IMG/VR virus record: IMGVR_UViG_3300006854_000001
Span: 62,001-126,000 of that record
Length of the DNA stretch: 64,000 nucleotides
Strand: one strand, 5' to 3'
From: a virus
Within the stretch, counting starts at the first letter, position 1. Every line of letters begins with the position of its first letter. Below, piece by piece: positions 1 through 64,000 of the stretch. Both the position numbers and the translations under genes were made by a program. The notes beneath the pieces were generated by a model that saw nothing but the letters and a program-made list of their open reading frames with translations, searched no databases and was not told the DNA's origin.

Positions 1-83
1 CAGGGATTGGAGGTATGCACGAAGATGCCGCCATAAGTGAGAGGCGCTTCGTTAGTGGGAAACGAGGTCGAGTAGCCCGCCAT
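1..83 (-). CDS. Partial fibre-region protein (N-terminus only)
   Basis: The minus strand starts with ATG at 83 and stays open to the window edge, giving MAGYSTSFPTNEAPLTYGG and a few more residues. It begins 10 nt after the stop of the gene ending at 94 and continues the same transcription direction. Too short to classify. Position at the end of the fibre operon suggests another adhesin or structural protein, which is inference only. Confidence 0.55.
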   Translation of the reverse strand, partial: MAGYSTSFPTNEAPLTYGGIFVHTSNP

Positions 84-93
84 GACCGATGGG

Positions 94-810
94 TTAGCTA
101 GTGGTGCCGGCGCCGAAGAAGAGCGCGGAAGAGAGCGGCAGGCCGTTGAGGATCGCGTTGAAGGTGATGTAGTTGTCGCCCGCTTCCGTCGCCGTGAAGG
201 TCGATGCCACAGCGGTGAGGGCGCTCGCGGCTTTTGACTCCGAGCGCATCAAATCATTGGCGAAGCCGAAGTTCCAGCCGGAGCCGCTATCGGTGAAACC
301 CGTGCCGGCGTTCGGGACGGCGGAGGCCGAGACGTTCATGGAGTAACCGTAGACGAGGAAGCCCGTGCGAATACCGACGGGCGTCGCCGTGCCGGAAGTG
401 ACGGCGTTGGCGCCGGTGCCAACCGCGGTCTGCAGCTGCCCGCTGTTGTTGCTGATGGGGAGCGAGGGATCGACGTTGCGCGCCAAATCAAACCAAATCG
501 CCGCAGCCGCAGTCTGCGTCGCGCCGAAGTTAAGTTGCGGGGCGAGCGTCGCGGCGGTGGTCGCGACGGCATACCAGAGCGTGCACGAGCTGTCGTCGCC
601 ACCTGGTGAGTCGATGTTGGTGCCGATCTGATGGTAGGTGTTGACGCCGTCGGAGATCGTGAGCGTCTGCTTGGTAGCAAAGGACTGAAAGGCCGGGATC
701 AAGATCAGATCGCCCACGAGCACGGAGCGCGAAGGCGCCGCGAGCGTCGTGCCGCCGAGCGCGATATTCGACGTTTGAGTCCGCGTACCGGTGAGGATCG
801 GGGTCGCCAT
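94..810 (-). CDS. Beta-rich putative fibre or receptor-binding protein
   Basis: The 238-residue product is rich in Ala, Thr, Ser, Gly and Asn with alternating hydrophobic residues and no membrane segment or cysteine cluster, a composition typical of beta-sandwich tail or spike adhesins. It follows the collagen-like fibre by 8 nt, so both probably share the transcript from the promoter at 3198-3234. The N-terminus MATPILTGTRTQ resembles adhesin-type modules with a concanavalin-like fold. I recognise no named family; role in host attachment is inferred from context. Confidence 0.7.
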   Translation of the reverse strand: MATPILTGTRTQTSNIALGGTTLAAPSRSVLVGDLILIPAFQSFATKQTLTISDGVNTYHQIGTNIDSPGGDDSSCTLWYAVATTAATLAPQLNFGATQTAAAAIWFDLARNVDPSLPISNNSGQLQTAVGTGANAVTSGTATPVGIRTGFLVYGYSMNVSASAVPNAGTGFTDSGSGWNFGFANDLMRSESKAASALTAVASTFTATEAGDNYITFNAILNGLPLSSALFFGAGTTS

Positions 811-818
811 GGGTCAGA

Positions 819-3104
819 TCACGCGAAGCCCGTGCCGCCCTGGCCCCAGTAATTGGTGCCGTCGTAGTAGAAGCTCGCGATGTTGACGGCGGAGGCGGTC
901 GTCACCCAGGTGGGTTGGGTGCCGTTCGACCACTTGACGGTAGCCGGCCACGTGCGCGTGAAGCCGCCCGTGCCTTCCAACATGCGCACCTGCACGTGGC
1001 GGGAGTTTGCCGGCGCCGTGAAGGTAAAGGTGACGTTGCCCGTCATCGTCACCTTTTGATTGGGTCCGGTCGTGAAATCGATCGTCAGCGAGGTGCCGCT
1101 GTTGCCCGCGTTGACTTCGTTGACGATGGGATTGCTGCCTTGAAAACCTTGCGATCCCTGGAAGCCCTGAGCACCTTGGGCGCCCGTCGCGCCTTGTGCC
1201 CCCTGCGATCCAGTGGTGCCCGTCGCGCCTTGAGCGCCTTGAGATCCCGTCGTGCCGGTAGCTCCCTGCGCGCCCTGAGAACCAGTGTTCCCCGTCGCGC
1301 CCTGGAAACCCTGCGCTCCGGTCGTGCCCGTTGCCCCTTGAAAGCCTTGCGCTCCGGTCGTGCCGGTCGCGCCCTGAGCACCTTGGCTCCCTGCACCGGT
1401 CGCGCCTTGAAACCCCTGCGCGCCCGTCGTCCCTGTGGCGCCCTGGAATCCCTGAGCGCCGGTTGTCCCCGTCGCCCCTTGAAAGCCCTGCGCGCCCGAT
1501 CCCGTCGCACCCTGGAAACCTTGCGCGCCCGTCGTCCCTGTGGCGCCTTGCGCGCCCTGCGATCCCGCGCCGGTTGCGCCTTGCGCGCCCTGGGCGCCAG
1601 TCGTCCCCGTCGCGCCTTGCGCGCCCTGAGCGCCCGTGGTGCCGGTCGCGCCCTGCGCACCCTGGCTACCTGCACCCGTTGCGCCCTGAAAGCCCTGCGC
1701 ACCGGTCGTCCCCGTAGCGCCCTGGAAACCCTGAGCGCCCGTCGTACCGGTCGCACCTTGTGCCCCCTGGCTACCCGCTCCGGTCGCGCCCTGGAAGCCC
1801 TGGGCGCCCGTTGCCCCCGTCGCACCTTGGAATCCCTGCGATCCAGTGGTGCCCGTCGCGCCCTGCGCGCCTTGGCTGCCCGCGCCCGTTGCGCCCTGGA
1901 AACCCTGAGCACCCGTCGCGCCCGTCGCACCTTGAAAGCCTTGGGCGCCCGATCCGGTCGCACCCTGGAAACCTTGCGCGCCCGTCGTACCGGTCGCGCC
2001 CTGCGCTCCTTGGGACCCCTGCGCACCGGTTGCACCCTGGAACCCCTGTGCGCCCTGAGCGCCAGTCGTCCCCGTCGCACCTTGGAACCCCTGCGCGCCC
2101 GTCGTGCCGGTTGCGCCCTGGAACCCTTGAGCGCCGGTCGTGCCCGTCGCGCCTTGGGCGCCTTGCGATCCGGATCCCGTGGCACCCTGGAAACCTTGCG
2201 CGCCCGTCGTACCGGTCGCACCCTGCGCGCCCTGCGATCCCGCTCCCGTTGCGCCCTGCGCGCCCTGGAAACCCTGCGTCCCCGTCGCACCTTGGGCGCC
2301 CTGAGCGCCGCCGCCAGCGCCCTGCGCGCCCGTCGATCCCTGCGCGCCCTGGAAGCCGCCGCCTTGAAAGCCCTGCGCCCCCTGGAAGCCCTGCGCTCCG
2401 GTCGCACCTTGGGCGCCCTGCGATCCCGCTCCCGTCGCGCCCTGCGCGCCGGCTCCCCCTTGGAACCCCTGCGCGCCCTGTAGTCCCTGGAAACCCTGCG
2501 CGCCCGTCGATCCCTGCGCGCCCGCGCCGCCTTGAAAGCCTTGCGCGCCCGCCGTGCCCTGAAAGCCTTGCGCTCCTTGGGCGCCTTGCGCGCCCGCGCT
2601 GCCCTGCGCGCCTTGCACGCCGGTCGATCCCTGAGCGCCTTGCGCGCCCGATCCCGTCGCGCCCTGTGCGCCGGCGCCACCCTGAAAGCCCTGCGTACCC
2701 GTGGCGCCTTGCGCGCCCTGGAAGCCGCCGCCTTGGAAGCCCTGCGCGCCCTGAAACCCTTGCACGCCCGTACTACCCTGGGCGCCCTGAGCCCCGCCAC
2801 CGGACCCCTGAAATCCTTGGGATCCCTGCGGTCCCTGTGCGCCCTGCGCCCCCTGGGCACCCATGCTGCCGCCCGTCGCTGGCACCCAGCGGCCCGGCCC
2901 AGCAATGGGCGCGATCACGAGCGGGGGGTTGGATGGCGCGGTCGAATCGCGGTGGAGCTCGTAATGCTCGTGCTCACCCGCGACGTAGCAAAAGCAGCCG
3001 TCGTCGAGCAGCTGAGTATTGATGTTTTCGAGGGAGTCGCTGCCACCGAGCAACATCGAGACGGAGCCGATGTTGCGGCTGGCGAGACTGGATCGATCGG
3101 CCAT
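819..3104 (-). CDS. Collagen-like fibre protein
   Basis: 761 residues in three parts. An N-terminal head of about 78 residues ([20 protein letters not shown] start). A central stretch of nearly 580 residues made of Gly-X-Y triplets, mostly [12 protein letters not shown] and GSQ, almost without proline. A C-terminal domain of about 100 residues ([20 protein letters not shown]...[15 protein letters not shown]...[11 protein letters not shown]), a pattern well known at the tips of phage fibres. The triplets should trimerise into a collagen triple helix. ATG is preceded by GAGGAG at about 13 nt. The gene is first behind the late-type promoter at 3198-3234, and two glycosyltransferase genes lie upstream on the same strand. 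Confidence 0.92.
1137..2868 (-). repeat. Degenerate tandem repeat encoding Gly-X-Y triplets
   Basis: The collagen part of the fibre gene is a GC-rich imperfect tandem repeat with 9-nt periodicity and longer units of roughly 24-36 nt built from GGxGCxCAG and GGxTTyCAG blocks. Such sequence is prone to slippage and length variation. Because the period is a multiple of three, several long antisense frames stay open; they are arginine-rich artefacts. Confidence 0.9.
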
Positions 3105-3197
3105 GGGCGGAAGGGGCTCCTCAGCCGCGGATACACCGCAGCCCGAGCTCGACCGTCCTGATTCGAGCAGTCGCCCGAATACCGATAGAGTGGGGAA

Positions 3198-3234
3198 AGC
3201 CTATCCCGATGGGGGAGCGGGCTGCAACTTTTTG
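3198..3234 (-). promoter_or_regulatory. Late-type promoter, copy 1 (minus strand)
   Basis: Read on the minus strand: CAAAAAGTTG, with TTGCAG as -35 (3227-3222), an 18-nt spacer, and TAGGCT as -10 (3203-3198). The same arrangement, AAAAGTTG plus TAGGCT followed by a C-rich start region, occurs on the plus strand at 47265-47299 and 57943-57977. Transcription would start near 3190, giving an 85-nt leader to the fibre gene. The leader contains an ATTCG/CGAAT hairpin. Confidence 0.72.
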
Positions 3235-3237
3235 AGG

Positions 3238-3957
3238 CTAGATCGCGCTCCTTGCAAATCGCGGCGAAGAATCCCATCCCCGAAATCGGCGCCCTTCAGC
3301 CATCGCCGCGCTTCCGGTGCTCCCGCTTCCCGCGTAGGGATCTACGACTAATCCTCCTGGCCTGGAGTAGCTGCGAATCAGGTATCGCAGCAATGGCTCC
3401 GGCTTCTGCTGAGGATGCACCCTCGATTTGCTGCTGGTCCCGACGCTGGCGAATTCCAGGACACTCGTCGGAAACCGATCGGTCGCACCGGCCCGGCTGT
3501 CATTCACCCGCGTCTGACGACCATAATTTTCACCGTGATGCGCTCGGCGGGCGGCATGGATGGGAGAGGCGCCTTGCAACATCTGCGGAATGTAGCAGCC
3601 CGGTCGTCGAGAAAATACCAAAATGAATTCGTGCGCGCGCAGGGGCTGGCGCTTGGCATTAAGGTGTCCGGTGGCGAGGCTCTTGGACCAGATCAGATCA
3701 TGTCGAAAGTACTTATCCTGAGAGGACTGGAGCGCCGCCGCAAAACGCAGAGACGACGCCATGAAAATGGCGATGCCGTCATCGGGCAGAGCGGTCCAAA
3801 CTGCTGGCCATAGCTCGGTCAGATCGGGGGCAACATCAAATTCCGCTCGGGTCTCTCCCGATGGCAGATCGGATAAGATCAACGACGCGCTCCCCGGCGG
3901 CAGGCTGCTGAGACCGACGATCCCGTCACCCAGCTCGATCAACGGCAGGTCACTCAT
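3238..3957 (-). CDS. DNA amino-methyltransferase, beta class (N6-adenine or N4-cytosine)
   Basis: 239 residues from ATG 3957, chosen over an upstream ATG at 4020 because MSDLPLIELGDG is the usual start of this family and the longer form would overlap the preceding gene. The catalytic motif IV region is SDLPSGE (about residues 29-35), a variant of the D/N/S-PP-Y/F motif seen in phage methylases. The SAM-binding motif VVDPYAGSGSTG lies near residue 212, after motif IV, which fits the beta order. HPQQKPEPLL is the usual motif X region. No endonuclease gene is adjacent, so protection of viral DNA is more likely than a restriction system. Target sequence unknown. Confidence 0.85.
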   Translation of the reverse strand: MSDLPLIELGDGIVGLSSLPPGSASLILSDLPSGETRAEFDVAPDLTELWPAVWTALPDDGIAIFMASSLRFAAALQSSQDKYFRHDLIWSKSLATGHLNAKRQPLRAHEFILVFSRRPGCYIPQMLQGASPIHAARRAHHGENYGRQTRVNDSRAGATDRFPTSVLEFASVGTSSKSRVHPQQKPEPLLRYLIRSYSRPGGLVVDPYAGSGSTGSAAMAEGRRFRGWDSSPRFARSAI

Positions 3958-3988
3958 GCAGTAGAGATCTCGGCATTCCCCAGATTCG

Positions 3989-4258
3989 TTAGTTCCCCGC
4001 GCGCCACTGCGAGCGGGCAAAGATCGCCTTCAGCATCCCCGTCGCCCTCTCGTGCCGCATCATCTTCAGCGCCGTTTCGCTGATCACGCTGAGGCCATTC
4101 ATGGGCGACAGCTGACGGTCCCGATGAAGGGCTTCCGCCGCCACGCCGATGAAGGCCGTCAGGATCTCGGTCGAGTCGTGGCCATCCAGAATGCCGCTCG
4201 ATTGCAGCTTGACGATGAGGCGCTCGGCGGCTTTTCCTACTTCAGTTTTTGCTGGCAT
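3989..4258 (-). CDS. Unknown small helical protein
   Basis: 89 residues, start MPAKTEVGKAAERLIVKLQS, predicted mostly helical, with no cysteine or membrane segment. It lies 2 nt after the glycosyltransferase-methyltransferase gene and 31 nt before the methyltransferase in the same minus-strand transcript. No family recognised. Confidence 0.6.
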   Translation of the reverse strand: MPAKTEVGKAAERLIVKLQSSGILDGHDSTEILTAFIGVAAEALHRDRQLSPMNGLSVISETALKMMRHERATGMLKAIFARSQWRAGN

Positions 4259-4260
4259 GT

Positions 4261-5670
4261 TCAGATCTCCACGATCCCCATCGGCTCGTAGCCTTCCTTC
4301 AACGCCACGAGATGTGCCTCCACGTAGGGGATCGCGTGCTCCTGATGGAAATCGTCCGGGTAGTAGGTGCGGAGGCGAATCGCCTGGAAGCGCGCCCGGA
4401 GGCCCTTCAGGTAGCGGGCGTGCGAGCCCTTCGTGTAATACCAGAATGAGTTTTCGTTCCAGAAGGAGACGTGGGTCGGGTCTTGGAAAGCGCCGCGACC
4501 TGCGCTCGCTACCCAGTGAAACTCGCCGCCGTCGCGCGCGACGACCGTCTCTTCGATGGGCGTCCGAATCATGGGACCCGTGGTCGACGGCACACGGATG
4601 AGGAGGAAGCCGCCCGGGGCGAGCACGCGGTAGGCTTCGTTCATGGTGTGGATGGGATCTTTGAGGTGCTCGATGGCGTCGTGCGCGCGGATCACGCCGA
4701 CGGAGTTGTCTTCGAGCGGCCAGCGCTGATCGAGGTCGTGACCGAGAGAGAGGTCGAGCGGTTGGTAGCCGGGGGCGGTGTCGATGGCACCGCAGAGATC
4801 GATCTTCGTCAAATAGTAGCCATCCGCCGTCAATGTGTCGCGAGCAAACTTCTCCGCGAGCGCGGTGATGTTTTGGTCGTACACGTCCTGGGTCAGGCGC
4901 TGAATGAGCGCGTTGTCTCTCGCGACGGTGTTACCGTTGTGGACGCGGTAAAAATACAAACACTCAGGGATGTGTTTGAAGCGGAGACCCGCGAGGAACA
5001 TCCGCACGATGAGCTCGTGGTCGTCGATGACGGGCAGGTCCGCGTTGTGGCCGCCGACCTTCCAGTACGCGTCCTTGCGCCAGGCGCGGAGGTGGTTCGG
5101 GGACCACTCGACGCGGCGGAGATTTTGCGGCGTCGCCGGGGGCTGCACGTGCGCACGGAGCTCGTGACCCTGGAAGGTGACGGGGTACGTTTTCCAGCCG
5201 TACTCGGAGGAGTAGGTGTTCGGGATCCAGCGCGCGTTTTTATGCGCCTCCCGGTGCGCATCAAGCAGCGCCTTCGGCGCGGCTGGATCTCTGCCGAGTA
5301 TTGCCAGATCGATCGGGTAGTCCACCTTAAACTCCGCCGTGTCCGAGTAGGCGAAGTCAGCGTGCGCGAGGGCAGCGATCGTTTTCTCGAGCGCCGTCTC
5401 GTGCAGCAAGTCGTCGTGATCGAGCTCGAGGAGAAAGTCGCCTATGGCGAGCTCGCAGCAGTGGCGTTTGATGGCACCGATGCCTTCGCACGTCGTGTCG
5501 ACATATACCTTGACGCGCGGATCGCTACGGATCTCACCCGGCAGCTTGCCGCCGTGGTTTTCGAGCACAACCCACTCGAAGTCCTGCACCGTCTGCGTTT
5601 TCAGCGTCTCCCAGGCCGCTTCGATGTAGGGGTTTCCGGATGCCGTGAGCGGCGTGAAGACGCTAATCAT
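4261..5670 (-). CDS. Family-2 glycosyltransferase fused to a SAM-dependent methyltransferase
   Basis: 469 residues. Residues 1 to about 250 form a GT-A glycosyltransferase: start MISVFTPLTASGNPY, nucleotide and metal site LELDHDDLLH with the DHDD acids near 84-87. From about 285 to the end is a type-11 methyltransferase half with GYQPLDLSLG, RAHDAIEHLKDP and YRVLAPGGFLLIRVP; the classical glycine-rich motif I is poor, so cofactor binding may be altered. The product would add and perhaps methylate a sugar. It sits between another glycosyltransferase and the fibre genes, which suggests decoration of the fibre or of a host surface glycan (inference). Confidence 0.85.
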   Translation of the reverse strand: MISVFTPLTASGNPYIEAAWETLKTQTVQDFEWVVLENHGGKLPGEIRSDPRVKVYVDTTCEGIGAIKRHCCELAIGDFLLELDHDDLLHETALEKTIAALAHADFAYSDTAEFKVDYPIDLAILGRDPAAPKALLDAHREAHKNARWIPNTYSSEYGWKTYPVTFQGHELRAHVQPPATPQNLRRVEWSPNHLRAWRKDAYWKVGGHNADLPVIDDHELIVRMFLAGLRFKHIPECLYFYRVHNGNTVARDNALIQRLTQDVYDQNITALAEKFARDTLTADGYYLTKIDLCGAIDTAPGYQPLDLSLGHDLDQRWPLEDNSVGVIRAHDAIEHLKDPIHTMNEAYRVLAPGGFLLIRVPSTTGPMIRTPIEETVVARDGGEFHWVASAGRGAFQDPTHVSFWNENSFWYYTKGSHARYLKGLRARFQAIRLRTYYPDDFHQEHAIPYVEAHLVALKEGYEPMGIVEI

Positions 5671-5688
5671 GGCCCGGGAGCCTACCGA

Positions 5689-6507
5689 CTACGGATGCGT
5701 TTGAATAGTGGGAATGAAGCGCTTCTGCCCGACGACTCGATATTCGGTCGGAGCCTTGTCGCCGGTCACGATTTCGAGATCGACTTCGCCTGATTTCGTC
5801 ACCGGGAACTCAAGCGCGCCCGCGCGCTGCTGGGCCGACAAGCAGGCTTGCCGCGACTGTTCCCAAGTGTGCCGGGCTCCTGCGTACGAGCGGCGGTAGA
5901 GGTAGTGGTAGATCGATAGGGCACGGAGGCTCGCGCCATTCGCGCGCATGCGGGCGCACCAGTCGAGATCTTCCGTCGGGACCGCTCGGTAGGGGAGGGC
6001 CGTTTCTGACCAGCCGCTGATCGTGCCGCCGGTAAGCCAAGAGGCTGGATTGAGATCGGCCTCGATGCGACCCGTGAGCAGCAGCTGCGGCTTCGGATCT
6101 GAGATGTCGTCTCCGAGCGAGACGAAGTGGCGCTGCTTGCCGAAGGCATCGGCCGAGCGCGCGAGCCCCGCGATCTCGTCGAGGTAGCCCGGGCCATACC
6201 AGTCGTCGTCATCCATCGTCGCAAAGAAGCCGCCGCCGTGACGCTTGATGAATTCGAGGGCTTCGTTCTTGGCGTGGGAGATGTGGGGCGCGGAGGTAAT
6301 CCAGTGCGCGTTACCTAGTGACAATGCGCCCGCGTTCCCCGCGCGGCCGTTGCCCACCACGATGAGTCTCTTCCCAGGGAAGCGCTGGCGGGAGAAGTTC
6401 CCGAGCACGCGCTCCCAGTGCTCGGGCCGACTGAATGGCACCACGACCCAGATCTTGTCGACCTGAGGCGGGAGCGGGGCGGGGCAGGGCTTGAGGAGCG
6501 GCATCAA
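5689..6507 (-). CDS. Family-2-like glycosyltransferase
   Basis: 272 residues. The N-terminal half has the GT-A pattern: IWVVVPFSRPEHWERVLGNF, then RLIVVGNGRAGNAG and FFATMDDDDWYGPGYL with the DDDD metal-binding cluster near residues 99-102. The C-terminal part carries W/Y-rich acceptor-side sequence. It precedes the GT-methyltransferase fusion by 18 nt in the same operon. Donor and acceptor unknown. Confidence 0.82.
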   Translation of the reverse strand: MMPLLKPCPAPLPPQVDKIWVVVPFSRPEHWERVLGNFSRQRFPGKRLIVVGNGRAGNAGALSLGNAHWITSAPHISHAKNEALEFIKRHGGGFFATMDDDDWYGPGYLDEIAGLARSADAFGKQRHFVSLGDDISDPKPQLLLTGRIEADLNPASWLTGGTISGWSETALPYRAVPTEDLDWCARMRANGASLRALSIYHYLYRRSYAGARHTWEQSRQACLSAQQRAGALEFPVTKSGEVDLEIVTGDKAPTEYRVVGQKRFIPTIQTHP

Positions 6508-6713
6508 TGGAGCGCGCGTTGAGCGCGCACTTCACGCTCGGCTTCGGCGTAGCACTGCGGGCAATGCAAATGTTGGCAGATCACGCAGGCGCGCGGCTCG
6601 TGACCCTTGGCATCGACCATCGCCACCTCGAATGCATGCAACCCCGATTCTCCACACAATCGGCAGAGGTGACCGAAGCGCCCCGTCTCCCAATCATGGG
6701 CGCACTTCGTCAC
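6504..6713 (-). CDS. Small zinc-ribbon-like protein
   Basis: 69 residues with a CAH...HLCRLCGESGLH segment and ACVICQHLHCPQCYAEAERE, that is four cysteine pairs typical of two zinc knuckles. Overlaps both neighbours by 4 nt, so translation is probably coupled. No specific function. Confidence 0.7.
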   Translation of the reverse strand: MTKCAHDWETGRFGHLCRLCGESGLHAFEVAMVDAKGHEPRACVICQHLHCPQCYAEAEREVRAQRALH

Positions 6714-7543
6714 GGCGTACCGGTCATCACCAAGATCGACGTGAAGGGGTTCGGTTGGTTCTGGCCGTTTCCGGTACCGAAGGTGTTCGAGAAGGCCAGA
6801 TCGCCCGGATCGGCGGTCGTGAAATCCCAGGCGGGGGGCGATCCTTCGCCGGGCGGGATCTTGTAGGCGAGGATGCTCATCTCATCCCCGTCGGCGTCGC
6901 AGCTGAAGGTGAGCCAGGAGGGGCCACCGTTGTTCGGTTGGGACGAGTTGACGTACACGCCTTGCTGCCAGGTGCCATCCGCACCCGAGGGCGTGAGCGG
7001 CTGCACCCAAACCGGATCGAGCGTCGGCTGGAGCTGCTCGCCGGTCAGGTGAATGATGCCCGGAAGACCGAGCGCGGGCTCGGCCTGCTCGAAGGCGACG
7101 GTGCGCGTTGACCCGGGGAGGAAGTAGCGCTGGTTCAGCGCGCTCGGAGTGTTCGACTGGGGCTGACCGAGGCCGCTCGTCGTGAGGTGGTAGCTCGAGT
7201 AGTTTTGCGTCGGCGTCACCTGGCCTTCGGCTTGACCCGCGCGATAGTCGCGCACGTTTCGCATGCGCCAGAGGATCTGGTAGCGGTAGAGGGCGTTCAC
7301 GTCGTAGCCGGCGATGGTCTGCGGGATCCAGATCGTGACGCGCGATCCCATCGGCACGGTGATGCCGCCGAGCAGGTTCGGGTCGTAGCCGGTGACGCCT
7401 TTTTCGGCGTACAGATCGAGCACGCCCGGGAACGCAATCGGCCGCGTCCCGTCTTTCCCCTGATAAACGCGCTCGAAGTTCGGGAAAGGCCGGAGGAAGC
7501 GGCACATCGAGACCTGGGGGTCAAACAGAACGACTTCGCTCAT
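6710..7543 (-). CDS. Beta-rich putative virion protein
   Basis: 277 residues without membrane segments. Alternating hydrophobic sequence with many Pro, Gly, Asn and Thr, e.g. ITVPMGSRVTIWIPQTIAGY, suggests a beta-sandwich structural protein. It carries TTSGLGQPQSN, an instance of the GLG motif shared by the late proteins of the right arm. General style is close to the candidate capsid proteins at 60-63 kb, so it may be a minor capsid or vertex protein (inference). Leader AAAAGAAAG is A-rich. Confidence 0.65.
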   Translation of the reverse strand: MSEVVLFDPQVSMCRFLRPFPNFERVYQGKDGTRPIAFPGVLDLYAEKGVTGYDPNLLGGITVPMGSRVTIWIPQTIAGYDVNALYRYQILWRMRNVRDYRAGQAEGQVTPTQNYSSYHLTTSGLGQPQSNTPSALNQRYFLPGSTRTVAFEQAEPALGLPGIIHLTGEQLQPTLDPVWVQPLTPSGADGTWQQGVYVNSSQPNNGGPSWLTFSCDADGDEMSILAYKIPPGEGSPPAWDFTTADPGDLAFSNTFGTGNGQNQPNPFTSILVMTGTP

Positions 7544-7573
7544 GGCTACTTTCTTTTCAATCGGGGCGCGAGA

Positions 7574-7882
7574 TCAGAGGCTCGACTGCACGGTCGTCTT
7601 CCGCCATTGCTTGCCGTCCCATTGGTACAGCGTCGATTCTTGGCGGATGCCGGAGGCGTAGTTCGTGAAGGACATGTTGTAGCCGAGGGCGTCCCAGTTG
7701 GATAGGTACTTCATCGGCGCCCAGCGGTACGAGCGCTGCCCCGTCTTGTTGTTGATCGTCTCGACCAGGGGCAGGTACCACGCGCTCGTCAGCACGTTGG
7801 CGTCCAGCATTGAGCCGAGTCCTTTGAGGCCACGCCCGAAGCGCGAGGGGGCAAGCGGCCGAACCATTTTCGAGTAGCTCAT
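7574..7882 (-). CDS. Small putative virion protein with GLG motif
   Basis: 102 residues from ATG 7882, chosen because GAAAGGA lies 6 nt upstream; a longer in-frame start would overlap the upstream gene with arginine-rich shadow sequence. Residues 17-24 read RGLKGLGS, the motif common to late proteins. The rest is aromatic and soluble (SNWDALGYNMSFTNYASG). Neighbours are membrane and beta-rich structural proteins, so a virion role is likely. Confidence 0.65.
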   Translation of the reverse strand: MSYSKMVRPLAPSRFGRGLKGLGSMLDANVLTSAWYLPLVETINNKTGQRSYRWAPMKYLSNWDALGYNMSFTNYASGIRQESTLYQWDGKQWRKTTVQSSL

Positions 7883-7893
7883 GGGGGATCCTT

Positions 7894-8322
7894 TCAATCG
7901 TCGCGAGCTTGCTGGGCGCGGTAGCCGAGGTAGCCGGCGAGTCCCAGCCCGAGTACGGTCATGACGGTGGTTTTGACGGCTTCCTTGCGATCGTCGGCGA
8001 AGCCCGAGCGCCACAGGGAGTTGGCACGGTAGGCGTTCGAGAGGGCGCCGGCGAGAAAGAGTCCGGAGCCCGCGCCCCAGGCCCCGCCGACCAGGGCGCC
8101 CGTGCCCACACCGACGCCAACCAGCAGCACGGCCGCGCCGGCGCGGCGCGAGGCTTTGGGGTCCGGGGCGGGAGCCGGAGCGGGGAGCTGCTGCTGGGTC
8201 TGCGGGGAGACCATCGGCTGAGGCATCGGCATGGGGGACGGAGCCGGAGCGGGCTCGGCAGGCGCGTCATCGCCAAAGCCCGGGTACATCGGGCGGGGGC
8301 GGTTTTCCGGATCGAACTCCAT
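7894..8322 (-). CDS. Proline-rich protein with two membrane segments
   Basis: 142 residues. The first 55 are a Pro/Ala/Gln-rich linker (APAPSPMPMPQPM). Two hydrophobic Gly/Ala-rich helices follow, about residues 61-95 (AAVLLVGVGVGTGALVGGAW) and 115-133 (TVMTVLGLGLAGYLGY), with a charged tail. It resembles the membrane-anchored late proteins at 47-64 kb and probably belongs to the same virion membrane class. Confidence 0.65.
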   Translation of the reverse strand: MEFDPENRPRPMYPGFGDDAPAEPAPAPSPMPMPQPMVSPQTQQQLPAPAPAPDPKASRRAGAAVLLVGVGVGTGALVGGAWGAGSGLFLAGALSNAYRANSLWRSGFADDRKEAVKTTVMTVLGLGLAGYLGYRAQQARDD

Positions 8323-8378
8323 GCCCGGGAGAGGATACCCGGGAGGCAGGAGAAACGAAAGTTTTGGGGGCGATGCCC

Positions 8379-8621
8379 CTAGAACTCTAGCTTCTTCACG
8401 AGCGGAGCGAGGGTCGCGCGCACGTTACCGGCTTCGAGCACCTCAGCGGGCTCGACCATGATGTGCTGCAAGCTCGTGATGTTTGGGCGACCGGGGGCGC
8501 TGTAGCGCCCGGCGTAGATGTCGGTTTGCATGTCAGGGAGCAGGGCCGCTATCGCCAGCAGCCGGTCTTCTGCAGTCCATGCGGCGGAGAGACCCTGTTT
8601 GATGCGTTCGGGGGTGAGCAT
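8379..8621 (-). CDS. Unknown small protein
   Basis: 80 residues from ATG 8621, selected because AAAGG sits 7 nt upstream; an earlier ATG at 8636 lacks a site. Sequence MLTPERIKQGLSAAW...DMQTDIYAGRYS is soluble and helical at its start. It directly follows the lysozyme-like gene. No family recognised. Confidence 0.55.
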   Translation of the reverse strand: MLTPERIKQGLSAAWTAEDRLLAIAALLPDMQTDIYAGRYSAPGRPNITSLQHIMVEPAEVLEAGNVRATLAPLVKKLEF

Positions 8622-8632
8622 GGTCGTACCTT

Positions 8633-9232
8633 TCATTCGGCGGGCAGCGTCGCCAAGATCTTCCGTACCGTCGCCGCTTGGTAGGCGACCTTCTTCGGCG
8701 AGAGCCCCATTGTGCAGCTGCCGGAGAAGCCCGCGATGGCAGCCTGGATCTCATCCCCCCCGAACGCCTGCTTGCACATCGAGCGCGAGCCCGCGAGGAG
8801 TTTCGCCGCGTGCCAGGCCGCAAGCTCGGTGGCCTCCGGTGTGGAAGCGTGCATCGCGTCCCAGTCGGCCTGTGGGAAGACCGACAGCTTCCACTGTTGC
8901 CAGGGGCCATGCGCGCGGGCGACGCCGAAGCGGTCCGAGTCGCAGCGGGCGCCAACCGGACCCTGATCGCAATGGCCCTCGTGCACGTACTGCGCGAAGT
9001 CCGACTCGAAGTGGCCCTTGCCGAGCAGGAGAGCTGCCAGCATGCGGCGGTCGCTGAAGATCGGTCGACACTGCTCGACGGGAAGACCCGTGCAAGCCGC
9101 GCGCTTGGTGACGCTGTTGATCGATTGCGCGACGACGTGCATGCGCGCGGCGCGCTCGGCCTTCGTCTCGGTGTCCGTCTTGTGCGGAGTCATTCGCATC
9201 AGCTGATCGAAGATCGCGGTAAGTAAATCCAT
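8633..9232 (-). CDS. Putative lysozyme or lytic-transglycosylase-like protein
   Basis: 199 residues. The segment RMLAALLLGKGHFESDFAQY (catalytic-Glu-like E75 in GHFES) followed by RCDSDRFGVARAHGPWQQW matches the E-S...G-x-W-Q layout of lysozyme-like transglycosylases. A long helical C-terminal part ends near YQAATVRKILATLPAE. Family assignment is by pattern only. A small membrane protein gene lies two genes upstream, which would fit a lysis cassette or a virion-associated entry enzyme. Confidence 0.55.
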   Translation of the reverse strand: MDLLTAIFDQLMRMTPHKTDTETKAERAARMHVVAQSINSVTKRAACTGLPVEQCRPIFSDRRMLAALLLGKGHFESDFAQYVHEGHCDQGPVGARCDSDRFGVARAHGPWQQWKLSVFPQADWDAMHASTPEATELAAWHAAKLLAGSRSMCKQAFGGDEIQAAIAGFSGSCTMGLSPKKVAYQAATVRKILATLPAE

Positions 9233-9243
9233 GGGGAGCGTTT

Positions 9244-9531
9244 CTAGCGGCGAGTGGTGGGGGAGTCAAACCGCTTCCTTCCCCAGAACAACAGCAAACG
9301 GTCCGCTCGACCTTCGATCCCTTCGAAGCGCGGCGCCTTCGGTGACAGGTGCGAGCATTCTTTGCACAGGTAGTGTCCGTCGGACAGGCAATCGCCTCGA
9401 CCGTCATAGCCCCTCCCGTCGAAGAGCTCGCACGGGTACTCCGGATCGCGCACGCCCGGTGCGCCAAAGCGCGGGGGTGAGCTATTCACGAAGCGGACGA
9501 GATCTTCCCACTGCTTGAGCGCTTCGGTCAT
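9244..9531 (-). CDS. Small cysteine-containing protein
   Basis: 95 residues from ATG 9531, overlapping the upstream small membrane protein by 4 nt. Contains YPCELFD, GDCLSDGHYLCKECSHL, i.e. a C-x8-C-x2-C-like cluster that could bind one zinc. No function assigned. Confidence 0.6.
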   Translation of the reverse strand: MTEALKQWEDLVRFVNSSPPRFGAPGVRDPEYPCELFDGRGYDGRGDCLSDGHYLCKECSHLSPKAPRFEGIEGRADRLLLFWGRKRFDSPTTRR

Positions 9532-9674
9532 TGTCTCGGCCCCCAATCTTTCGACCTTCTCCCGAACACCAGAAACGCGACGAGCAGCACCACGATGATC
9601 ACGCCATCGATCCCGTTGAACGCTACATCGATCGCGCGGCTTCCCGTCGGGACGCGATCGGTGAGGGGATTCAT
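9528..9674 (-). CDS. 48-residue single-span membrane protein
   Basis: ATG 9674, stop 9528. About 22 polar residues, one membrane helix (GVIIVVLLVAFLVFG), then a basic tail RRSKDW. It overlaps its upstream and downstream genes by 4 nt each, the normal spacing in this genome, which supports that it is real. Location two genes before the lysozyme-like gene makes a holin-type role possible, but sequence alone cannot show this. Confidence 0.6.
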   Translation of the reverse strand: MNPLTDRVPTGSRAIDVAFNGIDGVIIVVLLVAFLVFGRRSKDWGPRQ

Positions 9675-9943
9675 GGGAGTACCGTGGGGACGGCGCGGAA
9701 GAGCACCTCCTGCTCGGCGTACACCTCAAACTCGAGCAGCGCGCCATCCGGCGTGCGCACGCGCACAGAAGTCGCCCTTGGGTAGTCGCTATCCGCCCAG
9801 TTCCTTTCCACGAACGACTGCACGGCCCCTCGAAGAAAAATGTTCTCAGCTTTCAGGTGGTCTTCATAGCTCTCGACCTCGATCTCTCGCGCGTCCTCTT
9901 CTTCTTCGTTCCAGCGATCCCAGATCTTGACGGTGAATTTCAT
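9671..9943 (-). CDS. Unknown acidic protein
   Basis: 90 residues, strongly acidic N-terminal third (WNEEEEDAREIEVESYEDH) and a beta-prone C-terminal part (VRVRTPDGALLEFEVYAEQE). Overlaps the neighbouring genes by 4 nt. No family recognised. Confidence 0.6.
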   Translation of the reverse strand: MKFTVKIWDRWNEEEEDAREIEVESYEDHLKAENIFLRGAVQSFVERNWADSDYPRATSVRVRTPDGALLEFEVYAEQEVLFRAVPTVLP

Positions 9944-10299
9944 GTAGTAAGATCTTTCTCGGTTTGGTCGATCCGGTCGATGAGCTCCAGCAAATCCTCT
10001 CGCCGGAGTTCCAAAAATACCGTGAGCCCCATGAACACTCTCAACGCCCCATCGCGGCTCATCAGGAGGGTCCCCGCTTCATCCCCTGAGAATATCCCGA
10101 AGAAAGAGTCGAGGATGAATGGCTCACACCCATCGGTAGCACCACGATCGATCTGGTAGGTGTTCAGGCGCAATGAGCCTCCGGCCTCAAGCGCATCGGC
10201 ATGTCGCTGTGCCGCAACCGCAGCCGTGAAGAGCCCCAGCTTCCGATAAAAGACCTCGTGGGCTCGACTCATCTCAATCGCTACCGCGCGATCAGTCAT
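9940..10299 (-). CDS. Unknown soluble protein
   Basis: 119 residues from ATG 10299 (MTDRAVAIEMSRAHEVFY); a start at 10317 would add six residues and neither has a clear ribosome site. Ends in a charged helix, ELRREDLLELIDRIDQTEKD. No family recognised. It is separated from the next upstream gene by 72 nt, the longest gap in this part of the operon. Confidence 0.6.
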   Translation of the reverse strand: MTDRAVAIEMSRAHEVFYRKLGLFTAAVAAQRHADALEAGGSLRLNTYQIDRGATDGCEPFILDSFFGIFSGDEAGTLLMSRDGALRVFMGLTVFLELRREDLLELIDRIDQTEKDLTT

Positions 10300-10371
10300 G
10301 GCCAGACCTAATCGCATTCAGTGTACCGAAACGTTGCCAACATGTCTCGCTCTCCTCGTCGAATGGGCACG

Positions 10372-10803
10372 CTAAAGCGTGACCGGGAATTGTTCGATCT
10401 GCACTGGGATGCCGCGCTCAGCGCGCAGCTTGGTCACGAGATCGATCGTGCGTCCCGTGCCGGTGCTCCCCGTCGGGAACGCAATGAATGCTAGCCGATA
10501 CCCCGCCCCCTCGAACGCAAACAGCACCTTCGCGCAGAGGCGATTCCGGATGGGGCCGGCTGGTTTTTTCAGCCGCTCCCAATCTGCGGGGAATCCGTAG
10601 TGCCGAAAGCCGAGCCGCTCCGCCGCCGCCACCGCGAGCTTGTCGAAGCCGATCGATCCGTTTCGACCCTCCCCATCGCCGTGAATGAAGACGCCGCCCC
10701 GTGGCTCGGCGTACTTCTCGAGCGCAGCCTTGATGAGCGGGTAGTGCTCGCGACGGAGATCGCGCGAGCCGGAACCGAAAACGCACCAGGGCTCCGCCTC
10801 CAT
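10372..10803 (-). CDS. SLOG-domain protein (DUF2493-like)
   Basis: 143 residues. Rossmannoid SLOG pattern: WCVFGSGSRD at the start, FIHGDGEGRNGSIGFDKLA, then FPADWERLKKPAGPIRN and a Thr/Gly strand GSTGTGRT. The family binds nucleotides or nucleotide-derived ligands and is common in phages. ATG 10803 overlaps the stop of the upstream gene (TGATG). Role in this virus unknown; nucleotide or NAD-type signal binding is possible. Confidence 0.8.
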   Translation of the reverse strand: MEAEPWCVFGSGSRDLRREHYPLIKAALEKYAEPRGGVFIHGDGEGRNGSIGFDKLAVAAAERLGFRHYGFPADWERLKKPAGPIRNRLCAKVLFAFEGAGYRLAFIAFPTGSTGTGRTIDLVTKLRAERGIPVQIEQFPVTL

Positions 10804-11309
10804 CACCCGCCCCCACTGGTGGCTTTGCGGGCGCGCGCTTCGGCTAAGAGAATGTCCTCGACCAGCGTGTTCAGCGACAGCTCACAGCGACTGAGGCTGC
10901 GCTTGGTTTTATCGTCGTAGCTGGCCAGCGAGCGGGCGACGGCTCGTGACACGTCGGCCTGTTGCTGCTCCAGCTCGGAAATTCTTGCATTGGCATCATG
11001 CAGCTCGCGAGCCAGCGACATGATCGCCTCGTCCTTTCCGTCGACTCGCAGGTTTTCGATGTGCTGGCGGGCCTCGCGTGGGTTGGCGATGTTCTGCGGA
11101 CGGAAGGCGGCGCGCATCATCGATAACTGAGATTCTAACTCGGCGAGGCGGGCGCGGAGCTTGGTAATGGTCAGCTCGTAGCATTGGCGAGCCTGATCAT
11201 GCACTGGCACGTACTCGCGCGAACAGTCGACCGCGTCGAAGCGCTCCCAATCGTCGATGGCGCGGCTGCTTTGCAGTGTGCGCCCACAATCCGGACAAGC
11301 CTCAGCCAT
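10803..11309 (-). CDS. Zinc-ribbon plus coiled-coil protein
   Basis: 168 residues. Starts MAEACPDCGRTLQS (one cysteine knuckle; a second CSREY is further on) followed by heptad-rich helices, ITKLRARLAELESQLSMM and ELHDANARISELEQQQADV. Likely an oligomer. No family recognised. Confidence 0.65.
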   Translation of the reverse strand: MAEACPDCGRTLQSSRAIDDWERFDAVDCSREYVPVHDQARQCYELTITKLRARLAELESQLSMMRAAFRPQNIANPREARQHIENLRVDGKDEAIMSLARELHDANARISELEQQQADVSRAVARSLASYDDKTKRSLSRCELSLNTLVEDILLAEARARKATSGGG

Positions 11310-12049
11310 CACCCCTCCTTCGCTTGCAGGCGTCGCTCGAGTTCGGAGAGCGCATCGCGCCAGTACGTCTCGCCCGCCGCTGTAACCTCGAACCTGTAAG
11401 CTTTCAGTTGCGCCAATAGATACGCCGTCGACGGCTTCAGCTCGGGGCTCTCCACCGGAATCGTGGCCACGATACGCGCCCTTTCACCAGTTGCTGGATT
11501 CGCAGCAACATAGGTGTCGGCTTGAAGCAGGATGCAGCGTGACTTTTTCTGCGGTTCGGCTTGTGGAGCGGGCCAATTCGCCAAGTACTCGCGCGCCTCG
11601 TCTTTGGCGCGCTGCAATTCTTCCCAGCCGTGCCCATCGTAGTCGTGCGTCGTCAGTCGTTCGTGAGCGAAGTCAGCGAGGCATTCCAGGCAATCGCGCA
11701 GTGGCCACGGCTTCGTTGAGCCGAACGCGACCTCGGCAGACGTTGGGCGCAGTTGGGCTTGTGGCTCGGGCAGCCTGACCCACTGGTCGCCACTTCGTTG
11801 GTAGCCGTCGACAATGGCCCCATCTGGCGCGTCCAAGCGATCATCCGTAACTGGAAAGCGGTAAGGGCGAGGCTCGGGACTGGGCGGGGTTGAGGCGGCG
11901 CGACCCAAATTGAACATTGCGACGCAAGCCGCGCGAATCATCGACAAAGTCGGGCGATAACTTAACGAGGGATTCCACTTTAGGTATTGTCTCGCAGCAG
12001 AATCAGCGTCCAGCTCCCTCGCGGCCTCCTCACGGTCTGCGGCGGTCAC
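11309..12049 (-). CDS. Unknown 246-residue protein
   Basis: GTG start at 12049 overlapping the upstream stop. N-terminal helix, a middle part with DCLECLADFAHERL and a C-terminal YLLAQLKAYRFEVTAAGETY...ELERRLQAK helix. Composition resembles phage ead/Ea22-like accessory proteins, which are modular and of unknown role. Not identified further. Confidence 0.6.
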   Translation of the reverse strand: MTAADREEAARELDADSAARQYLKWNPSLSYRPTLSMIRAACVAMFNLGRAASTPPSPEPRPYRFPVTDDRLDAPDGAIVDGYQRSGDQWVRLPEPQAQLRPTSAEVAFGSTKPWPLRDCLECLADFAHERLTTHDYDGHGWEELQRAKDEAREYLANWPAPQAEPQKKSRCILLQADTYVAANPATGERARIVATIPVESPELKPSTAYLLAQLKAYRFEVTAAGETYWRDALSELERRLQAKEG

Positions 12050-13011
12050 GGCTCGCTCCCCGTAGCCGGCGCCATTGCGTCAGCTTGTTTCGCGTGTGGG
12101 TCGCTCTTGGCTATGGCGTCCAGCACCGCGCACAGATCCGGCAGCGAGTACATGCCTCCGCCAAATCTGAAATTACTCCACGCGTTCGACACGGCACAGT
12201 GAAGCTGCGTACACGCTCGTCGCTCGGCCTCTAGCTCCTCCCGCAGTCGGGCAATCTCCGAGTCTCGGATGGAGAGCTGGTCGCGACACTCAGTGAGCCG
12301 ATCAACATCTAGCTTCCACGCGCGAATCTCGCGCCTGCCTTGTTCCTCCAGCTTGCTCACCTTGGAGCGCAGCTCGTCGCGCTCTTTGATGAGTTCCGCT
12401 CGGGCGCTCGCGTGCTCCTGAGCTTCTTTGGAGACTGCGTTCAGCTCCGTGGTCAAGTGAAACAGTCGCATGTACCGCTCGCTTGCCGACGGGGTGGGCG
12501 CGGGCTCGACGCGGCGGACGGCGGTTACGCGCCAGCATTCCCCGGCAAGCCAAACGGACCATGTCTCGTCGCGTGGAGCTTCCTTGGTGCGGACAACGAA
12601 GCGTTGGCCAACCGCTCGCAATGGGCTCTTCTGGTACAGCGTCTCCATCACCTCATACTCCCCCGGCTCCAGCGTCACGCCCTCGGCGGCGCAGATGATG
12701 CCGGGTTCGTTGATGGCGGTTGCTGGTTGTATAAGCGTTCTATCAACGTCAGCTGGCGCAGCCCGCTCCTGCGCTTCAAACCACTCCTTTGGTCTGACAC
12801 CACAAGCCCAGCATGGCTGATGGGACTCACGCTCTTCCGTGGAAAAGGACGACTCTGCATGCGACTGGCGCGACGCGTCCAGATCGCCCCGGATCTGGTC
12901 ACAGACGCCCATGATATAGCCCTGGCAAAAGAACCGGTGCGCGTCCAGCGAGTGGGGCGGGACTGGGAACGCTAGCTTGAACGCCGCCTCAGCTTTTTCT
13001 CTCAACGACAT
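12046..13011 (-). CDS. Modular phage accessory protein with coiled coil
   Basis: 321 residues. Contains HQPCWACGVRPKEWF (zinc-like), a beta-rich middle (TLEPGEYEVMETLYQ) and a long coiled coil at about 180-275 (RDELRSKVSKLEEQGRREI, EIARLREELEAERRAC). Mosaic small-domain proteins like this are typical of early phage operons. No specific function. Confidence 0.62.
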   Translation of the reverse strand: MSLREKAEAAFKLAFPVPPHSLDAHRFFCQGYIMGVCDQIRGDLDASRQSHAESSFSTEERESHQPCWACGVRPKEWFEAQERAAPADVDRTLIQPATAINEPGIICAAEGVTLEPGEYEVMETLYQKSPLRAVGQRFVVRTKEAPRDETWSVWLAGECWRVTAVRRVEPAPTPSASERYMRLFHLTTELNAVSKEAQEHASARAELIKERDELRSKVSKLEEQGRREIRAWKLDVDRLTECRDQLSIRDSEIARLREELEAERRACTQLHCAVSNAWSNFRFGGGMYSLPDLCAVLDAIAKSDPHAKQADAMAPATGSEP

Positions 13012-13355
13012 TTGGCAAGACCCTCAATGCGCTTCGGCCGTTGCGGCACGCGGGCGCGCGCCCGCCTGTACTCTTGCCTCAAGAATCCCTGATGCTCCGG
13101 CACGACGCGCCAGGGACGCAAGCGCTCGGCGAGCTTTCCCGATCCGATGATCGTGCCGGAGCGGGGCGCGATCAGGTAGTCGCCGGCGATGGGCCAGTGG
13201 ATCTGCGCCCGGAGCGGCTCGCCGGTCATGCCGAGGTATTCGACCACCTTCTCGGCCCCCGAGAGCGCGTGGCGCAGCTTGATGTATTGCGGCACGCGGG
13301 GCGCAGCTTTCTTCAGGCGGAGCTCGAAGAGAGCTCGGTCGACGGGATCGCTCAC
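13002..13355 (-). CDS. Unknown basic protein
   Basis: 117 residues from GTG 13355, which overlaps the upstream TGA (GTGA); longer open sequence upstream is arginine-rich shadow of the neighbouring gene. The C-terminal 30 residues are very basic (RRARARVPQRPKRIEGL). Possible nucleic-acid contact; otherwise unassigned. Confidence 0.6.
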   Translation of the reverse strand: MSDPVDRALFELRLKKAAPRVPQYIKLRHALSGAEKVVEYLGMTGEPLRAQIHWPIAGDYLIAPRSGTIIGSGKLAERLRPWRVVPEHQGFLRQEYRRARARVPQRPKRIEGLAKCR

Positions 13356-13618
13356 GGCGGGAGGGCGTCCCGGTGGAGCGCGATCTTGCGCGGATAGATC
13401 ATCGCAAATATCGAAGCCGAGGACTGCGTGAGCGGTCCATTTTTCGCTCCTACCCGATACAGGACCTGGCGCCGCTTCACGTCGACGACAAAAACATGTA
13501 GCGGGTGATGCAGCTCCGGCCACGGATCCCCAGCCATTGGCTCCGATGCGTACTCCCCACCGGGGAGCGGCAACCGGAGACCGAGCGCCGCACCCACGCT
13601 CGATAGGAACGTACTCAT
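13352..13618 (-). CDS. Unknown small protein
   Basis: 88 residues, MSTFLSSVGAALGLRLPLPG start, with a beta-hairpin-like stretch HVFVVDVKRRQVLYRVGAK. Overlaps neighbours by 4 nt. No family recognised. Confidence 0.55.
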   Translation of the reverse strand: MSTFLSSVGAALGLRLPLPGGEYASEPMAGDPWPELHHPLHVFVVDVKRRQVLYRVGAKNGPLTQSSASIFAMIYPRKIALHRDALPP

Positions 13619-13860
13619 GGCTCCTCGCTCGCCATCTCGAGCACGTCATCAGGCAGCACCCAACAGCGCGAGGCGAGGTAGCCGCCCGTACGCCCCTCGA
13701 CCATCACCACGAGATCGCCGGGGCGCTCACTCGAGCCCAAGCGCCAGGCGATGCTCCTGGTATAGGTGATGTGCACGACGCCGCGGTCGTCGACCAGCGC
13801 GATCCGTATGCCGGGGGATGTGTCTTCGGTGACGCCGCCGAGCTCGACCGAGATCCTCAT
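13615..13860 (-). CDS. Unknown small beta-rich protein
   Basis: 81 residues, start MRISVELGGVTEDTSPG, with strands IRIALVDDRGVVHITYTR and DLVVMVEGRTGGYL. Overlaps the neighbours. No family recognised. Confidence 0.55.
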   Translation of the reverse strand: MRISVELGGVTEDTSPGIRIALVDDRGVVHITYTRSIAWRLGSSERPGDLVVMVEGRTGGYLASRCWVLPDDVLEMASEEP

Positions 13861-14111
13861 TTTTTCTCCATTGCCTGGGCCATGTCCTCGCCGAGCTTCT
13901 TGGCGAGGGAGACCACGAGCGTCTGAGCGTTTGAGTCGTTGACCTGGAGCGGCTGGAGCCGGCTCGTGAGCCCCATCAGCGCAAAGGCCGCGAAGGTCTC
14001 GCGCTTGTCGAGGGGCCAGGTCGACAGAGCGGTGATCTCCGCTCGGATACCATCGAGCGCTTCTAGCTCTGGGTCGGGATCGTAGTCAGGGTCTTGGGGA
14101 TCGCTCGTCAT
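13857..14111 (-). CDS. Unknown acidic helical protein, first gene of the left operon
   Basis: 84 residues. Acidic head (DPQDPDYDPDPELEALDG) and helical rest. First gene transcribed leftwards from the divergent control region; early position suggests a regulatory or host-takeover role, but nothing in the sequence proves it. Confidence 0.55.
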   Translation of the reverse strand: MTSDPQDPDYDPDPELEALDGIRAEITALSTWPLDKRETFAAFALMGLTSRLQPLQVNDSNAQTLVVSLAKKLGEDMAQAMEKK

Positions 14112-14267
14112 GTTTGGTTCCTACGGAGCGAGTCGGGGAGATCTTCCCGCCTTGCTTTTCTGTCTCGACGGCCGAAGCTAGCACTGCTATCACGGTGATG
14201 TCAACGTCGTGGCAAATGAGCTTCCCCCGGGGGAGATCGCCGGAGCCGCAGGCGTAGCACTCACCCG
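14112..14267. promoter_or_regulatory. Divergent control region between the two arms
   Basis: The only place where the two main transcription directions diverge. On the minus strand TTGACA (14204-14199) is a consensus -35; 17-18 nt further comes only a weak -10 (CTAGCT or TAGCTT). The palindrome ATCAC-G-GTGAT (14189-14199) lies between them, as an operator would. A second perfect palindrome, TCCCCCGGGGGA, is at 14223-14234 near the start of the rightward gene. No clear plus-strand promoter is visible. Confidence 0.5.
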
Positions 14268-14504
14268 ATGGCCAAGAAAACGCACATCCCCACGGCGGGC
14301 GGTCAGCGCACTTATTGCGGTCTCCGTTTTTCCGATGGCAGCATCGCGGTCATCGATCTCCGTACCGTCTCGATCGAGAGCGCCACGTGTCGTAACTGCC
14401 AGCGAAGCGACGACCGCCGCGTCGTCCAGAATCACGAGCGCGAATGCCGCGAGGCGGGCATCGATCCCTGCACTCTCCAACCCCTCCCGAAAGCCAAGCC
14501 ATGA
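14268..14504 (+). CDS. Small zinc-finger protein
   Basis: 78 residues with H-x8-C and ATCRNCQRS, the H/C-x-C-x2-C layout of small phage zinc-finger proteins (MAKKTHIPTAGGQRTYCG start). First gene of the rightward arm. DNA or RNA contact is plausible; no direct evidence. Confidence 0.65.
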   Translation: MAKKTHIPTAGGQRTYCGLRFSDGSIAVIDLRTVSIESATCRNCQRSDDRRVVQNHERECREAGIDPCTLQPLPKAKP

Positions 14505-14860
14505 CCGAATCGACCCGTCCCCCCGCCTTCAAGATCCCTTCTCCGAAGGCAACGCCCCTCTTTCTATTCTTCGGCAAGGGTGACTACGTCGTGGCGCGTA
14601 CTGCGAATGATGCTGCCAGCTTCTGGATGGATCACTTCGACGATCTCGCCGACGAGAGGGAGTTCGAGCGGCTACCGGATGGCGAGCTCATCGAGATCTA
14701 CCTCGACGCGGACGACACCGCCTGTCACCTCAGCCCGATGACGCTTGCCGATCTCGCTGCCGAGCGTGAGCGCGGGCGCACGCCCGAATTCGACACCTGG
14801 AGCGCCGCCGAGCTCGTGGAGCAGTTCGGGGTAGGGTATCTCGCATCTACGGAAGAATGA
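14501..14860 (+). CDS. Unknown protein, paralogue of the 19642-20004 product
   Basis: 119 residues from ATG 14501 (ATGA overlap). The core YVVARTANDAASFWMDHF...EFERLPDGELIEIYLD aligns with WVVARDADDAALVYAEH...EFQRVSDEQAISIRVW of the later gene. The pair defines a small acidic family of unknown role within this genome. Confidence 0.6.
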   Translation: MTESTRPPAFKIPSPKATPLFLFFGKGDYVVARTANDAASFWMDHFDDLADEREFERLPDGELIEIYLDADDTACHLSPMTLADLAAERERGRTPEFDTWSAAELVEQFGVGYLASTEE

Positions 14861-14863
14861 GTC

Positions 14864-15250
14864 ATGTGCGAAGGAGTCGACTGGGAGCCCGCTGTCACGG
14901 CCGCGGTGACGCGCAAAGCGCGCAAGGCGCATCACTGCGCTGAGTGCCGGCGCCTCATCGCCCCGGGCACGTCCTACGTCCGCTGCTCATCGCTCACGGA
15001 CGGGCACTGGGGCGACTGGGCCGCCTGCCACAAGTGCCACGCGGTGGAGCGGGCGCACGCGGCCGCCGAACATTCCATGAACGGCAACTCGAGCTACTAC
15101 GTCGGCCAGCTGCTCGAGACGGTGAGGGAGTGCATCCGAGAGGAGCCGCACTACGTGGTGGCGTTCCGGGCGGCGTGGAAGGGGCAGCCTGTGCCGAAGA
15201 AGCCCCCTCCGCCTGTTGACCGTTATCGCTACTCGACGGTGATGGGATGA
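14864..15250 (+). CDS. Zinc-ribbon protein, paralogue of 15706-16053
   Basis: 128 residues. HHCAECRRLIAPGTSY then WAACHKCHAVERAH supplies two cysteine pairs in a treble-clef-like spacing, followed by a helical domain and a proline tail (KKPPPPVDRY). The gene at 15706 repeats the same layout with different sequence. Such recurrent phage zinc proteins are of unknown function. Confidence 0.68.
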   Translation: MCEGVDWEPAVTAAVTRKARKAHHCAECRRLIAPGTSYVRCSSLTDGHWGDWAACHKCHAVERAHAAAEHSMNGNSSYYVGQLLETVRECIREEPHYVVAFRAAWKGQPVPKKPPPPVDRYRYSTVMG

Positions 15251-15489
15251 ACCACCTGCCACCGGGCGCCTCCACGCACTTCTCTCTCGAGCGCTTGCGC
15301 GAGGTGGAGGTGTTCGCGCGGGAGCGTGGGCTCTACACGTTTGTTTACTGCGGCATGACCTATGTCATGGACGGAGGGGCGACCGCGCACCGCGAGGGCG
15401 GAGAGTGGTGGGGATCGTTTGGGCACTCGTCGCGCAAGGCGACCGAGGAAGAGATCGACCTCTGGCAGGGCCTCGGGGGCCCCACATGA
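15247..15489 (+). CDS. Unknown small protein
   Basis: 80 residues, MNHLPPGASTHFSLERLREV start, one cysteine, C-terminal ATEEEIDLWQGLGG. It overlaps both neighbours by 4 nt. No family recognised. Confidence 0.55.
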   Translation: MNHLPPGASTHFSLERLREVEVFARERGLYTFVYCGMTYVMDGGATAHREGGEWWGSFGHSSRKATEEEIDLWQGLGGPT

Positions 15490-15713
15490 ACCTCACCCCC
15501 GCTCAATGGCGCCTGCTCGCTGAGCTCGCCGAGCCCAACGACAACGTCGACAACTGCTGGTTCTTTCCCCAAAAGAACCTCCGCACGCTCCGCGCCCTCG
15601 AATCCTTCGGGCTGGCGAAGGCCGGCGACTGGGACATCCGGCGCTACGGCTTTTGGATCACGTCCGAAGGACGAGACAAGCTGCGCGAACGGGAAGATCT
15701 CAGTCATGTCTGA
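15486..15713 (+). CDS. Small winged-helix-like protein
   Basis: 75 residues from ATG 15486. LTPAQWRLLAELAEPND, KNLRTLRALESFGLAKAGDW and FWITSEGRDKLRE follow the helix-helix-recognition helix-wing order of small winged-helix proteins. Possibly DNA binding; pattern-level assignment only. Confidence 0.58.
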   Translation: MNLTPAQWRLLAELAEPNDNVDNCWFFPQKNLRTLRALESFGLAKAGDWDIRRYGFWITSEGRDKLREREDLSHV

Positions 15714-16053
15714 CGACGCCACGCGCCGGCCCGGCACCGTGCACCGCCAGAAGGCGCGACGCGCTCACGACTGCGCCGAGTGCGCCGACCCCATCTCGAA
15801 GGGCCAGACGTACATCTACCTCAACACCTTCGACCGCGGCAAATGGTCGCGCTACGTGCTCTGCCTCGAGTGCGAGCGCATCCTCAACTGCCACCGCGTG
15901 GCCGAGCTTGCGATGGGCCGAGAGTTGCCCTTTGGCGCAGGCACGATGCGGCGCGAGTTGAAGGAATGGTTCGGTGCGGACACGGCGTATCAACGAGAGT
16001 TTCGGAAGGCCTGGCGCGCGAGCGCGCCGGTGAAAGAGAGCGAGCCCGCATGA
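15706..16053 (+). CDS. Zinc-ribbon protein, paralogue of 14864-15250
   Basis: 115 residues. HDCAECADPISKGQTYIYL then YVLCLECERILNCH, same order as the 14864 product (HxCAEC...GxxY...CxxC) and a similar helical C-terminus ending in FRKAWRASAPV versus FRAAWKGQPV. The duplication lies within 1 kb. Confidence 0.68.
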   Translation: MSDDATRRPGTVHRQKARRAHDCAECADPISKGQTYIYLNTFDRGKWSRYVLCLECERILNCHRVAELAMGRELPFGAGTMRRELKEWFGADTAYQREFRKAWRASAPVKESEPA

Positions 16054-16268
16054 CCCAGCCCAAACCCAACTTCTGCAAAAACCGACTCCCCGACCACACT
16101 GACTTTTACACGTGCGGCAACGTTACCCTCCCGAACAACACCTACTGCCTCGCCTGCCGACCAGAAAAACTCCCGCAAGCGCGGCAGCGTCTCCAGACCA
16201 AAGAGGCCGAATACATGGTCGCGAAGGCTGCCTACGAAGCACTCCTCGCCGAAGGCGTCCCCCGATGA
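16050..16268 (+). CDS. Small cysteine-pair protein
   Basis: 72 residues from ATG 16050. FCKNRLPDHTDFYTCGN then TYCLACRPEK gives a four-cysteine zinc site, followed by a charged helix. Overlaps both neighbours by 4 nt. Confidence 0.6.
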   Translation: MTQPKPNFCKNRLPDHTDFYTCGNVTLPNNTYCLACRPEKLPQARQRLQTKEAEYMVAKAAYEALLAEGVPR

Positions 16269-16465
16269 GCTGCGTCGGCTTTCCTGCAGAATCCGAGGGG
16301 GGCGATCTCGTCTTCTGCGGCTCCCCGACAAAACCCGGCCGGCGCTTTTGCGATCGCTGCCACCACGCGCGCGTGCTCTACCTCATCCACCGCATCGAGC
16401 AACTGCAGGCGCAAGTCACGAGCGAGATCATGGCTCTCTCGCAACTCGTGAACGAAAAACGATGA
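16265..16465 (+). CDS. Small zinc-knuckle and helix protein
   Basis: 66 residues from ATG 16265. CVGFPAES...VFCGSPTKPGRRFCDRCHH (four cysteines) and a C-terminal amphipathic helix LIHRIEQLQAQVTSEIM. Related in layout to its upstream neighbour. Function unknown. Confidence 0.6.
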   Translation: MSCVGFPAESEGGDLVFCGSPTKPGRRFCDRCHHARVLYLIHRIEQLQAQVTSEIMALSQLVNEKR

Positions 16466-16974
16466 CCACGATGGACCTCGGCTACCTCGCCCACCCAGAA
16501 GGCGACAAATGCTACAAGGTCACCCTCGACTACGAGGGCTACACTGTCTTCGTGTGGGCGCGCTGCCACGCCGAGGCGCGCCGCTACGGCGCCAACGTGC
16601 TCGACTCCGATTGGGACAGCGTCGAGTGCGAGCGTTTCAAGACCCTCGACACTTTCGAGGGCGATTTGCTCTCCTGGTGTCTTGAGCATGGTTGGTCGTT
16701 TAGCTGTTGCGAGTGCGAAAAACGGGTCAGCTTACCCGAAGCGTATCGCGACGGCAGTGATGTATTCTGCTCGAAGGAGCACGCCGACAAGTACACGGCG
16801 TACTGGTCTGCGAGGCACGCCCTCGAGCAACGCTTCCTCGACTATGCCCGCGCGAAGTATCCCGAGGAAAACCCATCGCGAGCCCACATCAACGTCCAAG
16901 GCGACGGCCTCATCTCCCACGCCTGGGGCTGCCGCATCATCTCGCGCGTCGATCTCGACGCCTCCTCTCTCTAA
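16462..16974 (+). CDS. Zinc-ribbon protein of unknown function
   Basis: 170 residues. Start MTTMDLGYLAHPEGDKCYKV; a cysteine cluster SFSCCECEKRVSLPEAY...DVFCSKEHA resembles a treble clef. N-terminal beta part VTLDYEGYTVFVWARCHAEA. Last gene before the sliding clamp. Confidence 0.62.
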   Translation: MTTMDLGYLAHPEGDKCYKVTLDYEGYTVFVWARCHAEARRYGANVLDSDWDSVECERFKTLDTFEGDLLSWCLEHGWSFSCCECEKRVSLPEAYRDGSDVFCSKEHADKYTAYWSARHALEQRFLDYARAKYPEENPSRAHINVQGDGLISHAWGCRIISRVDLDASSL

Positions 16975-17008
16975 AAAATAGAACGTTCTTTTTTTTCTCT
17001 GGAGCCCC
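16975..17008 (+). promoter_or_regulatory. AT-rich palindromic leader of the clamp gene
   Basis: An A-tract, the perfect palindrome AGAACGTTCT (16980-16989) and a T-tract stand between the preceding stop and the clamp ATG, so the stretch could fold as a terminator-like hairpin. TCTGGAG ends 5 nt before the ATG and can serve as ribosome site. The base composition stands out sharply from the GC-rich surroundings. Confidence 0.5.
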
Positions 17009-18175
17009 ATGCAAATCGTCGTCAACCGTCAAGATCTGCTCACCGTCCTCAAGCGCGCCGGCAGCGCCATCGATCCCAACACGATGCTCTCCGTGCAGAA
17101 AGGCGTCCTCATCGTCGCCAGCACGACAGCGGGCGAGCCCAAGCTCACCATTGGCGCGACGGACGGCCAGCTCGCGGTCGTGCAGAAGTTCGACCTCGGC
17201 GAGGTGAAAGAGCCGGGGAGCGCAGTCCTCACTTACCGCGATTTGCTCCAGCGCATCGACAACATGCCACCAGGCTTGATCGAGATCACGGTCGCTGCCG
17301 ACTTCAAGACCAGCATCCGGTCGAGCTCATCGAAGCGCAAATTCGCGATGACGGGGCTCGACCCCGTCGACTTCCCACCGCTGCTCAAGCAGCGGCCAGG
17401 TGAGGCCCTCTATTCTGTCGAAGCCAAGATCTTGCAGCAGTCCGCAAGCGAAACGGAGTTTGCGATCTCGAGCGACTTGACGCAGGGGATTCTCCTCGTG
17501 CCCGGTGACGACAAGATCTTCCAGCTCGTCTCGCTCGGCCGCTATGCCTTCGCCGTCGCGACCGGCTGGTTTACCGATCGCCATGGCGGCGAGAGCGCGC
17601 GCGAATGCCTCCTCCCCAAGAACCTCCTCGAGGCGGTAGGAGCGCTACCGAAGGAGGCCATCCTCACCCTGTCTGCCGACGAGCAAAAGATCTTCGTCTC
17701 GACACCCGATACCCTCATCATCGCCGGACAGCTGCAGACGCAGATGCCGGAGGTGTGGCGTCAGATCTTGAAGAGCGCGCCGACGCAGAAGCGCTTCCGG
17801 GTCTCGAGCGAGGCGTTCCTGTCGAGCGTGAAGGCGGTGTCGGTCGCGGCAGACTTCGTCGAGGGCGCGGAGCGGTTCGTGCAGATCGACGTGATTGCCA
17901 ACGAAGGGGAGGTCGTGATCCGCACGAAGGAGAGCAAGCGGAGCCAGGGCGAGGACGAGCTCATCGTCTCGGACGCGGCCCCTGGGAAATTCCAGCTGCA
18001 TGTCGACGCGGGACTCTTGTCGGCGGCGTTGCGGGCGTTCCAACCGACCGAGATCGATCTGTACTTCGATGTGATCGGAGGACAGGAAGCGCTCTTCCTC
18101 AAGAACGAAACCCTATCGGCGATGTTGCAGCTCATCGCCGTCATCCCGTCGCCGCCGCCGAAAGACAAGAAGTGA
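17009..18175 (+). CDS. dnaN: DNA polymerase III beta subunit (sliding clamp)
   Basis: 388 residues, the usual length of a three-domain beta clamp. It has the N-terminal pattern MQIVVNRQDLLTVLKRAGSA, LTIGATDGQLAVVQ, FAMTGLDPVDFPPL in the domain-1/2 region and, at the end, the domain-3 strands ending in LSAMLQLIAVIPSP in place of the usual VVMPMRL. The ring would tether a DNA polymerase, presumably the host enzyme, since no polymerase gene is in the window. Divergence and location among small phage genes argue for a long-resident viral copy rather than a recent host pick-up. Confidence 0.88.
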   Translation: MQIVVNRQDLLTVLKRAGSAIDPNTMLSVQKGVLIVASTTAGEPKLTIGATDGQLAVVQKFDLGEVKEPGSAVLTYRDLLQRIDNMPPGLIEITVAADFKTSIRSSSSKRKFAMTGLDPVDFPPLLKQRPGEALYSVEAKILQQSASETEFAISSDLTQGILLVPGDDKIFQLVSLGRYAFAVATGWFTDRHGGESARECLLPKNLLEAVGALPKEAILTLSADEQKIFVSTPDTLIIAGQLQTQMPEVWRQILKSAPTQKRFRVSSEAFLSSVKAVSVAADFVEGAERFVQIDVIANEGEVVIRTKESKRSQGEDELIVSDAAPGKFQLHVDAGLLSAALRAFQPTEIDLYFDVIGGQEALFLKNETLSAMLQLIAVIPSPPPKDKK

Positions 18176-18435
18176 GCGTCACCGAACAAATGCTCGACGC
18201 GGCCGAAGAGCAGGCCGCACTCTACTCCCGAGCGCTCTCCGAGCTCACCGCTCCTATCTCGCCCGCCGAAGGCGCGGAGGACTGCTTCTCGCCGCCGAAG
18301 GTGATCCGCGACGCGATCGAGTTTTTGAAGATCAGCGTCACGATGTCTCCCCAGCGCGCCGACACCATCGTCATGCTCGAAGCGCTCGCCCACCGCTTCG
18401 AAGAAGCACTCGACCGAGAGGATCTCGACCTATGA
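18172..18435 (+). CDS. Unknown small helical protein
   Basis: 87 residues from GTG 18172, overlapping the clamp stop (GTGA). Mostly helical and acidic, VTEQMLDAAEEQAALYSRAL start. No family recognised; translational coupling with the clamp is the only hint. Confidence 0.55.
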   Translation: MSVTEQMLDAAEEQAALYSRALSELTAPISPAEGAEDCFSPPKVIRDAIEFLKISVTMSPQRADTIVMLEALAHRFEEALDREDLDL

Positions 18436-19352
18436 GCAAGACCACCGCCCAATCACTGAAATTCCTGCGCCTTGCCGCCGAGACGTTTTTTCCTGCCGGG
18501 CAGTCACGAAGTGACCTGATCGCCTATCTTGAAGAGCTCACGCGGCCAATCCCCATGCGCCTCGTCTGCGAAGGCTGCGGCCAGCTCCACATCGACGAAG
18601 GGGAGTTCGCGGAGAAGCCCCATCACACGCACGTGTGCCAGCACTGCGGGCTCACCTGGCGCCCCGCGATCGGACCGACCGTGGGCGTGCAATTTCTTCC
18701 TGGCTTTCAGATCGGCCCCAAGCCCGCAGCAGGCACTTACGCCTCATGGTGCCCCGCGCGCTATAAATCGCCCCTCACGAGCGAAGGGCTAGGATCTCAG
18801 CCGCATGAAGCGGCGCAGAAGACCTCGTGCTGGGAGCCCAAGCCAGGCGATTGGTCTAGGTACACGGAGATCAGCAGCATCATCGTACAACTGGGTGAGT
18901 TTTCAAAACTCACCGGCCGATTTTTTGCGACGGCGCTCGACGGAACGCCCCTCTGTCCAAGCTCCGCCCAACTCACTCGCTGGATCCCGCGCATCGACGA
19001 GCGGGTGACGCTCGTCGGCAATCAGGCGGAGTCGCCGGTGTTCGGGGTGGTGGTGAATAACGGATTCGAGCCAGGACCCGAAGGGCTGCCGTTCTTCATG
19101 GTGAAACTCGCCGACGGAGCGCCGTGCAAGGCCTATTTGTTCGACCTCAAACCTGCGCCTCCCATCGATCCACCCGTGTCGATCGGCAGCATCTGGATGC
19201 CGCGTCATGGGTCGGACGAAGTCGAGGTGGTCGACGTTGAAAAGTTGCACGACGACTACTCGATCGTGCGAGCGTATCGGAAGGGCTTCGGCACCGAGAT
19301 CTACGCGCTCAGCTACTTCACGCGGCATTTCATCTGGAGAAGAGACGCATGA
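18432..19352 (+). CDS. Zinc-ribbon domain protein
   Basis: 306 residues. Residues 40-75 contain MRLVCEGCGQLHIDEGEF, THVCQHCGLTWRP, a four-cysteine ribbon with the H-I-D signature widely seen in phage hypothetical proteins, followed by GVQFLPG. A second half (from about 170) is beta-rich with paired repeats ERVTLVGNQAESPVFGVVV and IGSIWMPRHGSDEVEVVDV. Function unknown. Confidence 0.68.
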   Translation: MSKTTAQSLKFLRLAAETFFPAGQSRSDLIAYLEELTRPIPMRLVCEGCGQLHIDEGEFAEKPHHTHVCQHCGLTWRPAIGPTVGVQFLPGFQIGPKPAAGTYASWCPARYKSPLTSEGLGSQPHEAAQKTSCWEPKPGDWSRYTEISSIIVQLGEFSKLTGRFFATALDGTPLCPSSAQLTRWIPRIDERVTLVGNQAESPVFGVVVNNGFEPGPEGLPFFMVKLADGAPCKAYLFDLKPAPPIDPPVSIGSIWMPRHGSDEVEVVDVEKLHDDYSIVRAYRKGFGTEIYALSYFTRHFIWRRDA

Positions 19353-19645
19353 GTCACGCCTTCGTCACCCGCGCGCATCGCGTGCTCGCCTACGAGCTCA
19401 TCTGCTGGAACACCGCGCTCGATGATCTTGAGCCGTGGCTCGAAACCGGAGCCGAGCGCGGCATCCCCCAAGAGGGGATCGATGCCGCTCAGTTGCTCGC
19501 CGACTTCGAGGCGCACAGCCGTCACATGGCCTGGCAAGAAGGCTACGAGGCTGGCCGCGAAGACAACAGCTACGCAAGCTATGCGACGCCTCCACTCACG
19601 CCAAATCCATACCCCGAGCTTCCATTACCAAAAGTCACCCTATGA
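19349..19645 (+). CDS. Unknown helical protein
   Basis: 98 residues, start MSHAFVTRAHRVLAYELICW, acidic helices, proline-rich tail TPPLTPNPYPELPLP. Overlaps both neighbours by 4 nt. No family recognised. Confidence 0.55.
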   Translation: MSHAFVTRAHRVLAYELICWNTALDDLEPWLETGAERGIPQEGIDAAQLLADFEAHSRHMAWQEGYEAGREDNSYASYATPPLTPNPYPELPLPKVTL

Positions 19646-20004
19646 CCGAACTAAACCCTCTTGCTACCCGCCCGATCTGTGGCAAGGACATGCCGATCGA
19701 TCCCACTCTCCACGTCTACTGGGATCAGGACTCGATCTGGGTCGTGGCGCGCGACGCCGACGACGCAGCGCTCGTCTACGCCGAGCACATCGGGGATATC
19801 GATTCGTTCGACCCGCTCGAGTTCCAGCGAGTTTCGGACGAGCAAGCGATCTCAATCCGCGTCTGGGTGCTGGGGCCGTATGCGGGAGAGATCGCGCCGG
19901 TCGACGAAGAAGACGGCACGGACGCGATCGAGTTGAAAGTGCTGACCGCGCGCGACTGGGCCGACCAGCAGGGTCGCGGCTTTCTGTGCACGACGGACTA
20001 CTGA
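19642..20004 (+). CDS. Unknown acidic protein, paralogue of 14501-14860
   Basis: 120 residues from ATG 19642. DSIWVVARDADDAALVYAEH and EFQRVSDEQAISIRVW match the core of the 14501 product. The C-terminal part LTARDWADQQGRGFLC differs. Function unknown. Confidence 0.6.
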   Translation: MTELNPLATRPICGKDMPIDPTLHVYWDQDSIWVVARDADDAALVYAEHIGDIDSFDPLEFQRVSDEQAISIRVWVLGPYAGEIAPVDEEDGTDAIELKVLTARDWADQQGRGFLCTTDY

Positions 20005-20208
20005 ATGGCCCGGAGCGATCTCTTGAATACGATCGCGGCGCTCGCCGCCATCGGCGGCGGCATGCCGGAGTTGAAGCGCTCCGCTTCAAAGCTCTTCTGC
20101 CAAAGTCCTCGCTGCTCAGGGCGGAAGATCCGGATCACCGAAAGTGTCACCGGGGCGAGCTACTGCCACCGCTGCGGGTGGTTTGAGAGGAAGGTCCGGC
20201 AGAGATGA
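20005..20208 (+). CDS. Small zinc-ribbon protein
   Basis: 67 residues. KLFCQSPRCSGRKIRITESV, SYCHRCGWFER: C-x4-C...C-x2-C ribbon with a basic tail, typical of nucleic-acid-binding ribbons. Function unknown. Confidence 0.6.
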   Translation: MARSDLLNTIAALAAIGGGMPELKRSASKLFCQSPRCSGRKIRITESVTGASYCHRCGWFERKVRQR

Positions 20209-20408
20209 TGTATCGAGCATGTACCGACTGCAATGCCCGCGCCTTACCGCAGTCTCGGTGGTGCGCGGACCACACTCCCGATGGGACATTCGTGCCGGTC
20301 AGCACCCAGTGCGCGCGGTGCGGGAGAGAGCACCATGAGCACCGGCAGTATCGCGATGGAAAACCACCACGTTGCCCCAAAAAAACAAGTCAACTACCCC
20401 ATGACTGA
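20205..20408 (+). CDS. Small double zinc-knuckle protein
   Basis: 67 residues. ACTDCNARALPQSRWCADH and QCARCGREHHEHRQY provide two metal sites with Cys and His ligands. It overlaps the preceding gene by 4 nt. Function unknown. Confidence 0.6.
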   Translation: MMYRACTDCNARALPQSRWCADHTPDGTFVPVSTQCARCGREHHEHRQYRDGKPPRCPKKTSQLPHD

Positions 20409-20661
20409 CGACACCATCCGAAGCGCAAACTTCAATCTCATTCGTGGCCAGAACGCATTCGGCGAGACGTTTCGACTGCGCGAGAAGGAGTACGCGCACG
20501 TCCTGCTCATCCAGCCGACCAATGAGTGGTTCCTGAAGCAATGGGATCAGTCCCACACCGAATCCAACCAACGAAACCTCCTCTACCTGCTCGAGGCGGC
20601 CTACGAGCGAGGCGCGCGGGACGCGCGGGCAGAGATCAAGAAAGCACTCGGTATCCCATGA
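20401..20661 (+). CDS. Unknown small protein
   Basis: 86 residues from ATG 20401; an in-frame ATG at 20335 would add 22 residues that overlap the preceding gene. Helical C-terminus LLYLLEAAYERGARDARAE. No family recognised. Confidence 0.55.
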   Translation: MTDDTIRSANFNLIRGQNAFGETFRLREKEYAHVLLIQPTNEWFLKQWDQSHTESNQRNLLYLLEAAYERGARDARAEIKKALGIP

Positions 20662-21125
20662 ACCGTCTCCCACTTTGGATCGCAATCCTGCTCATCGCAG
20701 CCGGCGTCGGTCATTTCGCCCTCGCCAAAACGCACCCTCTCGTCGACCTGGCTTTGATCGCCCTGATCGGCGGCTGCGCGGGCTACATCCTGCGCATTAT
20801 CCGAGACGCCGTGGCAGCGAAGGCCGCCGAGTACCGCCAGCAACTCGAGCCCCTCCCGCGACCCGACTACGAGCCCAGGCTCTTCGGTATCCCCATGGAG
20901 TGGGATCCGGAGACGGGTTTTTGGTGGGCGTCGTTCGGGGGGATCGACGTGGACTTGCATGAGCGCGAGCCGCCGGGCAGCTGGGGCTTCACCTGGCACA
21001 TCGAGAGCCTGAGCGCGACTGGGATCGAGTCACTCGACGAGGCTGTCGACGATCTCGAGCGCGAGCTCACTCGCATACGCAACGCCATTCCTATCGCCAA
21101 GAACTGGCACATGGAGAACGCATGA
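20658..21125 (+). CDS. Membrane protein with soluble tail
   Basis: 155 residues. Two membrane helices at the start (LPLWIAILLIAAGVGHFAL and ALIALIGGCAGYILRIIR), then a soluble part with FGIPMEWDPETGFWWASFGG and a helical end. Topology suggests a hairpin with the C-terminus in the cytoplasm. Role unknown. Confidence 0.6.
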   Translation: MNRLPLWIAILLIAAGVGHFALAKTHPLVDLALIALIGGCAGYILRIIRDAVAAKAAEYRQQLEPLPRPDYEPRLFGIPMEWDPETGFWWASFGGIDVDLHEREPPGSWGFTWHIESLSATGIESLDEAVDDLERELTRIRNAIPIAKNWHMENA

Positions 21126-21409
21126 AGCCCGGATACGATCCAAAGAGCCTCGGGGGCAAACTCACTTGGCTCATGGGGGATTGCCACGAGGTCGGGCAAG
21201 CGGTCTCGAAAACCAACCGCCTCGCCTTAGAGTGCAAGAGCGCAGACCATCCCGACGTGACTCCCACAATGCTCCTCCTCTGGGCGCTCGACGGTGGCAA
21301 CCCCGAGCTCGATCCCGCGACGCGCGAGTCCAACCGTGAGTGGATCCTACGCGAGCTCGGAGATCTCAAGCTCGCTATCGCCGCCGTAGAGAAAGCGCTC
21401 CGCGAATGA
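21122..21409 (+). CDS. Unknown helical protein (weakly MazG-like)
   Basis: 95 residues, all helical. The end, SNREWILRELGDLKLAIAAV, resembles the E-L-x-D helix of MazG-like pyrophosphohydrolases, but the full E-x2-E...E-x2-D motif is not evident. I would not assign enzyme activity. Confidence 0.5.
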   Translation: MKPGYDPKSLGGKLTWLMGDCHEVGQAVSKTNRLALECKSADHPDVTPTMLLLWALDGGNPELDPATRESNREWILRELGDLKLAIAAVEKALRE

Positions 21410-21675
21410 CCCTCTGGATCCCACTGTTGTGCTTTTACTGCTTCAGCGCGGGCATCACCGTCGGCGCGTGGCTCGGCGATCCGCACGGCACCCACTACAA
21501 CTGGACGCGCGGTGCGATCGTGCTGGGCACTGTCGGTCTCGCGCTCGCTTGGTGGATCTATTTTGCCGTCTGGGTATTCCTATGGCTCGATCGATCTCCC
21601 GACGAAGCCGCAGCGCTGACCGAGAAGAAGCGCCAGCAACGCAGAAAGCACTTCCTCGAATTTCCTCCCCCATGA
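21406..21675 (+). CDS. Small two-span membrane protein
   Basis: 89 residues from ATG 21406. Hydrophobic segments IPLLCFYCFSAGITVGAWLG and GTVGLALAWWIYFAVWVFLW, then a charged tail EKKRQQRRKHF. Membrane localisation is clear, function is not. Confidence 0.58.
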   Translation: MTLWIPLLCFYCFSAGITVGAWLGDPHGTHYNWTRGAIVLGTVGLALAWWIYFAVWVFLWLDRSPDEAAALTEKKRQQRRKHFLEFPPP

Positions 21676-22055
21676 CCGCCCCCGTCACTCTTCCCTGCTG
21701 CATCTCTGGTACGCTCCACTGCGCCTATCCGAGCACCCTTACTTTCACTTGCACCGAGTGCAAGCTCAATTTCTGCTGGTGTGACCGCCTCACCGAGTCC
21801 GTGGCTGCCACTTACGATCCCTGCGCTGCATGCGCCAAATTCGCTCACGCCGAGCGCACCATCTTCGGCATCTTCTTCTCTCAATACCTCATGGCAAGAC
21901 CCAAACCAAAACCCAAGACCCCGCGCGATCTGCGCTACGAGCTGATCGCCGCCAAGCAGCGCATCGCCGAGCTCGAGGAGCAAAACTCGGCGCTCACCGA
22001 GTCGCTCCGGCAATCCCGCGCGGACGCCAAAGCGCTCGCCACCCTCACCCGTTAG
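21672..22055 (+). CDS. Cysteine-rich protein with basic linker and coiled coil
   Basis: 127 residues from ATG 21672. N-terminal zinc-like part CTECKLNFCWCD and PCAACAKFAH; then a basic linker ARPKPKPKTPRDL and a coiled coil KQRIAELEEQNSALTESL. An internal ATG at 21891 could make the second half alone. Function unknown. Confidence 0.55.
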   Translation: MTAPVTLPCCISGTLHCAYPSTLTFTCTECKLNFCWCDRLTESVAATYDPCAACAKFAHAERTIFGIFFSQYLMARPKPKPKTPRDLRYELIAAKQRIAELEEQNSALTESLRQSRADAKALATLTR

Positions 22056-22063
22056 GACTCACC

Positions 22064-22882
22064 ATGGCCTCCAGAAACAAACCCAAGTCCAAGAAGCCCA
22101 AGCGCAAACGAGCCTCGCTCTCCGAGCGCAACCGCCGCATCAATGGCCCCGTCGTCACGACCGATCTCGGACCGAGCCTCGATCGCCTGCGCGTCACCGG
22201 CAAAGATCTCGCGAGCGACGATGGGCTCGGGATGTTCGGGGCGCACCAGATCGAAGCCGGCATGGTGGCGCTCGCCCGCGGCACCGATGCCCTCGTGACC
22301 AAAGTCGTCAACTCTGCACGCGAGGGCTCGCGCGATCCCGCCGACCACCTGCTCGATCTGTCGCGCGCCTACTATCAGGAGGAGACCTCCGAGGGCACCC
22401 ACAACATCCAGTGCGATCGCTGCAAGCTCAAGTCCCCGGGCATGGCGACCGAGAAGCAAGCGAGCCGCTTGGCAGAAAGCCTCGGCTGGGTCGTGACGGA
22501 TGCGTTCGATCACTGCCCGGCGTGTAAAGACGGAGGACTGATGCTTCCGGGGGCGAGCGCTGCGCTCGCAGTGGTGCCGGCGCTCACGCCGGCCGAGATG
22601 ATCTTCATCGTCCGCATCCGCTACATCGTGGACAAGATCGAAGAGGGCACATCGGTGGAAGCCTTCCTCCAGAATGCCAACCGCTCGGGCCACCGCTCGA
22701 TGCTGAGCGACTTGGCGGCGAGCACGCGCTACGACACGGTGCCGCTCATCGATCAGGTCACTTCGCTCATCGAGCGCGGGGCGGACGTGCACCCGCTCTT
22801 CTCTTCGGAATCGACAAAAATATGCTCTTTCTTTTTTCGATTGCACGAAGCCCTGAAGAAAGAGGACGGCGATGCTCGATGA
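22064..22882 (+). CDS. Unknown protein with basic head and zinc site
   Basis: 272 residues from ATG 22064. Very basic start (SRNKPKSKKPKRKRASLSER), acidic helical middle, and QCDRCKLKSPG...DHCPACKDGG as a four-cysteine site near 125-165. It ends with a helical region. Possible nucleic-acid protein. The tail overlaps the next gene by 11 nt. Confidence 0.58.
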   Translation: MASRNKPKSKKPKRKRASLSERNRRINGPVVTTDLGPSLDRLRVTGKDLASDDGLGMFGAHQIEAGMVALARGTDALVTKVVNSAREGSRDPADHLLDLSRAYYQEETSEGTHNIQCDRCKLKSPGMATEKQASRLAESLGWVVTDAFDHCPACKDGGLMLPGASAALAVVPALTPAEMIFIVRIRYIVDKIEEGTSVEAFLQNANRSGHRSMLSDLAASTRYDTVPLIDQVTSLIERGADVHPLFSSESTKICSFFFRLHEALKKEDGDAR

Positions 22883-23075
22883 CGACGACGTGGAGCTGGT
22901 CGCGATCGCCAGTAACCCGACGGGCTGCATCGGCGTCATTGTCACGCTCATCCTCATCGCAGCGATGAGCTATTTCGTGTCACAAAACAAGGAGTATTGC
23001 GCAGAGAAGCACTGCCAGCACGGCACGAGTCAGCTCATGGATCACCGCTGCGTCTGCATCGAGGAGCCCCGATGA
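22872..23075 (+). CDS. Single-span membrane protein with external cysteines
   Basis: 67 residues. Acidic head MLDDDDVELVAI, one span (GCIGVIVTLILIAAMSYFV), then CAEKHCQHGTS...HRCVCIEE. The four cysteines beyond the membrane could form disulfides in the periplasm. Function unknown. Confidence 0.58.
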   Translation: MLDDDDVELVAIASNPTGCIGVIVTLILIAAMSYFVSQNKEYCAEKHCQHGTSQLMDHRCVCIEEPR

Positions 23076-23290
23076 GACCCATCAAAGAGTTGTTCCGCGA
23101 AGTCATCGAAGAGCGCGATAACTCCGATGTAGAGCGCGCGCTCGGCATGACCCGGGCCCAGTCCGAGCACCTACTCGACCGATCCATGAGAATCATGTGG
23201 GTCGGATTCAAGCTCGGCGCGTACACAACGACGGCCGCGTTTCTCGTGATCCTCGGAGGCTGGGCGCTCGTCCGGTTTTTCGCAAGATGA
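23072..23290 (+). CDS. Single-span membrane protein, tandem paralogue 1
   Basis: 72 residues from ATG 23072. Charged cytoplasmic helix then MRIMWVGFKLGAY and span LVILGGWALVRFF. Its C-terminal half aligns with the next gene (TRAVWTGFQIGAF, LMVLGGWALWRG), so the two are a tandem duplication with diverged heads. Confidence 0.6.
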   Translation: MRPIKELFREVIEERDNSDVERALGMTRAQSEHLLDRSMRIMWVGFKLGAYTTTAAFLVILGGWALVRFFAR

Positions 23291-23505
23291 GCTTCGAGGA
23301 CACCTTCCGCAAAATGAGCACCAAGATGGACCACCGGGAGATCCAGGAGGAATTCGGTGTGGACCAGGAGAAGGCGGTCGAGATCCACTGGCGGGTGACC
23401 CGAGCCGTCTGGACTGGGTTTCAGATTGGGGCATTCGTCATGCTGGTCGTGATCTTGATGGTGCTCGGCGGGTGGGCGCTGTGGCGCGGGGTCGTTCACC
23501 GATGA
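23287..23505 (+). CDS. Single-span membrane protein, tandem paralogue 2
   Basis: 72 residues from ATG 23287. Helical head FGVDQEKAVEIHWRVTR, then VWTGFQIGAF and the span MLVVILMVLGGWALW. Same length and membrane part as the preceding gene. Function unknown. Confidence 0.6.
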   Translation: MSFEDTFRKMSTKMDHREIQEEFGVDQEKAVEIHWRVTRAVWTGFQIGAFVMLVVILMVLGGWALWRGVVHR

Positions 23506-23753
23506 TGAGGCTGACCTACGCATTTACGATCATCGGCATGATCACGTGCCTGCTGCCCGGAATCGCCGCAATCAGCCTCGGCGCACTCTGGCTCTTGGAC
23601 AAGGTCGTCAGCGCGGTGCTCCGCACGATCGGTTGGCTCGGGCCTGTCACTCACTTCATGATCCTCTCGCACCAAGAGAAGCTCCGGTTGAAGGAGGAGT
23701 TCGAGAGGGAGCAGCGGAAGAAGCGGCGCGAGCAGATCGGGAGCGAACACTGA
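23502..23753 (+). CDS. Small membrane protein
   Basis: 83 residues. Hydrophobic first half (LTYAFTIIGMITCLLPGIAA and ISLGALWLLDKVVSAVL) and a highly charged helical tail (QEKLRLKEEFEREQRKKRRE). Follows two other small membrane genes, so the group may act together in the host envelope. Confidence 0.58.
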   Translation: MMRLTYAFTIIGMITCLLPGIAAISLGALWLLDKVVSAVLRTIGWLGPVTHFMILSHQEKLRLKEEFEREQRKKRREQIGSEH

Positions 23754-23974
23754 TGCCACTCCAAATCATCCAAGGCAAACTCGAACTCTTCTGCGTAAAC
23801 GATCACGGTGGCCAGTTGACGATGACCAAAAACCAACAGGTCGCCATACCTACCATCGAATCAGGCGGCGAGCGTGGAGCAATCTGCACTCTCTACTCCT
23901 GCAAGATCTGCGGGTACGTCGAGACCTACGCGCAGCTCCCCGCGCCGACCGGAGGATCGATCAAAGCGCCATGA
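23753..23974 (+). CDS. Small zinc-ribbon-like protein
   Basis: 73 residues. LELFCVNDHGG and LYSCKICGYVETY give a C...C-x2-C ribbon resembling small regulatory zinc ribbons. Overlaps the next gene. Function unknown. Confidence 0.58.
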   Translation: MPLQIIQGKLELFCVNDHGGQLTMTKNQQVAIPTIESGGERGAICTLYSCKICGYVETYAQLPAPTGGSIKAP

Positions 23975-24156
23975 GAGATGACCTCACCGATCTCGAGGCT
24001 GCCTCAGATGATCTGATTGGAGCCATGCAACAACACGCCTCTCATTTCGAATGGGTCATCGCATTGCGGCGATTCCATCAACTCGTCACCCCTGCCCGAG
24101 TGCTCGAATTAGTCACGGAACTTCGTGCTCTCCGAGATAGAGACCCAAAACCATGA
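23971..24156 (+). CDS. Unknown small helical protein
   Basis: 61 residues. The end LVTPARVLELVTELRALRD matches a helix common in small phage accessory proteins of the Ea22 type. No function. Confidence 0.52.
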   Translation: MRDDLTDLEAASDDLIGAMQQHASHFEWVIALRRFHQLVTPARVLELVTELRALRDRDPKP

Positions 24157-24602
24157 CCATCAACCCATCGATCACTTTGCTCCGCGAGTTCCTCTGCGAC
24201 CACAACGCGGGCGACGCCGTGCACCTCGCGCTCGATGCTATCGCGCACCACCTGCGCATGCTCCCAGAAGAACGCGACAAGCGCGACTTCGTCGTCGGTG
24301 ACTGGGTGAGGATCCCCGTGCCCGAAGGCAACGGTCCCATCACGAAAGTGATCGCGTTCACGGAAGGAGGGATCCACCTGAGCGGGATGGTCGGCACCTT
24401 CCAGCACTACCAACTCGAGCACTGGTTTCCGTTCCAGGGGGAGGAGCTCTGGCACAAGAAAGAGTTCAAGCGCGCTCGGGCCCATCGTGCTCTCGCACGA
24501 GGTGCCGACTACATCTGGGTGGAAGACGACCGCAACGATCAGGACGGCTGGGATCTCGTCGACATCGAGCCGTCCGTCGGGCAGTCACGGCCAAATCTCT
24601 AG
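24153..24602 (+). CDS. Unknown protein, last of the small-gene train
   Basis: 149 residues. Helical head, then a beta-barrel-like centre FVVGDWVRIPVPEGNGPITK and a tryptophan-rich end. It ends 8 nt from the convergent Doc gene with no obvious terminator hairpin between. Confidence 0.55.
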   Translation: MTINPSITLLREFLCDHNAGDAVHLALDAIAHHLRMLPEERDKRDFVVGDWVRIPVPEGNGPITKVIAFTEGGIHLSGMVGTFQHYQLEHWFPFQGEELWHKKEFKRARAHRALARGADYIWVEDDRNDQDGWDLVDIEPSVGQSRPNL

Positions 24603-24609
24603 CTCGAGG

Positions 24610-24990
24610 CTACTCGACAACGAAATCGCGCAGCCAGTCCGCAACCACTCGCCAGTCCTTCTCTTTGCCTTCCGAGATCAGAAGCATCACCGCCACCGCA
24701 TCTTCGGTTGGCACACGGATCCGGATCCCATTCATTCTCAAAAACTGCCGCGCCATGACCCAGGCGGTGCGCTTGTTTCCTTCCACGAATGGATGACTGA
24801 GCGCCAAGTACAGGTAGGCGACAGCGACACCGATCTCGTCTTCATAGAGCAGTTGCCCTTCCCAAGTCGCGCGAGGCGAGTGCACGGCCGCGTCGAGTTC
24901 GTTGTGTTTCAAGATCCCGGCCATGCCGCCGTAGGCGGCGAGCACTGCGTCGTGGATGTCGAGCACGTCTTGCATCGACAGGAAATGCAT
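24610..24990 (-). CDS. doc: Doc-type toxin (Fic domain)
   Basis: 126 residues, the size of P1 Doc. The Fic motif HPFVEGNKRTA is complete: catalytic-site His, Glu-Gly-Asn-Lys-Arg. N-terminal IHDAVLAAYGG and the following GILKHNELDAAVHSPRAT fit the Doc family, which phosphorylates EF-Tu. It follows the antitoxin gene directly on the minus strand. The pair may be a phage addiction or anti-superinfection module. Confidence 0.9.
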   Translation of the reverse strand: MHFLSMQDVLDIHDAVLAAYGGMAGILKHNELDAAVHSPRATWEGQLLYEDEIGVAVAYLYLALSHPFVEGNKRTAWVMARQFLRMNGIRIRVPTEDAVAVMLLISEGKEKDWRVVADWLRDFVVE

Positions 24991-25221
24991 CTACCTGGCG
25001 AGCTCCCGCAAGATCGCTGCGTCTTCGGTCATGACCTCGTCGAGCATCCGCAAGAACACCTCTCGCGAAGGGCGACTGTCCGGACGCTCCAACACGATTC
25101 GGTCACTGTCAAAGCGCAGACTGAGCTCAGCGCCTTCGGGAACACCGATCGCTTTCAGGACCTGCGGCGGAATCGCGATGTATTGACTCCCACCGATCTT
25201 TCGCATCTTGATGTTTAACAT
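24991..25221 (-). CDS. AbrB/MazE-type antitoxin
   Basis: 76 residues from ATG 25221 (an upstream ATG at 25254 adds 11 unlikely residues). The swapped-hairpin pattern MRKIGGSQYIAIPPQVLKAI, GAELSLRFDSDRIVLERP is typical of SpoVT/AbrB DNA-binding domains; the C-terminal helix FLRMLDEVMTEDAAILREL would wrap the toxin. It precedes Doc with no gap. GTATAC at about 25231-25236 upstream could be part of an autoregulatory operator. Confidence 0.85.
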   Translation of the reverse strand: MLNIKMRKIGGSQYIAIPPQVLKAIGVPEGAELSLRFDSDRIVLERPDSRPSREVFLRMLDEVMTEDAAILRELAR

Positions 25222-25264
25222 TGTTCTACTTGTATACCCGATCGCGCACACCATCGCAAACCTC

Positions 25265-25555
25265 CTATGGCCAAAGCTCTAGCTCGAGGCGACGCCGCAG
25301 ATCTCGGATGCGAGCCCGCGCGAGCGCGTTCGGGGGACCGAGCCCGAGCCAGTCCTCGGTCGCGGTCAGATCGGCCACCATCGCCTCCCGCGCGGATCTT
25401 TTTGCCCCGAACGATCCAGCATCAAAACCCCTGTCAAAAAATCGCGCGAGCAGCGCTGCACGCGTTTTGGACCCCGGAACGGCGCGCAGTACGTCCGACC
25501 ACTCCAAAACGCTTCCTGCGAGCTCCCCGAAATTTTTCTCAGCATGATTCCCCAT
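25265..25555 (-). CDS. Unknown protein upstream of the toxin-antitoxin pair
   Basis: 96 residues, start MGNHAEKNFGELAGSVLEWS; a helical, charged end RARIRDLRRRLELELW. Same strand as the antitoxin and 43 nt before it. The opposite strand is also open but gives Arg/Pro-rich sequence. Not recognised. Confidence 0.55.
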   Translation of the reverse strand: MGNHAEKNFGELAGSVLEWSDVLRAVPGSKTRAALLARFFDRGFDAGSFGAKRSAREAMVADLTATEDWLGLGPPNALARARIRDLRRRLELELWP

Positions 25556-25716
25556 TCGTCGCTGTTTTACTGAACACCCATCCAGTAGTCAACGCTTTTT
25601 AGCCTGCTCATCGGGTGGTCAGATCTCGCCCCAGAACTGCTCACGCGCCAAGTAACATTTTCGCACCAAAATACCTTGCGCCTACATGGCGGGATCGCTT
25701 ACTGATCGCCGCCCGC
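25556..25716 (+). promoter_or_regulatory. Intergenic start of the replication operon
   Basis: 161 nt between a leftward gene and the rightward replication genes, locally AT-richer than its surroundings. It holds TACTGAACAC at 25568-25577, a 10-mer found again in the intergenic stretch at 41997-42006. I cannot define -35 and -10 boxes with confidence. An in-frame start at 25615 for the following gene would use part of this stretch. Confidence 0.35.
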
Positions 25717-25962
25717 ATGTCGCAGCATCCCGACGGTCCGCCGCCTGAAACCTCAGAAGATCCGCAAAAACCCATCCACATCAACCTCCGACTCGACCCG
25801 GTGCATTATGCCGCGCTCCAGCGCATCGCCGGCGGCGCGCACCTGAAGGATCAGCAGGTTTTACGGCATTTGATTCGGATTGCCGACCGATTCATGCAGG
25901 GCAAAGCGTCGCCGTTCGTGGACAAACTCGAGGGGATTTTCCCTCAGCGCAAGGCTGGGTGA
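25717..25962 (+). CDS. Ribbon-helix-helix-like regulator
   Basis: 81 residues from ATG 25717. The core INLRLDPVHYAALQRIAGG followed by QQVLRHLIRIADRFM fits a beta strand plus two helices of RHH DNA-binding proteins. Position in front of the replication genes suggests control of that operon. A longer start at 25615 would add a basic head. Confidence 0.58.
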   Translation: MSQHPDGPPPETSEDPQKPIHINLRLDPVHYAALQRIAGGAHLKDQQVLRHLIRIADRFMQGKASPFVDKLEGIFPQRKAG

Positions 25963-25966
25963 GCGC

Positions 25967-27034
25967 GTGGGCACCCTCCTCGACGAGCAATTTTGGCTCA
26001 GCCAAAAGGTCCACGAGCTCGGCCCCATCGGCATCGCCGTCTGGAGCTGCATCATCCAGGGCAAACACGCCGCCGCCATCAACCTGCCGGGCTTGTACAA
26101 CATTTCGGTTGAGGATGTGTTCTGGCAGCTCGGCGGCGACCTGATGGGCCCTGACCTCAAGCGCGAGGTCGAAAACGGTTTCTGGCTCATCGTGGACAAG
26201 GCAATGGCTGTCTACGACCCTGCCTCACGGCAGGTGCGGATCCCCAACGTCTGGAAATATGCCCAGACCCCCAACCCGAACCAAATCAGCGGCTGGAAGT
26301 CGGCGTTTCTGAAAGCGCCGAAATCTGACTTCAAATATCAGCACTTACCGACGCTCAGAAAGCTCGCCGAGCGCTGCACGAACGGCGGGGTGCAGATGTT
26401 CGATGCGAGATTTGGGCTGCTCGTCCCGGGCGATCCGAGGACTTACCGTCTCGGTGAAAAATGGAAGCTCGGGGAGGAGTTACCTCCAGGTGTGCAGCCT
26501 TGGCTGGATCCTACAGATCAGGATCTCTCAGATAAAAAAATAGATCATTTATTTTTTTCTAGGAGAGAGGATCCCAGATCTCGATCTCTTACTCTGACTG
26601 ATACTCTTACTCTTACTCTTAATGGGGGTTCCCGAAGGGTTTCGAAAGGGTTCGAGAAGGGTTCCCCGGGGGTCGATGATGATAATGAGGAGGATGGGGG
26701 GTACGAAGATACCCGGGAAGGGTTCGGGAACCCTTCCGAAAGGGTTTCGAAAGGGTTCGAGAAGGGTTCTGGAACAGTTCGGGAAGGGTTTCCGAATCCC
26801 GACGTAGGAGCAGTGGATGACCGACGAGACCGATCTGTCACACCTCAGCGATCCGACCGAGAGTCCGGCCCAGCGCCCCGACGCGAGTCCCCTTCGCGAC
26901 CTCCCGGCGAGCCTTCGCCTCCGTTGGGAGTCGGTGGAGGGACCGTTTTTGAGGGAGCTGGAGGCGGAGGGTGGGCAGATGTGGTTGAGCTCCCGGTGCC
27001 CGATGGTCGCCCGAGTACTCGGAAGCGACAGTAG
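25967..27034 (+). CDS. Putative replication initiator (lambda O-like in layout)
   Basis: 355 residues from GTG 25967, 4 nt after the preceding stop. The first 120 residues look like a winged-helix replisome-organiser head: FWLSQKVHELGPIGIAVWSC, NISVEDVFWQLGGDL and a partner-like stretch IPNVWKYAQTPNPNQISGWK. From about residue 185 the protein becomes low complexity because it reads through an AT-rich tract and a DNA iteron array (VSKGFEKGS twice). The tail overlaps the loader-like gene by 218 nt in another frame. Initiator role is inferred from the layout. Confidence 0.6.
   Translation: MGTLLDEQFWLSQKVHELGPIGIAVWSCIIQGKHAAAINLPGLYNISVEDVFWQLGGDLMGPDLKREVENGFWLIVDKAMAVYDPASRQVRIPNVWKYAQTPNPNQISGWKSAFLKAPKSDFKYQHLPTLRKLAERCTNGGVQMFDARFGLLVPGDPRTYRLGEKWKLGEELPPGVQPWLDPTDQDLSDKKIDHLFFSRREDPRSRSLTLTDTLTLTLNGGSRRVSKGFEKGSPGVDDDNEEDGGYEDTREGFGNPSERVSKGFEKGSGTVREGFPNPDVGAVDDRRDRSVTPQRSDRESGPAPRRESPSRPPGEPSPPLGVGGGTVFEGAGGGGWADVVELPVPDGRPSTRKRQ
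26530..26800 (+). repeat. Candidate replication origin: AT-rich tract plus 11-bp-phased iterons
   Basis: An almost pure A/T stretch at 26532-26559; four TACTCT hexamers (26590, 26602, 26608, 26614); then iterons AAGGGTT(T)C at 26635, 26646, 26657 and again at 26718, 26740, 26751, 26762 and 26784, an inverted copy at 26728-26735 and a degenerate one at 26773. Direct copies within each block are 11 nt (or 22 nt) apart, one helical turn, not a codon multiple. A 30-nt block is repeated exactly at 26635-26664 and 26740-26769. Compare lambda ori, which lies inside gene O. Confidence 0.75.
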
Positions 27035-27755
27035 CGTGACAGCGGAATCGCTACCTGGTCTCCTGCGCAGTGAGACGCGAGCCTTTTGGCTCGGCGTCGA
27101 AGCGCGGCTCAGCGAGTGCGCGCGCTGTCCGAAGGAGGGCGCCGCGTGCGCAGAGACGGCGAGCCCGACGTTTAAAGCTGGCGCGCTCGTGCGTTTGCGC
27201 ATCCACGGCGAGGTCGCGCAAACAGAGATGAAGCCCTGCGAACGGTTTGGCGAATTTCGCATGGCGCGGCGCATGGCGAGCCTGGGAGTCGATGCGCGCC
27301 TCACGCGAGTGTCGCGGGCGAAGCTGAAGAAGCCGCCGCACATCGTGGAAGCGCTCGATGCCTTTTTGGATCAGGGCACGCGGCGCGATCCGCCGAGGGG
27401 TGTGCAGCTGTGCATCGAGGGCGAGTTTGCTCGCGAGTACGGCGTCGCCCTACTCCGCTCGGTTGCCGAGCGTTACTCAAACCACCCCCTCCGCTCCGTG
27501 CACGCTCCGACGCTGCTCCGCGATGTCAAGAACGCCATGACCGTGAAGGAAGAGTCGCCGATGAAGGCGCTGCTCGAGGTGAGCGTCTTGGTGATCGATG
27601 GCGTCGATGCGGAGGTGATGGGGGATAAGTGGTTTAGGAAAGAATTGGTTTGGCTCTACGAGCGGCGGCGAGATCAGGGTCTCGCGAGCGTTGTGACGAG
27701 CAGCGTTGCGCGGACCGGGGAAGCTTTCGTCGGCGCGCGCGTACTCAAGGTTTGA
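26817..27755 (+). CDS. Helicase-loader-like protein without a P-loop
   Basis: 312 residues from ATG 26817. N-terminal helical and cysteine-bearing part (SECARCPKEGAACAETAS, zinc-like as in DnaC/DnaI heads), then an AAA+-like core with GVQLCIEGEFAREYGVALL where a Walker A GxxGxGKT would be expected, and VLVIDGVDA as a Walker B-like strand. The lack of GKT means it probably cannot hydrolyse ATP. Next to the initiator with origin, it recalls the O-P pair of lambda. Starts at 26977 would avoid most of the overlap. Confidence 0.55.
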   Translation: MTDETDLSHLSDPTESPAQRPDASPLRDLPASLRLRWESVEGPFLRELEAEGGQMWLSSRCPMVARVLGSDSSVTAESLPGLLRSETRAFWLGVEARLSECARCPKEGAACAETASPTFKAGALVRLRIHGEVAQTEMKPCERFGEFRMARRMASLGVDARLTRVSRAKLKKPPHIVEALDAFLDQGTRRDPPRGVQLCIEGEFAREYGVALLRSVAERYSNHPLRSVHAPTLLRDVKNAMTVKEESPMKALLEVSVLVIDGVDAEVMGDKWFRKELVWLYERRRDQGLASVVTSSVARTGEAFVGARVLKV

Positions 27756-27758
27756 ATC

Positions 27759-28130
27759 ATGAATAAGAAAGAGAATTCGACGGGCTTCACTCTCACTGAG
27801 TTAGCGATCGTTGTTGCGATGACCGGGATATTGGCCGCGCTGGGGGTGGGCTTGGTTAAGCACATGATGGGTCAGCGCGCCGATTCGGAAGTCACGACTG
27901 GTCCAGACGGTAAGCCAGCGCTGCTCATTTCATGCCGCGAATCGGCCGATTGCATCCGTGATGCAGCGAAGAGTTGCCCGCGTGGATATTCGCTCGTGTC
28001 GCAACAGCAGGAGAAGGGGTCGCAGACGGTGTTCGTGGGGGACGGAGACGCGCCATTGATTCCGATGACGAACCAGACCTGGGAAGGCTCAATGCTGATC
28101 CGCTGCAGAGGGCAAGGAGCAAGTCCATGA
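27759..28130 (+). CDS. Type IV prepilin-like protein
   Basis: 123 residues. The first 33 are a class-III prepilin signal: short basic leader MNKKENST, cleavage after Gly9, then FTLTELAIVVAMTGILAALG with Phe+1 and Glu+5. A small soluble domain follows with four cysteines (ISCRESADCIRDAAKSCP and a C-terminal IRCRG). Pilin processing (PilD) and assembly would come from the host. It lies 3 nt after the loader gene, inside the viral operon. Pilin-like genes are unusual for a phage. Confidence 0.8.
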   Translation: MNKKENSTGFTLTELAIVVAMTGILAALGVGLVKHMMGQRADSEVTTGPDGKPALLISCRESADCIRDAAKSCPRGYSLVSQQQEKGSQTVFVGDGDAPLIPMTNQTWEGSMLIRCRGQGASP

Positions 28131-28543
28131 CCGACAATACCGAGTCCGAACTCGAGCAGGAGCTCATCGAGGCCGCCCTGAACTGGCGGAGCGCCCGGCT
28201 CTACCGCGTGGCCATGCAGGGTTCGCCGCACGGTATGCAGGCTGAAGAACGCTTCCTGGATGCTGAGCTCGAATTGATGCACACGACTAGTCGGGTGGTG
28301 GCGTTTCGTGCCCAAGCACCGCTCGGTGACTTGATCGATCGCTCGTCACTCGGTACGCCCGAAGCGAAAGCGATCCGAGAAGAGGCAGATCCGGAGATCG
28401 TGAAGCAGACGCTGCGGCGAGCGGATGAGCTCGATGCCGATGCCGCTTGGGAAGAATGCTGCTGCAAAAAGGAGGTCGCGTACTTCGATCCGCTCTGTCG
28501 GTTGAACTTCAAAGCAGGCTTCATGAAAGCGAGGGGCCATTGA
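28127..28543 (+). CDS. Unknown helical protein
   Basis: 138 residues from ATG 28127 overlapping the prepilin-like stop. Helical and acidic, with WEECCCKKEVAYFDPLCRL near the end (four cysteines). No family recognised. Confidence 0.55.
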   Translation: MTDNTESELEQELIEAALNWRSARLYRVAMQGSPHGMQAEERFLDAELELMHTTSRVVAFRAQAPLGDLIDRSSLGTPEAKAIREEADPEIVKQTLRRADELDADAAWEECCCKKEVAYFDPLCRLNFKAGFMKARGH

Positions 28544-28812
28544 ACCCCGAACTCTTCAAACCAGGCATCTACGAGGACTACAAGGGCGACCGATACTTCG
28601 CTCTCCACCTCGCTCACCACCACGAAACGGGCGAGCTCTTCGTCGTCTACGTGTGCCCGATTCATGGCACGATCTCGATGCGCGAGTGGGCGACGCCGGG
28701 GAAGGACTCGTGGACGGATGAGATATCGGTCGTCAGGGAGACGAGCGAAGATTACGGCATGTGCTTGCGCACGGTCGCCCCACGCTTCCGCTACCTGAGG
28801 CCTGCGGTCTGA
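28540..28812 (+). CDS. DUF1653-like small protein
   Basis: 90 residues from TTG 28540 (TTGA overlap with the previous stop; no ATG is suitably placed). FKPGIYEDYKGDRYFALHLA then HHETGELFVVYVCPIHGTIS follows the G-x-Y-x-x-Y-K-G ... H-x-E-T-x-E pattern of DUF1653. Function of the family is unknown. Confidence 0.65.
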   Translation: MNPELFKPGIYEDYKGDRYFALHLAHHHETGELFVVYVCPIHGTISMREWATPGKDSWTDEISVVRETSEDYGMCLRTVAPRFRYLRPAV

Positions 28813-29090
28813 TGGCTAGAGTCATTACCGACCACTGGATCGAGTGCGGCACACGCACGGGTCTCGTACTGGATGAGCGATTCCGGGTGCTGCTCGTGAG
28901 CGTCTCCGCTGGCGGCGTGACGCTGACCGTGCAGGAGGATGAAGAGCATCCGAAGAGGGAGTTTGGGTTTCATGTGATCCAGGCGCCTTGCCGACTCGAT
29001 CCAGACTCGAAGATGTGGCTGGTCGGGAGCGCCATGGGTGTGATGGGATCGCTGCATGCGTTTTACGAGTGCACGCCGGAGGACAAGTAA
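28812..29090 (+). CDS. Unknown small beta-rich protein
   Basis: 92 residues, start MARVITDHWIECGTRTGLVL, strands FRVLLVSVSAGGVTLTVQED. One-base overlap with both neighbours' stop/start. No family recognised. Confidence 0.55.
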   Translation: MARVITDHWIECGTRTGLVLDERFRVLLVSVSAGGVTLTVQEDEEHPKREFGFHVIQAPCRLDPDSKMWLVGSAMGVMGSLHAFYECTPEDK

Positions 29091-29359
29091 TGGCGGCGTG
29101 CGCTGATCCGACGAAGCCGTGGTTTGGGATTGATTTCCTGACCTGGCGGCCGCCACCGATACCAGTCCAGTACTGCGAATGCTGCGGCTTCCTGGATGAC
29201 GAATGGATGGGCGTGCTCGCGCTTCCGGTCTTCGTGAAGAGCGAGTGTCGCCTCTGGCCGTTTACGGTGTGCGCAGATTGCCAGACGCTACCGGGTGCGT
29301 ACCTGCGCGCGAGCGCGGACGTTTACTTTTCGATCCTGCTCGGGAGATGCGTGACCTGA
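29090..29359 (+). CDS. Small zinc-site protein
   Basis: 89 residues from ATG 29090. YCECCGFLDDEW and VCADCQTLPGAYLR form a four-cysteine site. Function unknown. Confidence 0.55.
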   Translation: MAACADPTKPWFGIDFLTWRPPPIPVQYCECCGFLDDEWMGVLALPVFVKSECRLWPFTVCADCQTLPGAYLRASADVYFSILLGRCVT

Positions 29360-29544
29360 TGGCTCCCCGTCTACGCCGCGAGTCCTGGCGCAAACCCCAC
29401 ACGCTCCGTGAGCACCTCCGCTATTGGCGGGTGAAGCGGAAATGGGTCACCGGGCGCGTCGACTGGCTGTCGAAGCACGCGCACGATTCGGATTGGCCGG
29501 TCGTCGGTAACCGCGTGCATCCCCACCCCCGGAACCGGACCTGA
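29359..29544 (+). CDS. Unknown basic small protein
   Basis: 61 residues from ATG 29359, with an alternative at 29347. Very basic and tryptophan-rich (LRRESWRKPHTLREHLRYW). Overlaps the stop of its neighbour by one base. No family recognised. Confidence 0.5.
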   Translation: MAPRLRRESWRKPHTLREHLRYWRVKRKWVTGRVDWLSKHAHDSDWPVVGNRVHPHPRNRT

Positions 29545-29816
29545 TGCGCACAACCTGTCTCCTCTGCGACGCCCCCGTCATCCGCCCGGGGAATATCGCT
29601 CATTCGAAAGAGTGGCTGCTCTGCCCGGGCTGTCGAAGCGATCTCCAGGTCAAGGTCAACTATGCCTGCAAGCGCCTCGAGCTCGAGATGGTGAACGGCC
29701 CGCGGCGCGCCGTGAAGCCCCAGCCCTGGTACATTCCGGATCCGCGCTACGTGGTGTGTTTCTGCGTGGGGGCGGCGATGGTGCTCGCGGCTCATTGGAT
29801 GGGATGGTGGAAGTGA
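29544..29816 (+). CDS. Zinc-ribbon protein with C-terminal membrane segment
   Basis: 90 residues. TTCLLCDAPVIRPG and LLCPGCRSDLQ give a cytoplasmic zinc ribbon; the end CFCVGAAMVLAAHWMGWW is a membrane helix. Tail-anchored ribbon of unknown function. Confidence 0.58.
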   Translation: MRTTCLLCDAPVIRPGNIAHSKEWLLCPGCRSDLQVKVNYACKRLELEMVNGPRRAVKPQPWYIPDPRYVVCFCVGAAMVLAAHWMGWWK

Positions 29817-30097
29817 TGACGATGATCCAGAGGATGATGATGGGTGCGTTGGCGTTGGCGGCATTGGTGTGTGGCGTGGGCGTGCCGCTGATGGCGCTGA
29901 TGCGCGACGCGCGCGCCGATCCGAAGTCGGGCCTCTGGCAAGAGGCGGTGACGCAGGCCGATGGCGTCACGGTACGCGTCTTCCGCGACACGACCGGAGG
30001 GAACTTCAACGTGTGCTACGTCGCGAGCAATCGCACGAACAACATCCCGGGCTCAGTAGCGGTCGCGATCTCGTGTGTGCCGGAGCGGAAACCGTGA
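29816..30097 (+). CDS. Small exported or membrane-anchored protein
   Basis: 93 residues from ATG 29816. An N-terminal hydrophobic segment (MMMGALALAALVCGVGVPLM) then ARADPKSG, which could be a signal-peptidase site, and a soluble beta-rich part with two cysteines. Periplasmic location likely. Confidence 0.55.
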   Translation: MTMIQRMMMGALALAALVCGVGVPLMALMRDARADPKSGLWQEAVTQADGVTVRVFRDTTGGNFNVCYVASNRTNNIPGSVAVAISCVPERKP

Positions 30098-30408
30098 GCG
30101 CGACGGGCGAGTTTATGTGGGATGCCGGTCTGCTCGTGATCGCAGTGGCGATTCGATGTAGGGGTCGCTCGTGGCCACTGTGCTTCACGCCCGGCGTATT
30201 GTTTTTTCTGTCGGACACGCCGCTCCTCTCGGGACGCCCGCCGAGCCTGGTGGTTCGTGGCCTGGCATGCGCATCGTATGTCTGGATCATGTACTTCTAC
30301 CCGGATGACGATCGCTGGAAGAAGCTCTGGGGCAAGATCCAGAGTGCGGGGCTGACGGCCGTGAGCGCCGCGCGGTTTCAGCAGCAAGTGAAGGAGGCTC
30401 GATCGTGA
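30094..30408 (+). CDS. Small membrane protein
   Basis: 104 residues from GTG 30094 (GTGA). Two to three hydrophobic segments (GLLVIAVAIR, LCFTPGVLFFLS, LACASYVWIMYFY) and an amphipathic tail. Function unknown. Confidence 0.52.
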   Translation: MSATGEFMWDAGLLVIAVAIRCRGRSWPLCFTPGVLFFLSDTPLLSGRPPSLVVRGLACASYVWIMYFYPDDDRWKKLWGKIQSAGLTAVSAARFQQQVKEARS

Positions 30409-30899
30409 CTGACTTTCAGTGGGAGATGCCGAGAATTTTCACACGCCTGAAGCCCGAGGTGCGCCATGCCCTCGGGGTGATTCTGAGCGCGATCTTCGAG
30501 GAGCCGGTTGCTCCAGCGCGCGCTGCGGAAGAAGCGCGTCACACGCAGGCACAACGCGAGCGCATTCGCCGAGCAGAGCGCGGTGCCCGGACCCGCCGCC
30601 GGAACGCCAAAAAGAAAAAGAAAGGATTGGGTGGAGTGAAGAAGAAGCGTCCGGTGAAGCCGGACGGTGACGGCGTATCGAAGTCGCGCTGCCGCGCCGT
30701 CAGTTTCACTGGTGAGCGCTGCACGCGGCCCGAGAGCCACCCCGGGAAGCACGAGGCGAAATCGGGGCATTGGCTCTCGCCGATTCGCCATCGATGCCAC
30801 TATCAAATAGCAAGGCGGCGGTGCTTGCTGCTCCAGGGACACGCTGGCGAGCATGCGCTCGAAGAGCGCCTCGCAACCAAAGGATCGAAACGCAAATGA
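30405..30899 (+). CDS. Basic protein with repeated Cys/His motif
   Basis: 164 residues from GTG 30405. A very basic middle (RTRRRNAKKKKKGLGG) followed by two copies of a C...C...H-x2-H motif: SRCRAVSFTGERCTRPESH, GKHE and HRCHYQIARRRCLLLQGH, GEHA. Likely nucleic-acid binding with two zinc sites. No named family. Confidence 0.6.
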   Translation: MTDFQWEMPRIFTRLKPEVRHALGVILSAIFEEPVAPARAAEEARHTQAQRERIRRAERGARTRRRNAKKKKKGLGGVKKKRPVKPDGDGVSKSRCRAVSFTGERCTRPESHPGKHEAKSGHWLSPIRHRCHYQIARRRCLLLQGHAGEHALEERLATKGSKRK

Positions 30900-31450
30900 G
30901 GATCGCTATCGCAGGAGCGAGCGGCACTGGCAAGACAACGCTCGCTCGCGCCATCTCCGAAAAGTACAACATCCCCCTCAACCCCATCGGTGCGCGCTCG
31001 GTCGCGCTCGAGATGGGCTTCGACAACCCCTACGACGTGGACAAGGCCGGCAAGCGCGTAGAGTTTCAGAAGCGCCTCTTCGAAGCGAAGCGAGACTGGG
31101 AGCTCGCGCACGAAGACTTCGTGACCGATCGGAGTTACCTCGACAACCTGACCTACTGCGCGCTGCACATGGCGTCCGATCTGGAGCAGGGGGCGATCGA
31201 CACGTTTACTGCGGCGATGCGCCGGTACGACTTGCTCTTCTGGCTCCCGAGTGTTCACAACCAGCGGTTGGACGATGGGATCCGGCAAACGAATACCGAG
31301 TACCATCGGATGTACGAGCTCATCCTGTGGCAGCTGGTGCTTCGGGCAGACCAAGTTGGGGATCTCGGGATCGTGCGCCAACCTGGCGGCTCGCTGGAGA
31401 CGCGGCTGGAGAGCGCCTTCGAAGACATCCAAGAGATCTGTGGGCGATGA
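30896..31450 (+). CDS. P-loop kinase-like protein (AAA_28 type)
   Basis: 184 residues. Walker A GASGTGKTTLARAIS at residues 6-20, ITDRS-like VTDRSYLDNLTY at the Walker B position and a lid region RQTNTEYHRMYELI. This layout is that of nicotinamide-riboside-kinase or deoxynucleoside-kinase-like phage enzymes. Probable role in NAD or nucleotide supply; substrate not determinable from sequence. Confidence 0.78.
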   Translation: MRIAIAGASGTGKTTLARAISEKYNIPLNPIGARSVALEMGFDNPYDVDKAGKRVEFQKRLFEAKRDWELAHEDFVTDRSYLDNLTYCALHMASDLEQGAIDTFTAAMRRYDLLFWLPSVHNQRLDDGIRQTNTEYHRMYELILWQLVLRADQVGDLGIVRQPGGSLETRLESAFEDIQEICGR

Positions 31451-31521
31451 CCCCCGCTGACGCCGTCGCGCTCCCCATCGGCATCGGGCTCCTGTATTGG
31501 CTTTGGAAACGCCAACGATGA
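31447..31521 (+). CDS. 24-residue membrane peptide (tentative)
   Basis: ATG 31447 overlaps the kinase stop and the reading frame ends with an overlap into the next ATG at 31518. The peptide TPADAVALPIGIGLLYWLWK is one membrane helix with a basic end. Precise 4-nt overlaps on both sides argue for a real gene despite the size. Confidence 0.45.
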   Translation: MTPADAVALPIGIGLLYWLWKRQR

Positions 31522-31799
31522 CCGATCTCTCTGTCACCCACCCGCACGCTTACGCGCTCATGACCGCGGCCTGCTGGGCCGTGCCCGTGCTCGCGCTCGC
31601 GTGGGGAGCCTTCCGCCTGCGTCGTGCGCTCCGCTGCCCGTGTGACGCGCGCTGCGGGCTGCTCGGTCCGACGGTGTGGAAAACCTACCGCTGCACGCGC
31701 CCGCGCCGCCACCTCGGCCACCACCGCTCGGCGAGCTTCGAGTGGGTGGACGACGAAATCGTGATCAAACAGGGGAAGGATCCTTCCCCGAGCGCGTAA
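31518..31799 (+). CDS. Membrane-anchored Cys/His protein
   Basis: 93 residues from ATG 31518. Membrane helix ALMTAACWAVPVLALAWGAF, then LRCPCDARCGLL and YRCTRPRRHLGHHRS, a cysteine/histidine site resembling the motif in the 30405 product. Function unknown. Confidence 0.57.
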   Translation: MTDLSVTHPHAYALMTAACWAVPVLALAWGAFRLRRALRCPCDARCGLLGPTVWKTYRCTRPRRHLGHHRSASFEWVDDEIVIKQGKDPSPSA

Positions 31800-31838
31800 G
31801 ACACTGTGACCCTCCACTCAATCCCAGGAGACTCCCTC

Positions 31839-32198
31839 ATGCCAAAAATCAGCACCGCCCTGTCCGACATCATCAAGCGCAGCTTCTTCCGCTCCCGCGA
31901 GCACCTCGAGAGCCTCGCCCCCGAGCAACTCGAGCCGCACGCCCGTACGCTGGCCCTCCTGAGCTACGAAGTCGCCCGTACGCTCGGCATCCCTGCCGTG
32001 CGGAGCATCGCCGAGGACATCCCGGCGCAATATCACATCGCCGACACCCTCCGGAACCTCACCTCCATCATCGACTTCGATCTGACCGCGATCGAGCTGA
32101 CGGGCGATCCCGAGGAGGTCGTGCTGGCGTCCAAAGATCTCCTCGAAGGCGTGCAGACCATCCCGCTCCCGTCAGCGCCGCCAGCGAAGGCGGGGTGA
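31839..32198 (+). CDS. Unknown helical protein
   Basis: 119 residues from ATG 31839, chosen because CAGGAG lies 8 nt upstream, one of the few clear ribosome sites in this arm; it also has a 39-nt gap before it, so it may begin a sub-operon. Helical throughout (FFRSREHLESLAPEQLEPHA). No family recognised. Confidence 0.6.
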   Translation: MPKISTALSDIIKRSFFRSREHLESLAPEQLEPHARTLALLSYEVARTLGIPAVRSIAEDIPAQYHIADTLRNLTSIIDFDLTAIELTGDPEEVVLASKDLLEGVQTIPLPSAPPAKAG

Positions 32199-32497
32199 TG
32201 GCGCCCGCGCCGCCGCCGATGATTCCGGTTGCCATCCTTGGAGCTGCCGCCAGTCACGGTTCCGTGACGACGCCGAGCTCTGTTGGGCAGTGCTCCGACC
32301 GAACAGCCGCAGAGGCGTATCACTGGATGGGGTTTGCCCTACTCGGGATAGTAGCGTGCGTCCTGTGGATCGGTATTCCGATCCACTGGTCCATCGAGCG
32401 CGGCCTTGGCGAAGAGTCGAAGTTGACCCGGAACCAAACGATCGTCTGGTACGTGGTGCCATTCTCAGCCGTAGTGACCTGGCTGCTGACGCGGTAG
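32198..32497 (+). CDS. Two-span membrane protein
   Basis: 99 residues. N-terminal Pro/Ala stretch, spans HWMGFALLGIVACVLWIGIP and TIVWYVVPFSAVVTWLL with a short charged loop. Function unknown. Confidence 0.55.
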   Translation: MAPAPPPMIPVAILGAAASHGSVTTPSSVGQCSDRTAAEAYHWMGFALLGIVACVLWIGIPIHWSIERGLGEESKLTRNQTIVWYVVPFSAVVTWLLTR

Positions 32498-32502
32498 ATC
32501 CG

Positions 32503-32802
32503 ATGGAAGAATTACTCGAGAATCTGCTCTACGGAGCGACGTTCCCGGCGATGGACAAGTGGCGGAATTTCTCGGCAGCGCCTGAGCCACCCGAGTGCGT
32601 GATGCGCGTCTTCGTGAACGTCGAGCTCCGACTCCAGCAGCGCTACGGCGTCCTCGAGCTCGATCGCCTCGTGCAGGAGATGGCCGTGAGGCGCTTCTTG
32701 AAAGAGAAGCCAGCGGCGGCGACGCTGATCTATGGCGGGGTTGCGCTCTACATGATGCTCGCGAGCGGTAAGCACTTCGCGGCTCCGTCTGCTCGCAACT
32801 GA
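32503..32802 (+). CDS. Helical protein with C-terminal membrane segment
   Basis: 99 residues from ATG 32503. Soluble helical part RVFVNVELRLQQRYGVLELD and the end AATLIYGGVALYMMLASGKH, a weak membrane helix. Function unknown. Confidence 0.52.
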   Translation: MEELLENLLYGATFPAMDKWRNFSAAPEPPECVMRVFVNVELRLQQRYGVLELDRLVQEMAVRRFLKEKPAAATLIYGGVALYMMLASGKHFAAPSARN

Positions 32803-32827
32803 ACTAAAAAAAGAAAGCAGTATTTTT
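32803..32827 (+). promoter_or_regulatory. A-rich leader of thyX
   Basis: Seven A followed by GAAAGC (32806-32818) between the preceding stop and the thyX ATG. The same 13-mer, A7GAAAGC, occurs at 43357-43369 in front of another gene. It may supply a GAAAG ribosome site, an S1-type A-rich enhancer, or part of a promoter. Confidence 0.4.
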
Positions 32828-33745
32828 ATGTACGAAGCCCGTATCGAACGCGACTCGATCACCCAGTATGGCGAGCGTCTGACGACCGTCGTCTGCACGC
32901 TGCCCCGTATCGTGCTCGCCGAGCTCAACACCCACCGCGTTTTCTCGCGCAGCAGCGCGTCGAGCCGCGCGATTCCGGTGCAGAAGCAGATCGAGCGGCT
33001 ACAGGCGGATCCTTTCATTCCGGTCTACTGGGGGAAAAACCAAAAGGGCATGCAGGCCGATGAGGAGCTGACCCAGGATCTGATCGCCGAGGCGGAGTTG
33101 CTCTGGCGAGACGCTCGAAACCACGCCGTGAATTCGGCCATGGCAATGATGGGCCTCGGCGTGCACAAGCAGATCACCAATCGGCTGCTGGAGCCATTCA
33201 TGTGGCACACGGTCATCATCACCGCCACCGAGTGGTCGAACTTCGATCACCTCCGCATCCACAAGGACGCGCAGCCGGAGATCAAGCAGGCGGCCGAGAT
33301 GATTTTCGAGGTGCGGCAAGCGAGCAAGCCGAAGCTCTTGAGAGAGGGCGAGTGGCACCTGCCGTTCGAGAGGGAGGGGGAGGCGGCTGAAGTCGACTAT
33401 TCGATGGAGGAGCGCATCTACTTGTCCGTCGGCCGCTCGGCTCGTGTGAGCTACCTCAATCACGCCGGCGTGTCTGACCCATCAGCGGACATCGCGCTCG
33501 CCAAGCGTTGCCTGGGGGGACACATGGCGCCCTGGGAGCACGTCGCGCGCCCGATGACGGAGTTCGAGAGGGCTCAGATGTTCGGGAAGTCGCGCTGGTT
33601 TGCTCGTCCGAGCACCAATCCGTTCGGGTCGGGTACGGGCTGGTGCCTCGGCGAGACGGAGTACTTCCTCGGCAACTTCAATGGCTGGGTGCAGGCGCGA
33701 AAGCTCATCCATGGTGAAGAAGACATTCAGGCGTTCGAGAGGTGA
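32828..33745 (+). CDS. thyX: Flavin-dependent thymidylate synthase
   Basis: 305 residues. The ThyX signature region reads THRVFSRSSASSRAIPVQKQ, corresponding to RHR-x7-S-x-R, with HTVIITATEWSNFDHLR as the FAD/dUMP-binding helix and LAKRCLGGHMAPWEHVARPM near the C-terminus. Makes dTMP from dUMP using methylene-tetrahydrofolate and FAD. Typical of large phages. Preceded by an A-rich leader. Confidence 0.93.
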   Translation: MYEARIERDSITQYGERLTTVVCTLPRIVLAELNTHRVFSRSSASSRAIPVQKQIERLQADPFIPVYWGKNQKGMQADEELTQDLIAEAELLWRDARNHAVNSAMAMMGLGVHKQITNRLLEPFMWHTVIITATEWSNFDHLRIHKDAQPEIKQAAEMIFEVRQASKPKLLREGEWHLPFEREGEAAEVDYSMEERIYLSVGRSARVSYLNHAGVSDPSADIALAKRCLGGHMAPWEHVARPMTEFERAQMFGKSRWFARPSTNPFGSGTGWCLGETEYFLGNFNGWVQARKLIHGEEDIQAFER

Positions 33746-33746
33746 G

Positions 33747-34025
33747 ATGGGCGCACGAAATGGCACAGGGTATCCGCTCACGCTGCGTTGCTCCAAGTGC
33801 AAGGTGTTCCGCCGCGGACTGACTACCGGCACGAACCTCCGACATTTTTCGGACGAAAAGCCACTGACCAAGAGCCAGACCGGAAATGGCAACGCTCGTG
33901 CTCTTCAGTACCGAGTGAAGATCTTCTGCCTCGACTGCGGGCACTCCGGGTGGTCTAGGCATCGATCTGCCGCACGTCTTCCGCTCCTCAGTGACCTAAA
34001 CTCCCATTCAAAGGACTTCCCATGA
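33747..34025 (+). CDS. Small zinc-ribbon protein
   Basis: 92 residues from ATG 33747. LRCSKCKVFRRG and IFCLDCGHSGWSRH form a four-cysteine ribbon with a basic, aromatic rim. Function unknown. Confidence 0.6.
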   Translation: MGARNGTGYPLTLRCSKCKVFRRGLTTGTNLRHFSDEKPLTKSQTGNGNARALQYRVKIFCLDCGHSGWSRHRSAARLPLLSDLNSHSKDFP

Positions 34026-34276
34026 ACCCCCGAGCCCGTCGTATCCGCCGCCAACGAAGAAAAGACCGCGCCCGCGACGCCATTGCTGCCAGGGAAGAGC
34101 TGGAAGCGTTCGTGCGCCGAGCGCGAGAGGCTGAGCGCGCTGAAAAGAGACGCGCGGAGCATGCGTCGCGCAAGGCCGCCATGTCCGATCCCCACTACGC
34201 GCTCCGCGTGCAGTCGCAAATCCAAACCGGCGCGGGCCTCTTCGCCCAGATGACCCGCGCGCTACCGAAGGTCTGA
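34022..34276 (+). CDS. Basic helical protein
   Basis: 84 residues, extremely rich in Arg and Ala (RRIRRQRRKDRARDAIAARE) with a long helix. Possibly a nucleic-acid or scaffold protein. No family recognised. Confidence 0.52.
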   Translation: MNPRARRIRRQRRKDRARDAIAAREELEAFVRRAREAERAEKRRAEHASRKAAMSDPHYALRVQSQIQTGAGLFAQMTRALPKV

Positions 34277-34279
34277 CCC

Positions 34280-34828
34280 ATGGTGATGCAGCAACAGGCG
34301 TTTCCGTTTCTGAAAAAGATCGCGCACGCGATTCCGCCCGATCCGAACAGCGAGTACCGCTACGTGCTCTACCGCTCGCTCGACGGGGAAGAGTGGGATC
34401 TGGCGCATGAAGATCGCTGCACCGTGCTCTTCATCATGCTCAATCCGTCGAAGGCATCGGCCGAGACGACCGATCCGACGATCGAGAAGCTGATGAAGTA
34501 CGCCCGCGCCTGGGGCTACGAGCGCCTCGCCGTCGTCAATCTCTTCGCGTACCGCGAGACGGACTCGAAGAAGCTTCGCTCGCTTTCCAAGCGGCGTGAT
34601 TTGGTGGGTCCGGAAAACGATCAGTGGATCAGTCGCGAGGCGAAGGATGCCCACCGCGTCGTGTGCGGCTGGGGCAACGAGGGCGAGATCTGCGAGCGAG
34701 GCGCTGAGGTGCTCGCGCTCCTCGAGTCGTGGGGCGTCGATCTCTACTGCTTTAAGCAAAACGAAAACGGAACGCCCTGCCACCCGCTCTATCAGCGGGA
34801 CGCGGCTGAGCTCGTGAGGCTCAAGTGA
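34280..34828 (+). CDS. DUF1643 protein
   Basis: 182 residues. FIMLNPSKASAETTDPTIEK, YERLAVVNLFAYRETDSKKL and VVCGWGNEG match DUF1643, a family found in phages and mobile elements without established function. The N-terminal 20 residues differ from the usual start; an ATG at 34286 is an alternative. Confidence 0.85.
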   Translation: MVMQQQAFPFLKKIAHAIPPDPNSEYRYVLYRSLDGEEWDLAHEDRCTVLFIMLNPSKASAETTDPTIEKLMKYARAWGYERLAVVNLFAYRETDSKKLRSLSKRRDLVGPENDQWISREAKDAHRVVCGWGNEGEICERGAEVLALLESWGVDLYCFKQNENGTPCHPLYQRDAAELVRLK

Positions 34829-35202
34829 CGGTCGACCGCCTGCCGGACGAGACGTACGAACTCCGCTACTTCGTTGATGCCCTGCGCGGCGCGCTCGGGC
34901 TCCAGCCTCTGTACTTCATCGGTCAACGCACGGAGCAAGAGCGCTTCGGCGGCGGCGAGGTAGAGCTCGCGGGGCCGGGAAAGCCCGACGAATGGTTTCG
35001 TCCGGTGGCGTATGCGCCGGACGCCCGCGAGCGCGATAAATCGGTGGAGCTCCAGATGAAGAAGCTCTCGAGCGCGGGACACCGGGAGAAGCTCAACCAG
35101 GACCGCGCGTACACGTGGCATCCGAAGACCGAACGCGACAAGACCGTCCGTGGCTACGCGGCCAAGTACGGGTGTGGAACCTTTCAGAGAAAGGCATACT
35201 GA
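34825..35202 (+). CDS. Unknown protein
   Basis: 125 residues from GTG 34825. Contains YFVDALRGALGLQPLYF, and a basic end YTWHPKTERDKTVRGYAAK. No family recognised. Confidence 0.55.
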   Translation: MTVDRLPDETYELRYFVDALRGALGLQPLYFIGQRTEQERFGGGEVELAGPGKPDEWFRPVAYAPDARERDKSVELQMKKLSSAGHREKLNQDRAYTWHPKTERDKTVRGYAAKYGCGTFQRKAY

Positions 35203-35465
35203 TGACGGAGTCGAAGGATCAGCTGCCGGTGGTGCTGAAGCAGCGGTGGATCGTGACCATGCCCGATGGCACGCGCTATGACGCGGGATCTTCCTACCAC
35301 CTGAGCGAGGCGCACCGCGTCGCCTACGTGCAGGAGGTGGTGGGGCGCTTGACGGGACCGGACTCGGAGCGCGAGGAGCCCATCGGCGATCCGAGTCCGG
35401 TGCCCATGCGCGAGCACTTCTACAGCGAGATCGTGAGAGCGGGCGGGTCGTACCGGATCAAGTGA
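35202..35465 (+). CDS. Unknown small protein
   Basis: 87 residues from ATG 35202, beta-rich start PVVLKQRWIVTMPDGTRYD. Overlaps the downstream DnaA-like gene by 4 nt. No family recognised. Confidence 0.53.
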   Translation: MTESKDQLPVVLKQRWIVTMPDGTRYDAGSSYHLSEAHRVAYVQEVVGRLTGPDSEREEPIGDPSPVPMREHFYSEIVRAGGSYRIK

Positions 35466-35911
35466 CCGAGCGGCTCATCCAGCGCGTGATCGAGGTCGTG
35501 GGTCAGTACTACGGCGCCGATCCGGTCGCGATCTTGACGCGCGACCGGCACCAGTCGCTGGTCATCGCTCGCCATACGGCCATGTACGTGAGTAGGCTCG
35601 TGAGTAACTTCTCTTACCCGCAGATCGGGCAAGCCTTCGGCCGCGACCACTCCTCCGTCATGAACGCCTGCAAGCGCATGGCGCATCGGAGCGTGAAGGA
35701 TGAGGAGTTCGGGAGGGCGGTGGATCTGCTGGTGCAGCGCTCGCGCGATGTGCGCGGGCACTTCTCGGGCGCCCCGGTCAGGATCCGCACCGAGCTCTTG
35801 CATCTGCTCGAGGCACGCGTGAAGCTCGGCATCTTCGGAGCGTCCGCAGAAGACATCGTCGACCGCATCTTGTGTGAGCACTTTCAGCGCGAGCTTCAGA
35901 AGAAACCGTGA
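35462..35911 (+). CDS. DnaA domain IV-like DNA-binding protein
   Basis: 149 residues from GTG 35462. Residues 5-80 match the C-terminal DNA-binding domain of DnaA: IEVVGQYYGADPVAIL, RHQSLVIARHTAMYVSRL, YPQIGQAFGRDHSSVMNACK (the DnaA signature D-H-S/T-T/S-V). No AAA+ domain precedes it. A second helical part follows (VRIRTELLHLLEARVK). It could bind DnaA boxes and compete with or recruit host DnaA; immediately upstream of dnaB. Confidence 0.85.
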   Translation: MTERLIQRVIEVVGQYYGADPVAILTRDRHQSLVIARHTAMYVSRLVSNFSYPQIGQAFGRDHSSVMNACKRMAHRSVKDEEFGRAVDLLVQRSRDVRGHFSGAPVRIRTELLHLLEARVKLGIFGASAEDIVDRILCEHFQRELQKKP

Positions 35912-37365
35912 CCGAAGTCCTTCGAATTCCTGATCCGACGCGGATCATGCCGGGCCGCACTCCGCCGGCAGATCTCGACGCCGAGGGCGCGATCCTCTCG
36001 TCGGTGCTGCTGGTGCCCGGAGATCTGGATCGCTGTCGAGCCGTCGGCCTCGAAGCCATCCATTTCTATGCGGATGACAATCGCCGCATCTACGAATCTA
36101 TCCTCAACCTCGACGAGGGGCACGAGGCGATCGATCTCGTGGCAGTCGCTGGCGATCTGCGTCTCCACAAGCGTCTGGATCAGGTGGGCGGCACGCCGTA
36201 CCTCGTGCAGCTCTGCGATGCTCCCGTGGTCGGACCGCGCCTCGAGCAGCACTGCCGCACGGTCATCACCGCTTGGCGAGCGCGCCAGGCCATCTCTTTC
36301 ACGCAAGTCACCATGGCGCGGCTCTACGAGCCGCAGGGGACGCCGTACCAGGAGCTGATCGAGCAGCACGAGCAACAGATCTGGGAGCTCGCTCACGAGC
36401 ATCGCGAGTCGACCTACGAGCCCGCCGGGCAGATCGCGGGCCGCGCGCTCACTGAGCTCAGCGAAGCCCTCCGGAACGGCACCGGACTCGGCGTCTCGAC
36501 TGGCTTCGATGATCTCGACAAGAAGACCGGCGGCTACAGTGAGGGGCACTTGGTCATCATTGCTGCACGCACGGGCATGGGAAAAAGTGCGCTCGGGACT
36601 TCTAGCATTCGGCGCGCAACGCGCGTGCCGAAGGATGGCAGTTTGCCGGTTGCGGCGTACCTGCACACGCTCGAGATGCCGAAGGAAGAATGCGCGCTTC
36701 GACTCGTCTGCGAAGAAGCGGGGGTGGAGTTTCAGAAGATGCGACACAACCAACTGACGCGTGGCGACTGGGAGAAGCTCTTTTCCGCCGCCCGATTGCT
36801 CGAGAGCCAACCGATCTTGATCGGCGACAAGCCGGGCCTCACTGTGGCGGAGTTTCGGTCCAACATCCGCAAGATCAAGCGCGAGATCGAGCTCGGTCGC
36901 ATTCCGGCAAAGAAGCTCGGGATCGCTGCCGTCGACTACCTGCAGCTCATGACGGGAGACAAGAGCGGCACGCGCGAGCTCGAAGTCTCTTCCTTGTCCC
37001 GGAACCTGAAAGCTACTGCCAAGAGCGAGCGCGTGTGTGTGCTCGCTCTTGCTCAGGTCAACCGCGAGCCGGACAAGAAGATCGGCGATCGCCGCCCGAA
37101 CCTGTCCACGCTCCGTGAGTCAGGGGCCCTCGAAAACGACGCGGATGCGGTCTGGTTTATTTACCGCGAGAAGTATTACAACAAGGACGCGAACGACGAG
37201 GCCGAGGTCATCATCGCCAAGCAGCGCGGCGGAGAAACCGGTACGGTGCTCCTCGCCTTCGATGGCCCGACGATCAGCTTTCGGCCCCTCGCTCGGGGGT
37301 ATGAGGAGTTTCACGAATTCGGCGACGAGCCTGACCCCGTCGAGCATTGGCAACCCGACAACTGA
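35908..37365 (+). CDS. dnaB: Replicative DNA helicase
   Basis: 485 residues, full DnaB length. N-terminal primase-binding domain starts PADLDAEGAILSSVLLVPGD; the RecA-like core has Walker A ARTGMGKSALG near residue 224, IAAVDYLQLMTGDK as Walker B, the arginine-rich RESGALENDADAVWFIYR motif and the final hexamer segment IAKQRGGETGTVLLAF. Unwinds DNA at the fork, probably loaded with the help of the 26817 product. No intein is present. Confidence 0.95.
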   Translation: MTEVLRIPDPTRIMPGRTPPADLDAEGAILSSVLLVPGDLDRCRAVGLEAIHFYADDNRRIYESILNLDEGHEAIDLVAVAGDLRLHKRLDQVGGTPYLVQLCDAPVVGPRLEQHCRTVITAWRARQAISFTQVTMARLYEPQGTPYQELIEQHEQQIWELAHEHRESTYEPAGQIAGRALTELSEALRNGTGLGVSTGFDDLDKKTGGYSEGHLVIIAARTGMGKSALGTSSIRRATRVPKDGSLPVAAYLHTLEMPKEECALRLVCEEAGVEFQKMRHNQLTRGDWEKLFSAARLLESQPILIGDKPGLTVAEFRSNIRKIKREIELGRIPAKKLGIAAVDYLQLMTGDKSGTRELEVSSLSRNLKATAKSERVCVLALAQVNREPDKKIGDRRPNLSTLRESGALENDADAVWFIYREKYYNKDANDEAEVIIAKQRGGETGTVLLAFDGPTISFRPLARGYEEFHEFGDEPDPVEHWQPDN

Positions 37366-37374
37366 GAGGAAAAA

Positions 37375-37707
37375 ATGAAGACCATTCTGTATACGATATT
37401 TGGGGTAGTGCTTGCCGCGTTGCTCGGCTCCGGAGCGCTGCTCCTGGGCGCGTATTACGTGTTCTCAGGCGGCTACATCCTGTCCAAGCTTTGGCAATGG
37501 AACGCCGTGCCGCTCGGGATGACGGCTCTCAGTTGGAAGGTGTTTGCGGCAGCGATTCTAGCTGCTCAATTGATTCGACCGAGTTGCCCTAAGGAAACTG
37601 ACCCTGACAAGGAGCAGCCCGAAACGACGAAAGTGGTCGCGACAGTCATTGCCGCGATGGCGGCTCCGTGGTTTACATTTCTGGTCGGCTGGATGGTGAA
37701 GCCGTGA
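37375..37707 (+). CDS. Membrane protein
   Basis: 110 residues, three hydrophobic segments: ILYTIFGVVLAALLGSGALL, AVPLGMTALSWKVFAAAILA and AAMAAPWFTFLVGWMVK. Preceded by AGAGGA ribosome site. Function unknown. Confidence 0.62.
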   Translation: MKTILYTIFGVVLAALLGSGALLLGAYYVFSGGYILSKLWQWNAVPLGMTALSWKVFAAAILAAQLIRPSCPKETDPDKEQPETTKVVATVIAAMAAPWFTFLVGWMVKP

Positions 37708-38969
37708 ACCCACGCGAAGCAGAAAAAGCACAGGCCGAGGGATGGTTTGATACCATCAGCAAGTGCTCGTACGATCGCTATCCACCTCCCGGCGTCACGC
37801 GCCCGAGCTATAGCCAGAAGGAAAGCGATGCCATCGACATCGTCGCCCTCTGGGCGCATGACCGATCGCTCCCGGTGCTGAGGGACTACGCCGGGAACCT
37901 CCACTGCATCCTGCGCGGGAATGGGCGTGGCCAAGCGATTGCGTTTGGGTCTCATGTCGACTCGGTGCCCAATGGTGGACGCTACGACGGCGTCGCTGGC
38001 GTCGTGGCTGGGATGTGCGCGATCGATCGCATACTGGGAGAAACGCTCGCGGGATCTACCTATACTGGTCCGCCGCTCCACCTGATGGTGCTGCGCGGCG
38101 AGGAGAGCGCCTGGTTTGGCAAATGTTACATCGGCAGCCTCGCTCTCTTTGGTCAGTTGCCGCCGGAATGCTTGGATCTCGAGCTGCGGTCGCCGGGCGC
38201 TATTCGGGAGATCCGGCAGTCCACTTTGGCGGAACAGATCTCAGCCCGGGGAGGCAATATCTCTGCCCTTCGTGCTCAGCTGATACAACCGCTCCCCTAT
38301 CCCATCGGTCGTTTCTACGAAGTGCACATCGAGCAAGGTCCCGAACTCGTGGAGCGGGGGATCCCGGTCGCGGTGGTCTCTGCTATTCGCGGCAACGCCC
38401 GCTACCTCAATGCCCGCGCGCAAGGCGAAGCGGGCCATTCGGGCACGACTCCGATGGAGACGCGGCAAGACGCGGTGATGCGGTTTGCACACTTCTTGTC
38501 GTGCATCGATGATCGGCGTGCCGACGATGCGCTCGTCACGGTCGGCGTCGCCCACACGAACGCCTCCCGCAACGCCGTCAGCATCATCGCGGACGAGCTA
38601 TTGTTTGCGCTCGAGGTGAGGAGCAACACCTCAGAGGGTCTCGATCAGATCCAGCACCTGTGCCAAGTGTACGCGACCAAGTACGGCATCGAGCTCGGAT
38701 CCTGCCAGCGCACGGATCCGGTCGTGCTCGACCGGAAGGTGCAGCAAGATCTAATGGAAGCGGTCCGCCAAGTGGATGGGGTCGACGTGCACGTGATGCC
38801 GTCGGGTGCCGGCCACGACGCGGCCGTCTTCCAGCAGAACCGCATCCCGACCGGCATGATCTTCATCCGCAACGAGCACGGATCTCACAACCCCCAAGAA
38901 GCCATGGACCTGAACGACTTTCTCCTGGCCGTCGACGTACTCCACCACGCTATCCAGAAAGGAATCTAG
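37704..38969 (+). CDS. M20 family hydrolase, N-carbamoyl-L-amino-acid or allantoate hydrolase-like
   Basis: 421 residues from GTG 37704, overlapping the previous stop; a GTG at 37668 would lengthen it. Metal ligands of the family are present: FGSHVDSVPNGGRYDGVAG (His, Asp), LRGEESAWFGKCYIGS (Glu), and NEHGSHNPQEAM near the end (His); the dimerisation domain has GEAGHSGTTPMETRQDAV. Such enzymes cleave N-carbamoyl or ureido bonds in hydantoin, allantoate and pyrimidine breakdown. Highly unusual in a phage; might recycle nitrogen or modify nucleotide or amino-acid pools (inference). Confidence 0.87.
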   Translation: MNPREAEKAQAEGWFDTISKCSYDRYPPPGVTRPSYSQKESDAIDIVALWAHDRSLPVLRDYAGNLHCILRGNGRGQAIAFGSHVDSVPNGGRYDGVAGVVAGMCAIDRILGETLAGSTYTGPPLHLMVLRGEESAWFGKCYIGSLALFGQLPPECLDLELRSPGAIREIRQSTLAEQISARGGNISALRAQLIQPLPYPIGRFYEVHIEQGPELVERGIPVAVVSAIRGNARYLNARAQGEAGHSGTTPMETRQDAVMRFAHFLSCIDDRRADDALVTVGVAHTNASRNAVSIIADELLFALEVRSNTSEGLDQIQHLCQVYATKYGIELGSCQRTDPVVLDRKVQQDLMEAVRQVDGVDVHVMPSGAGHDAAVFQQNRIPTGMIFIRNEHGSHNPQEAMDLNDFLLAVDVLHHAIQKGI

Positions 38970-38974
38970 TCACC

Positions 38975-39391
38975 ATGTATCACTTCGTGAACGATGTCGC
39001 GACCTTCCACCAAATGACCGACACCCCGATCAAGGCGGTGCCCGAGTGGCCTGCCGATGAGCGCGTCGATCTCCGAGTCGATCTGATCGTTGAAGAGGCC
39101 GTGAAGGAGCTCCTCTCGGCCATCGCTCGCCGCGACATGGTCGGCACATCTAACGGCATCGTCGATAGCATCTACGTGCTCATCGGCGCTGGCCTCGAGT
39201 TTGGGATCCCAATAGAGGCCGAGTGGATCGCCGTGCAGGAGAGCAATCGAGCCAAGGCAGTCGAACAGCCCGACGGCACGCTCAAGGTCATCCGTCGTCC
39301 CGACGGCAAGATCTTGAAGCCCGAAGGTTGGAAGCCTCCGGACACCGAAGGCATCCTGCGCGCTCACGGCTGGAAGGGTCCGGAACAATGA
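38975..39391 (+). CDS. MazG-like nucleotide pyrophosphohydrolase
   Basis: 138 residues from ATG 38975. DLRVDLIVEEAVKELLSAIA and GIVDSIYVLIGAGLEFGI give the E-E-x2-E...D pattern; the tail SNRAKAVEQPDGTLKV...GKILKPEGWKPPD matches a phage subgroup of MazG/HisE-like proteins. Probably hydrolyses nucleoside triphosphates or ppGpp-like alarmones. Confidence 0.8.
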   Translation: MYHFVNDVATFHQMTDTPIKAVPEWPADERVDLRVDLIVEEAVKELLSAIARRDMVGTSNGIVDSIYVLIGAGLEFGIPIEAEWIAVQESNRAKAVEQPDGTLKVIRRPDGKILKPEGWKPPDTEGILRAHGWKGPEQ

Positions 39392-39579
39392 GGGACCATC
39401 TCAATGAGGCGCTGCGGCAGCTCGACCAGGCCGCGATTATCGCAGACCGTGGGAGCGACGTACGTGAGCACGTGGATCTCGCACGCTCGCAGATCGTCTC
39501 GGCGCTGCTCAGCGTGCTGAAACAAGAAGCAGCGAATCTGCGCGCGTACCTGGCAGAAACCGAAACCGAGGACCCATGA
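39388..39579 (+). CDS. Unknown small helical protein
   Basis: 63 residues from ATG 39388, two helices (LNEALRQLDQAAIIADRG, DLARSQIVSALLSVLKQE). Overlaps both neighbours by 4 nt. No family recognised. Confidence 0.53.
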   Translation: MRDHLNEALRQLDQAAIIADRGSDVREHVDLARSQIVSALLSVLKQEAANLRAYLAETETEDP

Positions 39580-40352
39580 TCCGAGCACTCATCAACGCCG
39601 CGCAAAACAAACGCGGCACGGGCTTCATCCACGCGCGACTCCCCGTCGCGACGAAACCGCTCTCGATGCTGATCGGCGCCTCTTCAGCGCTGCCTGCATC
39701 GGGCACGGTGCGGAGCGCGCTCGTCGGCCCCAAGTGGCAGAGCGCGACGGATTCGTGCGTGGGCATGGCGGCCGCGCAGGCTTTTCGGATTGCTTGCCTC
39801 GCCCGCGGGATCGCGTGCCCCGACTTGTCGGGTCTCTACCCCTACAAGCTCGGTCGCGCAGCGATGGGCATGGGCCTCGAAGACACGGACGCGGGACTGA
39901 GCTTCGAGGGACTCCTCACGGCCGTCATGCGCTTCGGCTTTGCGTCCGAGGAGGCATGGCCCTTCAACCTGATGCGCGTCAACGCCCGCGTCTCGGGGAC
40001 CGCGCTCCACGACGGCTACGATCGGCGCGGGGTGCGCGACTACTACCGCATCGACGTGGGCGATCTCGACGGCGTGCGCCGCGCCATCGACAAGAAGATC
40101 CCGGTCATCGGGGCCTGGTCGGTGGATAAGATGTTCCAGATCGATTCGGGGCCCGAGCTCATCGACAAGCCCGACCGAGACATCGTCGGCAATCACGCCA
40201 TGGTGATCGAGGACTTCGCCCCGAATGGCTCCTTCGGTCTCCTCAACCACTACGACAAGAACTGGCGCAACGGCGGCCGCTGTCGCTTCACCGAGCGGTA
40301 CACGCGCTCAAGCCTCGCCTTCCTGGCCTTCGATGTAGGACCGTCCCGATGA
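39576..40352 (+). CDS. Papain-like (C1A) cysteine protease
   Basis: 258 residues. PKWQSATDSCVGMAAAQ has Gln55 and Cys61 six residues apart, as Gln19 and Cys25 in papain; VGNHAMVIEDF supplies His and NHYDKNWRNGGRCRF the Asn with the W-x4-G pattern. No signal peptide or long propeptide is visible. Catalytic set looks complete. Possible roles: virion maturation, host-protein degradation or lysis. The recurrent GLG motif of late proteins makes a processing protease attractive, but this is inference. Confidence 0.8.
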   Translation: MIRALINAAQNKRGTGFIHARLPVATKPLSMLIGASSALPASGTVRSALVGPKWQSATDSCVGMAAAQAFRIACLARGIACPDLSGLYPYKLGRAAMGMGLEDTDAGLSFEGLLTAVMRFGFASEEAWPFNLMRVNARVSGTALHDGYDRRGVRDYYRIDVGDLDGVRRAIDKKIPVIGAWSVDKMFQIDSGPELIDKPDRDIVGNHAMVIEDFAPNGSFGLLNHYDKNWRNGGRCRFTERYTRSSLAFLAFDVGPSR

Positions 40353-40660
40353 TCCAGAAAATCCACTTTGTTTTTTTGTTGGTCGCCATGAGCTGCACGC
40401 CAGCCGCGCCCTGGCCGCCGCCCGCCGTCACGCATGACTCGGCGATCAGCGCGGGCACCCCCGCCGACTGCCGCGCGATGTGCGAAAACCTCCGCCAGCT
40501 TCATTGCCCCGCTGGCGAAGACACCCCGAAGGGCGCCTCCTGCGAGGCCGTGTGCGAAAACACCGAGTCGTCGGGCTACGCCACGGAAAACCCCGTCTGC
40601 CAGGCGCACGTGAAGACCTGCGAAGCGGCAGACGCTTGCCCGGATGAGGGAGCGCCGTGA
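40349..40660 (+). CDS. Small cysteine-rich lipoprotein
   Basis: 103 residues. Signal peptide KIHFVFLLVAMSC with a probable lipobox ending at Cys16, a Pro linker, then ADCRAMCENLRQLHCPAGE, CEAVCENT and CQAHVKTCEAADAC, eight cysteines. The C-x3-C-x-L-x-x-L-x-C pattern is common in Myxococcota lipoproteins. Probably located in the host outer membrane, e.g. for lysis or superinfection exclusion. Confidence 0.7.
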   Translation: MIQKIHFVFLLVAMSCTPAAPWPPPAVTHDSAISAGTPADCRAMCENLRQLHCPAGEDTPKGASCEAVCENTESSGYATENPVCQAHVKTCEAADACPDEGAP

Positions 40661-40902
40661 CATTGTTTGGCCGCCCGGGGCTTGCCGGCACCCCGGACGC
40701 CATCCACACTGAACGCATGCCCGCTGGTGTCGCTCGCTGTTACCGCTGCCTCGTGCCCCATCCTGCCCGCGCGCTCCGGTCCGCCCGAGCGGGCTGTGGC
40801 TGCGAGCACGACTACTGCGAAGCGTGCCTGCGGGACGCGCGCTTTTCCAGGTGGCTCTGCTTCGTGGGCTCGGTGTGCACGAAGCCCGCTCGGGCGGCTT
40901 GA
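40657..40902 (+). CDS. Small zinc-finger-like protein
   Basis: 81 residues from GTG 40657; ATG at 40717 region is an alternative. RCYRCLVPHPARAL and GCGCEHDYCEACLRDARF suggest a RING- or treble-clef-like zinc site. Function unknown. Confidence 0.52.
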   Translation: MTLFGRPGLAGTPDAIHTERMPAGVARCYRCLVPHPARALRSARAGCGCEHDYCEACLRDARFSRWLCFVGSVCTKPARAA

Positions 40903-40935
40903 CGATGACCAGCGGAATGATTAGCCAGGGACTGA

Positions 40936-41121
40936 ATGGCCCACCATAAGCGCAAGGGTCCTAAGTCTACCCGTGCGGGGTGCCTGATGTGCAAGGCGCA
41001 CAAGGATCAGCGGAGGAAAAAGGTGCCGCGTCCTGGCATTCAGAGAAGGCTGCAGGATCGGGTCGACGGATTGGTAGATGGCAGCGATGCACTTGTCCGT
41101 ATCTCGCGCGCCGGCTGCTGA
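40936..41121 (+). CDS. Short basic protein with RAGCLMCK motif
   Basis: 61 residues. MAHHKRKGPKSTRAGCLMCK followed by AHKDQRRKK resembles a widespread family of very short basic proteins with a K-R-K-x-P-K...GC-L-x-CK signature of unknown role. Plausible but start and end are supported by this motif only. Confidence 0.5.
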   Translation: MAHHKRKGPKSTRAGCLMCKAHKDQRRKKVPRPGIQRRLQDRVDGLVDGSDALVRISRAGC

Positions 41122-41203
41122 ATCGACACTGCACGGTTGACGCCTGTGGGGCGTCAGGGCTACGCTTCTCGCCCAGAATGACCCGGGCGAGTCTGCGCCG
41201 ACC
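41122..41203 (+). promoter_or_regulatory. Possible promoter and hairpin before the RuvC-like gene
   Basis: TTGACG (41137-41142) followed by TACGCT after 18 nt is a plausible sigma-70 promoter and resembles the TTGACG...TAGGCT set at 57943-57977, without the AAAAG stretch. GACGCC/GGCGTC (41139-41144 and 41150-41155) can form a hairpin overlapping it. Confidence 0.35.
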
Positions 41204-41746
41204 ATGATTGTGATCGGCGTCGCCCCGGGACTCAAGGCGTTGACCTATTCGGTGACCGAATTCCGTCCGAATGAGCGCCCCTCGGTCATCGACAAGGACG
41301 TGCTGCTCGGCCCGAAGCTTCCGGGGCGCGACGATGAGCTCGGCTTTCTGAAGGGTCTAGTCGAGCTCGGAAAAAAAGCGTATGTCCATCACCTGATCAT
41401 GGAAGTAGTGCTGGAGCGCGCCCTGGTCCCTGTTGGCCACCGCATCGCGCGCCCCCGCGGGCTGCTCGTCATTGGCCCGGCCTGTAACCCGAAGGAGCCG
41501 ACCGAGCATGTGATGGCCGTGCGGGTGATGCTGCGCGCCCTGGCGGGCCAGTTTGGCGCGCCGGCCGAAGATCTGACCGAGCCCGAGATGCAAGAAATCC
41601 TCGAACCGAGCCCCCGGGAGAGTTGGTTCCGGGTGGCGAACCGGACGATTGATGAGCGGCTCGACACCGACGACCGCAAGATCGTGCTCGCGGTGGCCGT
41701 CAGCCTGGCCGGCGGCGCCCGCGCGCAAGCGGGGCGGGCGCTATGA
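41204..41746 (+). CDS. Degenerate RuvC-like protein
   Basis: 180 residues. The start IVIGVAPGLKALTYSVTEF resembles the first RNase-H strand of RuvC (GIDPGxxxTGYGV) but has Ala in place of the first catalytic Asp. LLVIGPACNPKEP stands where the Glu-containing strand is expected, with Gly instead of Glu; DDRKIVLAVAVSLAGG resembles the last acidic helix. If the match is right, the protein can bind but probably not cut branched DNA. Assignment is tentative. Confidence 0.42.
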   Translation: MIVIGVAPGLKALTYSVTEFRPNERPSVIDKDVLLGPKLPGRDDELGFLKGLVELGKKAYVHHLIMEVVLERALVPVGHRIARPRGLLVIGPACNPKEPTEHVMAVRVMLRALAGQFGAPAEDLTEPEMQEILEPSPRESWFRVANRTIDERLDTDDRKIVLAVAVSLAGGARAQAGRAL

Positions 41747-41985
41747 CCGCCGAGGAGGAGGCCAGCTTCCGGCAAGCCGCCCGCGTCGCGCTCGAGACGG
41801 GCTGCGACGTGGTGATGGTCTCGGCAGAGGATGTAGACTCGATCCCGGTCTTCACCGTGGCCCGCTTCGAAGGTCAGAACGTCGTGGCCATTGTGATCCC
41901 ACCCGACTGGAACGGTCTCGAGGATCACTGCCAGGGGATCTTGCGGCAAGAGAACAAGGCGCTGGCAGGAAAACCGCTCGATTAG
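41743..41985 (+). CDS. Unknown small protein
   Basis: 80 residues, acidic start TAEEEASFRQAARVALETG, strand-rich middle VVMVSAEDVDSIPVFTVARF. Overlaps the RuvC-like gene by 4 nt. No family recognised. Confidence 0.55.
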   Translation: MTAEEEASFRQAARVALETGCDVVMVSAEDVDSIPVFTVARFEGQNVVAIVIPPDWNGLEDHCQGILRQENKALAGKPLD

Positions 41986-42047
41986 CCGACAAAACATACT
42001 GAACACTTTTCTTTTTCATGTGAAACGTAGGAAAGGCCAGACGGATC
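41986..42047 (+). promoter_or_regulatory. AT-rich intergenic leader
   Basis: Gap with AAAACA, TACTGAACAC (41997-42006, repeated at 25568-25577) and CTTTTCTTTTTC; GTAGGAAAGG about 15 nt before the ATG may be the ribosome site. Probably a promoter for the genes 42048-43351, boxes unclear. Confidence 0.38.
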
Positions 42048-42614
42048 ATGCTTGTAGTCCTGCTGACGGCGCTGAATATCCTGATTTTTGCGGGGATCCC
42101 GCTGACTTTTTGGTTGAGCCGGAGACCGCTGCTCCGTGTTCTAGAGCGCGCTTGCAAGGCGGCCGAGGCCTCGGGGGATCTGGTAACCGAGCTCACCGTC
42201 GCGCTCAATACCTCGAACGCCTCCCGCGCTGAATTCGAGCGTCAGGCGAAAAAGGCGGTGGCCGATGAGATCGCCCAGGCTCGCTTTCAGGCCCAGGACT
42301 GGGAGCGGCGGGCCAATGAATACCGGGACACCATCGCTGGCGTGCTCGAGGAGCGCAACTCCTGGAACCGACTCTACGACGAGCAATCGATCGCCCATGG
42401 CAACGCCCAGGCCGTGATGATGGATGCTATCGGGCACCTGGAGCGGAAACTCAAAGAGGCGGGTAGGTCGGTGATACTCCCCCCCATCATTCGAGAGACG
42501 CAAGAACTATACCGCTCCAGGCACATCGAGCCGGTGTTGGAGCGCACCGGCGGCACGGCGGTGGCGCAACGGCTCAGTCAAGGCCAAACAATGTCCGCCC
42601 AGGAACAAAAATGA
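42048..42614 (+). CDS. Membrane-anchored coiled-coil protein
   Basis: 188 residues. N-terminal membrane helix VVLLTALNILIFAGIPLTFW, then a long helical part with heptads (LVTELTVALNTSNASRAEFE, ILVLEERN-like region) and a polar end. Type-II membrane topology likely. Role in assembly possible because the gene opens the block leading to structural genes. Confidence 0.6.
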   Translation: MLVVLLTALNILIFAGIPLTFWLSRRPLLRVLERACKAAEASGDLVTELTVALNTSNASRAEFERQAKKAVADEIAQARFQAQDWERRANEYRDTIAGVLEERNSWNRLYDEQSIAHGNAQAVMMDAIGHLERKLKEAGRSVILPPIIRETQELYRSRHIEPVLERTGGTAVAQRLSQGQTMSAQEQK

Positions 42615-43351
42615 CCGACTCCTTCGAGAAATTTACGCGGCCGAGGATGGGCGACGAGATCCATCAAGGCGCGGAAGTGCCGGTGACGTTTGGCATCGAT
42701 CCGACGGATCGCCTGCCGGTGCAGGTGGTGCCGGACAATCAGGATCGGCCCCCGCCGCTCGCGGTCGACACGCTCGTGTGCATGGAGGACCGGCGCTCCT
42801 TCGTGCTCCGGAATTCCGACGGATCGGTGTGGGCGAGCTTCGAGCCGGAGCAAGTGGGTCGCCTGCCGAACGGGCAGTATTTCATCGAGATTGCCCTGAT
42901 GCAGGGGCGAGAGGCGACCATCGCGACGGAAAAATCGGTGCTGGATAGCTTTGGTGATCGCCTGACGAAAACGCAGCTTCCCTCGCCAACCCCGTCGCTA
43001 CTGATTTACAAGCCCTATCTCCGAGACGTGATCCTCGTCGAGCCCATCCGCCCAATCTGCGAGCACTACCTACGCGTGCAGACTGACATCTCGGCCGACC
43101 GCGAGCGGCGTTACCTGACGCGCGCATGCATGGCGCAGCGCTCCGAGACGGGCGAGTACGTCTCCGTCGGTGACGCGGCGATCTACGCCTGCAGCTTGCG
43201 CTCGCCGCGCCATCTCGAGAGCGAGCAGATCTTGGAAGACTTCGACGCGCTCAGCATGCAACAGTCCCTCGAGCGCGTGAAGGCCGGTAGCTTCGATGTC
43301 GATGCCGAACTCGCCGCTGAAGAAGGCCTCGGCGTGCTCGGTAGCAAGTAA
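42611..43351 (+). CDS. Unknown 246-residue protein
   Basis: Soluble mixed protein, start MTDSFEKFTRPRMGDEIHQG. Contains SFVLRNSDGSVWASFEPEQV and a helical end FDVDAELAAEEGLGVLGSK, which also includes G-L-G. Overlaps the membrane coiled-coil gene. No family recognised. Confidence 0.58.
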   Translation: MTDSFEKFTRPRMGDEIHQGAEVPVTFGIDPTDRLPVQVVPDNQDRPPPLAVDTLVCMEDRRSFVLRNSDGSVWASFEPEQVGRLPNGQYFIEIALMQGREATIATEKSVLDSFGDRLTKTQLPSPTPSLLIYKPYLRDVILVEPIRPICEHYLRVQTDISADRERRYLTRACMAQRSETGEYVSVGDAAIYACSLRSPRHLESEQILEDFDALSMQQSLERVKAGSFDVDAELAAEEGLGVLGSK

Positions 43352-43376
43352 CCCTCAAAAAAAGAAAGCGATCTCC
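43352..43376 (+). promoter_or_regulatory. A-rich leader, second copy of A7GAAAGC
   Basis: 43357-43369 repeats the 13-mer seen before thyX (32806-32818). It ends 7 nt before the ATG at 43377, so GAAAG could be the ribosome site. Confidence 0.4.
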
Positions 43377-43868
43377 ATGCCCGCAATCAAAGCAGTCCCG
43401 GCTCCCGCCGAAAACGACGACGTGCTGAAGAGCATTCAGCTCCTGAGAGACGACACGAAGAGCGCCTACGACTCCTTCACGAAGAAGATCGCCGCGGGCA
43501 CGCTCGACCTGGCAGGGCTCGCCGCCGAGCTGAAGGAGATGGTCTCCCTGCAGGCCGATCTCGCTGGCCTGCTCTTCCAGGCAACCTTCGAAAACCTCGA
43601 ATGGGCGGCCGAGGTCGACGAAGACATCGACGCCTTGAAAGAGGGCCTCAGCGCCACGACGATTTTGCCCGAGGACGCGATGCGGCTGAAGAGCACGATT
43701 CTATCGCTCGTGCAAAACCTGCGTGAGCCGACCGACCCGAATGACGAAGCCCTCGCGGCGCTCAAGGTGCGCGCGGCCGAAGCGGTGGCCTTCATCGACG
43801 AGGCGACCGACACGGGCGAAGACGAGGACGACGAGACCGACGAAGAGGCTGAGACCGAGAACAACTGA
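43377..43868 (+). CDS. Acidic-tailed helical protein
   Basis: 163 residues from ATG 43377. Predominantly helical, with the C-terminal 25 residues almost wholly acidic (DTGEDEDDETDEEAETENN). A chaperone or scaffold-type protein is possible. One-base overlap with the large coiled-coil gene. Confidence 0.6.
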   Translation: MPAIKAVPAPAENDDVLKSIQLLRDDTKSAYDSFTKKIAAGTLDLAGLAAELKEMVSLQADLAGLLFQATFENLEWAAEVDEDIDALKEGLSATTILPEDAMRLKSTILSLVQNLREPTDPNDEALAALKVRAAEAVAFIDEATDTGEDEDDETDEEAETENN

Positions 43869-46411
43869 TGCCCCCGCCCACTGCTTCGAATCCCGACGCC
43901 GCCGCTCCCGAGAAAAAATCTCGAAAGCGGCTCGTCCCCGATCTGTCCGATCAGATCGAAGCCAGTGGGCAGCGGCTCACCCGCGTGGTGCGCGTGCCCG
44001 GCGAGCCAGCGGAGGAGCGGAAGCTCACGCTCGAAGACATCGCGCGCAAACACCTCGATCCGGCAGAGGCGCGGGTCATCGAAGACCACGCCGAGCTCCT
44101 GCGCGCGATTCAAGAGGTCGATAGCGAGCCCCGCGTGCCCTCCCACACGCAGGCCATCGCCGATCGGATGGAGCTCTTCAGCGACGGGGCGGCCATCGTA
44201 CCGCACCCGGAGCCCGACGCCGAGAAGCGCGAAGAGACGATGACGATGAGCCCGATCGTCGGGCTCGATGATGCGCCGGATTTCCTCGCCGGCAAATCTG
44301 CGCCGCAGACGGTCTTTGATCTCTTCAGCCTCTTCCCGCAGCTCGACGGCGTGAACTGGTGGATCTACGTCGAGCGAAAGCTGCCGAAGACCTATGCGGG
44401 GCGCAAGGTGGACGGCATGCTGCGCCCGATCACCCAGCCGATCTCACTGCCGGAGTGGCAGTTCTGGTATGGGGGCGGCACCTACAAGCTCATCGTGTAC
44501 GGGCCGAGCAAGCGCGCGGCGGTTAACATGGCGCAGGACGGCCGCGTGCAGCCCAAGGCGCTCACTGAAGCCATCACCGTCACCTTTCCAGGGATTCCCA
44601 GTTTTGAAAGCGAAGTGTACGATGGAGACGACGCCATGACTCAAGGTGCCCCCCAAGGTTTCCCCCAGGGCTCGTTGCCCATTCGCCGCGGCCCGGCCAG
44701 CATGGCCGACGCGAACATCGAAAAAGAGCGCATCGGAGTGGAGGCCGCCCGCGAGATCCGGCAAGAGACGCGCGAAGAGCGCGAGCGGAGCAAGGCCGAG
44801 CAGGCGCTGAAGGAAAAGTCCGCAGCCGAAAGCACGATGCTGAAGGCGTTCATGGACGCTCAGGTGAAGTTCACGGAGCGCGAGGCCGATCTCCGCCAGC
44901 AGATGATGGAGCGCGAGCGCGAGATCGCCGAGCAGCGCTTGGCGGACAAGGAGGCGTTCGAGGAGCGCATTCGCGCGCTCGAGACCAATCGGAAGCCGCC
45001 CCCGGACGACTTCGATCGCGTTGCGAAAATCGCCGGCATCATCGGTAAGCCCGACAACTCGGACGCGCTCCGCGAGCAGCACGCCCGCGAGATCGAGCGC
45101 CTGCAGTCGGCAGCCCGCGACGACGCCGCACGCGCGGCCGCCCTCATCCGCGATGCGGAGGCGCGCGCCGATCAGCGCATCAAGGATGAGCAGCTGCGTT
45201 CGATCGAGCGTATTCGCGAAGTCGAAAAGCGCTTCGAGAACCTCGAGCGCGATCTGCGTGAGCGCACCGACCGCGAGGTCGCCCGCGCCAAAGAAGACGG
45301 CGAGCGGCGCGTGAGCGACATGCACCGCATTCACACCGACGCCATGGCCTCCGAAGCGCGCAATCATCAGCGCGACGTGGAGAGCCTCAAGGCCCAGCAC
45401 CAGATGGCCATGGACTCCCTCAAGAACACGTACGACATGCGGCTCGAGACGCAAAAATCGGAGGTCAAGCGGACAGCGCAGGATGTCGAGCGCTACAAGA
45501 AAGAAGCCGAGGAAAACAAAGACCCGCTCGGTCGCATCGAGAAGATCAAAGAGCAGGCCGAAGCCCTCGGCATGGTGCCCGCCGATCAAGCCGGCGCCGA
45601 GCCGCAGTCCGTGCCGCAGATGCTGATGCAGATGGGCGCGGGCCTCGTGCAAAACTTGCCCGGTATCGTGCAGAGCGCGAGCGAGATGTTTAAGACCCGG
45701 AGCGCGCACGAGCTCCAGGCTGCGCGTCAAGCGGGCCGCGCCGAGATGGTCGAGCAGGCGGGACAATTCAGCGCCGATCGCGCGCTGCCGCCCTCGCACG
45801 CGCGCCGCCGCGCGGCGCCTCAGCTCGGCTCGGGCTACGTCCCGCGCCACATGTCGGAAGTGAGCTCGGCGCCCGTCGTGCAGCCGGGCATGGATCCCTA
45901 CACGCTCCCGCCCCAGCCGCATTTCCAGCCGGTGCCGGTCGTGCAGATCGATCACTCGCCGGAAGCCTTCTCGGCGCCGCCCATGCCGACGACTCAGCCG
46001 CATCAGCCGCAACAGATGCAGCCGCTGGCTTCCGTGATGCCGCAGCCCCAGCCCATGATGCAATCGGCGCCGCCGCCCGCGCCGAGCATACCGCCTCCGG
46101 CATCGATCGCGCCGCCCGCGCCGCCCGTCGATCAGCAGGTGCTCGCCGAAGATCAACAGATCCTGCAGGCCGAGCAAATGCTCCTGCCGCAGTACGCGGC
46201 CTCCGTGCCGAGCGGTCTCCTCGCCGAGCAGATGCTGGCCCAGTTTGGCGTCGAAGCCGTGACCGAGCTCGTGAGCAAGGTGGACGCCGAGCGCGTGGTC
46301 CTCGCCATCACCCGCTCGGGTCACCCCGATTCGCCCTTCTTGCGCCGCGACGGCAAGAAGTACCTCCGCGCCCTCTTCGATGAGCTGAAGAAGAAAGTCA
46401 GCGGCGCATGA
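43868..46411 (+). CDS. Large coiled-coil protein, possible scaffold
   Basis: 847 residues. Parts: about 1-130 polar; 140-255 a folded domain (DLFSLFPQLDGVNWWIYVER, EWQFWYGGGTYKLIVYG); 280-560 a nearly continuous charged coiled coil (QETREERERSKAEQALKEKS, AHEIE-like heptads); 620-745 Pro/Gln/Met-rich (PQPQPMMQSAPPPAPSIPPP); 750-847 a helical end VLAITRSGHPDSPFLRRDGK. Length and composition suit an assembly scaffold or packaging accessory protein. No enzyme motif. Confidence 0.65.
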   Translation: MPPPTASNPDAAAPEKKSRKRLVPDLSDQIEASGQRLTRVVRVPGEPAEERKLTLEDIARKHLDPAEARVIEDHAELLRAIQEVDSEPRVPSHTQAIADRMELFSDGAAIVPHPEPDAEKREETMTMSPIVGLDDAPDFLAGKSAPQTVFDLFSLFPQLDGVNWWIYVERKLPKTYAGRKVDGMLRPITQPISLPEWQFWYGGGTYKLIVYGPSKRAAVNMAQDGRVQPKALTEAITVTFPGIPSFESEVYDGDDAMTQGAPQGFPQGSLPIRRGPASMADANIEKERIGVEAAREIRQETREERERSKAEQALKEKSAAESTMLKAFMDAQVKFTEREADLRQQMMEREREIAEQRLADKEAFEERIRALETNRKPPPDDFDRVAKIAGIIGKPDNSDALREQHAREIERLQSAARDDAARAAALIRDAEARADQRIKDEQLRSIERIREVEKRFENLERDLRERTDREVARAKEDGERRVSDMHRIHTDAMASEARNHQRDVESLKAQHQMAMDSLKNTYDMRLETQKSEVKRTAQDVERYKKEAEENKDPLGRIEKIKEQAEALGMVPADQAGAEPQSVPQMLMQMGAGLVQNLPGIVQSASEMFKTRSAHELQAARQAGRAEMVEQAGQFSADRALPPSHARRRAAPQLGSGYVPRHMSEVSSAPVVQPGMDPYTLPPQPHFQPVPVVQIDHSPEAFSAPPMPTTQPHQPQQMQPLASVMPQPQPMMQSAPPPAPSIPPPASIAPPAPPVDQQVLAEDQQILQAEQMLLPQYAASVPSGLLAEQMLAQFGVEAVTELVSKVDAERVVLAITRSGHPDSPFLRRDGKKYLRALFDELKKKVSGA

Positions 46412-46497
46412 CAGATCTCTCCGTTCGGGTGCCGTATGTTGCGCGAGGCGAGGAATTCTCGGCGCCTCGCCTTTGGGAGATCCCGCGTCCAAGGTAA
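46408..46497 (+). CDS. 29-residue peptide (tentative)
   Basis: ATG 46408 overlaps the previous stop; the frame ends TAA at 46495-46497. MTDLSVRVPYVARGEEFSAP and a short rest. The region also forms the inverted repeat GCGAGGCG/CGCCTCGC (46443-46450 and 46463-46470), so it may be a terminator region instead. Confidence 0.3.
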   Translation: MTDLSVRVPYVARGEEFSAPRLWEIPRPR

Positions 46498-46538
46498 CGT
46501 CCGGTGGGTTTCGCCTTCCCAGCCGGAAACGGTCCGTC

Positions 46539-46826
46539 ATGAAACAAAGGACCCGAATGGAGAGACTACTTTCGAAGCCAGAGCTCGCCGACTTGGCCGC
46601 ATCCCTCTGGCGCGGCCTGCCCTTCCTCTGGCAGGAGGAGCTTCAGCTCTTCGAGCAGTACGAGGCGCACGTGGGCCAGGAGCTCACGAAAGAAGGCCTC
46701 GAGCTGTGGATGGCTCGGGTGCAGGCCGCGGAGTGCCCGGTAGCGGGGAGCGCGTGCGACAAGCCGAAAGGCAGCCGCTTCTGCCAGCATCATCGGCCGG
46801 GCTGGGCCAGAAGCGGCGGCACGTAA
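46539..46826 (+). CDS. Unknown protein with C-terminal Cys/His cluster
   Basis: 95 residues from ATG 46539 (another at 46557). Helical, tryptophan-rich (LAASLWRGLPFLWQEELQLF) and an end with ECPVAGSACDKPKGSRFCQH. Function unknown. Confidence 0.55.
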   Translation: MKQRTRMERLLSKPELADLAASLWRGLPFLWQEELQLFEQYEAHVGQELTKEGLELWMARVQAAECPVAGSACDKPKGSRFCQHHRPGWARSGGT

Positions 46827-46860
46827 TGCCCTAGATTGGAAAAATCGGTAGGGAAGCGTT

Positions 46861-47205
46861 ATGGTGAGACCTGTGGCTACCACCTATCGCGGCTGGGCAA
46901 AGGATAACTACCATCGAAACGATGGGATGATCGCTCGCTCCGTCAAGTTCTCGGCGGCGCGAGATTCGAAGCGGCTGGCGTCCGAGGCGATCGATGGATT
47001 TGTGGCGCTTTTAGCGAGCACGACCCCAGAGGATGGCGCTTCAGCCTACTTAGAGCGGGTGGATTCACGGTTTGGTCCACGGACCTTGGTTCGTTATAGC
47101 GGACGGGCCACGCAGCGCAGCGAGCGTGGCCGCGCGATCCGTGGCAAGTGGTTCCTTGAAGACGACGATCCGGCATATTCGTTCCCGGAATTTGTGGACG
47201 CCTAG
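46861..47205 (+). CDS. Unknown basic protein before the late terminator
   Basis: 114 residues from ATG 46861 with GTAGGGA upstream. Start MVRPVATTYRGWAKDNYH, basic and beta-prone. Its stop codon lies in the 5' arm of the terminator at 47201-47246. Confidence 0.55.
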   Translation: MVRPVATTYRGWAKDNYHRNDGMIARSVKFSAARDSKRLASEAIDGFVALLASTTPEDGASAYLERVDSRFGPRTLVRYSGRATQRSERGRAIRGKWFLEDDDPAYSFPEFVDA

Positions 47206-47246
47206 TTTCCAGGGGAACCTTCTTCCCCTGGGTTTTCCAAACTAGG
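47201..47246 (+). terminator. Rho-independent terminator with nested outer stem
   Basis: Inner hairpin CCAGGGGAA (47209-47217), loop CCTTC, TTCCCCTGG (47223-47231), then GTTTT. An outer inverted repeat, CCTAGTTT (47201-47208) and AAACTAGG (47239-47246), encloses it, so the element may work in both orientations or be extra stable. It separates the preceding genes from the late promoter 20 nt downstream. Confidence 0.85.
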
Positions 47247-47264
47247 ACACCACCTCTCGCCCCG

Positions 47265-47299
47265 AAAAGTTGCGAAGGATCCCCTCGCCCGGGTAGGCT
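47265..47299 (+). promoter_or_regulatory. Late-type promoter, copy 2
   Basis: AAAAGTTGCGA with TTGCGA (47270-47275) as -35, 18-nt spacer, TAGGCT (47294-47299) as -10, followed by GTCCTCAC. Shares AAAAGTTG and TAGGCT with 3198-3234 (minus) and 57943-57977. Drives the virion operon starting at 47360 after a leader of about 55 nt. Confidence 0.78.
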
Positions 47300-47359
47300 C
47301 GTCCTCACAGACTGTTCGTGGCGTGCGTGCGAATCAGGCAGGTCTGCGTAGGCCGACCC

Positions 47360-47896
47360 ATGCCCGCACTCGCCATCGCTTCCACCTACCCGACCCAGAT
47401 CGCGCCCTTTCATGGGCCAGAAGACACGATCAAAATGATGGTGTCGATGACGGTCGGCCCGCGCGGTGAGCAGTCGACGCTCGTCCGGAGCCTGAAAGAC
47501 CACATCATCCGGGACATCGCGCCCAAGGATTACTTCTCGGAAATCCTGGCCGTCCGAAACTTCGTCGCCGAAAAAGTCAAGTACTCGAACGACGCCAGCG
47601 CCGTCGAGCAAGTCCAAGATCCCGAGCGCATGTGCGAGGAGATCGTGCAGCGCGGCCGCGCCGTCGCAGACTGCGACGAAATCGCCCTCCTCATCGGCAC
47701 CCTCTGCCGCCAGCTCGGGCGCGACGTGACCTACGTGACCGTCGGCTTCGGGCGTCCGGGGTCGTTTGCGCACGTGTTTGCGCGCGCCCTGGAGCCGAAG
47801 AGCAACAAGTGGATCATCGTCGATCCGGTGGCGGGCACCGACGAGGCATCGATGCTCAAGCGCGTCACCACCTACAAGATCTGGAGCATCGGATGA
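47360..47896 (+). CDS. Transglutaminase-like cysteine protein
   Basis: 178 residues from ATG 47360, nearest to the late promoter. Catalytic triad pattern of the transglutaminase-like fold: ADCDEIALLIGTLCRQLG with Cys105, GSFAHVFARALE with His138, KWIIVDPVAG with Asp155. Such domains act as peptidases or cross-linkers. In a virion operon it may process or cross-link structural proteins. Confidence 0.75.
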   Translation: MPALAIASTYPTQIAPFHGPEDTIKMMVSMTVGPRGEQSTLVRSLKDHIIRDIAPKDYFSEILAVRNFVAEKVKYSNDASAVEQVQDPERMCEEIVQRGRAVADCDEIALLIGTLCRQLGRDVTYVTVGFGRPGSFAHVFARALEPKSNKWIIVDPVAGTDEASMLKRVTTYKIWSIG

Positions 47897-48669
47897 GCTA
47901 CGCATTTTCCGGAAAGCTCGCGGGCATGGGCGATGCGTCCAGCGCGTACGCGAGCGCGATGGTGGCCTACCAGACCGACCATGACGCCTGGCTCAAAGAA
48001 AAAGCCGCCTACGATCGCGCGGTGCAGGCTTACGCAGCGGCCTCCGCGGGCGCCGCGTCGAGCTACGCCGCGGCGATGGCCGCGTACAACGCGCAAAACG
48101 CCGCCCGCGCCGCGGCAGTCGCCGCCGCCCAGCGCCAGCAGCTCGCCAATCAAGTGGCGCGCGACCGCGCCAACACGGCCGCCCGCGCCGCCGGCGTCGT
48201 GACTCCTCCGGGCTATCCCGGTTGCGTCTCGCAGGCGCAGCACGACGCCTGGCAGGCGGACTGCGCGCGTGTCTCGGCGACGGTCAAGGGACTCGGCGCC
48301 GATCCCACCGGATCCTCCTGCGCCCTCGCGCTGCTGCCGGTGTGCCAGCCCCCGGTGCCGATGCCGCCTCCTCTGGGCCCGGCTCCCGCGCGCCCCGCCG
48401 CGCTCACGCCGCCGCCCGCGCTTCGTCCCGAGCCGCGCCCGCCGGCACCGCCGCCAGCGAGCAGCGCCACACCTGGCATGCCGGGAGGAGGCCCGAGCTC
48501 CGTGCCGGCGACCGTGCCTGTCTCGAGCTCGATCCCGCAATCGACTCCGCCTGCGAGCGCTGCGGCCACGCGCAGCGCGGGGCTCGTCAAAAACGGGCTC
48601 ATCCTCGTCGTGATCGCCGGCGGCGGCTACGCGCTCTACCGCACCTTCAAGAAACCGAAAGCGTCCTGA
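47893..48669 (+). CDS. Tail-anchored virion protein with proline-rich stalk
   Basis: 258 residues. Helical Ala-rich first half, then ATVKGLGADPTG (GLG at 133-135), a Pro-rich stalk (about 155-225) and a C-terminal membrane helix NGLILVVIAGGGYALYRTF with basic end KKPKAS. Small N-out/C-in proteins of this form are typical of internal-membrane phages. First of a run of similarly built genes. Confidence 0.68.
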   Translation: MSYAFSGKLAGMGDASSAYASAMVAYQTDHDAWLKEKAAYDRAVQAYAAASAGAASSYAAAMAAYNAQNAARAAAVAAAQRQQLANQVARDRANTAARAAGVVTPPGYPGCVSQAQHDAWQADCARVSATVKGLGADPTGSSCALALLPVCQPPVPMPPPLGPAPARPAALTPPPALRPEPRPPAPPPASSATPGMPGGGPSSVPATVPVSSSIPQSTPPASAAATRSAGLVKNGLILVVIAGGGYALYRTFKKPKAS

Positions 48670-48672
48670 CCC

Positions 48673-49041
48673 ATGTCCTGTGTCGATTACAAAACCTGGC
48701 AAGCAGCAAAGCAGGCATGCAGCGCGCGCTTGTCCGTCAAGGGCTTCGGCTACGTGGAGATGGGCCGCGTCAACCTGCGCGCGCTCCGCGGTCTCGGCGA
48801 TCTCAACATCAACACCGCCGCCACCATCGATCCAAACGATCCCTGCTCGATCGCGAGCATGACGCCGTGCCCGACCTTCTCGATCCCTGCGCCGTACCAG
48901 CCGCCCGCTTCAAGCACGCCTTCATCGAGCACCACGCCCGCCAGCACGAGCGCGGCCGGCGGGTTTCGTCGCTGGGGACTGCTCGCGGCGCTCGCCGCGG
49001 GCGGCGGCGCGCTGTACCTCGTGATGAGGAAAAAGTCCTAA
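48673..49041 (+). CDS. Tail-anchored virion protein
   Basis: 122 residues. Cys-containing head, LRALRGLGDLNINTAATID (GLG at 40-42), TIDPNDPCSIA, a Ser/Thr/Pro stalk and membrane helix GLLAALAAGGGALYLVM with end RKKS. The DPNDPC segment recurs in the next gene. Confidence 0.66.
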   Translation: MSCVDYKTWQAAKQACSARLSVKGFGYVEMGRVNLRALRGLGDLNINTAATIDPNDPCSIASMTPCPTFSIPAPYQPPASSTPSSSTTPASTSAAGGFRRWGLLAALAAGGGALYLVMRKKS

Positions 49042-49046
49042 CCCAG

Positions 49047-49544
49047 ATGAGTTATTCGGCGACCTTCCAGTCATCCAGCGCGAGCCTCCGCGGGCCCGCG
49101 AGTGGGCCGCTCTGCGCCCAGGGTTACAAGGTCGATTGCGCCGATCCGAATACCTGCTCGTGCTTGCCTTGCCTCGAGCCGAAGGCATGGGCAACGGCGC
49201 AGAAGGCGTGCAACGCGCAAGGCGGCAAATCGATCTCCACCGACCCGAACGATCCCTGCACGCTCGCCAATCAAATCCTCACGACGCCCGGTCACATCTG
49301 CCCGGCGCCCTCGAGCGCGCCCTCGCAGTACCCGCCCGATCCATGCCCCGCGGGTCAAACGATGCTCGACGAGAAGGTGCCTCGTCAATCGCCGACGACC
49401 GGCACTTGGGGTACGGTGACGGTGCACTACTGCGCTTCGTCGCTCAGTCCCGCGGTGGCAGCGCAGTCGTACAAGAAGAATTGGGGCCTCGTCCTCGGCC
49501 TCGGTATCGCAGCAGTCGTCGTCTACAAAATCGCGACCGGCTAA
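49047..49544 (+). CDS. Tail-anchored cysteine-rich virion protein
   Basis: 165 residues from ATG 49047. Nine cysteines (VDCADPNTCSCLPC, DPNDPCTLANQ) and a C-terminal helix WGLVLGLGIAAVVVYKIA. Related to the preceding gene through STDPNDPC. Disulfide-rich outward domain likely. Confidence 0.66.
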   Translation: MSYSATFQSSSASLRGPASGPLCAQGYKVDCADPNTCSCLPCLEPKAWATAQKACNAQGGKSISTDPNDPCTLANQILTTPGHICPAPSSAPSQYPPDPCPAGQTMLDEKVPRQSPTTGTWGTVTVHYCASSLSPAVAAQSYKKNWGLVLGLGIAAVVVYKIATG

Positions 49545-49564
49545 AGAAGAAGAAAAAGATCCCC

Positions 49565-50269
49565 ATGCCGAATTACCCCCGCTACCCTGCGCAACCGTAC
49601 ACGGGCGATCTGCCGTCCATGGTCGCGGTCGGACCGAGCGACACGCGCTACTCGTCTGGCACGGCCGAAGCATACAGCGCGCCCTTCGATCGGAGATACG
49701 GACGACGCCTCGCCGGCACGGACCTGGACGTGTCCGACGAATCTGCCGATCCCGGCTGGGCCTCCAACGAGCTCAATCTGCTCGCCGAGATGGATGACAT
49801 TCAATCGAACGGCGTCTTCGATCCTCCGGGTACGCACCCGAACGTGCACCCGGACGCGGGCGTGTTTGCGGCGCGCTATTCCCTCCCCGGCTACCACGCG
49901 CGCGAAGTGCCCTTCAGCCTGAGCGAAGTCGTGGACGCGACGACCGGGCGCCGCGTGGTCGGCGTGCCGTCGGGCGCCGTGTCGCTCGACTCGGCCGCGC
50001 AGATCGCCTTCATCGAGCAGGGCCGCTACTCCACGCCCCAAAATGTGGTGCGCTGGCAAGAGGCCGCGCCCATGCCCGGCGTCAACATCGCCGACTGGAT
50101 GCAAAACCCCCAGGGCATTCGGCAAGGGATCCACGGCATGCGAGGGATGGGCGGGCTCGGTGACGGCCCCGCTCCCGTGCCGACGAGCACGGCGGCGACG
50201 GTCGGCAAGGTGCTGCTCGTGGGCGCCGCAGCGGGGGCGCTGTACGCGCTCTTCAAGAAGAAGAAATAA
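49565..50269 (+). CDS. Tail-anchored virion protein
   Basis: 234 residues from ATG 49565. Long soluble part with Pro/Tyr-rich start (PNYPRYPAQPYTGDLPS), then MRGMGGLGDGPAP (GLG before the membrane) and helix TVGKVLLVGAAAGALYALF ending KKKK. Preceded by an AAGAAGAAGAAAAAG purine leader. Confidence 0.66.
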   Translation: MPNYPRYPAQPYTGDLPSMVAVGPSDTRYSSGTAEAYSAPFDRRYGRRLAGTDLDVSDESADPGWASNELNLLAEMDDIQSNGVFDPPGTHPNVHPDAGVFAARYSLPGYHAREVPFSLSEVVDATTGRRVVGVPSGAVSLDSAAQIAFIEQGRYSTPQNVVRWQEAAPMPGVNIADWMQNPQGIRQGIHGMRGMGGLGDGPAPVPTSTAATVGKVLLVGAAAGALYALFKKKK

Positions 50270-50273
50270 ACCC

Positions 50274-50831
50274 ATGTTTGATTATTCAGACGACGAAGAC
50301 GAGCAACACGTGACCATGGCCTCGGGCCCTTCCCAGGGTCAGGAGCTGCCCGTGCGCCACAGCGATCTGGTGCAGGCGAACGCCGGCTACGGCAACGCTC
50401 CCTACAACGCCGCATCCCATCCGCTCGCGCCCCTCGGGCGCGGCATGGCCGGATCGCCGGACGGCATCGGCGCGTACAGCCGCCTGTACCAGATGCCGAC
50501 GCCCGGCGCATCGCGGAGCGGCGTGCTCGGGAGCTTCTTCACGGGCTCGCCGCTCGTGAGCGGCATTCGCGCGGTCAGCGGCCTCGGTGAGGACACCGCG
50601 AGCGCGCTTCCCGGCCAAGCGGTAGAAGCCGCGAGCGGCATCCTGGTCGCCGCGGTCGCGGTCGGGCTCGTGCTCACGGGCGTGGGCTCGTACTACGTCG
50701 GCAAGGCCGTCGCGCCGAGCCGCGATAAGGAAGCGACCTACGGCTGGTGGGGCGTGGTCGCGGGCCTCGGGCTCGGCCCCATCGGGCTCGGCATCGAGTC
50801 GATGATCGCCCTCAACCACAAGGGCCGCTAA
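50274..50831 (+). CDS. Virion membrane protein with two spans
   Basis: 185 residues from ATG 50274. Acidic head DYSDDEDEQH, a Pro-rich part, RAVSGLGEDTASA (GLG), and two membrane helices (about 121-145 and 158-178). Function unknown; probable virion membrane component. Confidence 0.64.
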   Translation: MFDYSDDEDEQHVTMASGPSQGQELPVRHSDLVQANAGYGNAPYNAASHPLAPLGRGMAGSPDGIGAYSRLYQMPTPGASRSGVLGSFFTGSPLVSGIRAVSGLGEDTASALPGQAVEAASGILVAAVAVGLVLTGVGSYYVGKAVAPSRDKEATYGWWGVVAGLGLGPIGLGIESMIALNHKGR

Positions 50832-50833
50832 CC

Positions 50834-51562
50834 ATGAAAAACCCCGGATACCCCGCTGGCGTCCCGACGCCCTACGTCGCGCACGTCAATCCGTACCCGA
50901 CGCGCTTTCATGGGGGACTCTGGGCGCGGCCCGTGTTCGGGATGCCGCAGATCCAGCAACCCACGACCGTTTTCCTTCCACCGCGAGACATCGACATGAT
51001 CCCCGACAAACCCTACTCCGGCCTCGGTAACGTCGGGAACAACCCCATCGACGCGGGGGAAGGGATCTTTCGACCGGGCGGCTACGGCGGCGGCGTCTTC
51101 GACGGCAACCTCGCCGGCGCGCCGAGTCTCGGTCACGCGCAGACGCTCGGGGATGCCTCGAGCGATGCGGTCAACTACCCCTGGGGGAAATACAGCGCGC
51201 AGACGCTCGCTCTCCAAAACAAGATCAATCAAAACCTGATCGCCGCCGGGCTCTGCCCGATCATCGCGGACGGCAAACTCGGGCCGGCGACGTGCGGCGG
51301 ATCGGTCATCGCGGGCCCCGCGGGCCTGCAGGCCATGCCGTCCACGTGCCAGGACGTAAAGACGGTGCAGGACGCGAGCAAGGGCTGCGGCACGGGACCG
51401 GCTGCCCCCAACACGAAACCCATCCCGACGACCGCGTCGCTCACGCCCGTCACGAGCTCGATGCCGATGGTGAGCTCGGGCACGAAGAAGGTCCTGGGCT
51501 TCGTGGGCGGCGGGCTCCTGGCCATCGGCGCCGTGTATTTCATCAAGAAACGAAGAGGCTAA
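50834..51562 (+). CDS. Tail-anchored virion protein with peptidoglycan-binding-like module
   Basis: 242 residues from ATG 50834. PYSGLGNVGNN (GLG), then TLALQNKINQNLIAAGLCPI, IADGKLGPATCGG, which follows the L-Q-x-L...G...DGxxGPxT pattern of peptidoglycan-binding domains; a stalk and C-terminal helix KVLGFVGGGLLAIGAVYFI with end KKRRG. May help the virion contact the cell wall. Confidence 0.66.
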   Translation: MKNPGYPAGVPTPYVAHVNPYPTRFHGGLWARPVFGMPQIQQPTTVFLPPRDIDMIPDKPYSGLGNVGNNPIDAGEGIFRPGGYGGGVFDGNLAGAPSLGHAQTLGDASSDAVNYPWGKYSAQTLALQNKINQNLIAAGLCPIIADGKLGPATCGGSVIAGPAGLQAMPSTCQDVKTVQDASKGCGTGPAAPNTKPIPTTASLTPVTSSMPMVSSGTKKVLGFVGGGLLAIGAVYFIKKRRG

Positions 51563-51565
51563 GTC

Positions 51566-52627
51566 ATGAGCATTTTCAACCCCAAGAGCAAGAACGCCCT
51601 CCCGCTCAATGGCTCGGTGCTTCCGCGCTACACGCCCATCGAACGCTACCAGCGGAGTCAGATGGGTGAGTACTTCACGAACGGCGCCATCTCCGGCCTC
51701 GGCTCCTCCGCAGCGCCGGGCGAAGTGCCCTGGCAGTGCTGGGGCGTGAAGGAGTTTCAGGACTGCCACGCCACGCAATGGGCAGCGGCGCACGACGACT
51801 GCGTCAAGAACGCGGCTCAGTACGGCATGTCGGTCGACGATTGCACGGCGGCGTACTCGGCTGCCAACGACGGATCGATCTGCGTGCCGAAGTACTGTAA
51901 CCAGTACGCCGCCATCTCGAACCAAACCGCATCGCTCGACGCGGCGACGGTGAAAAAAGCACAAACGCAACTGAACGCCGATCTCAAGCGGAGCGGCTAC
52001 AAGCTCATCACGGTCGACGGGAAACTCGGTCCTGCCACGTGTGGAGCGGCGAGCTACCTCTACAACACGACCCCGCGTCAATCGACGGTGTGGACCGACT
52101 ACAACCTGTACGCCTACTGCGGCAGCTCCCCCGGCACGAACCCCACGGTCGTCGGCGCGAGTAAACCCATCACGACCTACGTGGCCCCTCAGGTCAACGT
52201 GGTGCAGGGCCAGCAAGTGGCTGCTGCCATCACCCATCAATGGGGCGTCGAAGACGCCGAGATGGCCGCTCTCCAGTCAAACATCAACCGCATCCTCGAC
52301 AGCTACGGCTACTTGCCGATCCCCCTCACGAACAAACTCGACGCGGCTACGTGCGGCGCGATGAAGTGGATCGGTGACAACACCGGCAACAACCTGCTCA
52401 CCATGAACGGGCAGAATTGCCAGGCGTACACGCTGCCGTCGAAGAAGCCCGCCTCTCAGTCGCCCTCGACTGCTCCCGGTGGATCGACGCCTCCGGCCGT
52501 CGCGCCGCCGGCGCCGACGCCGCCAAGCAAGCATCCCCTCACGAGCGCCTCGATGCTCGTCGGGGGACTCGCGCTCGCGGTGGCGGGAGCGGGCTACTAC
52601 TACGCCAAGAAGAAGGGCCTGGTCTGA
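51566..52627 (+). CDS. Tail-anchored virion protein with two peptidoglycan-binding-like modules
   Basis: 353 residues. QMGEYFTNGAISGLGSSA near residues 32-47 (the GEYF...GLG form of the motif), a cysteine-rich part, one module at about 125-170 (LNADLKRSGYKLITVDGKLG then PATCGAA), a second at about 235-275 (ALQSNINRILDSYGYLPI... LDAATCGAM, with DG replaced by TN), a Pro stalk and helix SMLVGGLALAVAGAGYYYA ending KKKGLV. Confidence 0.7.
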   Translation: MSIFNPKSKNALPLNGSVLPRYTPIERYQRSQMGEYFTNGAISGLGSSAAPGEVPWQCWGVKEFQDCHATQWAAAHDDCVKNAAQYGMSVDDCTAAYSAANDGSICVPKYCNQYAAISNQTASLDAATVKKAQTQLNADLKRSGYKLITVDGKLGPATCGAASYLYNTTPRQSTVWTDYNLYAYCGSSPGTNPTVVGASKPITTYVAPQVNVVQGQQVAAAITHQWGVEDAEMAALQSNINRILDSYGYLPIPLTNKLDAATCGAMKWIGDNTGNNLLTMNGQNCQAYTLPSKKPASQSPSTAPGGSTPPAVAPPAPTPPSKHPLTSASMLVGGLALAVAGAGYYYAKKKGLV

Positions 52628-52630
52628 CCC

Positions 52631-53110
52631 ATGACTCGTCGCACGTACGTGGAAACCGCCAACTCCTATGCCCCGTTTACGCAAGCGGTGCTGCAGGGGC
52701 TGGGCTGCGGACCGGGCAGCATGCCCGGGCAGCGAGGCATGGGAGAAGCGACCCAGCTCAAAGACGGCTGGCCCGCGGGGCGGAGCTACATCGGCATCGC
52801 GCATTTCCGCGCGCCGTACGATGACTTCGGCTATTTCCAAGACGGATCATTGCAGGGAGTCGGTGGCATGAAGGGATCGTACGTACCGATGGGCGCCGTC
52901 GCCCCGAACGAAATGCTCGCGATCGACAATCGCGCACCGGGCGCGGTCAAGCGCTTCCTGCTCGCGGGCGATCCGGTCTCATCGCTCCGCGCTGACGTGA
53001 CGCTCCCCTTCAATCAGATCCATCCGTACGTGTACGGAGCGCTCGCGGTGGCCGCGGCGGCCACGAGCTACGTCAGCTACAAGCGCTGGAAGAAAACTCA
53101 CGGGACCTGA
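52631..53110 (+). CDS. Tail-anchored virion protein
   Basis: 159 residues. VLQGLGCGPGS (GLG) and further Gly-rich turns LQGVGGMKGS; C-terminal helix YVYGALAVAAAATSYVSY followed by KRWKKTHGT. Same build as the neighbours. Confidence 0.65.
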   Translation: MTRRTYVETANSYAPFTQAVLQGLGCGPGSMPGQRGMGEATQLKDGWPAGRSYIGIAHFRAPYDDFGYFQDGSLQGVGGMKGSYVPMGAVAPNEMLAIDNRAPGAVKRFLLAGDPVSSLRADVTLPFNQIHPYVYGALAVAAAATSYVSYKRWKKTHGT

Positions 53111-53115
53111 GGCGG

Positions 53116-54009
53116 ATGTTTAACACAGCCACGATCTACGATCTCGCGGGGCTGGCGGTGACCGAATTCGGTCTCCGCGGCATCGACTGGGCCGCACTCA
53201 CGCAGCGCGGACGGGCGAGCGTATGGGATCGGGACTACATCACGGGCTACATGGCCCCCGCGCAGGCGGCGATGGTGGCGGCGGTCGGCGGCATGATCTT
53301 CGATGTGGGTGGCGATCCGGTGGCGATTCAGAAGAGCTACGCGACGAGCGAAGACACGCTGCGATCGATCGCCTCGTCCATCCTCGGGCTCGTTACCGGC
53401 CCGAATCCCGCGCTCAAAGAGGTGCAGGTCGGGCTCGCTCGCGAATCAATCCGTTACCTCGTGAGTCACGCCTACCAGTCGTCGCTCTATGCGTTTTTGC
53501 TGCACTCCGACGAGACCATTCACCACTCGGGGCTTTCGGACGCCGAGATCGCCTCCCACGCCAACACGGCGGTCGGCACCATGAATGCGCTTGTCATGAT
53601 GCGGAACCTCGGCCTCTACAAGGCGCTCGGCATCGATCAGTCCCAGAACTCCCAAAAGGGCCTCGGCATCGCGCCGGCGATCGTCGGGGGTCTCGTCGTC
53701 GTGGCGATTGCCGCCTTGTGCCTCCTGGCCTGGGTGGTCGTGAGCGCGATCGATCTGAACAAGAAGAACGCCATCGTCGCCAAGGTCTGCGAAAACGCTC
53801 AGACCGCGGGAGACGCCGCGACGACGCAGCAGTGCGTCGCGACGTTGACGGATCCCAACAAGAACGCCGCAACCACGATCCCAAAGGCGGTCAAAGACAC
53901 GCTGCTGGCCTTCGTGCCGTACGCGATCGGAGGGGTAGCGATTTACGCGATGTATCTCGCCGCGCCCTACGTCATCAAGAACCTGCTCACCAAAAAGGCT
54001 TCGGCCTGA
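53116..54009 (+). CDS. Virion membrane protein
   Basis: 297 residues. Helical first half, NSQKGLGIAPAIVGG (GLG next to a membrane span: IVGGLVVVAIAALCLLAWVV), a cysteine-containing loop (KVCENAQTAGD...QQCVA) and a second span VPYAIGGVAIYAMYLAAPYV with basic end. A loop of about 60 residues lies between the two spans. Confidence 0.64.
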   Translation: MFNTATIYDLAGLAVTEFGLRGIDWAALTQRGRASVWDRDYITGYMAPAQAAMVAAVGGMIFDVGGDPVAIQKSYATSEDTLRSIASSILGLVTGPNPALKEVQVGLARESIRYLVSHAYQSSLYAFLLHSDETIHHSGLSDAEIASHANTAVGTMNALVMMRNLGLYKALGIDQSQNSQKGLGIAPAIVGGLVVVAIAALCLLAWVVVSAIDLNKKNAIVAKVCENAQTAGDAATTQQCVATLTDPNKNAATTIPKAVKDTLLAFVPYAIGGVAIYAMYLAAPYVIKNLLTKKASA

Positions 54010-54019
54010 AGGACAAGTC

Positions 54020-54499
54020 ATGTCGGATCTCGCTCTTCTCCCGCCATCCAAGCGCTTCGTCGTCGTTACCCACATCGGTGATGAGACCGACGGCGATTCG
54101 CTCGCCGGCCAGAACGTCAACAACTTTCCGGCGGGCGTGCTGTTCTACGTCGCCGAGTCCAACCGCTTCTACACCCTGCGCAAAAACCTGCCCGATGCGG
54201 TCGGCTCCCAAAACGGCCTGAACGTCGTCGATGGGATCGGGTCTTCGGCCGAGGCAGGACGCTTCGTCGCTGTGCAACAATACGGCGTTGCCCAGCTCTC
54301 AAACGGCACCGGCGTCATCACCGGGCTCGATCTGTCGGCGGGGGGAGTATTCCTGGTGAGCTACGTGACCGCCTCGGGCACGCCGGGCATCATCCACGCG
54401 GCCAAGACCGCCGACAACGTGGCGACCGTCACGAGCTCTTCCAACTCGGACAACTCGCAGGTGCTCGCGGTCTTCGTGGAGTCACCGGCCGCGCTCTGA
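54020..54499 (+). CDS. Beta-rich virion protein, tandem paralogue 1
   Basis: 159 residues, no membrane segment. QNVNNFPAGVLFYVAESNRF and VVDGIGSSAEAGRFVAV align with QNVNAFPAATLFYVRDSNRM and VINGLGSSAVAGRFVAL of the next gene. Beta-sandwich-like. Probably an exposed or interlocking capsid component. Confidence 0.66.
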   Translation: MSDLALLPPSKRFVVVTHIGDETDGDSLAGQNVNNFPAGVLFYVAESNRFYTLRKNLPDAVGSQNGLNVVDGIGSSAEAGRFVAVQQYGVAQLSNGTGVITGLDLSAGGVFLVSYVTASGTPGIIHAAKTADNVATVTSSSNSDNSQVLAVFVESPAAL

Positions 54500-54542
54500 T
54501 CCCAACCCCACCATCACCCAAGCAAGAGAAGAGAGTATTCAC

Positions 54543-55055
54543 ATGGCAGACAACGCACCCTCAGACATCGGCGTCGGAAAACGCGTCACGATCCTCAACA
54601 CGGTCGGCGTGCAGGACGACAAGTCCGACGGCCAATCGCTCCGCGGCCAGAACGTCAACGCCTTCCCGGCCGCGACGCTCTTCTACGTGCGCGACTCGAA
54701 CCGCATGTACCGCCTCAAAAAGAACATGGCCGTCGCCATCTCGGAAGACATCTCCGGCATGGCGAACGTCATCAACGGCCTCGGATCGAGCGCCGTCGCT
54801 GGGCGCTTCGTCGCGCTCGTGCAGATGGGCACGGGCGATCTGGTCGCCAACGAGAGCGGGAGCTTCGTTGACATCGCGGGATTCGACGTGAATCCCGGCG
54901 GGTGGTTCCACGTGTCGTACACGGCATTCGGGGGCACCGAGGGCGCGCTGATGGCCGAAGCGATCAGCGAGACGACCGTGCGCGTCACCTCCAAGAGCAC
55001 GACGGACACGGGCTCGGTCTTCGTGACGTACTACCAGACGCCGGGCGGAGAGTAA
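54543..55055 (+). CDS. Beta-rich virion protein, tandem paralogue 2
   Basis: 170 residues. Paralogue of 54020-54499 along the whole length; here the G-x-G turn reads INGLGSSAVAG. It has a 43-nt gap with CAAGAGAAGAGAG as purine-rich leader. Duplicated capsid-type genes often take distinct positions in a shell. Confidence 0.68.
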   Translation: MADNAPSDIGVGKRVTILNTVGVQDDKSDGQSLRGQNVNAFPAATLFYVRDSNRMYRLKKNMAVAISEDISGMANVINGLGSSAVAGRFVALVQMGTGDLVANESGSFVDIAGFDVNPGGWFHVSYTAFGGTEGALMAEAISETTVRVTSKSTTDTGSVFVTYYQTPGGE

Positions 55056-55066
55056 GCCCCTCGGTC

Positions 55067-55396
55067 ATGATCTACTCCCGCTGGCGCCCGGACACGGGCG
55101 GGTACGATTACTTCGACAGCCCGAGCACGCGCTACGGGCTCGGAGATGATCTGCCCGTCCCTTCCCTCACGAACACCACTGAGCTCGGCGTGGCCTCGAC
55201 GGACATCGGCCGCGCCATTCCGAGCGATAGGGTGCTGATCGGATCCGGACCCATCGCTCGCGGGATGATCGCGCCCATGAGCACCGCTGGGCTCAAGGGG
55301 CTCGGCTTGGATTTGTCATCCGACGGGGTGAAGCTCGGGGCAGCGATCTTGGTCGCCCTGGGCTTAGGGTTTCTGCTAGGTAAATCTCGCCGCTAA
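55067..55396 (+). CDS. Tail-anchored virion protein
   Basis: 109 residues from ATG 55067. Soluble Tyr/Asp-rich head, TAGLKGLGLDLSSDG (GLG) directly before helix KLGAAILVALGLGFLLG, end KSRR. Very compact example of the shared plan. Confidence 0.65.
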   Translation: MIYSRWRPDTGGYDYFDSPSTRYGLGDDLPVPSLTNTTELGVASTDIGRAIPSDRVLIGSGPIARGMIAPMSTAGLKGLGLDLSSDGVKLGAAILVALGLGFLLGKSRR

Positions 55397-55417
55397 TCGA
55401 TCTCCAGCTGGAGTCTC

Positions 55418-55984
55418 ATGGGCCGTCGCCTCCTCATCAACCGATCCGATCTCGAGTCTGCCCAGCGGATCCGGGAGACCTTCGTCGATCGCAAGGTGGA
55501 CAAAAAGATCCCCATCCATTGGTCGTGGCCGAAGAAGCTCTACTGCGTGGGGCAGTCGGAGGCGGTGAAATACACGAGCGACAAGTGGAAGAAGCGCGGC
55601 GACTACCAGGACTACAAGCACGTCGCCGAAGGCCCGCAGCAGCTCTTTGTGCGAGACGGCTTCCTCGTCGACTACACGTCGCGCAAACGCCTCGATTTCC
55701 CCTGTGAAGAAGTGACGCTCCCCGCGCGCATGCCGACGGTCATCGCCGAGCTCGCCCCGATCTTGGGGCTGGAGTTTCAGCCGTACGCCGAGCCCGAGGA
55801 TGACGACTCCGAGCTCGTGCTCTCGGACACGTATCGCGCCATCGACATCACGCGCGCGTACGTGGGTGCCGCGGTGCACCCGGAGACTCACCAAACGTTT
55901 CTGATCGTCTACACGCGGAGCGAGCTCTGCGCGATCATCACGGGCGACATTCTGGGCGTCGAAAAAGACGGGATCGTCGGCTAA
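55418..55984 (+). CDS. Unknown soluble protein of the virion operon
   Basis: 188 residues, no membrane segment or GLG motif. Basic start, KKIPIHWSWPKKLYCVGQSE, and a mixed C-terminal domain AYVGAAVHPETHQTFLIVYT. Could be a non-virion assembly factor. No family recognised. Confidence 0.58.
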   Translation: MGRRLLINRSDLESAQRIRETFVDRKVDKKIPIHWSWPKKLYCVGQSEAVKYTSDKWKKRGDYQDYKHVAEGPQQLFVRDGFLVDYTSRKRLDFPCEEVTLPARMPTVIAELAPILGLEFQPYAEPEDDDSELVLSDTYRAIDITRAYVGAAVHPETHQTFLIVYTRSELCAIITGDILGVEKDGIVG

Positions 55985-55986
55985 TC

Positions 55987-57558
55987 ATGGCCTACGCGTC
56001 CGCACCGCGGCGCGGCTACGCGGGCTACAACGATTTGCCCGGCGCGCCCGCGTCCCGGATCGTCACCGATTACCGCACGCAGGCGACAGCTGTCGCGAGC
56101 GGCGTCGCCGATCAGTCGAAGGCGGGAGCCATCGCCTTCGCTCAGCAACAGCTCGACAACTACCCGTCCGCCGCTCAGGTGCTGATGGAGTACAACACGT
56201 ACTCGAGCTACCTGAAATCGATCCCCGGATTCAATCCGGCCGATCTCCAAGATCCGACCAAGGTAGTCGGGCTGATGAAGCAAGCGCTCATCGCCTACGC
56301 CAAGGATAATGGCGTCCCCACCAACACGAAAGAGTTTGAGGCGTACGTGGCCTCCGTCGCGGCCTCCGAGCTCGGAGTCCCGATCCCATCGAGCTGGCCC
56401 TCGAACGTCAAAGAGCTCAAATCCGTCGCGGTCGATCTCGCGTGCACGGCGGTCGTGATGTACACGGGCGTCGATCCCAAGATCATGACCGTCACCGTCG
56501 ACGCGCTCATGGACGGCAAACTCAGCCCCGATGAATGCGAAGCGATCGGCGCGACCGCCGGCGCCATCGCTGGCGCGGTCATCGGGCAAGCCGTTGGCAT
56601 CCCCGCGCCCATCGGCGCCTTCATTGGCGGTCTCATCGGACAAGACATCGGCGGCACGCTCGGTCAGATCTTCGGCGCCGGCCCCTCGGGCACCGAAGAA
56701 ATCAACGAGCGCCTGAAGGCCGCCAAAGCCTGGACGGATGCAACCCTCGCTCAGGCAAACGCCGCCTGCTCGCAGTCGCGCTCGGTGTACTGGGAAACCT
56801 TCGACAACCTGATCCTGGCGACTGAGCTACAATGGGAAGCGGCCGAAGCGCAGATCGGCTGGCGCTTTGGGCTTCGCTGGTTTGGAATCGAAACCTGGTC
56901 TCCGCGCGGGCAAGCCTTCTCCCACGCCTGGGATCCGACGAAGCGGGCATTTACGGGGCCATTGACGAGCGCCTACCGAGCAGCCCAACTCGGCCCGGGC
57001 AAGCCCATGGAGACGTACGCGAGCGGATCGGACAAGCCGGTGCGCTCGACCATCTACACCTACCACTGCCCGTACGATTACGGCTGCCCCTACCCGGTCG
57101 TGAGCGGGCTACCGATGCCCGAGGGCAACGCGGCGCGCGTGGGGCAAGCCTTCCTCGCACGCGGCGCGCTCTGGCAGCCGATCGGCGTGCGCCACGTGCA
57201 ATGCAGCTACCCGCCGGCGACGCTCGACCAGGAGTTTAATCTGGCGAAGTACGCATGGGTCGACGCGATGAAGCTCGATCTGATGTACGAGCAGGCCGCG
57301 ATCAAGGCGCTGCAGATCCTGTCGGTCACGGTCGTGGGCGATCTGGTGAAGACGACGGCGGTCGTCGCCGCCGAAAAGAAAATGAACGATCTGCTGAAGG
57401 CCTCTCAGTACGATCTCAATCGCGCAGCGCTCGCTCGCGGCCAAGCGCTCCAGACTGCCCAGCGCACCGGCGAAAACCTCTCTAACCTCCTCAACTACGG
57501 CATGCTGGCGCTCGGCATTGGAGCCCTGGGCGCCCTGGCCTGGAAGAAAAACCGATGA
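55987..57558 (+). CDS. Large virion membrane protein with glycine-zipper segment
   Basis: 523 residues. Soluble helical head; residues about 187-235 are a Gly/Ala zipper (ATAGAIAGAVIGQAVGIPAP, IGAFIGGLIGQDIGGTLG) as in pore or membrane-inserting proteins; cysteine-bearing middle (YHCPYDYGCPYPV); C-terminal helix YGMLALGIGALGALAW with end KKNR. A DNA-delivery or membrane-remodelling role is possible. Confidence 0.64.
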   Translation: MAYASAPRRGYAGYNDLPGAPASRIVTDYRTQATAVASGVADQSKAGAIAFAQQQLDNYPSAAQVLMEYNTYSSYLKSIPGFNPADLQDPTKVVGLMKQALIAYAKDNGVPTNTKEFEAYVASVAASELGVPIPSSWPSNVKELKSVAVDLACTAVVMYTGVDPKIMTVTVDALMDGKLSPDECEAIGATAGAIAGAVIGQAVGIPAPIGAFIGGLIGQDIGGTLGQIFGAGPSGTEEINERLKAAKAWTDATLAQANAACSQSRSVYWETFDNLILATELQWEAAEAQIGWRFGLRWFGIETWSPRGQAFSHAWDPTKRAFTGPLTSAYRAAQLGPGKPMETYASGSDKPVRSTIYTYHCPYDYGCPYPVVSGLPMPEGNAARVGQAFLARGALWQPIGVRHVQCSYPPATLDQEFNLAKYAWVDAMKLDLMYEQAAIKALQILSVTVVGDLVKTTAVVAAEKKMNDLLKASQYDLNRAALARGQALQTAQRTGENLSNLLNYGMLALGIGALGALAWKKNR

Positions 57559-57884
57559 GCGCCGCCGCCCCGACTCCCCAAGAGCTGCAGGCCGCACAAG
57601 CGGCACGCGTGCGGGCATACAAGGCCGCGCTCGCGCGCCTCTCCCCCGTCTGGTCCACGCTCCCGACCGCGCCCTACCCACCGAGCAGCGATACGACGGA
57701 TTTCCCGCGCACGGGCAGCCCCGAGCTCATCGTGCGCCAATCGGCCATCACGGCCGCTCAGCTCGCCGAGCCCGGAAAAGTCACCCTCGCGCTCAATCAA
57801 GAAGCGCTCGCGCGCCGCCCGAAGCTCAACGCGTACTTCCTCGTCGGCGCCGCCTGCTTGACCGCGTACTTCGTGCTCCGCTGA
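57555..57884 (+). CDS. Tail-anchored virion protein
   Basis: 109 residues from ATG 57555. Ala/Pro-rich soluble part and C-terminal helix AYFLVGAACLTAYFVL ending in Arg. Last gene before the second late promoter. No GLG motif. Confidence 0.62.
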   Translation: MSAAAPTPQELQAAQAARVRAYKAALARLSPVWSTLPTAPYPPSSDTTDFPRTGSPELIVRQSAITAAQLAEPGKVTLALNQEALARRPKLNAYFLVGAACLTAYFVLR

Positions 57885-57942
57885 TCGAGGCTGTTTTTAG
57901 GCCGATCGCAGCGATCGAAGAAAAACCGTTCCGACTCACCTC

Positions 57943-57977
57943 AAAAAGTTGACGAAGATCGCCCGGTCTTTTAGGCT
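57943..57977 (+). promoter_or_regulatory. Late-type promoter, copy 3
   Basis: AAAAAGTTGACG with TTGACG (57949-57954) as -35, 17-nt spacer, TAGGCT (57972-57977) as -10, then TCCACTCAC. Best match to sigma-70 of the three copies. The hairpin CGATCG-CAG-CGATCG lies upstream at 57903-57917. Drives the basic protein and probably the capsid genes. Confidence 0.8.
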
Positions 57978-58006
57978 TCCACTCACCGCAACGGTTTAGC
58001 CGGGTT

Positions 58007-58057
58007 CGTCAGGACCGCTAGAGCGCTCTGAAGGGAGCGCAGAGGTCTGTCCTGACG
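58007..58057 (+). promoter_or_regulatory. Structured leader directly before the start codon
   Basis: CGTCAGGAC (58007-58015) pairs with GTCCTGACG (58049-58057), which touches the ATG at 58058; inside, GCGCTC (58023-58028) pairs with GAGCGC (58035-58040). The two nested stems would hide any ribosome site and may control translation of the highly basic protein. Confidence 0.55.
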
Positions 58058-60100
58058 ATGGCTACTGGTCGCGTATACCGCATCAAAAAGTCCGCTGTAA
58101 AAGGCTACGGCTACACGCGCCCGCCGAAAAAGCGGATCAAGCGCAACGGCCCGCGCTTCGCCGCCAACGGCTCGGTCACGCACATCGCCGCCATCAATGG
58201 CCGGGGCTCCTACCGCACTGCGCGCCGCACGATGAGCGGCCTCAGCGCCAATCGCCGTCCCGCCGCCGCGCGCTCGAGTCTCTCGGCTGCGAAGAAGGCG
58301 GCGTTCGCGAAGAAGATGCGACTCGCCAAGGGCAAGGGCGGAGTCAAGCGATCGCGCTTTCGAAGAAACGACGCCTCCCCCGCGCAAGTGCGGATCTGGG
58401 AGCGCGCTGCTGCTCGTCACTCCGATCCCTGGGGCACGCCGAAGAAAAAGCGTCGCGCCAAAAAGAAGACTGCCGCTCCAAAATCACGCCGCCGCAAGGC
58501 GGTCTCGAAAGCAACAAGGAAGAAACCCATGGCTCGTAAAGTTCGTCGCCGTAAGAAGAGCGCCGCGCGCTCTGCCCCGAAGCGCCGGGTGGCCAAGCGC
58601 CGCACGGTCAAGCGTCGTCGCAAGGCGGCGAAGAAGACGGTCGCTGCTCCGAAACGCCGGAAGCGCCGTAAGGCCAAGACCACGCTGAAAGCCAAGCGGA
58701 CACGCTCGCGTCGTCGGCTGAAGCGCAACAAGGGCACGAGTGCCGGAGCTCGCAAGGGCTGGCGCGCGCGCAAGAAGAAGTACGCGCCGACTTCGTACCG
58801 CAAGAGCACTTCGAAGCGTCGCAAGTCTCGTCGCAAGGCCTCGGCCGTTGCCCCGAAGCGAAAGCGCCGCCGGTCCGCCAAGCGGAAGACGGCTCGCCGC
58901 GGCAAACGCAAGCTGAGCATGAAGAAGTCTGCCGTTGCAGCACGGCGTCGTCGCCGGGCCGCAGCCAAGGGCCTGAAGCCCAATCGTCGTCGGCATCGAC
59001 GGTCTCGTCGCAAGATGAGCTCGAATCGCCGCCGTCACCGGTCGAGTCGCCGTCGGGCGCTCAGCCCGAATCGTCGGCGCCGGCACTCGCGTCGCCGCAT
59101 GTCCTCGAACCGCCGCCGGCATCGCCGCAACGGTCGCCGTCTCTTCAAGAAGAACGGCATCGGCGACACGGTGAAGTTCATGGCGGTGACGGGCGGGCTC
59201 GCCCTCGCCGGTCTCGTCGGCCAGAAGGTCTTCACGAACCTCTTGGTGAACAACGTGTTCAACAAGATCTTCGGATCGCCAGCGGTGGTCGTCGCGACTT
59301 CGCCCTCCACCACGGCCACCGTCGCTCCGGCGACTTCGGGTCTCGGCGGCTTCTCGCTCGATCCGCAGTACCAGAAGCTCGCGGGCGCCGCTCTCGTCGC
59401 GGGCCTCGGCATCTTCGCCTCGACAAAGCTCATCAAGGATGCGGGCACCCGCAACACCGTGATGACCGGCATCGCGGTCGGCTTCACCCACACCCTGCTC
59501 ACGGCCGCCTTGGCCAAATTCATGCCGAGTCATGCCGACATGCTGAACGGTGACGGGACCGCAGCGCGCCTGAGCGCGATGTACGGTCTCGGTGCCGGGG
59601 CGAGTCTGCAGCCGCGGTACCAGTCGATCGGGCGACCGATGGGCGAGTACTTCAGCTCCGGCGTGAACGGTCTCGGTGAGTACTTCTCCTCAGGCGTCTC
59701 TGGCCTGGGCGAGTACTTCTCGAGCGGCGTCTCGGGCTTGGGTCTCCCCGCGTACGAAGCCGCTGCCGGCTACGGCGCGAACCCCGACTTTGCGGAAGCG
59801 GCGGCCGGCATGGGCGCCCGCGAACTGCAAAACACCAACCACGTCGATCCGCACGGCGACCTCGATCGTGAACTGACGATCACGGAAGCAGCGGCCGGTG
59901 TGGGCTCGCTCCCGAGCTACGAAGCCGCCGCTGGCTTCGGCAACGTGCAGACCTTGCCCACGTCATCGACCTGGATCCCCGGGACGAGCGACGGGCAAAT
60001 CTGGGCAGGCACGCGCTCCATCTCGCAGCCGCAAAGCGCGACCGAGATGGTGCCGGCCGGCATCCTGCAGACCGACGGCGGTCAGGGCGTATTCGGCTGA
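58058..60100 (+). CDS. Protamine-like virion protein with GEYF/GLG repeats
   Basis: 680 residues. The first 365 or so are Arg/Lys/Ala-rich like histone H1 or protamine, with repeated NRRRHRRS-type blocks. A hydrophobic segment follows (KFMAVTGGLALAGLVGQK, about 380-400). The rest is Gly/Ala-rich with three 11-residue repeats GEYFSSGVxGL (residues 529-561), then AAAG-type repeats (YEAAAGYG, EAAAGMG, EAAAGFG). A DNA-binding half linked to a membrane and shell half could tie condensed DNA to the inner membrane (inference). Confidence 0.72.
   Translation: MATGRVYRIKKSAVKGYGYTRPPKKRIKRNGPRFAANGSVTHIAAINGRGSYRTARRTMSGLSANRRPAAARSSLSAAKKAAFAKKMRLAKGKGGVKRSRFRRNDASPAQVRIWERAAARHSDPWGTPKKKRRAKKKTAAPKSRRRKAVSKATRKKPMARKVRRRKKSAARSAPKRRVAKRRTVKRRRKAAKKTVAAPKRRKRRKAKTTLKAKRTRSRRRLKRNKGTSAGARKGWRARKKKYAPTSYRKSTSKRRKSRRKASAVAPKRKRRRSAKRKTARRGKRKLSMKKSAVAARRRRRAAAKGLKPNRRRHRRSRRKMSSNRRRHRSSRRRALSPNRRRRHSRRRMSSNRRRHRRNGRRLFKKNGIGDTVKFMAVTGGLALAGLVGQKVFTNLLVNNVFNKIFGSPAVVVATSPSTTATVAPATSGLGGFSLDPQYQKLAGAALVAGLGIFASTKLIKDAGTRNTVMTGIAVGFTHTLLTAALAKFMPSHADMLNGDGTAARLSAMYGLGAGASLQPRYQSIGRPMGEYFSSGVNGLGEYFSSGVSGLGEYFSSGVSGLGLPAYEAAAGYGANPDFAEAAAGMGARELQNTNHVDPHGDLDRELTITEAAAGVGSLPSYEAAAGFGNVQTLPTSSTWIPGTSDGQIWAGTRSISQPQSATEMVPAGILQTDGGQGVFG
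59642..59740 (+). repeat. Three 33-nt tandem repeats encoding GEYFSSGV(N/S)GL
   Basis: Three successive copies of GEYFSSGVNGL or GEYFSSGVSGL. DNA copies differ at synonymous sites, so the repeat is kept at the protein level. The same GEYF...GLG pairing appears once in the 51566-52627 product. Confidence 0.85.
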
Positions 60101-60244
60101 GTGAAGACAGTCACCCGATCGGGTGATGAAAGGCTCCGGCCCGGTATCTCTGGAAAACCAGAGACCCGGGCTTGGGCCGTTGTACGGGCCGCTGAGGAAC
60201 CAGCCTCGATAAAAATGGAAGCCCGCACAAAAAGGAAGACCATC
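60101..60244 (+). promoter_or_regulatory. Leader of the candidate major capsid gene with two hairpins
   Basis: A perfect 16-bp palindrome TCACCCGATCGGGTGA (60111-60126) shortly after the stop of the basic protein, and a hairpin CCCGG-TA-TCTCTGG (60140-60153), loop AAAA, CCAGAGA-C-CCGGG (60158-60170). Neither is followed by a U-run, so mRNA stabilisation or processing is more likely than termination. GGAAGACC before the ATG at 60245 is a ribosome site. Confidence 0.55.
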
Positions 60245-61000
60245 ATGGCCAAAGTAGTTTCCATTCGTGAGCGCGTGCACCAGCCCTTCTTCGACACCCT
60301 GATCCGTACCGGCGGCTACACCGCGGGCAACGTGCAGGACGGGACCGACCTCTTCGGTGGCAACGGCGCCGTCCGTACCCCGGCGACGACCAACCTCCTG
60401 AACGGATCGACCCTGCCGTCCGATCAGTCGCACGTCGTCTTGGCGTTGCGCGTGTTCAGCTGGTACCGAAACAGCATCCTCCGCGTCGCGGGCGGCGTGA
60501 CGGGCGAGCTCGCCCTGAACGGCGATTACGGCAACCTCGACCTGTGGACGGGCGCCGGCGCCGGCGTCGGTCAGGCCCCCGGCCAGATCGAAGACGTGTT
60601 TCGTCTGCACTGGCAGACGGAAGAGCAACTTCACTGGAGCTTCGGCACCGGCGAGAAGTTCTCGATCACCAACATGCCGACCTGGTACTTCCCCACGGGC
60701 GGCGGTCTCTCGGCGCAGCTCGGCGGCGCGACGGACCTCATCCACATGCAGAACTCCGGCACGGATGGCCACTCGGGCATCTTGCGGCTCGCCCGCGCGA
60801 TCCTGATCCCACCGCGCCAGAACATCAAGTGCACCGCGAACATCTACGCGCTGCCGACGGACGCCAACTCGCAGATCGCGGCGACCAGCCAAGGTCAGCG
60901 AAACATGTTGAGCCTCCGCGACAACCTGAACGCCATCGACGCGATCAACAAGGTCGTGACGTTCACGTTCGACGGGCTGTTCAGCCGAGACGTGCAGTAA
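60245..61000 (+). CDS. Candidate major capsid protein 1
   Basis: 251 residues from ATG 60245. Soluble, beta-rich, start MAKVVSIRERVHQPFFDTLI; strands such as HVVLALRVFSWYRNSILRVA, ILIPPRQNIKCTANIYALP and a final KVVTFTFDGLFSRDVQ. Isolated between a stabilising leader and a strong terminator, as expected for the most abundant virion protein. No tailed-phage HK97-type pattern is evident. A single jelly-roll fold is my guess; not recognised by sequence. Confidence 0.6.
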   Translation: MAKVVSIRERVHQPFFDTLIRTGGYTAGNVQDGTDLFGGNGAVRTPATTNLLNGSTLPSDQSHVVLALRVFSWYRNSILRVAGGVTGELALNGDYGNLDLWTGAGAGVGQAPGQIEDVFRLHWQTEEQLHWSFGTGEKFSITNMPTWYFPTGGGLSAQLGGATDLIHMQNSGTDGHSGILRLARAILIPPRQNIKCTANIYALPTDANSQIAATSQGQRNMLSLRDNLNAIDAINKVVTFTFDGLFSRDVQ

Positions 61001-61042
61001 CGATTCGGTCCGCTCGGGGCGTTCCTGAGCGGATTGAACCAA

Positions 61043-61090
61043 CAGGTCAGCGGCTCGCTCTTCGGGGCTGAGCCGCTCACCTGGTTTTTC
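61043..61090 (+). terminator. Rho-independent terminator
   Basis: Stem CAGGT-C-AGCGGCTC (61043-61056) with GAGCCGCT-C-ACCTG (61070-61083), one C/C mismatch, followed by GTTTTTCTG. Long and strong. It lies after the candidate capsid gene and before the next structural gene. Confidence 0.88.
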
Positions 61091-61152
61091 TGTAGGCACC
61101 CGCCCTTCGCGGGGTACTTCATCCGCCGAGCGGAGAAGGCACTCAGAACATC

Positions 61153-62073
61153 ATGAGCAACTCGTTCGACCCGAACCGACTCATGCAGTCGGTCAACTAT
61201 GCCGCCGCTTCCGCCCGCGAAGCGCTGACACAAACGCAAGCCATCCAGAAGCGCCTGGACGACATCCAAGCGAACTTCAAGGTGCAGCAGGGCAACCGCG
61301 AGCGCACCCCGAACTTGATGTACATCGAGAATATCCCCGGGCGCCGCGTGCCCTTCGATATGCTCGTCAACATCCTCATCGGCGCCAACGACAACGGCGT
61401 GAAGCAGGGCACGATCTTGGTCTCCCAAGAGGGACCTTTCGTCGCCGTCGCCCGCGTGGCGACCTTCATCAGCCAGCTGCAGCTTCAGCGCATCGACCCC
61501 ACCTCCGGTGCGAAAGCGAACTTCTTCGGCCGCTCCTTCGGTCGCTACCGCCCGATTCATTCCGCCTGGGATCTGATGGATGGCATGCCGCGTGGACAAG
61601 CCGAGCAGCAACAAGCCTTCCCCGGGACAGGCGCTCCCCACATCCTTTCGCCGTCCAACGGCTCTCCCTTCCGATCGATGGAAGCGGACTACTCGATTCA
61701 GTTCCTGAACGCCGGATCCTCCTTCCCTCGCTCCAACATCCCCGTCCCGAGCTCCTTCTGGACGCCGCAGATCAACGCGCCCTTCGCGCTCGGCGCCTTG
61801 GACGTGTTCGAGCGAGGCGAGACGATGACGTTCAATGTGCTACCCCAGCACATCAACAATCCCTCGTACGGCAACATCCAGTCCTTCGCCGGTGGCGGAG
61901 CCGGGTCCTTCCCCTTCATTGCGTCCGGCTGGGATTACGTCGAAGGCATCAACGACGAGGCCGACGCCGCAGCGGGCGCGACCGATCCCATCACGCGCCT
62001 CCCGGACGGCATCCTGACGATCGGTTTCCACGGTTATCGCATCGTGCAGCCCCCAGGCAGCGGCCCCTACTGA
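61153..62073 (+). CDS. Candidate major capsid protein 2
   Basis: 306 residues. Helical head with heptads (QAIQKRLDDIQANFKVQQ), then a beta-rich body (VPFDMLVNILIGANDNGVKQ, ISQLQLQRIDPTSG, ILTIGFHGYRIVQPPG). No membrane span or cysteine. Lies after the terminator, so it needs its own promoter in 61091-61152 or read-through. Style and neighbourhood suggest a capsid partner of the 60245 product. Confidence 0.6.
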   Translation: MSNSFDPNRLMQSVNYAAASAREALTQTQAIQKRLDDIQANFKVQQGNRERTPNLMYIENIPGRRVPFDMLVNILIGANDNGVKQGTILVSQEGPFVAVARVATFISQLQLQRIDPTSGAKANFFGRSFGRYRPIHSAWDLMDGMPRGQAEQQQAFPGTGAPHILSPSNGSPFRSMEADYSIQFLNAGSSFPRSNIPVPSSFWTPQINAPFALGALDVFERGETMTFNVLPQHINNPSYGNIQSFAGGGAGSFPFIASGWDYVEGINDEADAAAGATDPITRLPDGILTIGFHGYRIVQPPGSGPY

Positions 62074-62087
62074 TACACTAGAGGCCC

Positions 62088-62924
62088 ATGAACCAGCCTC
62101 TGTTCAGCCCCGCGCAGCGCTCGGCCTTCGGCCAGATCCAACAGGCCAATCCGAGCATCGCGTTCGGGCAAGGATTTGGCCCCTCGCAAGAGGGCGGCAG
62201 CATGACGGCCTGCACGGCCGATCGGGTGCTCCTCGCTGGTGGACAGCTCGCGAGCTACCTGAAGCCCGACTCGATCATCCCGCTCGAGTACGTCTTTCGA
62301 CGCCTGCCCATCGACGGCATCTTCCAGGCAACGCCCGGGGCGCCGTGTCAGTTCGAGATGGGCAGCATCCGCGTGCCGCAGCTGATGGGCTTCGTCGTGC
62401 TCGACTACCGCTTTGCGATCTACCGCCCAAGCGGGATCGTCGCGGGCGAGTTCATCGAGCTCGAACAGAACCGCCTGCCCACGCAAGTGGGCTGGAACCT
62501 CGAAGCCGATAACACACGCCAGGGCAACTTTCGCTACGAGCTGAACCCCGTCCCGCCCTTCGAGAAATCGAACCCCGCCTACCAAACCCAGCCGAACCCC
62601 GGCTACATCCCGGGCACGCCGGTCGCGGTCTCGGCGAGCGACGATCAGTTCACGCAGGCGCGCTTCACCAACGCGCAGTCGGGCACGGGCGACTTGTCAC
62701 TGATGCCCCAGCGCCACCACCGGCAGGGCCTGCTCCACGTGCCCGCTCCCTGGATCCTGCGCTCGACCCAGACGCTCATCCCGAGCTGCCACATCTTCCG
62801 CGCGGTCACGATCCCGATCGCGTTCTTCGAGGCCGAGATCTTCGGCTTCATGCTGCCCGAGGGGCAGCTCGATGCGATGCAGCGAGCTCTCGCGCCCTGC
62901 ATCGAAAAGCCGGGAGGCTACTGA
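62088..62924 (+). CDS. Candidate capsid protein 3
   Basis: 278 residues. Beta-rich with an extended proline segment (PVPPFEKSNPAYQTQPNPGY). Strands include PCQFEMGSIRVPQLMGFVVL and a C-terminal FFEAEIFGFMLPEG. Resembles the 6710-7543 product in composition. Probable minor or second major capsid component; fold prediction would decide. Confidence 0.58.
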   Translation: MNQPLFSPAQRSAFGQIQQANPSIAFGQGFGPSQEGGSMTACTADRVLLAGGQLASYLKPDSIIPLEYVFRRLPIDGIFQATPGAPCQFEMGSIRVPQLMGFVVLDYRFAIYRPSGIVAGEFIELEQNRLPTQVGWNLEADNTRQGNFRYELNPVPPFEKSNPAYQTQPNPGYIPGTPVAVSASDDQFTQARFTNAQSGTGDLSLMPQRHHRQGLLHVPAPWILRSTQTLIPSCHIFRAVTIPIAFFEAEIFGFMLPEGQLDAMQRALAPCIEKPGGY

Positions 62925-63081
62925 TCCGTCAGTCCCCCGCAATCCCTTCTCGAAGGAGCAACCGTGCCAACCCCCGAACCTTCTCACTCCAACCGAGGAC
63001 CAAACAACCTCATGCGGCAGTGGGTTGTCCTGACAGGTGGGCACGGTTGCTTCCTCGTGATTCTTTCTCGCTGAGCACCCC
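62925..63081 (+). other. Intergenic element with long-range inverted repeats
   Basis: 157 nt without a gene. GCAACCGTGCC (62958-62968) pairs with GGCACGGTTGC (63040-63050), extendable by AGGA/TCCT with one bulge; inside, ACAACC (63004-63009) pairs with GGTTGT (63023-63028). The pyrimidine-rich single-stranded part between arms is C-rich. It could be a structured RNA, a terminator-like element or a packaging signal. Confidence 0.5.
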
Positions 63082-63900
63082 ATGAAATTCGGTCCCTCTT
63101 TTTATCGCAATGACGTGTCCGGCCTCGGCGCCGACGATGCGGCGCTGCCATTTGCGGACCAGGCGCTCATCAGCATCGTGAGCCCGCAGGGATCGCTCGT
63201 GTACACCGAGTGGGCGCGCCAGACGAGCGACTCGTCCTGGCAAGAGGCCACACCCTCGAAGGACTACCAAGCCTTCGCCGTCTCCGATTTCCAGCTCGTT
63301 GCCGTCGCGAACACCACGAGCTCCGAAGTACAAGCGCTCGCGGTCATCTCGCCCGTGCTCACGCGCGCGAGCGCTGTGGCCAGCACCTTCGAAGGCACGC
63401 CCTTCGCCTACGATCACACCGAAGCCGTCTACGCGCAGCTCGACACGCAAGCGACGCCGCAGATTTATTTCTTGTACTGGCTTCGCCTACGCGATCAGAC
63501 CGATCCGAAGACGGGTCCGACCTCGCTCAACTACGCCGCGACCGTCGTCGGCGGCGTGCTCGCGTACATCCTGCCGATCCCGCGCGCGGGCTCTGACCGC
63601 GCAGCGCCTCCCTCGGGATCTTTCTCGAGCGCCTTCAGCGCGCAAGCCGCGCGTGCGCCGCTCACGGTCCCGCAAACGCCCGCGGTGCAGACCACGATCC
63701 CCGCTTCCCCTAGCGTGTCGCCCACCGCGCCCGTGACGGCGCTACCGAGCGTGCCGACGATGCCTGCGACGCAGGCGCAGCAAGCCTCCATGGCGTCGCC
63801 CGCGCGAGCCAACATGAAGGCGCTCCTCTGGGTGGGTCTCGGCACCGTCGCGGCCATTGGCGGTTACAAGCTCATCGAGCGTTACCGGAGGGCTTCCTGA
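63082..63900 (+). CDS. Tail-anchored virion protein with beta-rich head
   Basis: 272 residues. NDVSGLGADDAALPF near residues 9-23 (GLG), a beta-rich domain to about 175, a Pro/Thr/Ala stalk, and C-terminal helix KALLWVGLGTVAAIGGYKLI ending RYRRAS. Bridges the capsid-type and membrane-anchored classes; a vertex or spike-base role is conceivable. Confidence 0.65.
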   Translation: MKFGPSFYRNDVSGLGADDAALPFADQALISIVSPQGSLVYTEWARQTSDSSWQEATPSKDYQAFAVSDFQLVAVANTTSSEVQALAVISPVLTRASAVASTFEGTPFAYDHTEAVYAQLDTQATPQIYFLYWLRLRDQTDPKTGPTSLNYAATVVGGVLAYILPIPRAGSDRAAPPSGSFSSAFSAQAARAPLTVPQTPAVQTTIPASPSVSPTAPVTALPSVPTMPATQAQQASMASPARANMKALLWVGLGTVAAIGGYKLIERYRRAS

Positions 63901-64000
63901 TGGCGGGCATCATTGCGCTGCGCGGCACGGACGGTGGCTGCGGATGTGGCATGGGCGCTGACGCGCTGCCGGCGCCGATCGTCGCGCCGATGCCGACCTC
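63900..64000 (+). CDS. Partial virion-region protein (N-terminus only)
   Basis: ATG 63900 overlaps the preceding stop and the frame is open to the window end: MAGIIALRGTDGGCGCGMGA and a Pro/Ala-rich continuation. GCGCGMGAD resembles the GLG-type turns of its neighbours. Continues beyond the window. Confidence 0.55.
   Translation, partial: MAGIIALRGTDGGCGCGMGADALPAPIVAPMPT

Follow-up and report, generated by a model that had tools for sequence, protein, structure and literature searches.

A probable replication origin within the presumed initiator gene of an uncultured phage of 135 kb

Origins inside the gene of their own initiator are known experimentally from Bacillus phage SPP1 and from lambda (PMC6316719, PMC7466680). 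SPP1 oriL lies within gene 38, adjoining the loader gene 39 and the DnaB gene 40 (PMC6316719), and the origins of lambda and the Stx phages lie within gene O (PMC7466680). A short-period repeat array inside a presumed replication gene of an uncultured phage raises the question of whether such an origin is present there as well, or whether the repeats reflect the coding sequence, a regulatory site or the binding of another protein. We thus analysed a 64,000-nt window (64% GC), corresponding to positions 62001-126000 of the 135,429-nt IMG/VR record IMGVR_UViG_3300006854_000001; coordinates below are those of the window. Since the first 120 nt of the record are identical to the last 120 nt, the assembly looks complete and circular, at about 135.3 kb.

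A repeat array phased at the DNA level

The presumed replication initiator is encoded by an open reading frame of 355 amino acids with a GTG start (25967-27034, + strand). Within this gene, we located ten AANNNTT cores at 26635-26790, consisting of eight AAGGGTT copies (starting at 26635, 26646, 26657, 26718, 26740, 26751, 26762 and 26784), one inverted AACCCTT at 26729 and one AACAGTT at 26773. The core-to-core steps are 11, 11, (61), 11, 11, 11, 11, 11 and 11 nt, and the cores are thereby divided into two blocks. Block I (26635-26663) contains three AAGGGTT cores, with possible degenerate cores at 26624 and 26668, while block II (26714-26790) contains seven cores in an unbroken series that includes the inverted and AACAGTT copies. 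The AAGGGTT array with 11-nt spacing described in the original prediction is thus real, and its steps are exact within each block. Since the inverted and AACAGTT copies keep the AA...TT frame, the recognised feature may be the near-palindromic AANNNTT.

The motif is concentrated at this site: AAGGGTT or AACCCTT occurs 13 times in the whole 135,429-nt record, and nine of these copies lie in the array. No other 11-nt-stepped run of more than two AANNNTT cores was found in the 135-kb genome, and a whole-genome search with the same motif detected no second array comparable to SPP1 oriR. The longest tandem repeats of the window come from a different gene (819-3104, - strand), whose 761-aa product contains collagen triple-helix repeats (Pfam E=4.4e-64) and is possibly a tail fibre.

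The repeats might simply result from the coding of a low-complexity linker, or from slipped-strand expansion, without serving as binding sites. Indeed, the initiator linker encoded by the array region is low-complexity, and 26635-26664 is exactly repeated at 26740-26769. This 30-nt duplication had been predicted correctly, with the correction that 105 nt, a multiple of the codon length, separate its two copies, so that the frame is kept between the blocks. We therefore compared the array with a null in which the same peptide was recoded synonymously using the codon usage of the phage. As a result, identical 7-mers spaced 11 or 22 nt apart were observed 15 times, whereas none of 2000 recodings contained more than 4, and the 7x11 profile score, the best in the 64-kb window, was 0.844 against a null maximum of 0.74 (0 of 1000). 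Furthermore, the 11-nt period places the ten cores in all three codon phases, the in-phase inverted copy is not a product of slippage, and the relative described below keeps the period with other letters. An origin by coding or slippage is thus very unlikely, and the earlier claim that the phasing is selected at the DNA level is upheld. The initiator coding sequence carries an array of specific direct repeats beyond coding expectation, as an embedded origin should.

An adjacent unstable element and a relative with the same layout

Upstream of the array lies an A/T-rich tract (26532-26558), the core of the presumed DNA unwinding element, in which 25 of 27 nt are A/T and two pure A/T runs of 11 and 12 nt flank GATC. 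The tract had been given as 28 nt; its extent is thus slightly revised, while its A/T richness does exceed synonymous expectation, with 31 of 39 A/T at 26528-26566 against a null maximum of 26 (0 of 20,000 recodings). The second part of the presumed element is a hexamer repeat, CTCTTA/TACTCT (26586-26621, + strand; TRF period 6). The predicted TACTCT hexamers are therefore present, but their period, being a codon multiple, proves nothing by itself; it is their A/T-rich codon choice that exceeds the synonymous null, in this phage and in its relative. By nearest-neighbour energies in 30-, 50- and 100-nt windows, no DNA of the whole 135-kb genome is less stable than 26512-26623: the least stable 30-nt stretch is the A/T tract, and the hexamers fall within the least stable 100 nt. 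An easily melted A/T-rich element is thus found beside the array, as in an embedded origin. No DnaA boxes were found near the putative origin with up to one mismatch allowed. The GC skew of the complete genome, a check suggested with the original prediction, gave no clean origin/terminus switch and is left out of the evidence. The skew does flip locally near 26.5 kb, but its global minimum lies elsewhere.

Since the array ends 26 nt before the start codon of the loader gene, the region could instead be an intragenic regulatory site, made up of repressor operators or a control element of the loader gene, rather than an origin. However, no sigma-70-like promoter and no Rfam match were detected, the A/T tract and hexamers that precede the array have the lowest stability in the genome, and the gene neighbourhood is that of an SPP1-type initiation module. 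A purely regulatory role is accordingly hardly credible.

Relatives were sought among viral contigs by protein, profile and DNA patterns, and among genome contigs; a single one was found, the 52-kb IMGVR_UViG_3300019874_000007 (L001). The other DNA-pattern matches (L003, L004, L006-L010 and L029-L040) lay in contigs of 28-45% GC and were rejected, and a tblastn check of L029-L040 found none related. L001 has the same gene order of a ribbon-helix-helix (RHH)-like gene, initiator and loader. The initiator is 46% identical to its L001 counterpart (4151-5212) overall and 43% in the N-terminal part, whereas the loader is 83% identical (L001 4992-5933). The A/T tract is near-identical in the two phages, against 45-60% identity for most of the flanking coding DNA, and in L001 too its A/T content is above all 20,000 recodings. 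The L001 hexamer is GATCTT (4751-4785, TRF), and its array is built from another unit of 11-nt period, ATCGSGAWG. Units at 4797 and 4808, and possibly a third at 4819, form a short block, and in-phase units over 4883-4959 (about 77 nt) form a long block, the counterpart of 26714-26790 in the window. The L001 array is weaker than that of the window; its 8x11 score nevertheless exceeds all 1000 synonymous recodings and its 7x11 score all but one.

Both phages therefore share an A/T tract, hexamers, a short block, a spacer and a block of about 77 nt at the same place in the initiator gene. Comparison with relatives, another check suggested with the original prediction, thus came out in its favour: in this one relative, the layout is conserved along with the initiator gene, despite altered codons and a different unit sequence. 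The pattern fits a DNA-level function whose recognition sequence would have diverged with the initiator while the loader stayed at 83%. The change of repeat tracks the change of initiator, as expected of a co-evolving site and binder; coming from one genome pair, this suggests such a relationship and does not prove it. The best circular match of the two units (p=0.016) is only suggestive of common ancestry.

The identity of the binder calls for consideration of the small RHH-like gene directly upstream of the initiator (25717-25962, + strand), which is syntenic in L001 (55% identity to 3923-4147); of the two copies, only that of L001 matched Pfam HicB/BrnA, below threshold. ParR and other RHH proteins bind arrays of direct repeats of about 10-11 bp, and parC of plasmid R1 comprises two blocks of 11-bp repeats. 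The array could accordingly be an operator, a partition site or an auxiliary part of the origin to which mainly the RHH-like protein binds, in which case the initiator would act at the A/T tract. The period and two-block layout resemble parC, the RHH-like gene adjoins in both phages, and a near-palindromic core with an in-phase inverted copy would suit a symmetric dimer. On the other hand, both phages have the same presumed DNA-contacting strand, NLRLD, though their repeat units differ, and it is the initiator that has diverged. No ParA-type ATPase was detected in the genome with working controls; a ParM-family search, in which the controls themselves were missed, carries no weight either way. 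A partition or operator role would also leave the extreme unwinding element, the loader and DnaB unexplained. We thus regard the RHH-like protein as unlikely to be the main occupant of the array, and favour the initiator.

The loader, the helicase and the initiator protein

The gene following the initiator (26817-27755, + strand) encodes a 312-aa DnaI/DnaC-like helicase loader. The protein matched NCBIfam PRK08939 DnaI with E=2.8e-5, far below the curated cut-off of NCBIfam, and the PHROG DnaC-like family with E=0.004; in BLASTP, it was 23% identical over 209 aa to the DnaC-like gp78 of Brevibacillus phage Jimmer1 (E=2e-8 for the pair). The match in annotated phages was only marginal, and plasmids gave no match. 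The loader-like nature of this gene, as predicted, is therefore borne out, and overall sequence homology to the DnaC/DnaI AAA+ helicase loaders is found. The Walker A motif (P-loop) GxxxxGK[ST] is absent from the loaders of both the window phage and L001: GEFAREYG aligns where the Jimmer1 protein has GDFGVGKS. A Walker-B-like VLVID is present, and the cysteines align partly with those of the Jimmer1 protein. The loader, having lost Walker A, may well be an ATP-independent relative of the AAA+ loaders. Immediately 3' of it, a small gene (27759-28130) has a product that carries an N-methylation motif like that of type IV pilins (Pfam E=0.00017).

The reading frames of initiator and loader overlap by 218 nt in different frames (26817-27034, + strand). 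The overlap is kept in L001 (4992-5212, 221 nt) with a corresponding stop position, and both frames are well conserved. Compared with loader-only sequence, it has a lower substitution rate (p=0.02) and a shifted codon-position pattern (p=0.03), both from small numbers, and the pattern is consistent with a dual-coding stretch in which both frames are used.

The phage also encodes its own DnaB-type replicative helicase (35908-37365, + strand; Pfam DnaB_C E=3.7e-75, DnaB N-terminal domain E=1.2e-16), in a single copy across the genome. At the sequence level, the adjacent loader gene and the DnaB expected of an embedded origin are thus both present. Among other replication functions are a DNA polymerase III beta-clamp homologue (17009-18175, + strand; Pfam PF00712 E=3.3e-12, PHROG_947 E=5.2e-29) and a ThyX-like thymidylate synthase; searches for two polymerase families, PolA and Pol III alpha, gave no match in the phage genome, with the profile controls working. 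An M20-family peptidase-like gene (37668-38969; Pfam E=2.1e-19), unusual phage cargo, adjoins the DnaB gene. On the strand opposite the replication module, a Fic/Doc-family gene (24610-25254, - strand; Pfam E=4.3e-12) and a MazE/AbrB-like antitoxin gene (E=5.9e-6) likely form a toxin-antitoxin pair, which is not evident at the equivalent place in L001.

The conserved N-terminal part of the initiator, of about 190 aa, is likely to be what binds DNA; the putative origin DNA and the overlap with the loader gene encode the remainder. The protein had been predicted to have a winged helix. Residues 7-108 indeed matched PHROG_1701 'DnaD-like helicase loader', marginally (E=0.0068), but hhalign against Jimmer1/GBK2-type DnaD-like initiators gave no significant profile match (E=0.68), and AlphaFold on two-sequence alignments returned mean pLDDT values of 38 and 35, the latter for the initiator. 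No match to the initiator was found in Pfam, NCBIfam or annotated phages, and PDB sequence searches gave none. The winged-helix assignment is thus at best weakly indicated.

Known origins and a proposed course of initiation

What was computed directly comprises the array and its exceptional phasing, the low stability of the DNA beside it, the conservation of the layout in L001, and the loader and helicase homologies. On this basis we consider 26512-26790, in the second half of the initiator gene, to be the replication origin of the phage, of the SPP1 oriL/lambda ori type, with a probability of roughly 0.8. The prediction of an origin inside the initiator gene is thus supported by the layout of L001, by the loader-like next gene and by DnaB in the genome.

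As in SPP1 oriL with gp38, gp39 and gp40, direct repeats and an A/T-rich unwinding element lie in the initiator gene, the loader gene is next, and the phage has its own DnaB. This likeness is one of layout. SPP1 differs in also having oriR, whereas no second array of this motif occurs here; here, moreover, the DnaB gene lies at a distance of about 8 kb, the loader, a DnaI/DnaC relative, has no Walker A, and the initiator-loader overlap is long. The origins of lambda and the Stx phages likewise have iterons and an A/T-rich tract midway along the initiator gene, with a loader gene next to it, and their iteron content varies between relatives, from four in lambda to six in Stx phages (PMC7466680). 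Lambda, however, uses the DnaB of its host, whereas the present phage has a DnaB of its own; its ten sites, one helical turn apart, form a block of three and a block of seven, and in gene direction they are preceded by the A/T tract. The iterons of lambda are also longer than those described here. Jimmer1, GBK2 and PSTCR7lys have initiator genes with internal repeat arrays as well. In the DnaD-like modules of Jimmer1 (gp77-gp78) and Geobacillus phage GBK2 (gp45-47), the array similarly follows the N-terminal part of the initiator and precedes the loader gene, but the units repeat mostly every 20-37 nt, and the Jimmer1 loader keeps its Walker A. Together with SPP1 and lambda, these cases mean that origins of the initiator-embedded kind are already established.

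By analogy with SPP1 and lambda, we infer that initiator binding, melting, helicase loading and the start of replication would take place at 26512-26790. The N-terminal domain of the initiator would bind the ten AANNNTT sites, which, being about one helical turn apart, lie on one face of the helix, and the protein would pack along these sites, three in one block and seven in the other. The packed initiator would strain and melt the adjacent A/T tract and hexamers, the DnaI/DnaC-like protein would then deliver the phage's own DnaB, and host primase and polymerase, with the phage clamp, would complete the replisome.

As read from the DNA, the variant features of this candidate origin are its one-turn iterons, the 3+7 arrangement, the upstream unwinding element, the loader without Walker A and the 218-nt overlap. 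They could amount to a distinct type of origin. Its initiator, a member of a new family, would coat one-turn sites as a continuous filament beside an upstream unwinding element and work with a P-loop-less DnaC-like loader, and the recognition unit could differ from one close relative to the next with no change in the remainder of the origin; we put this forward tentatively, as a doubtful extension.

Sequence alone has thus pointed to where an uncultured phage of 135 kb probably starts its replication, in a testable system of one gene and one site. With the same layout, a near-identical loader, a different iteron and a diverged initiator, the two phages constitute a natural specificity-swap experiment. 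Furthermore, a P-loop-less DnaC-like loader would help to separate the loading role of such proteins from their ATPase role.
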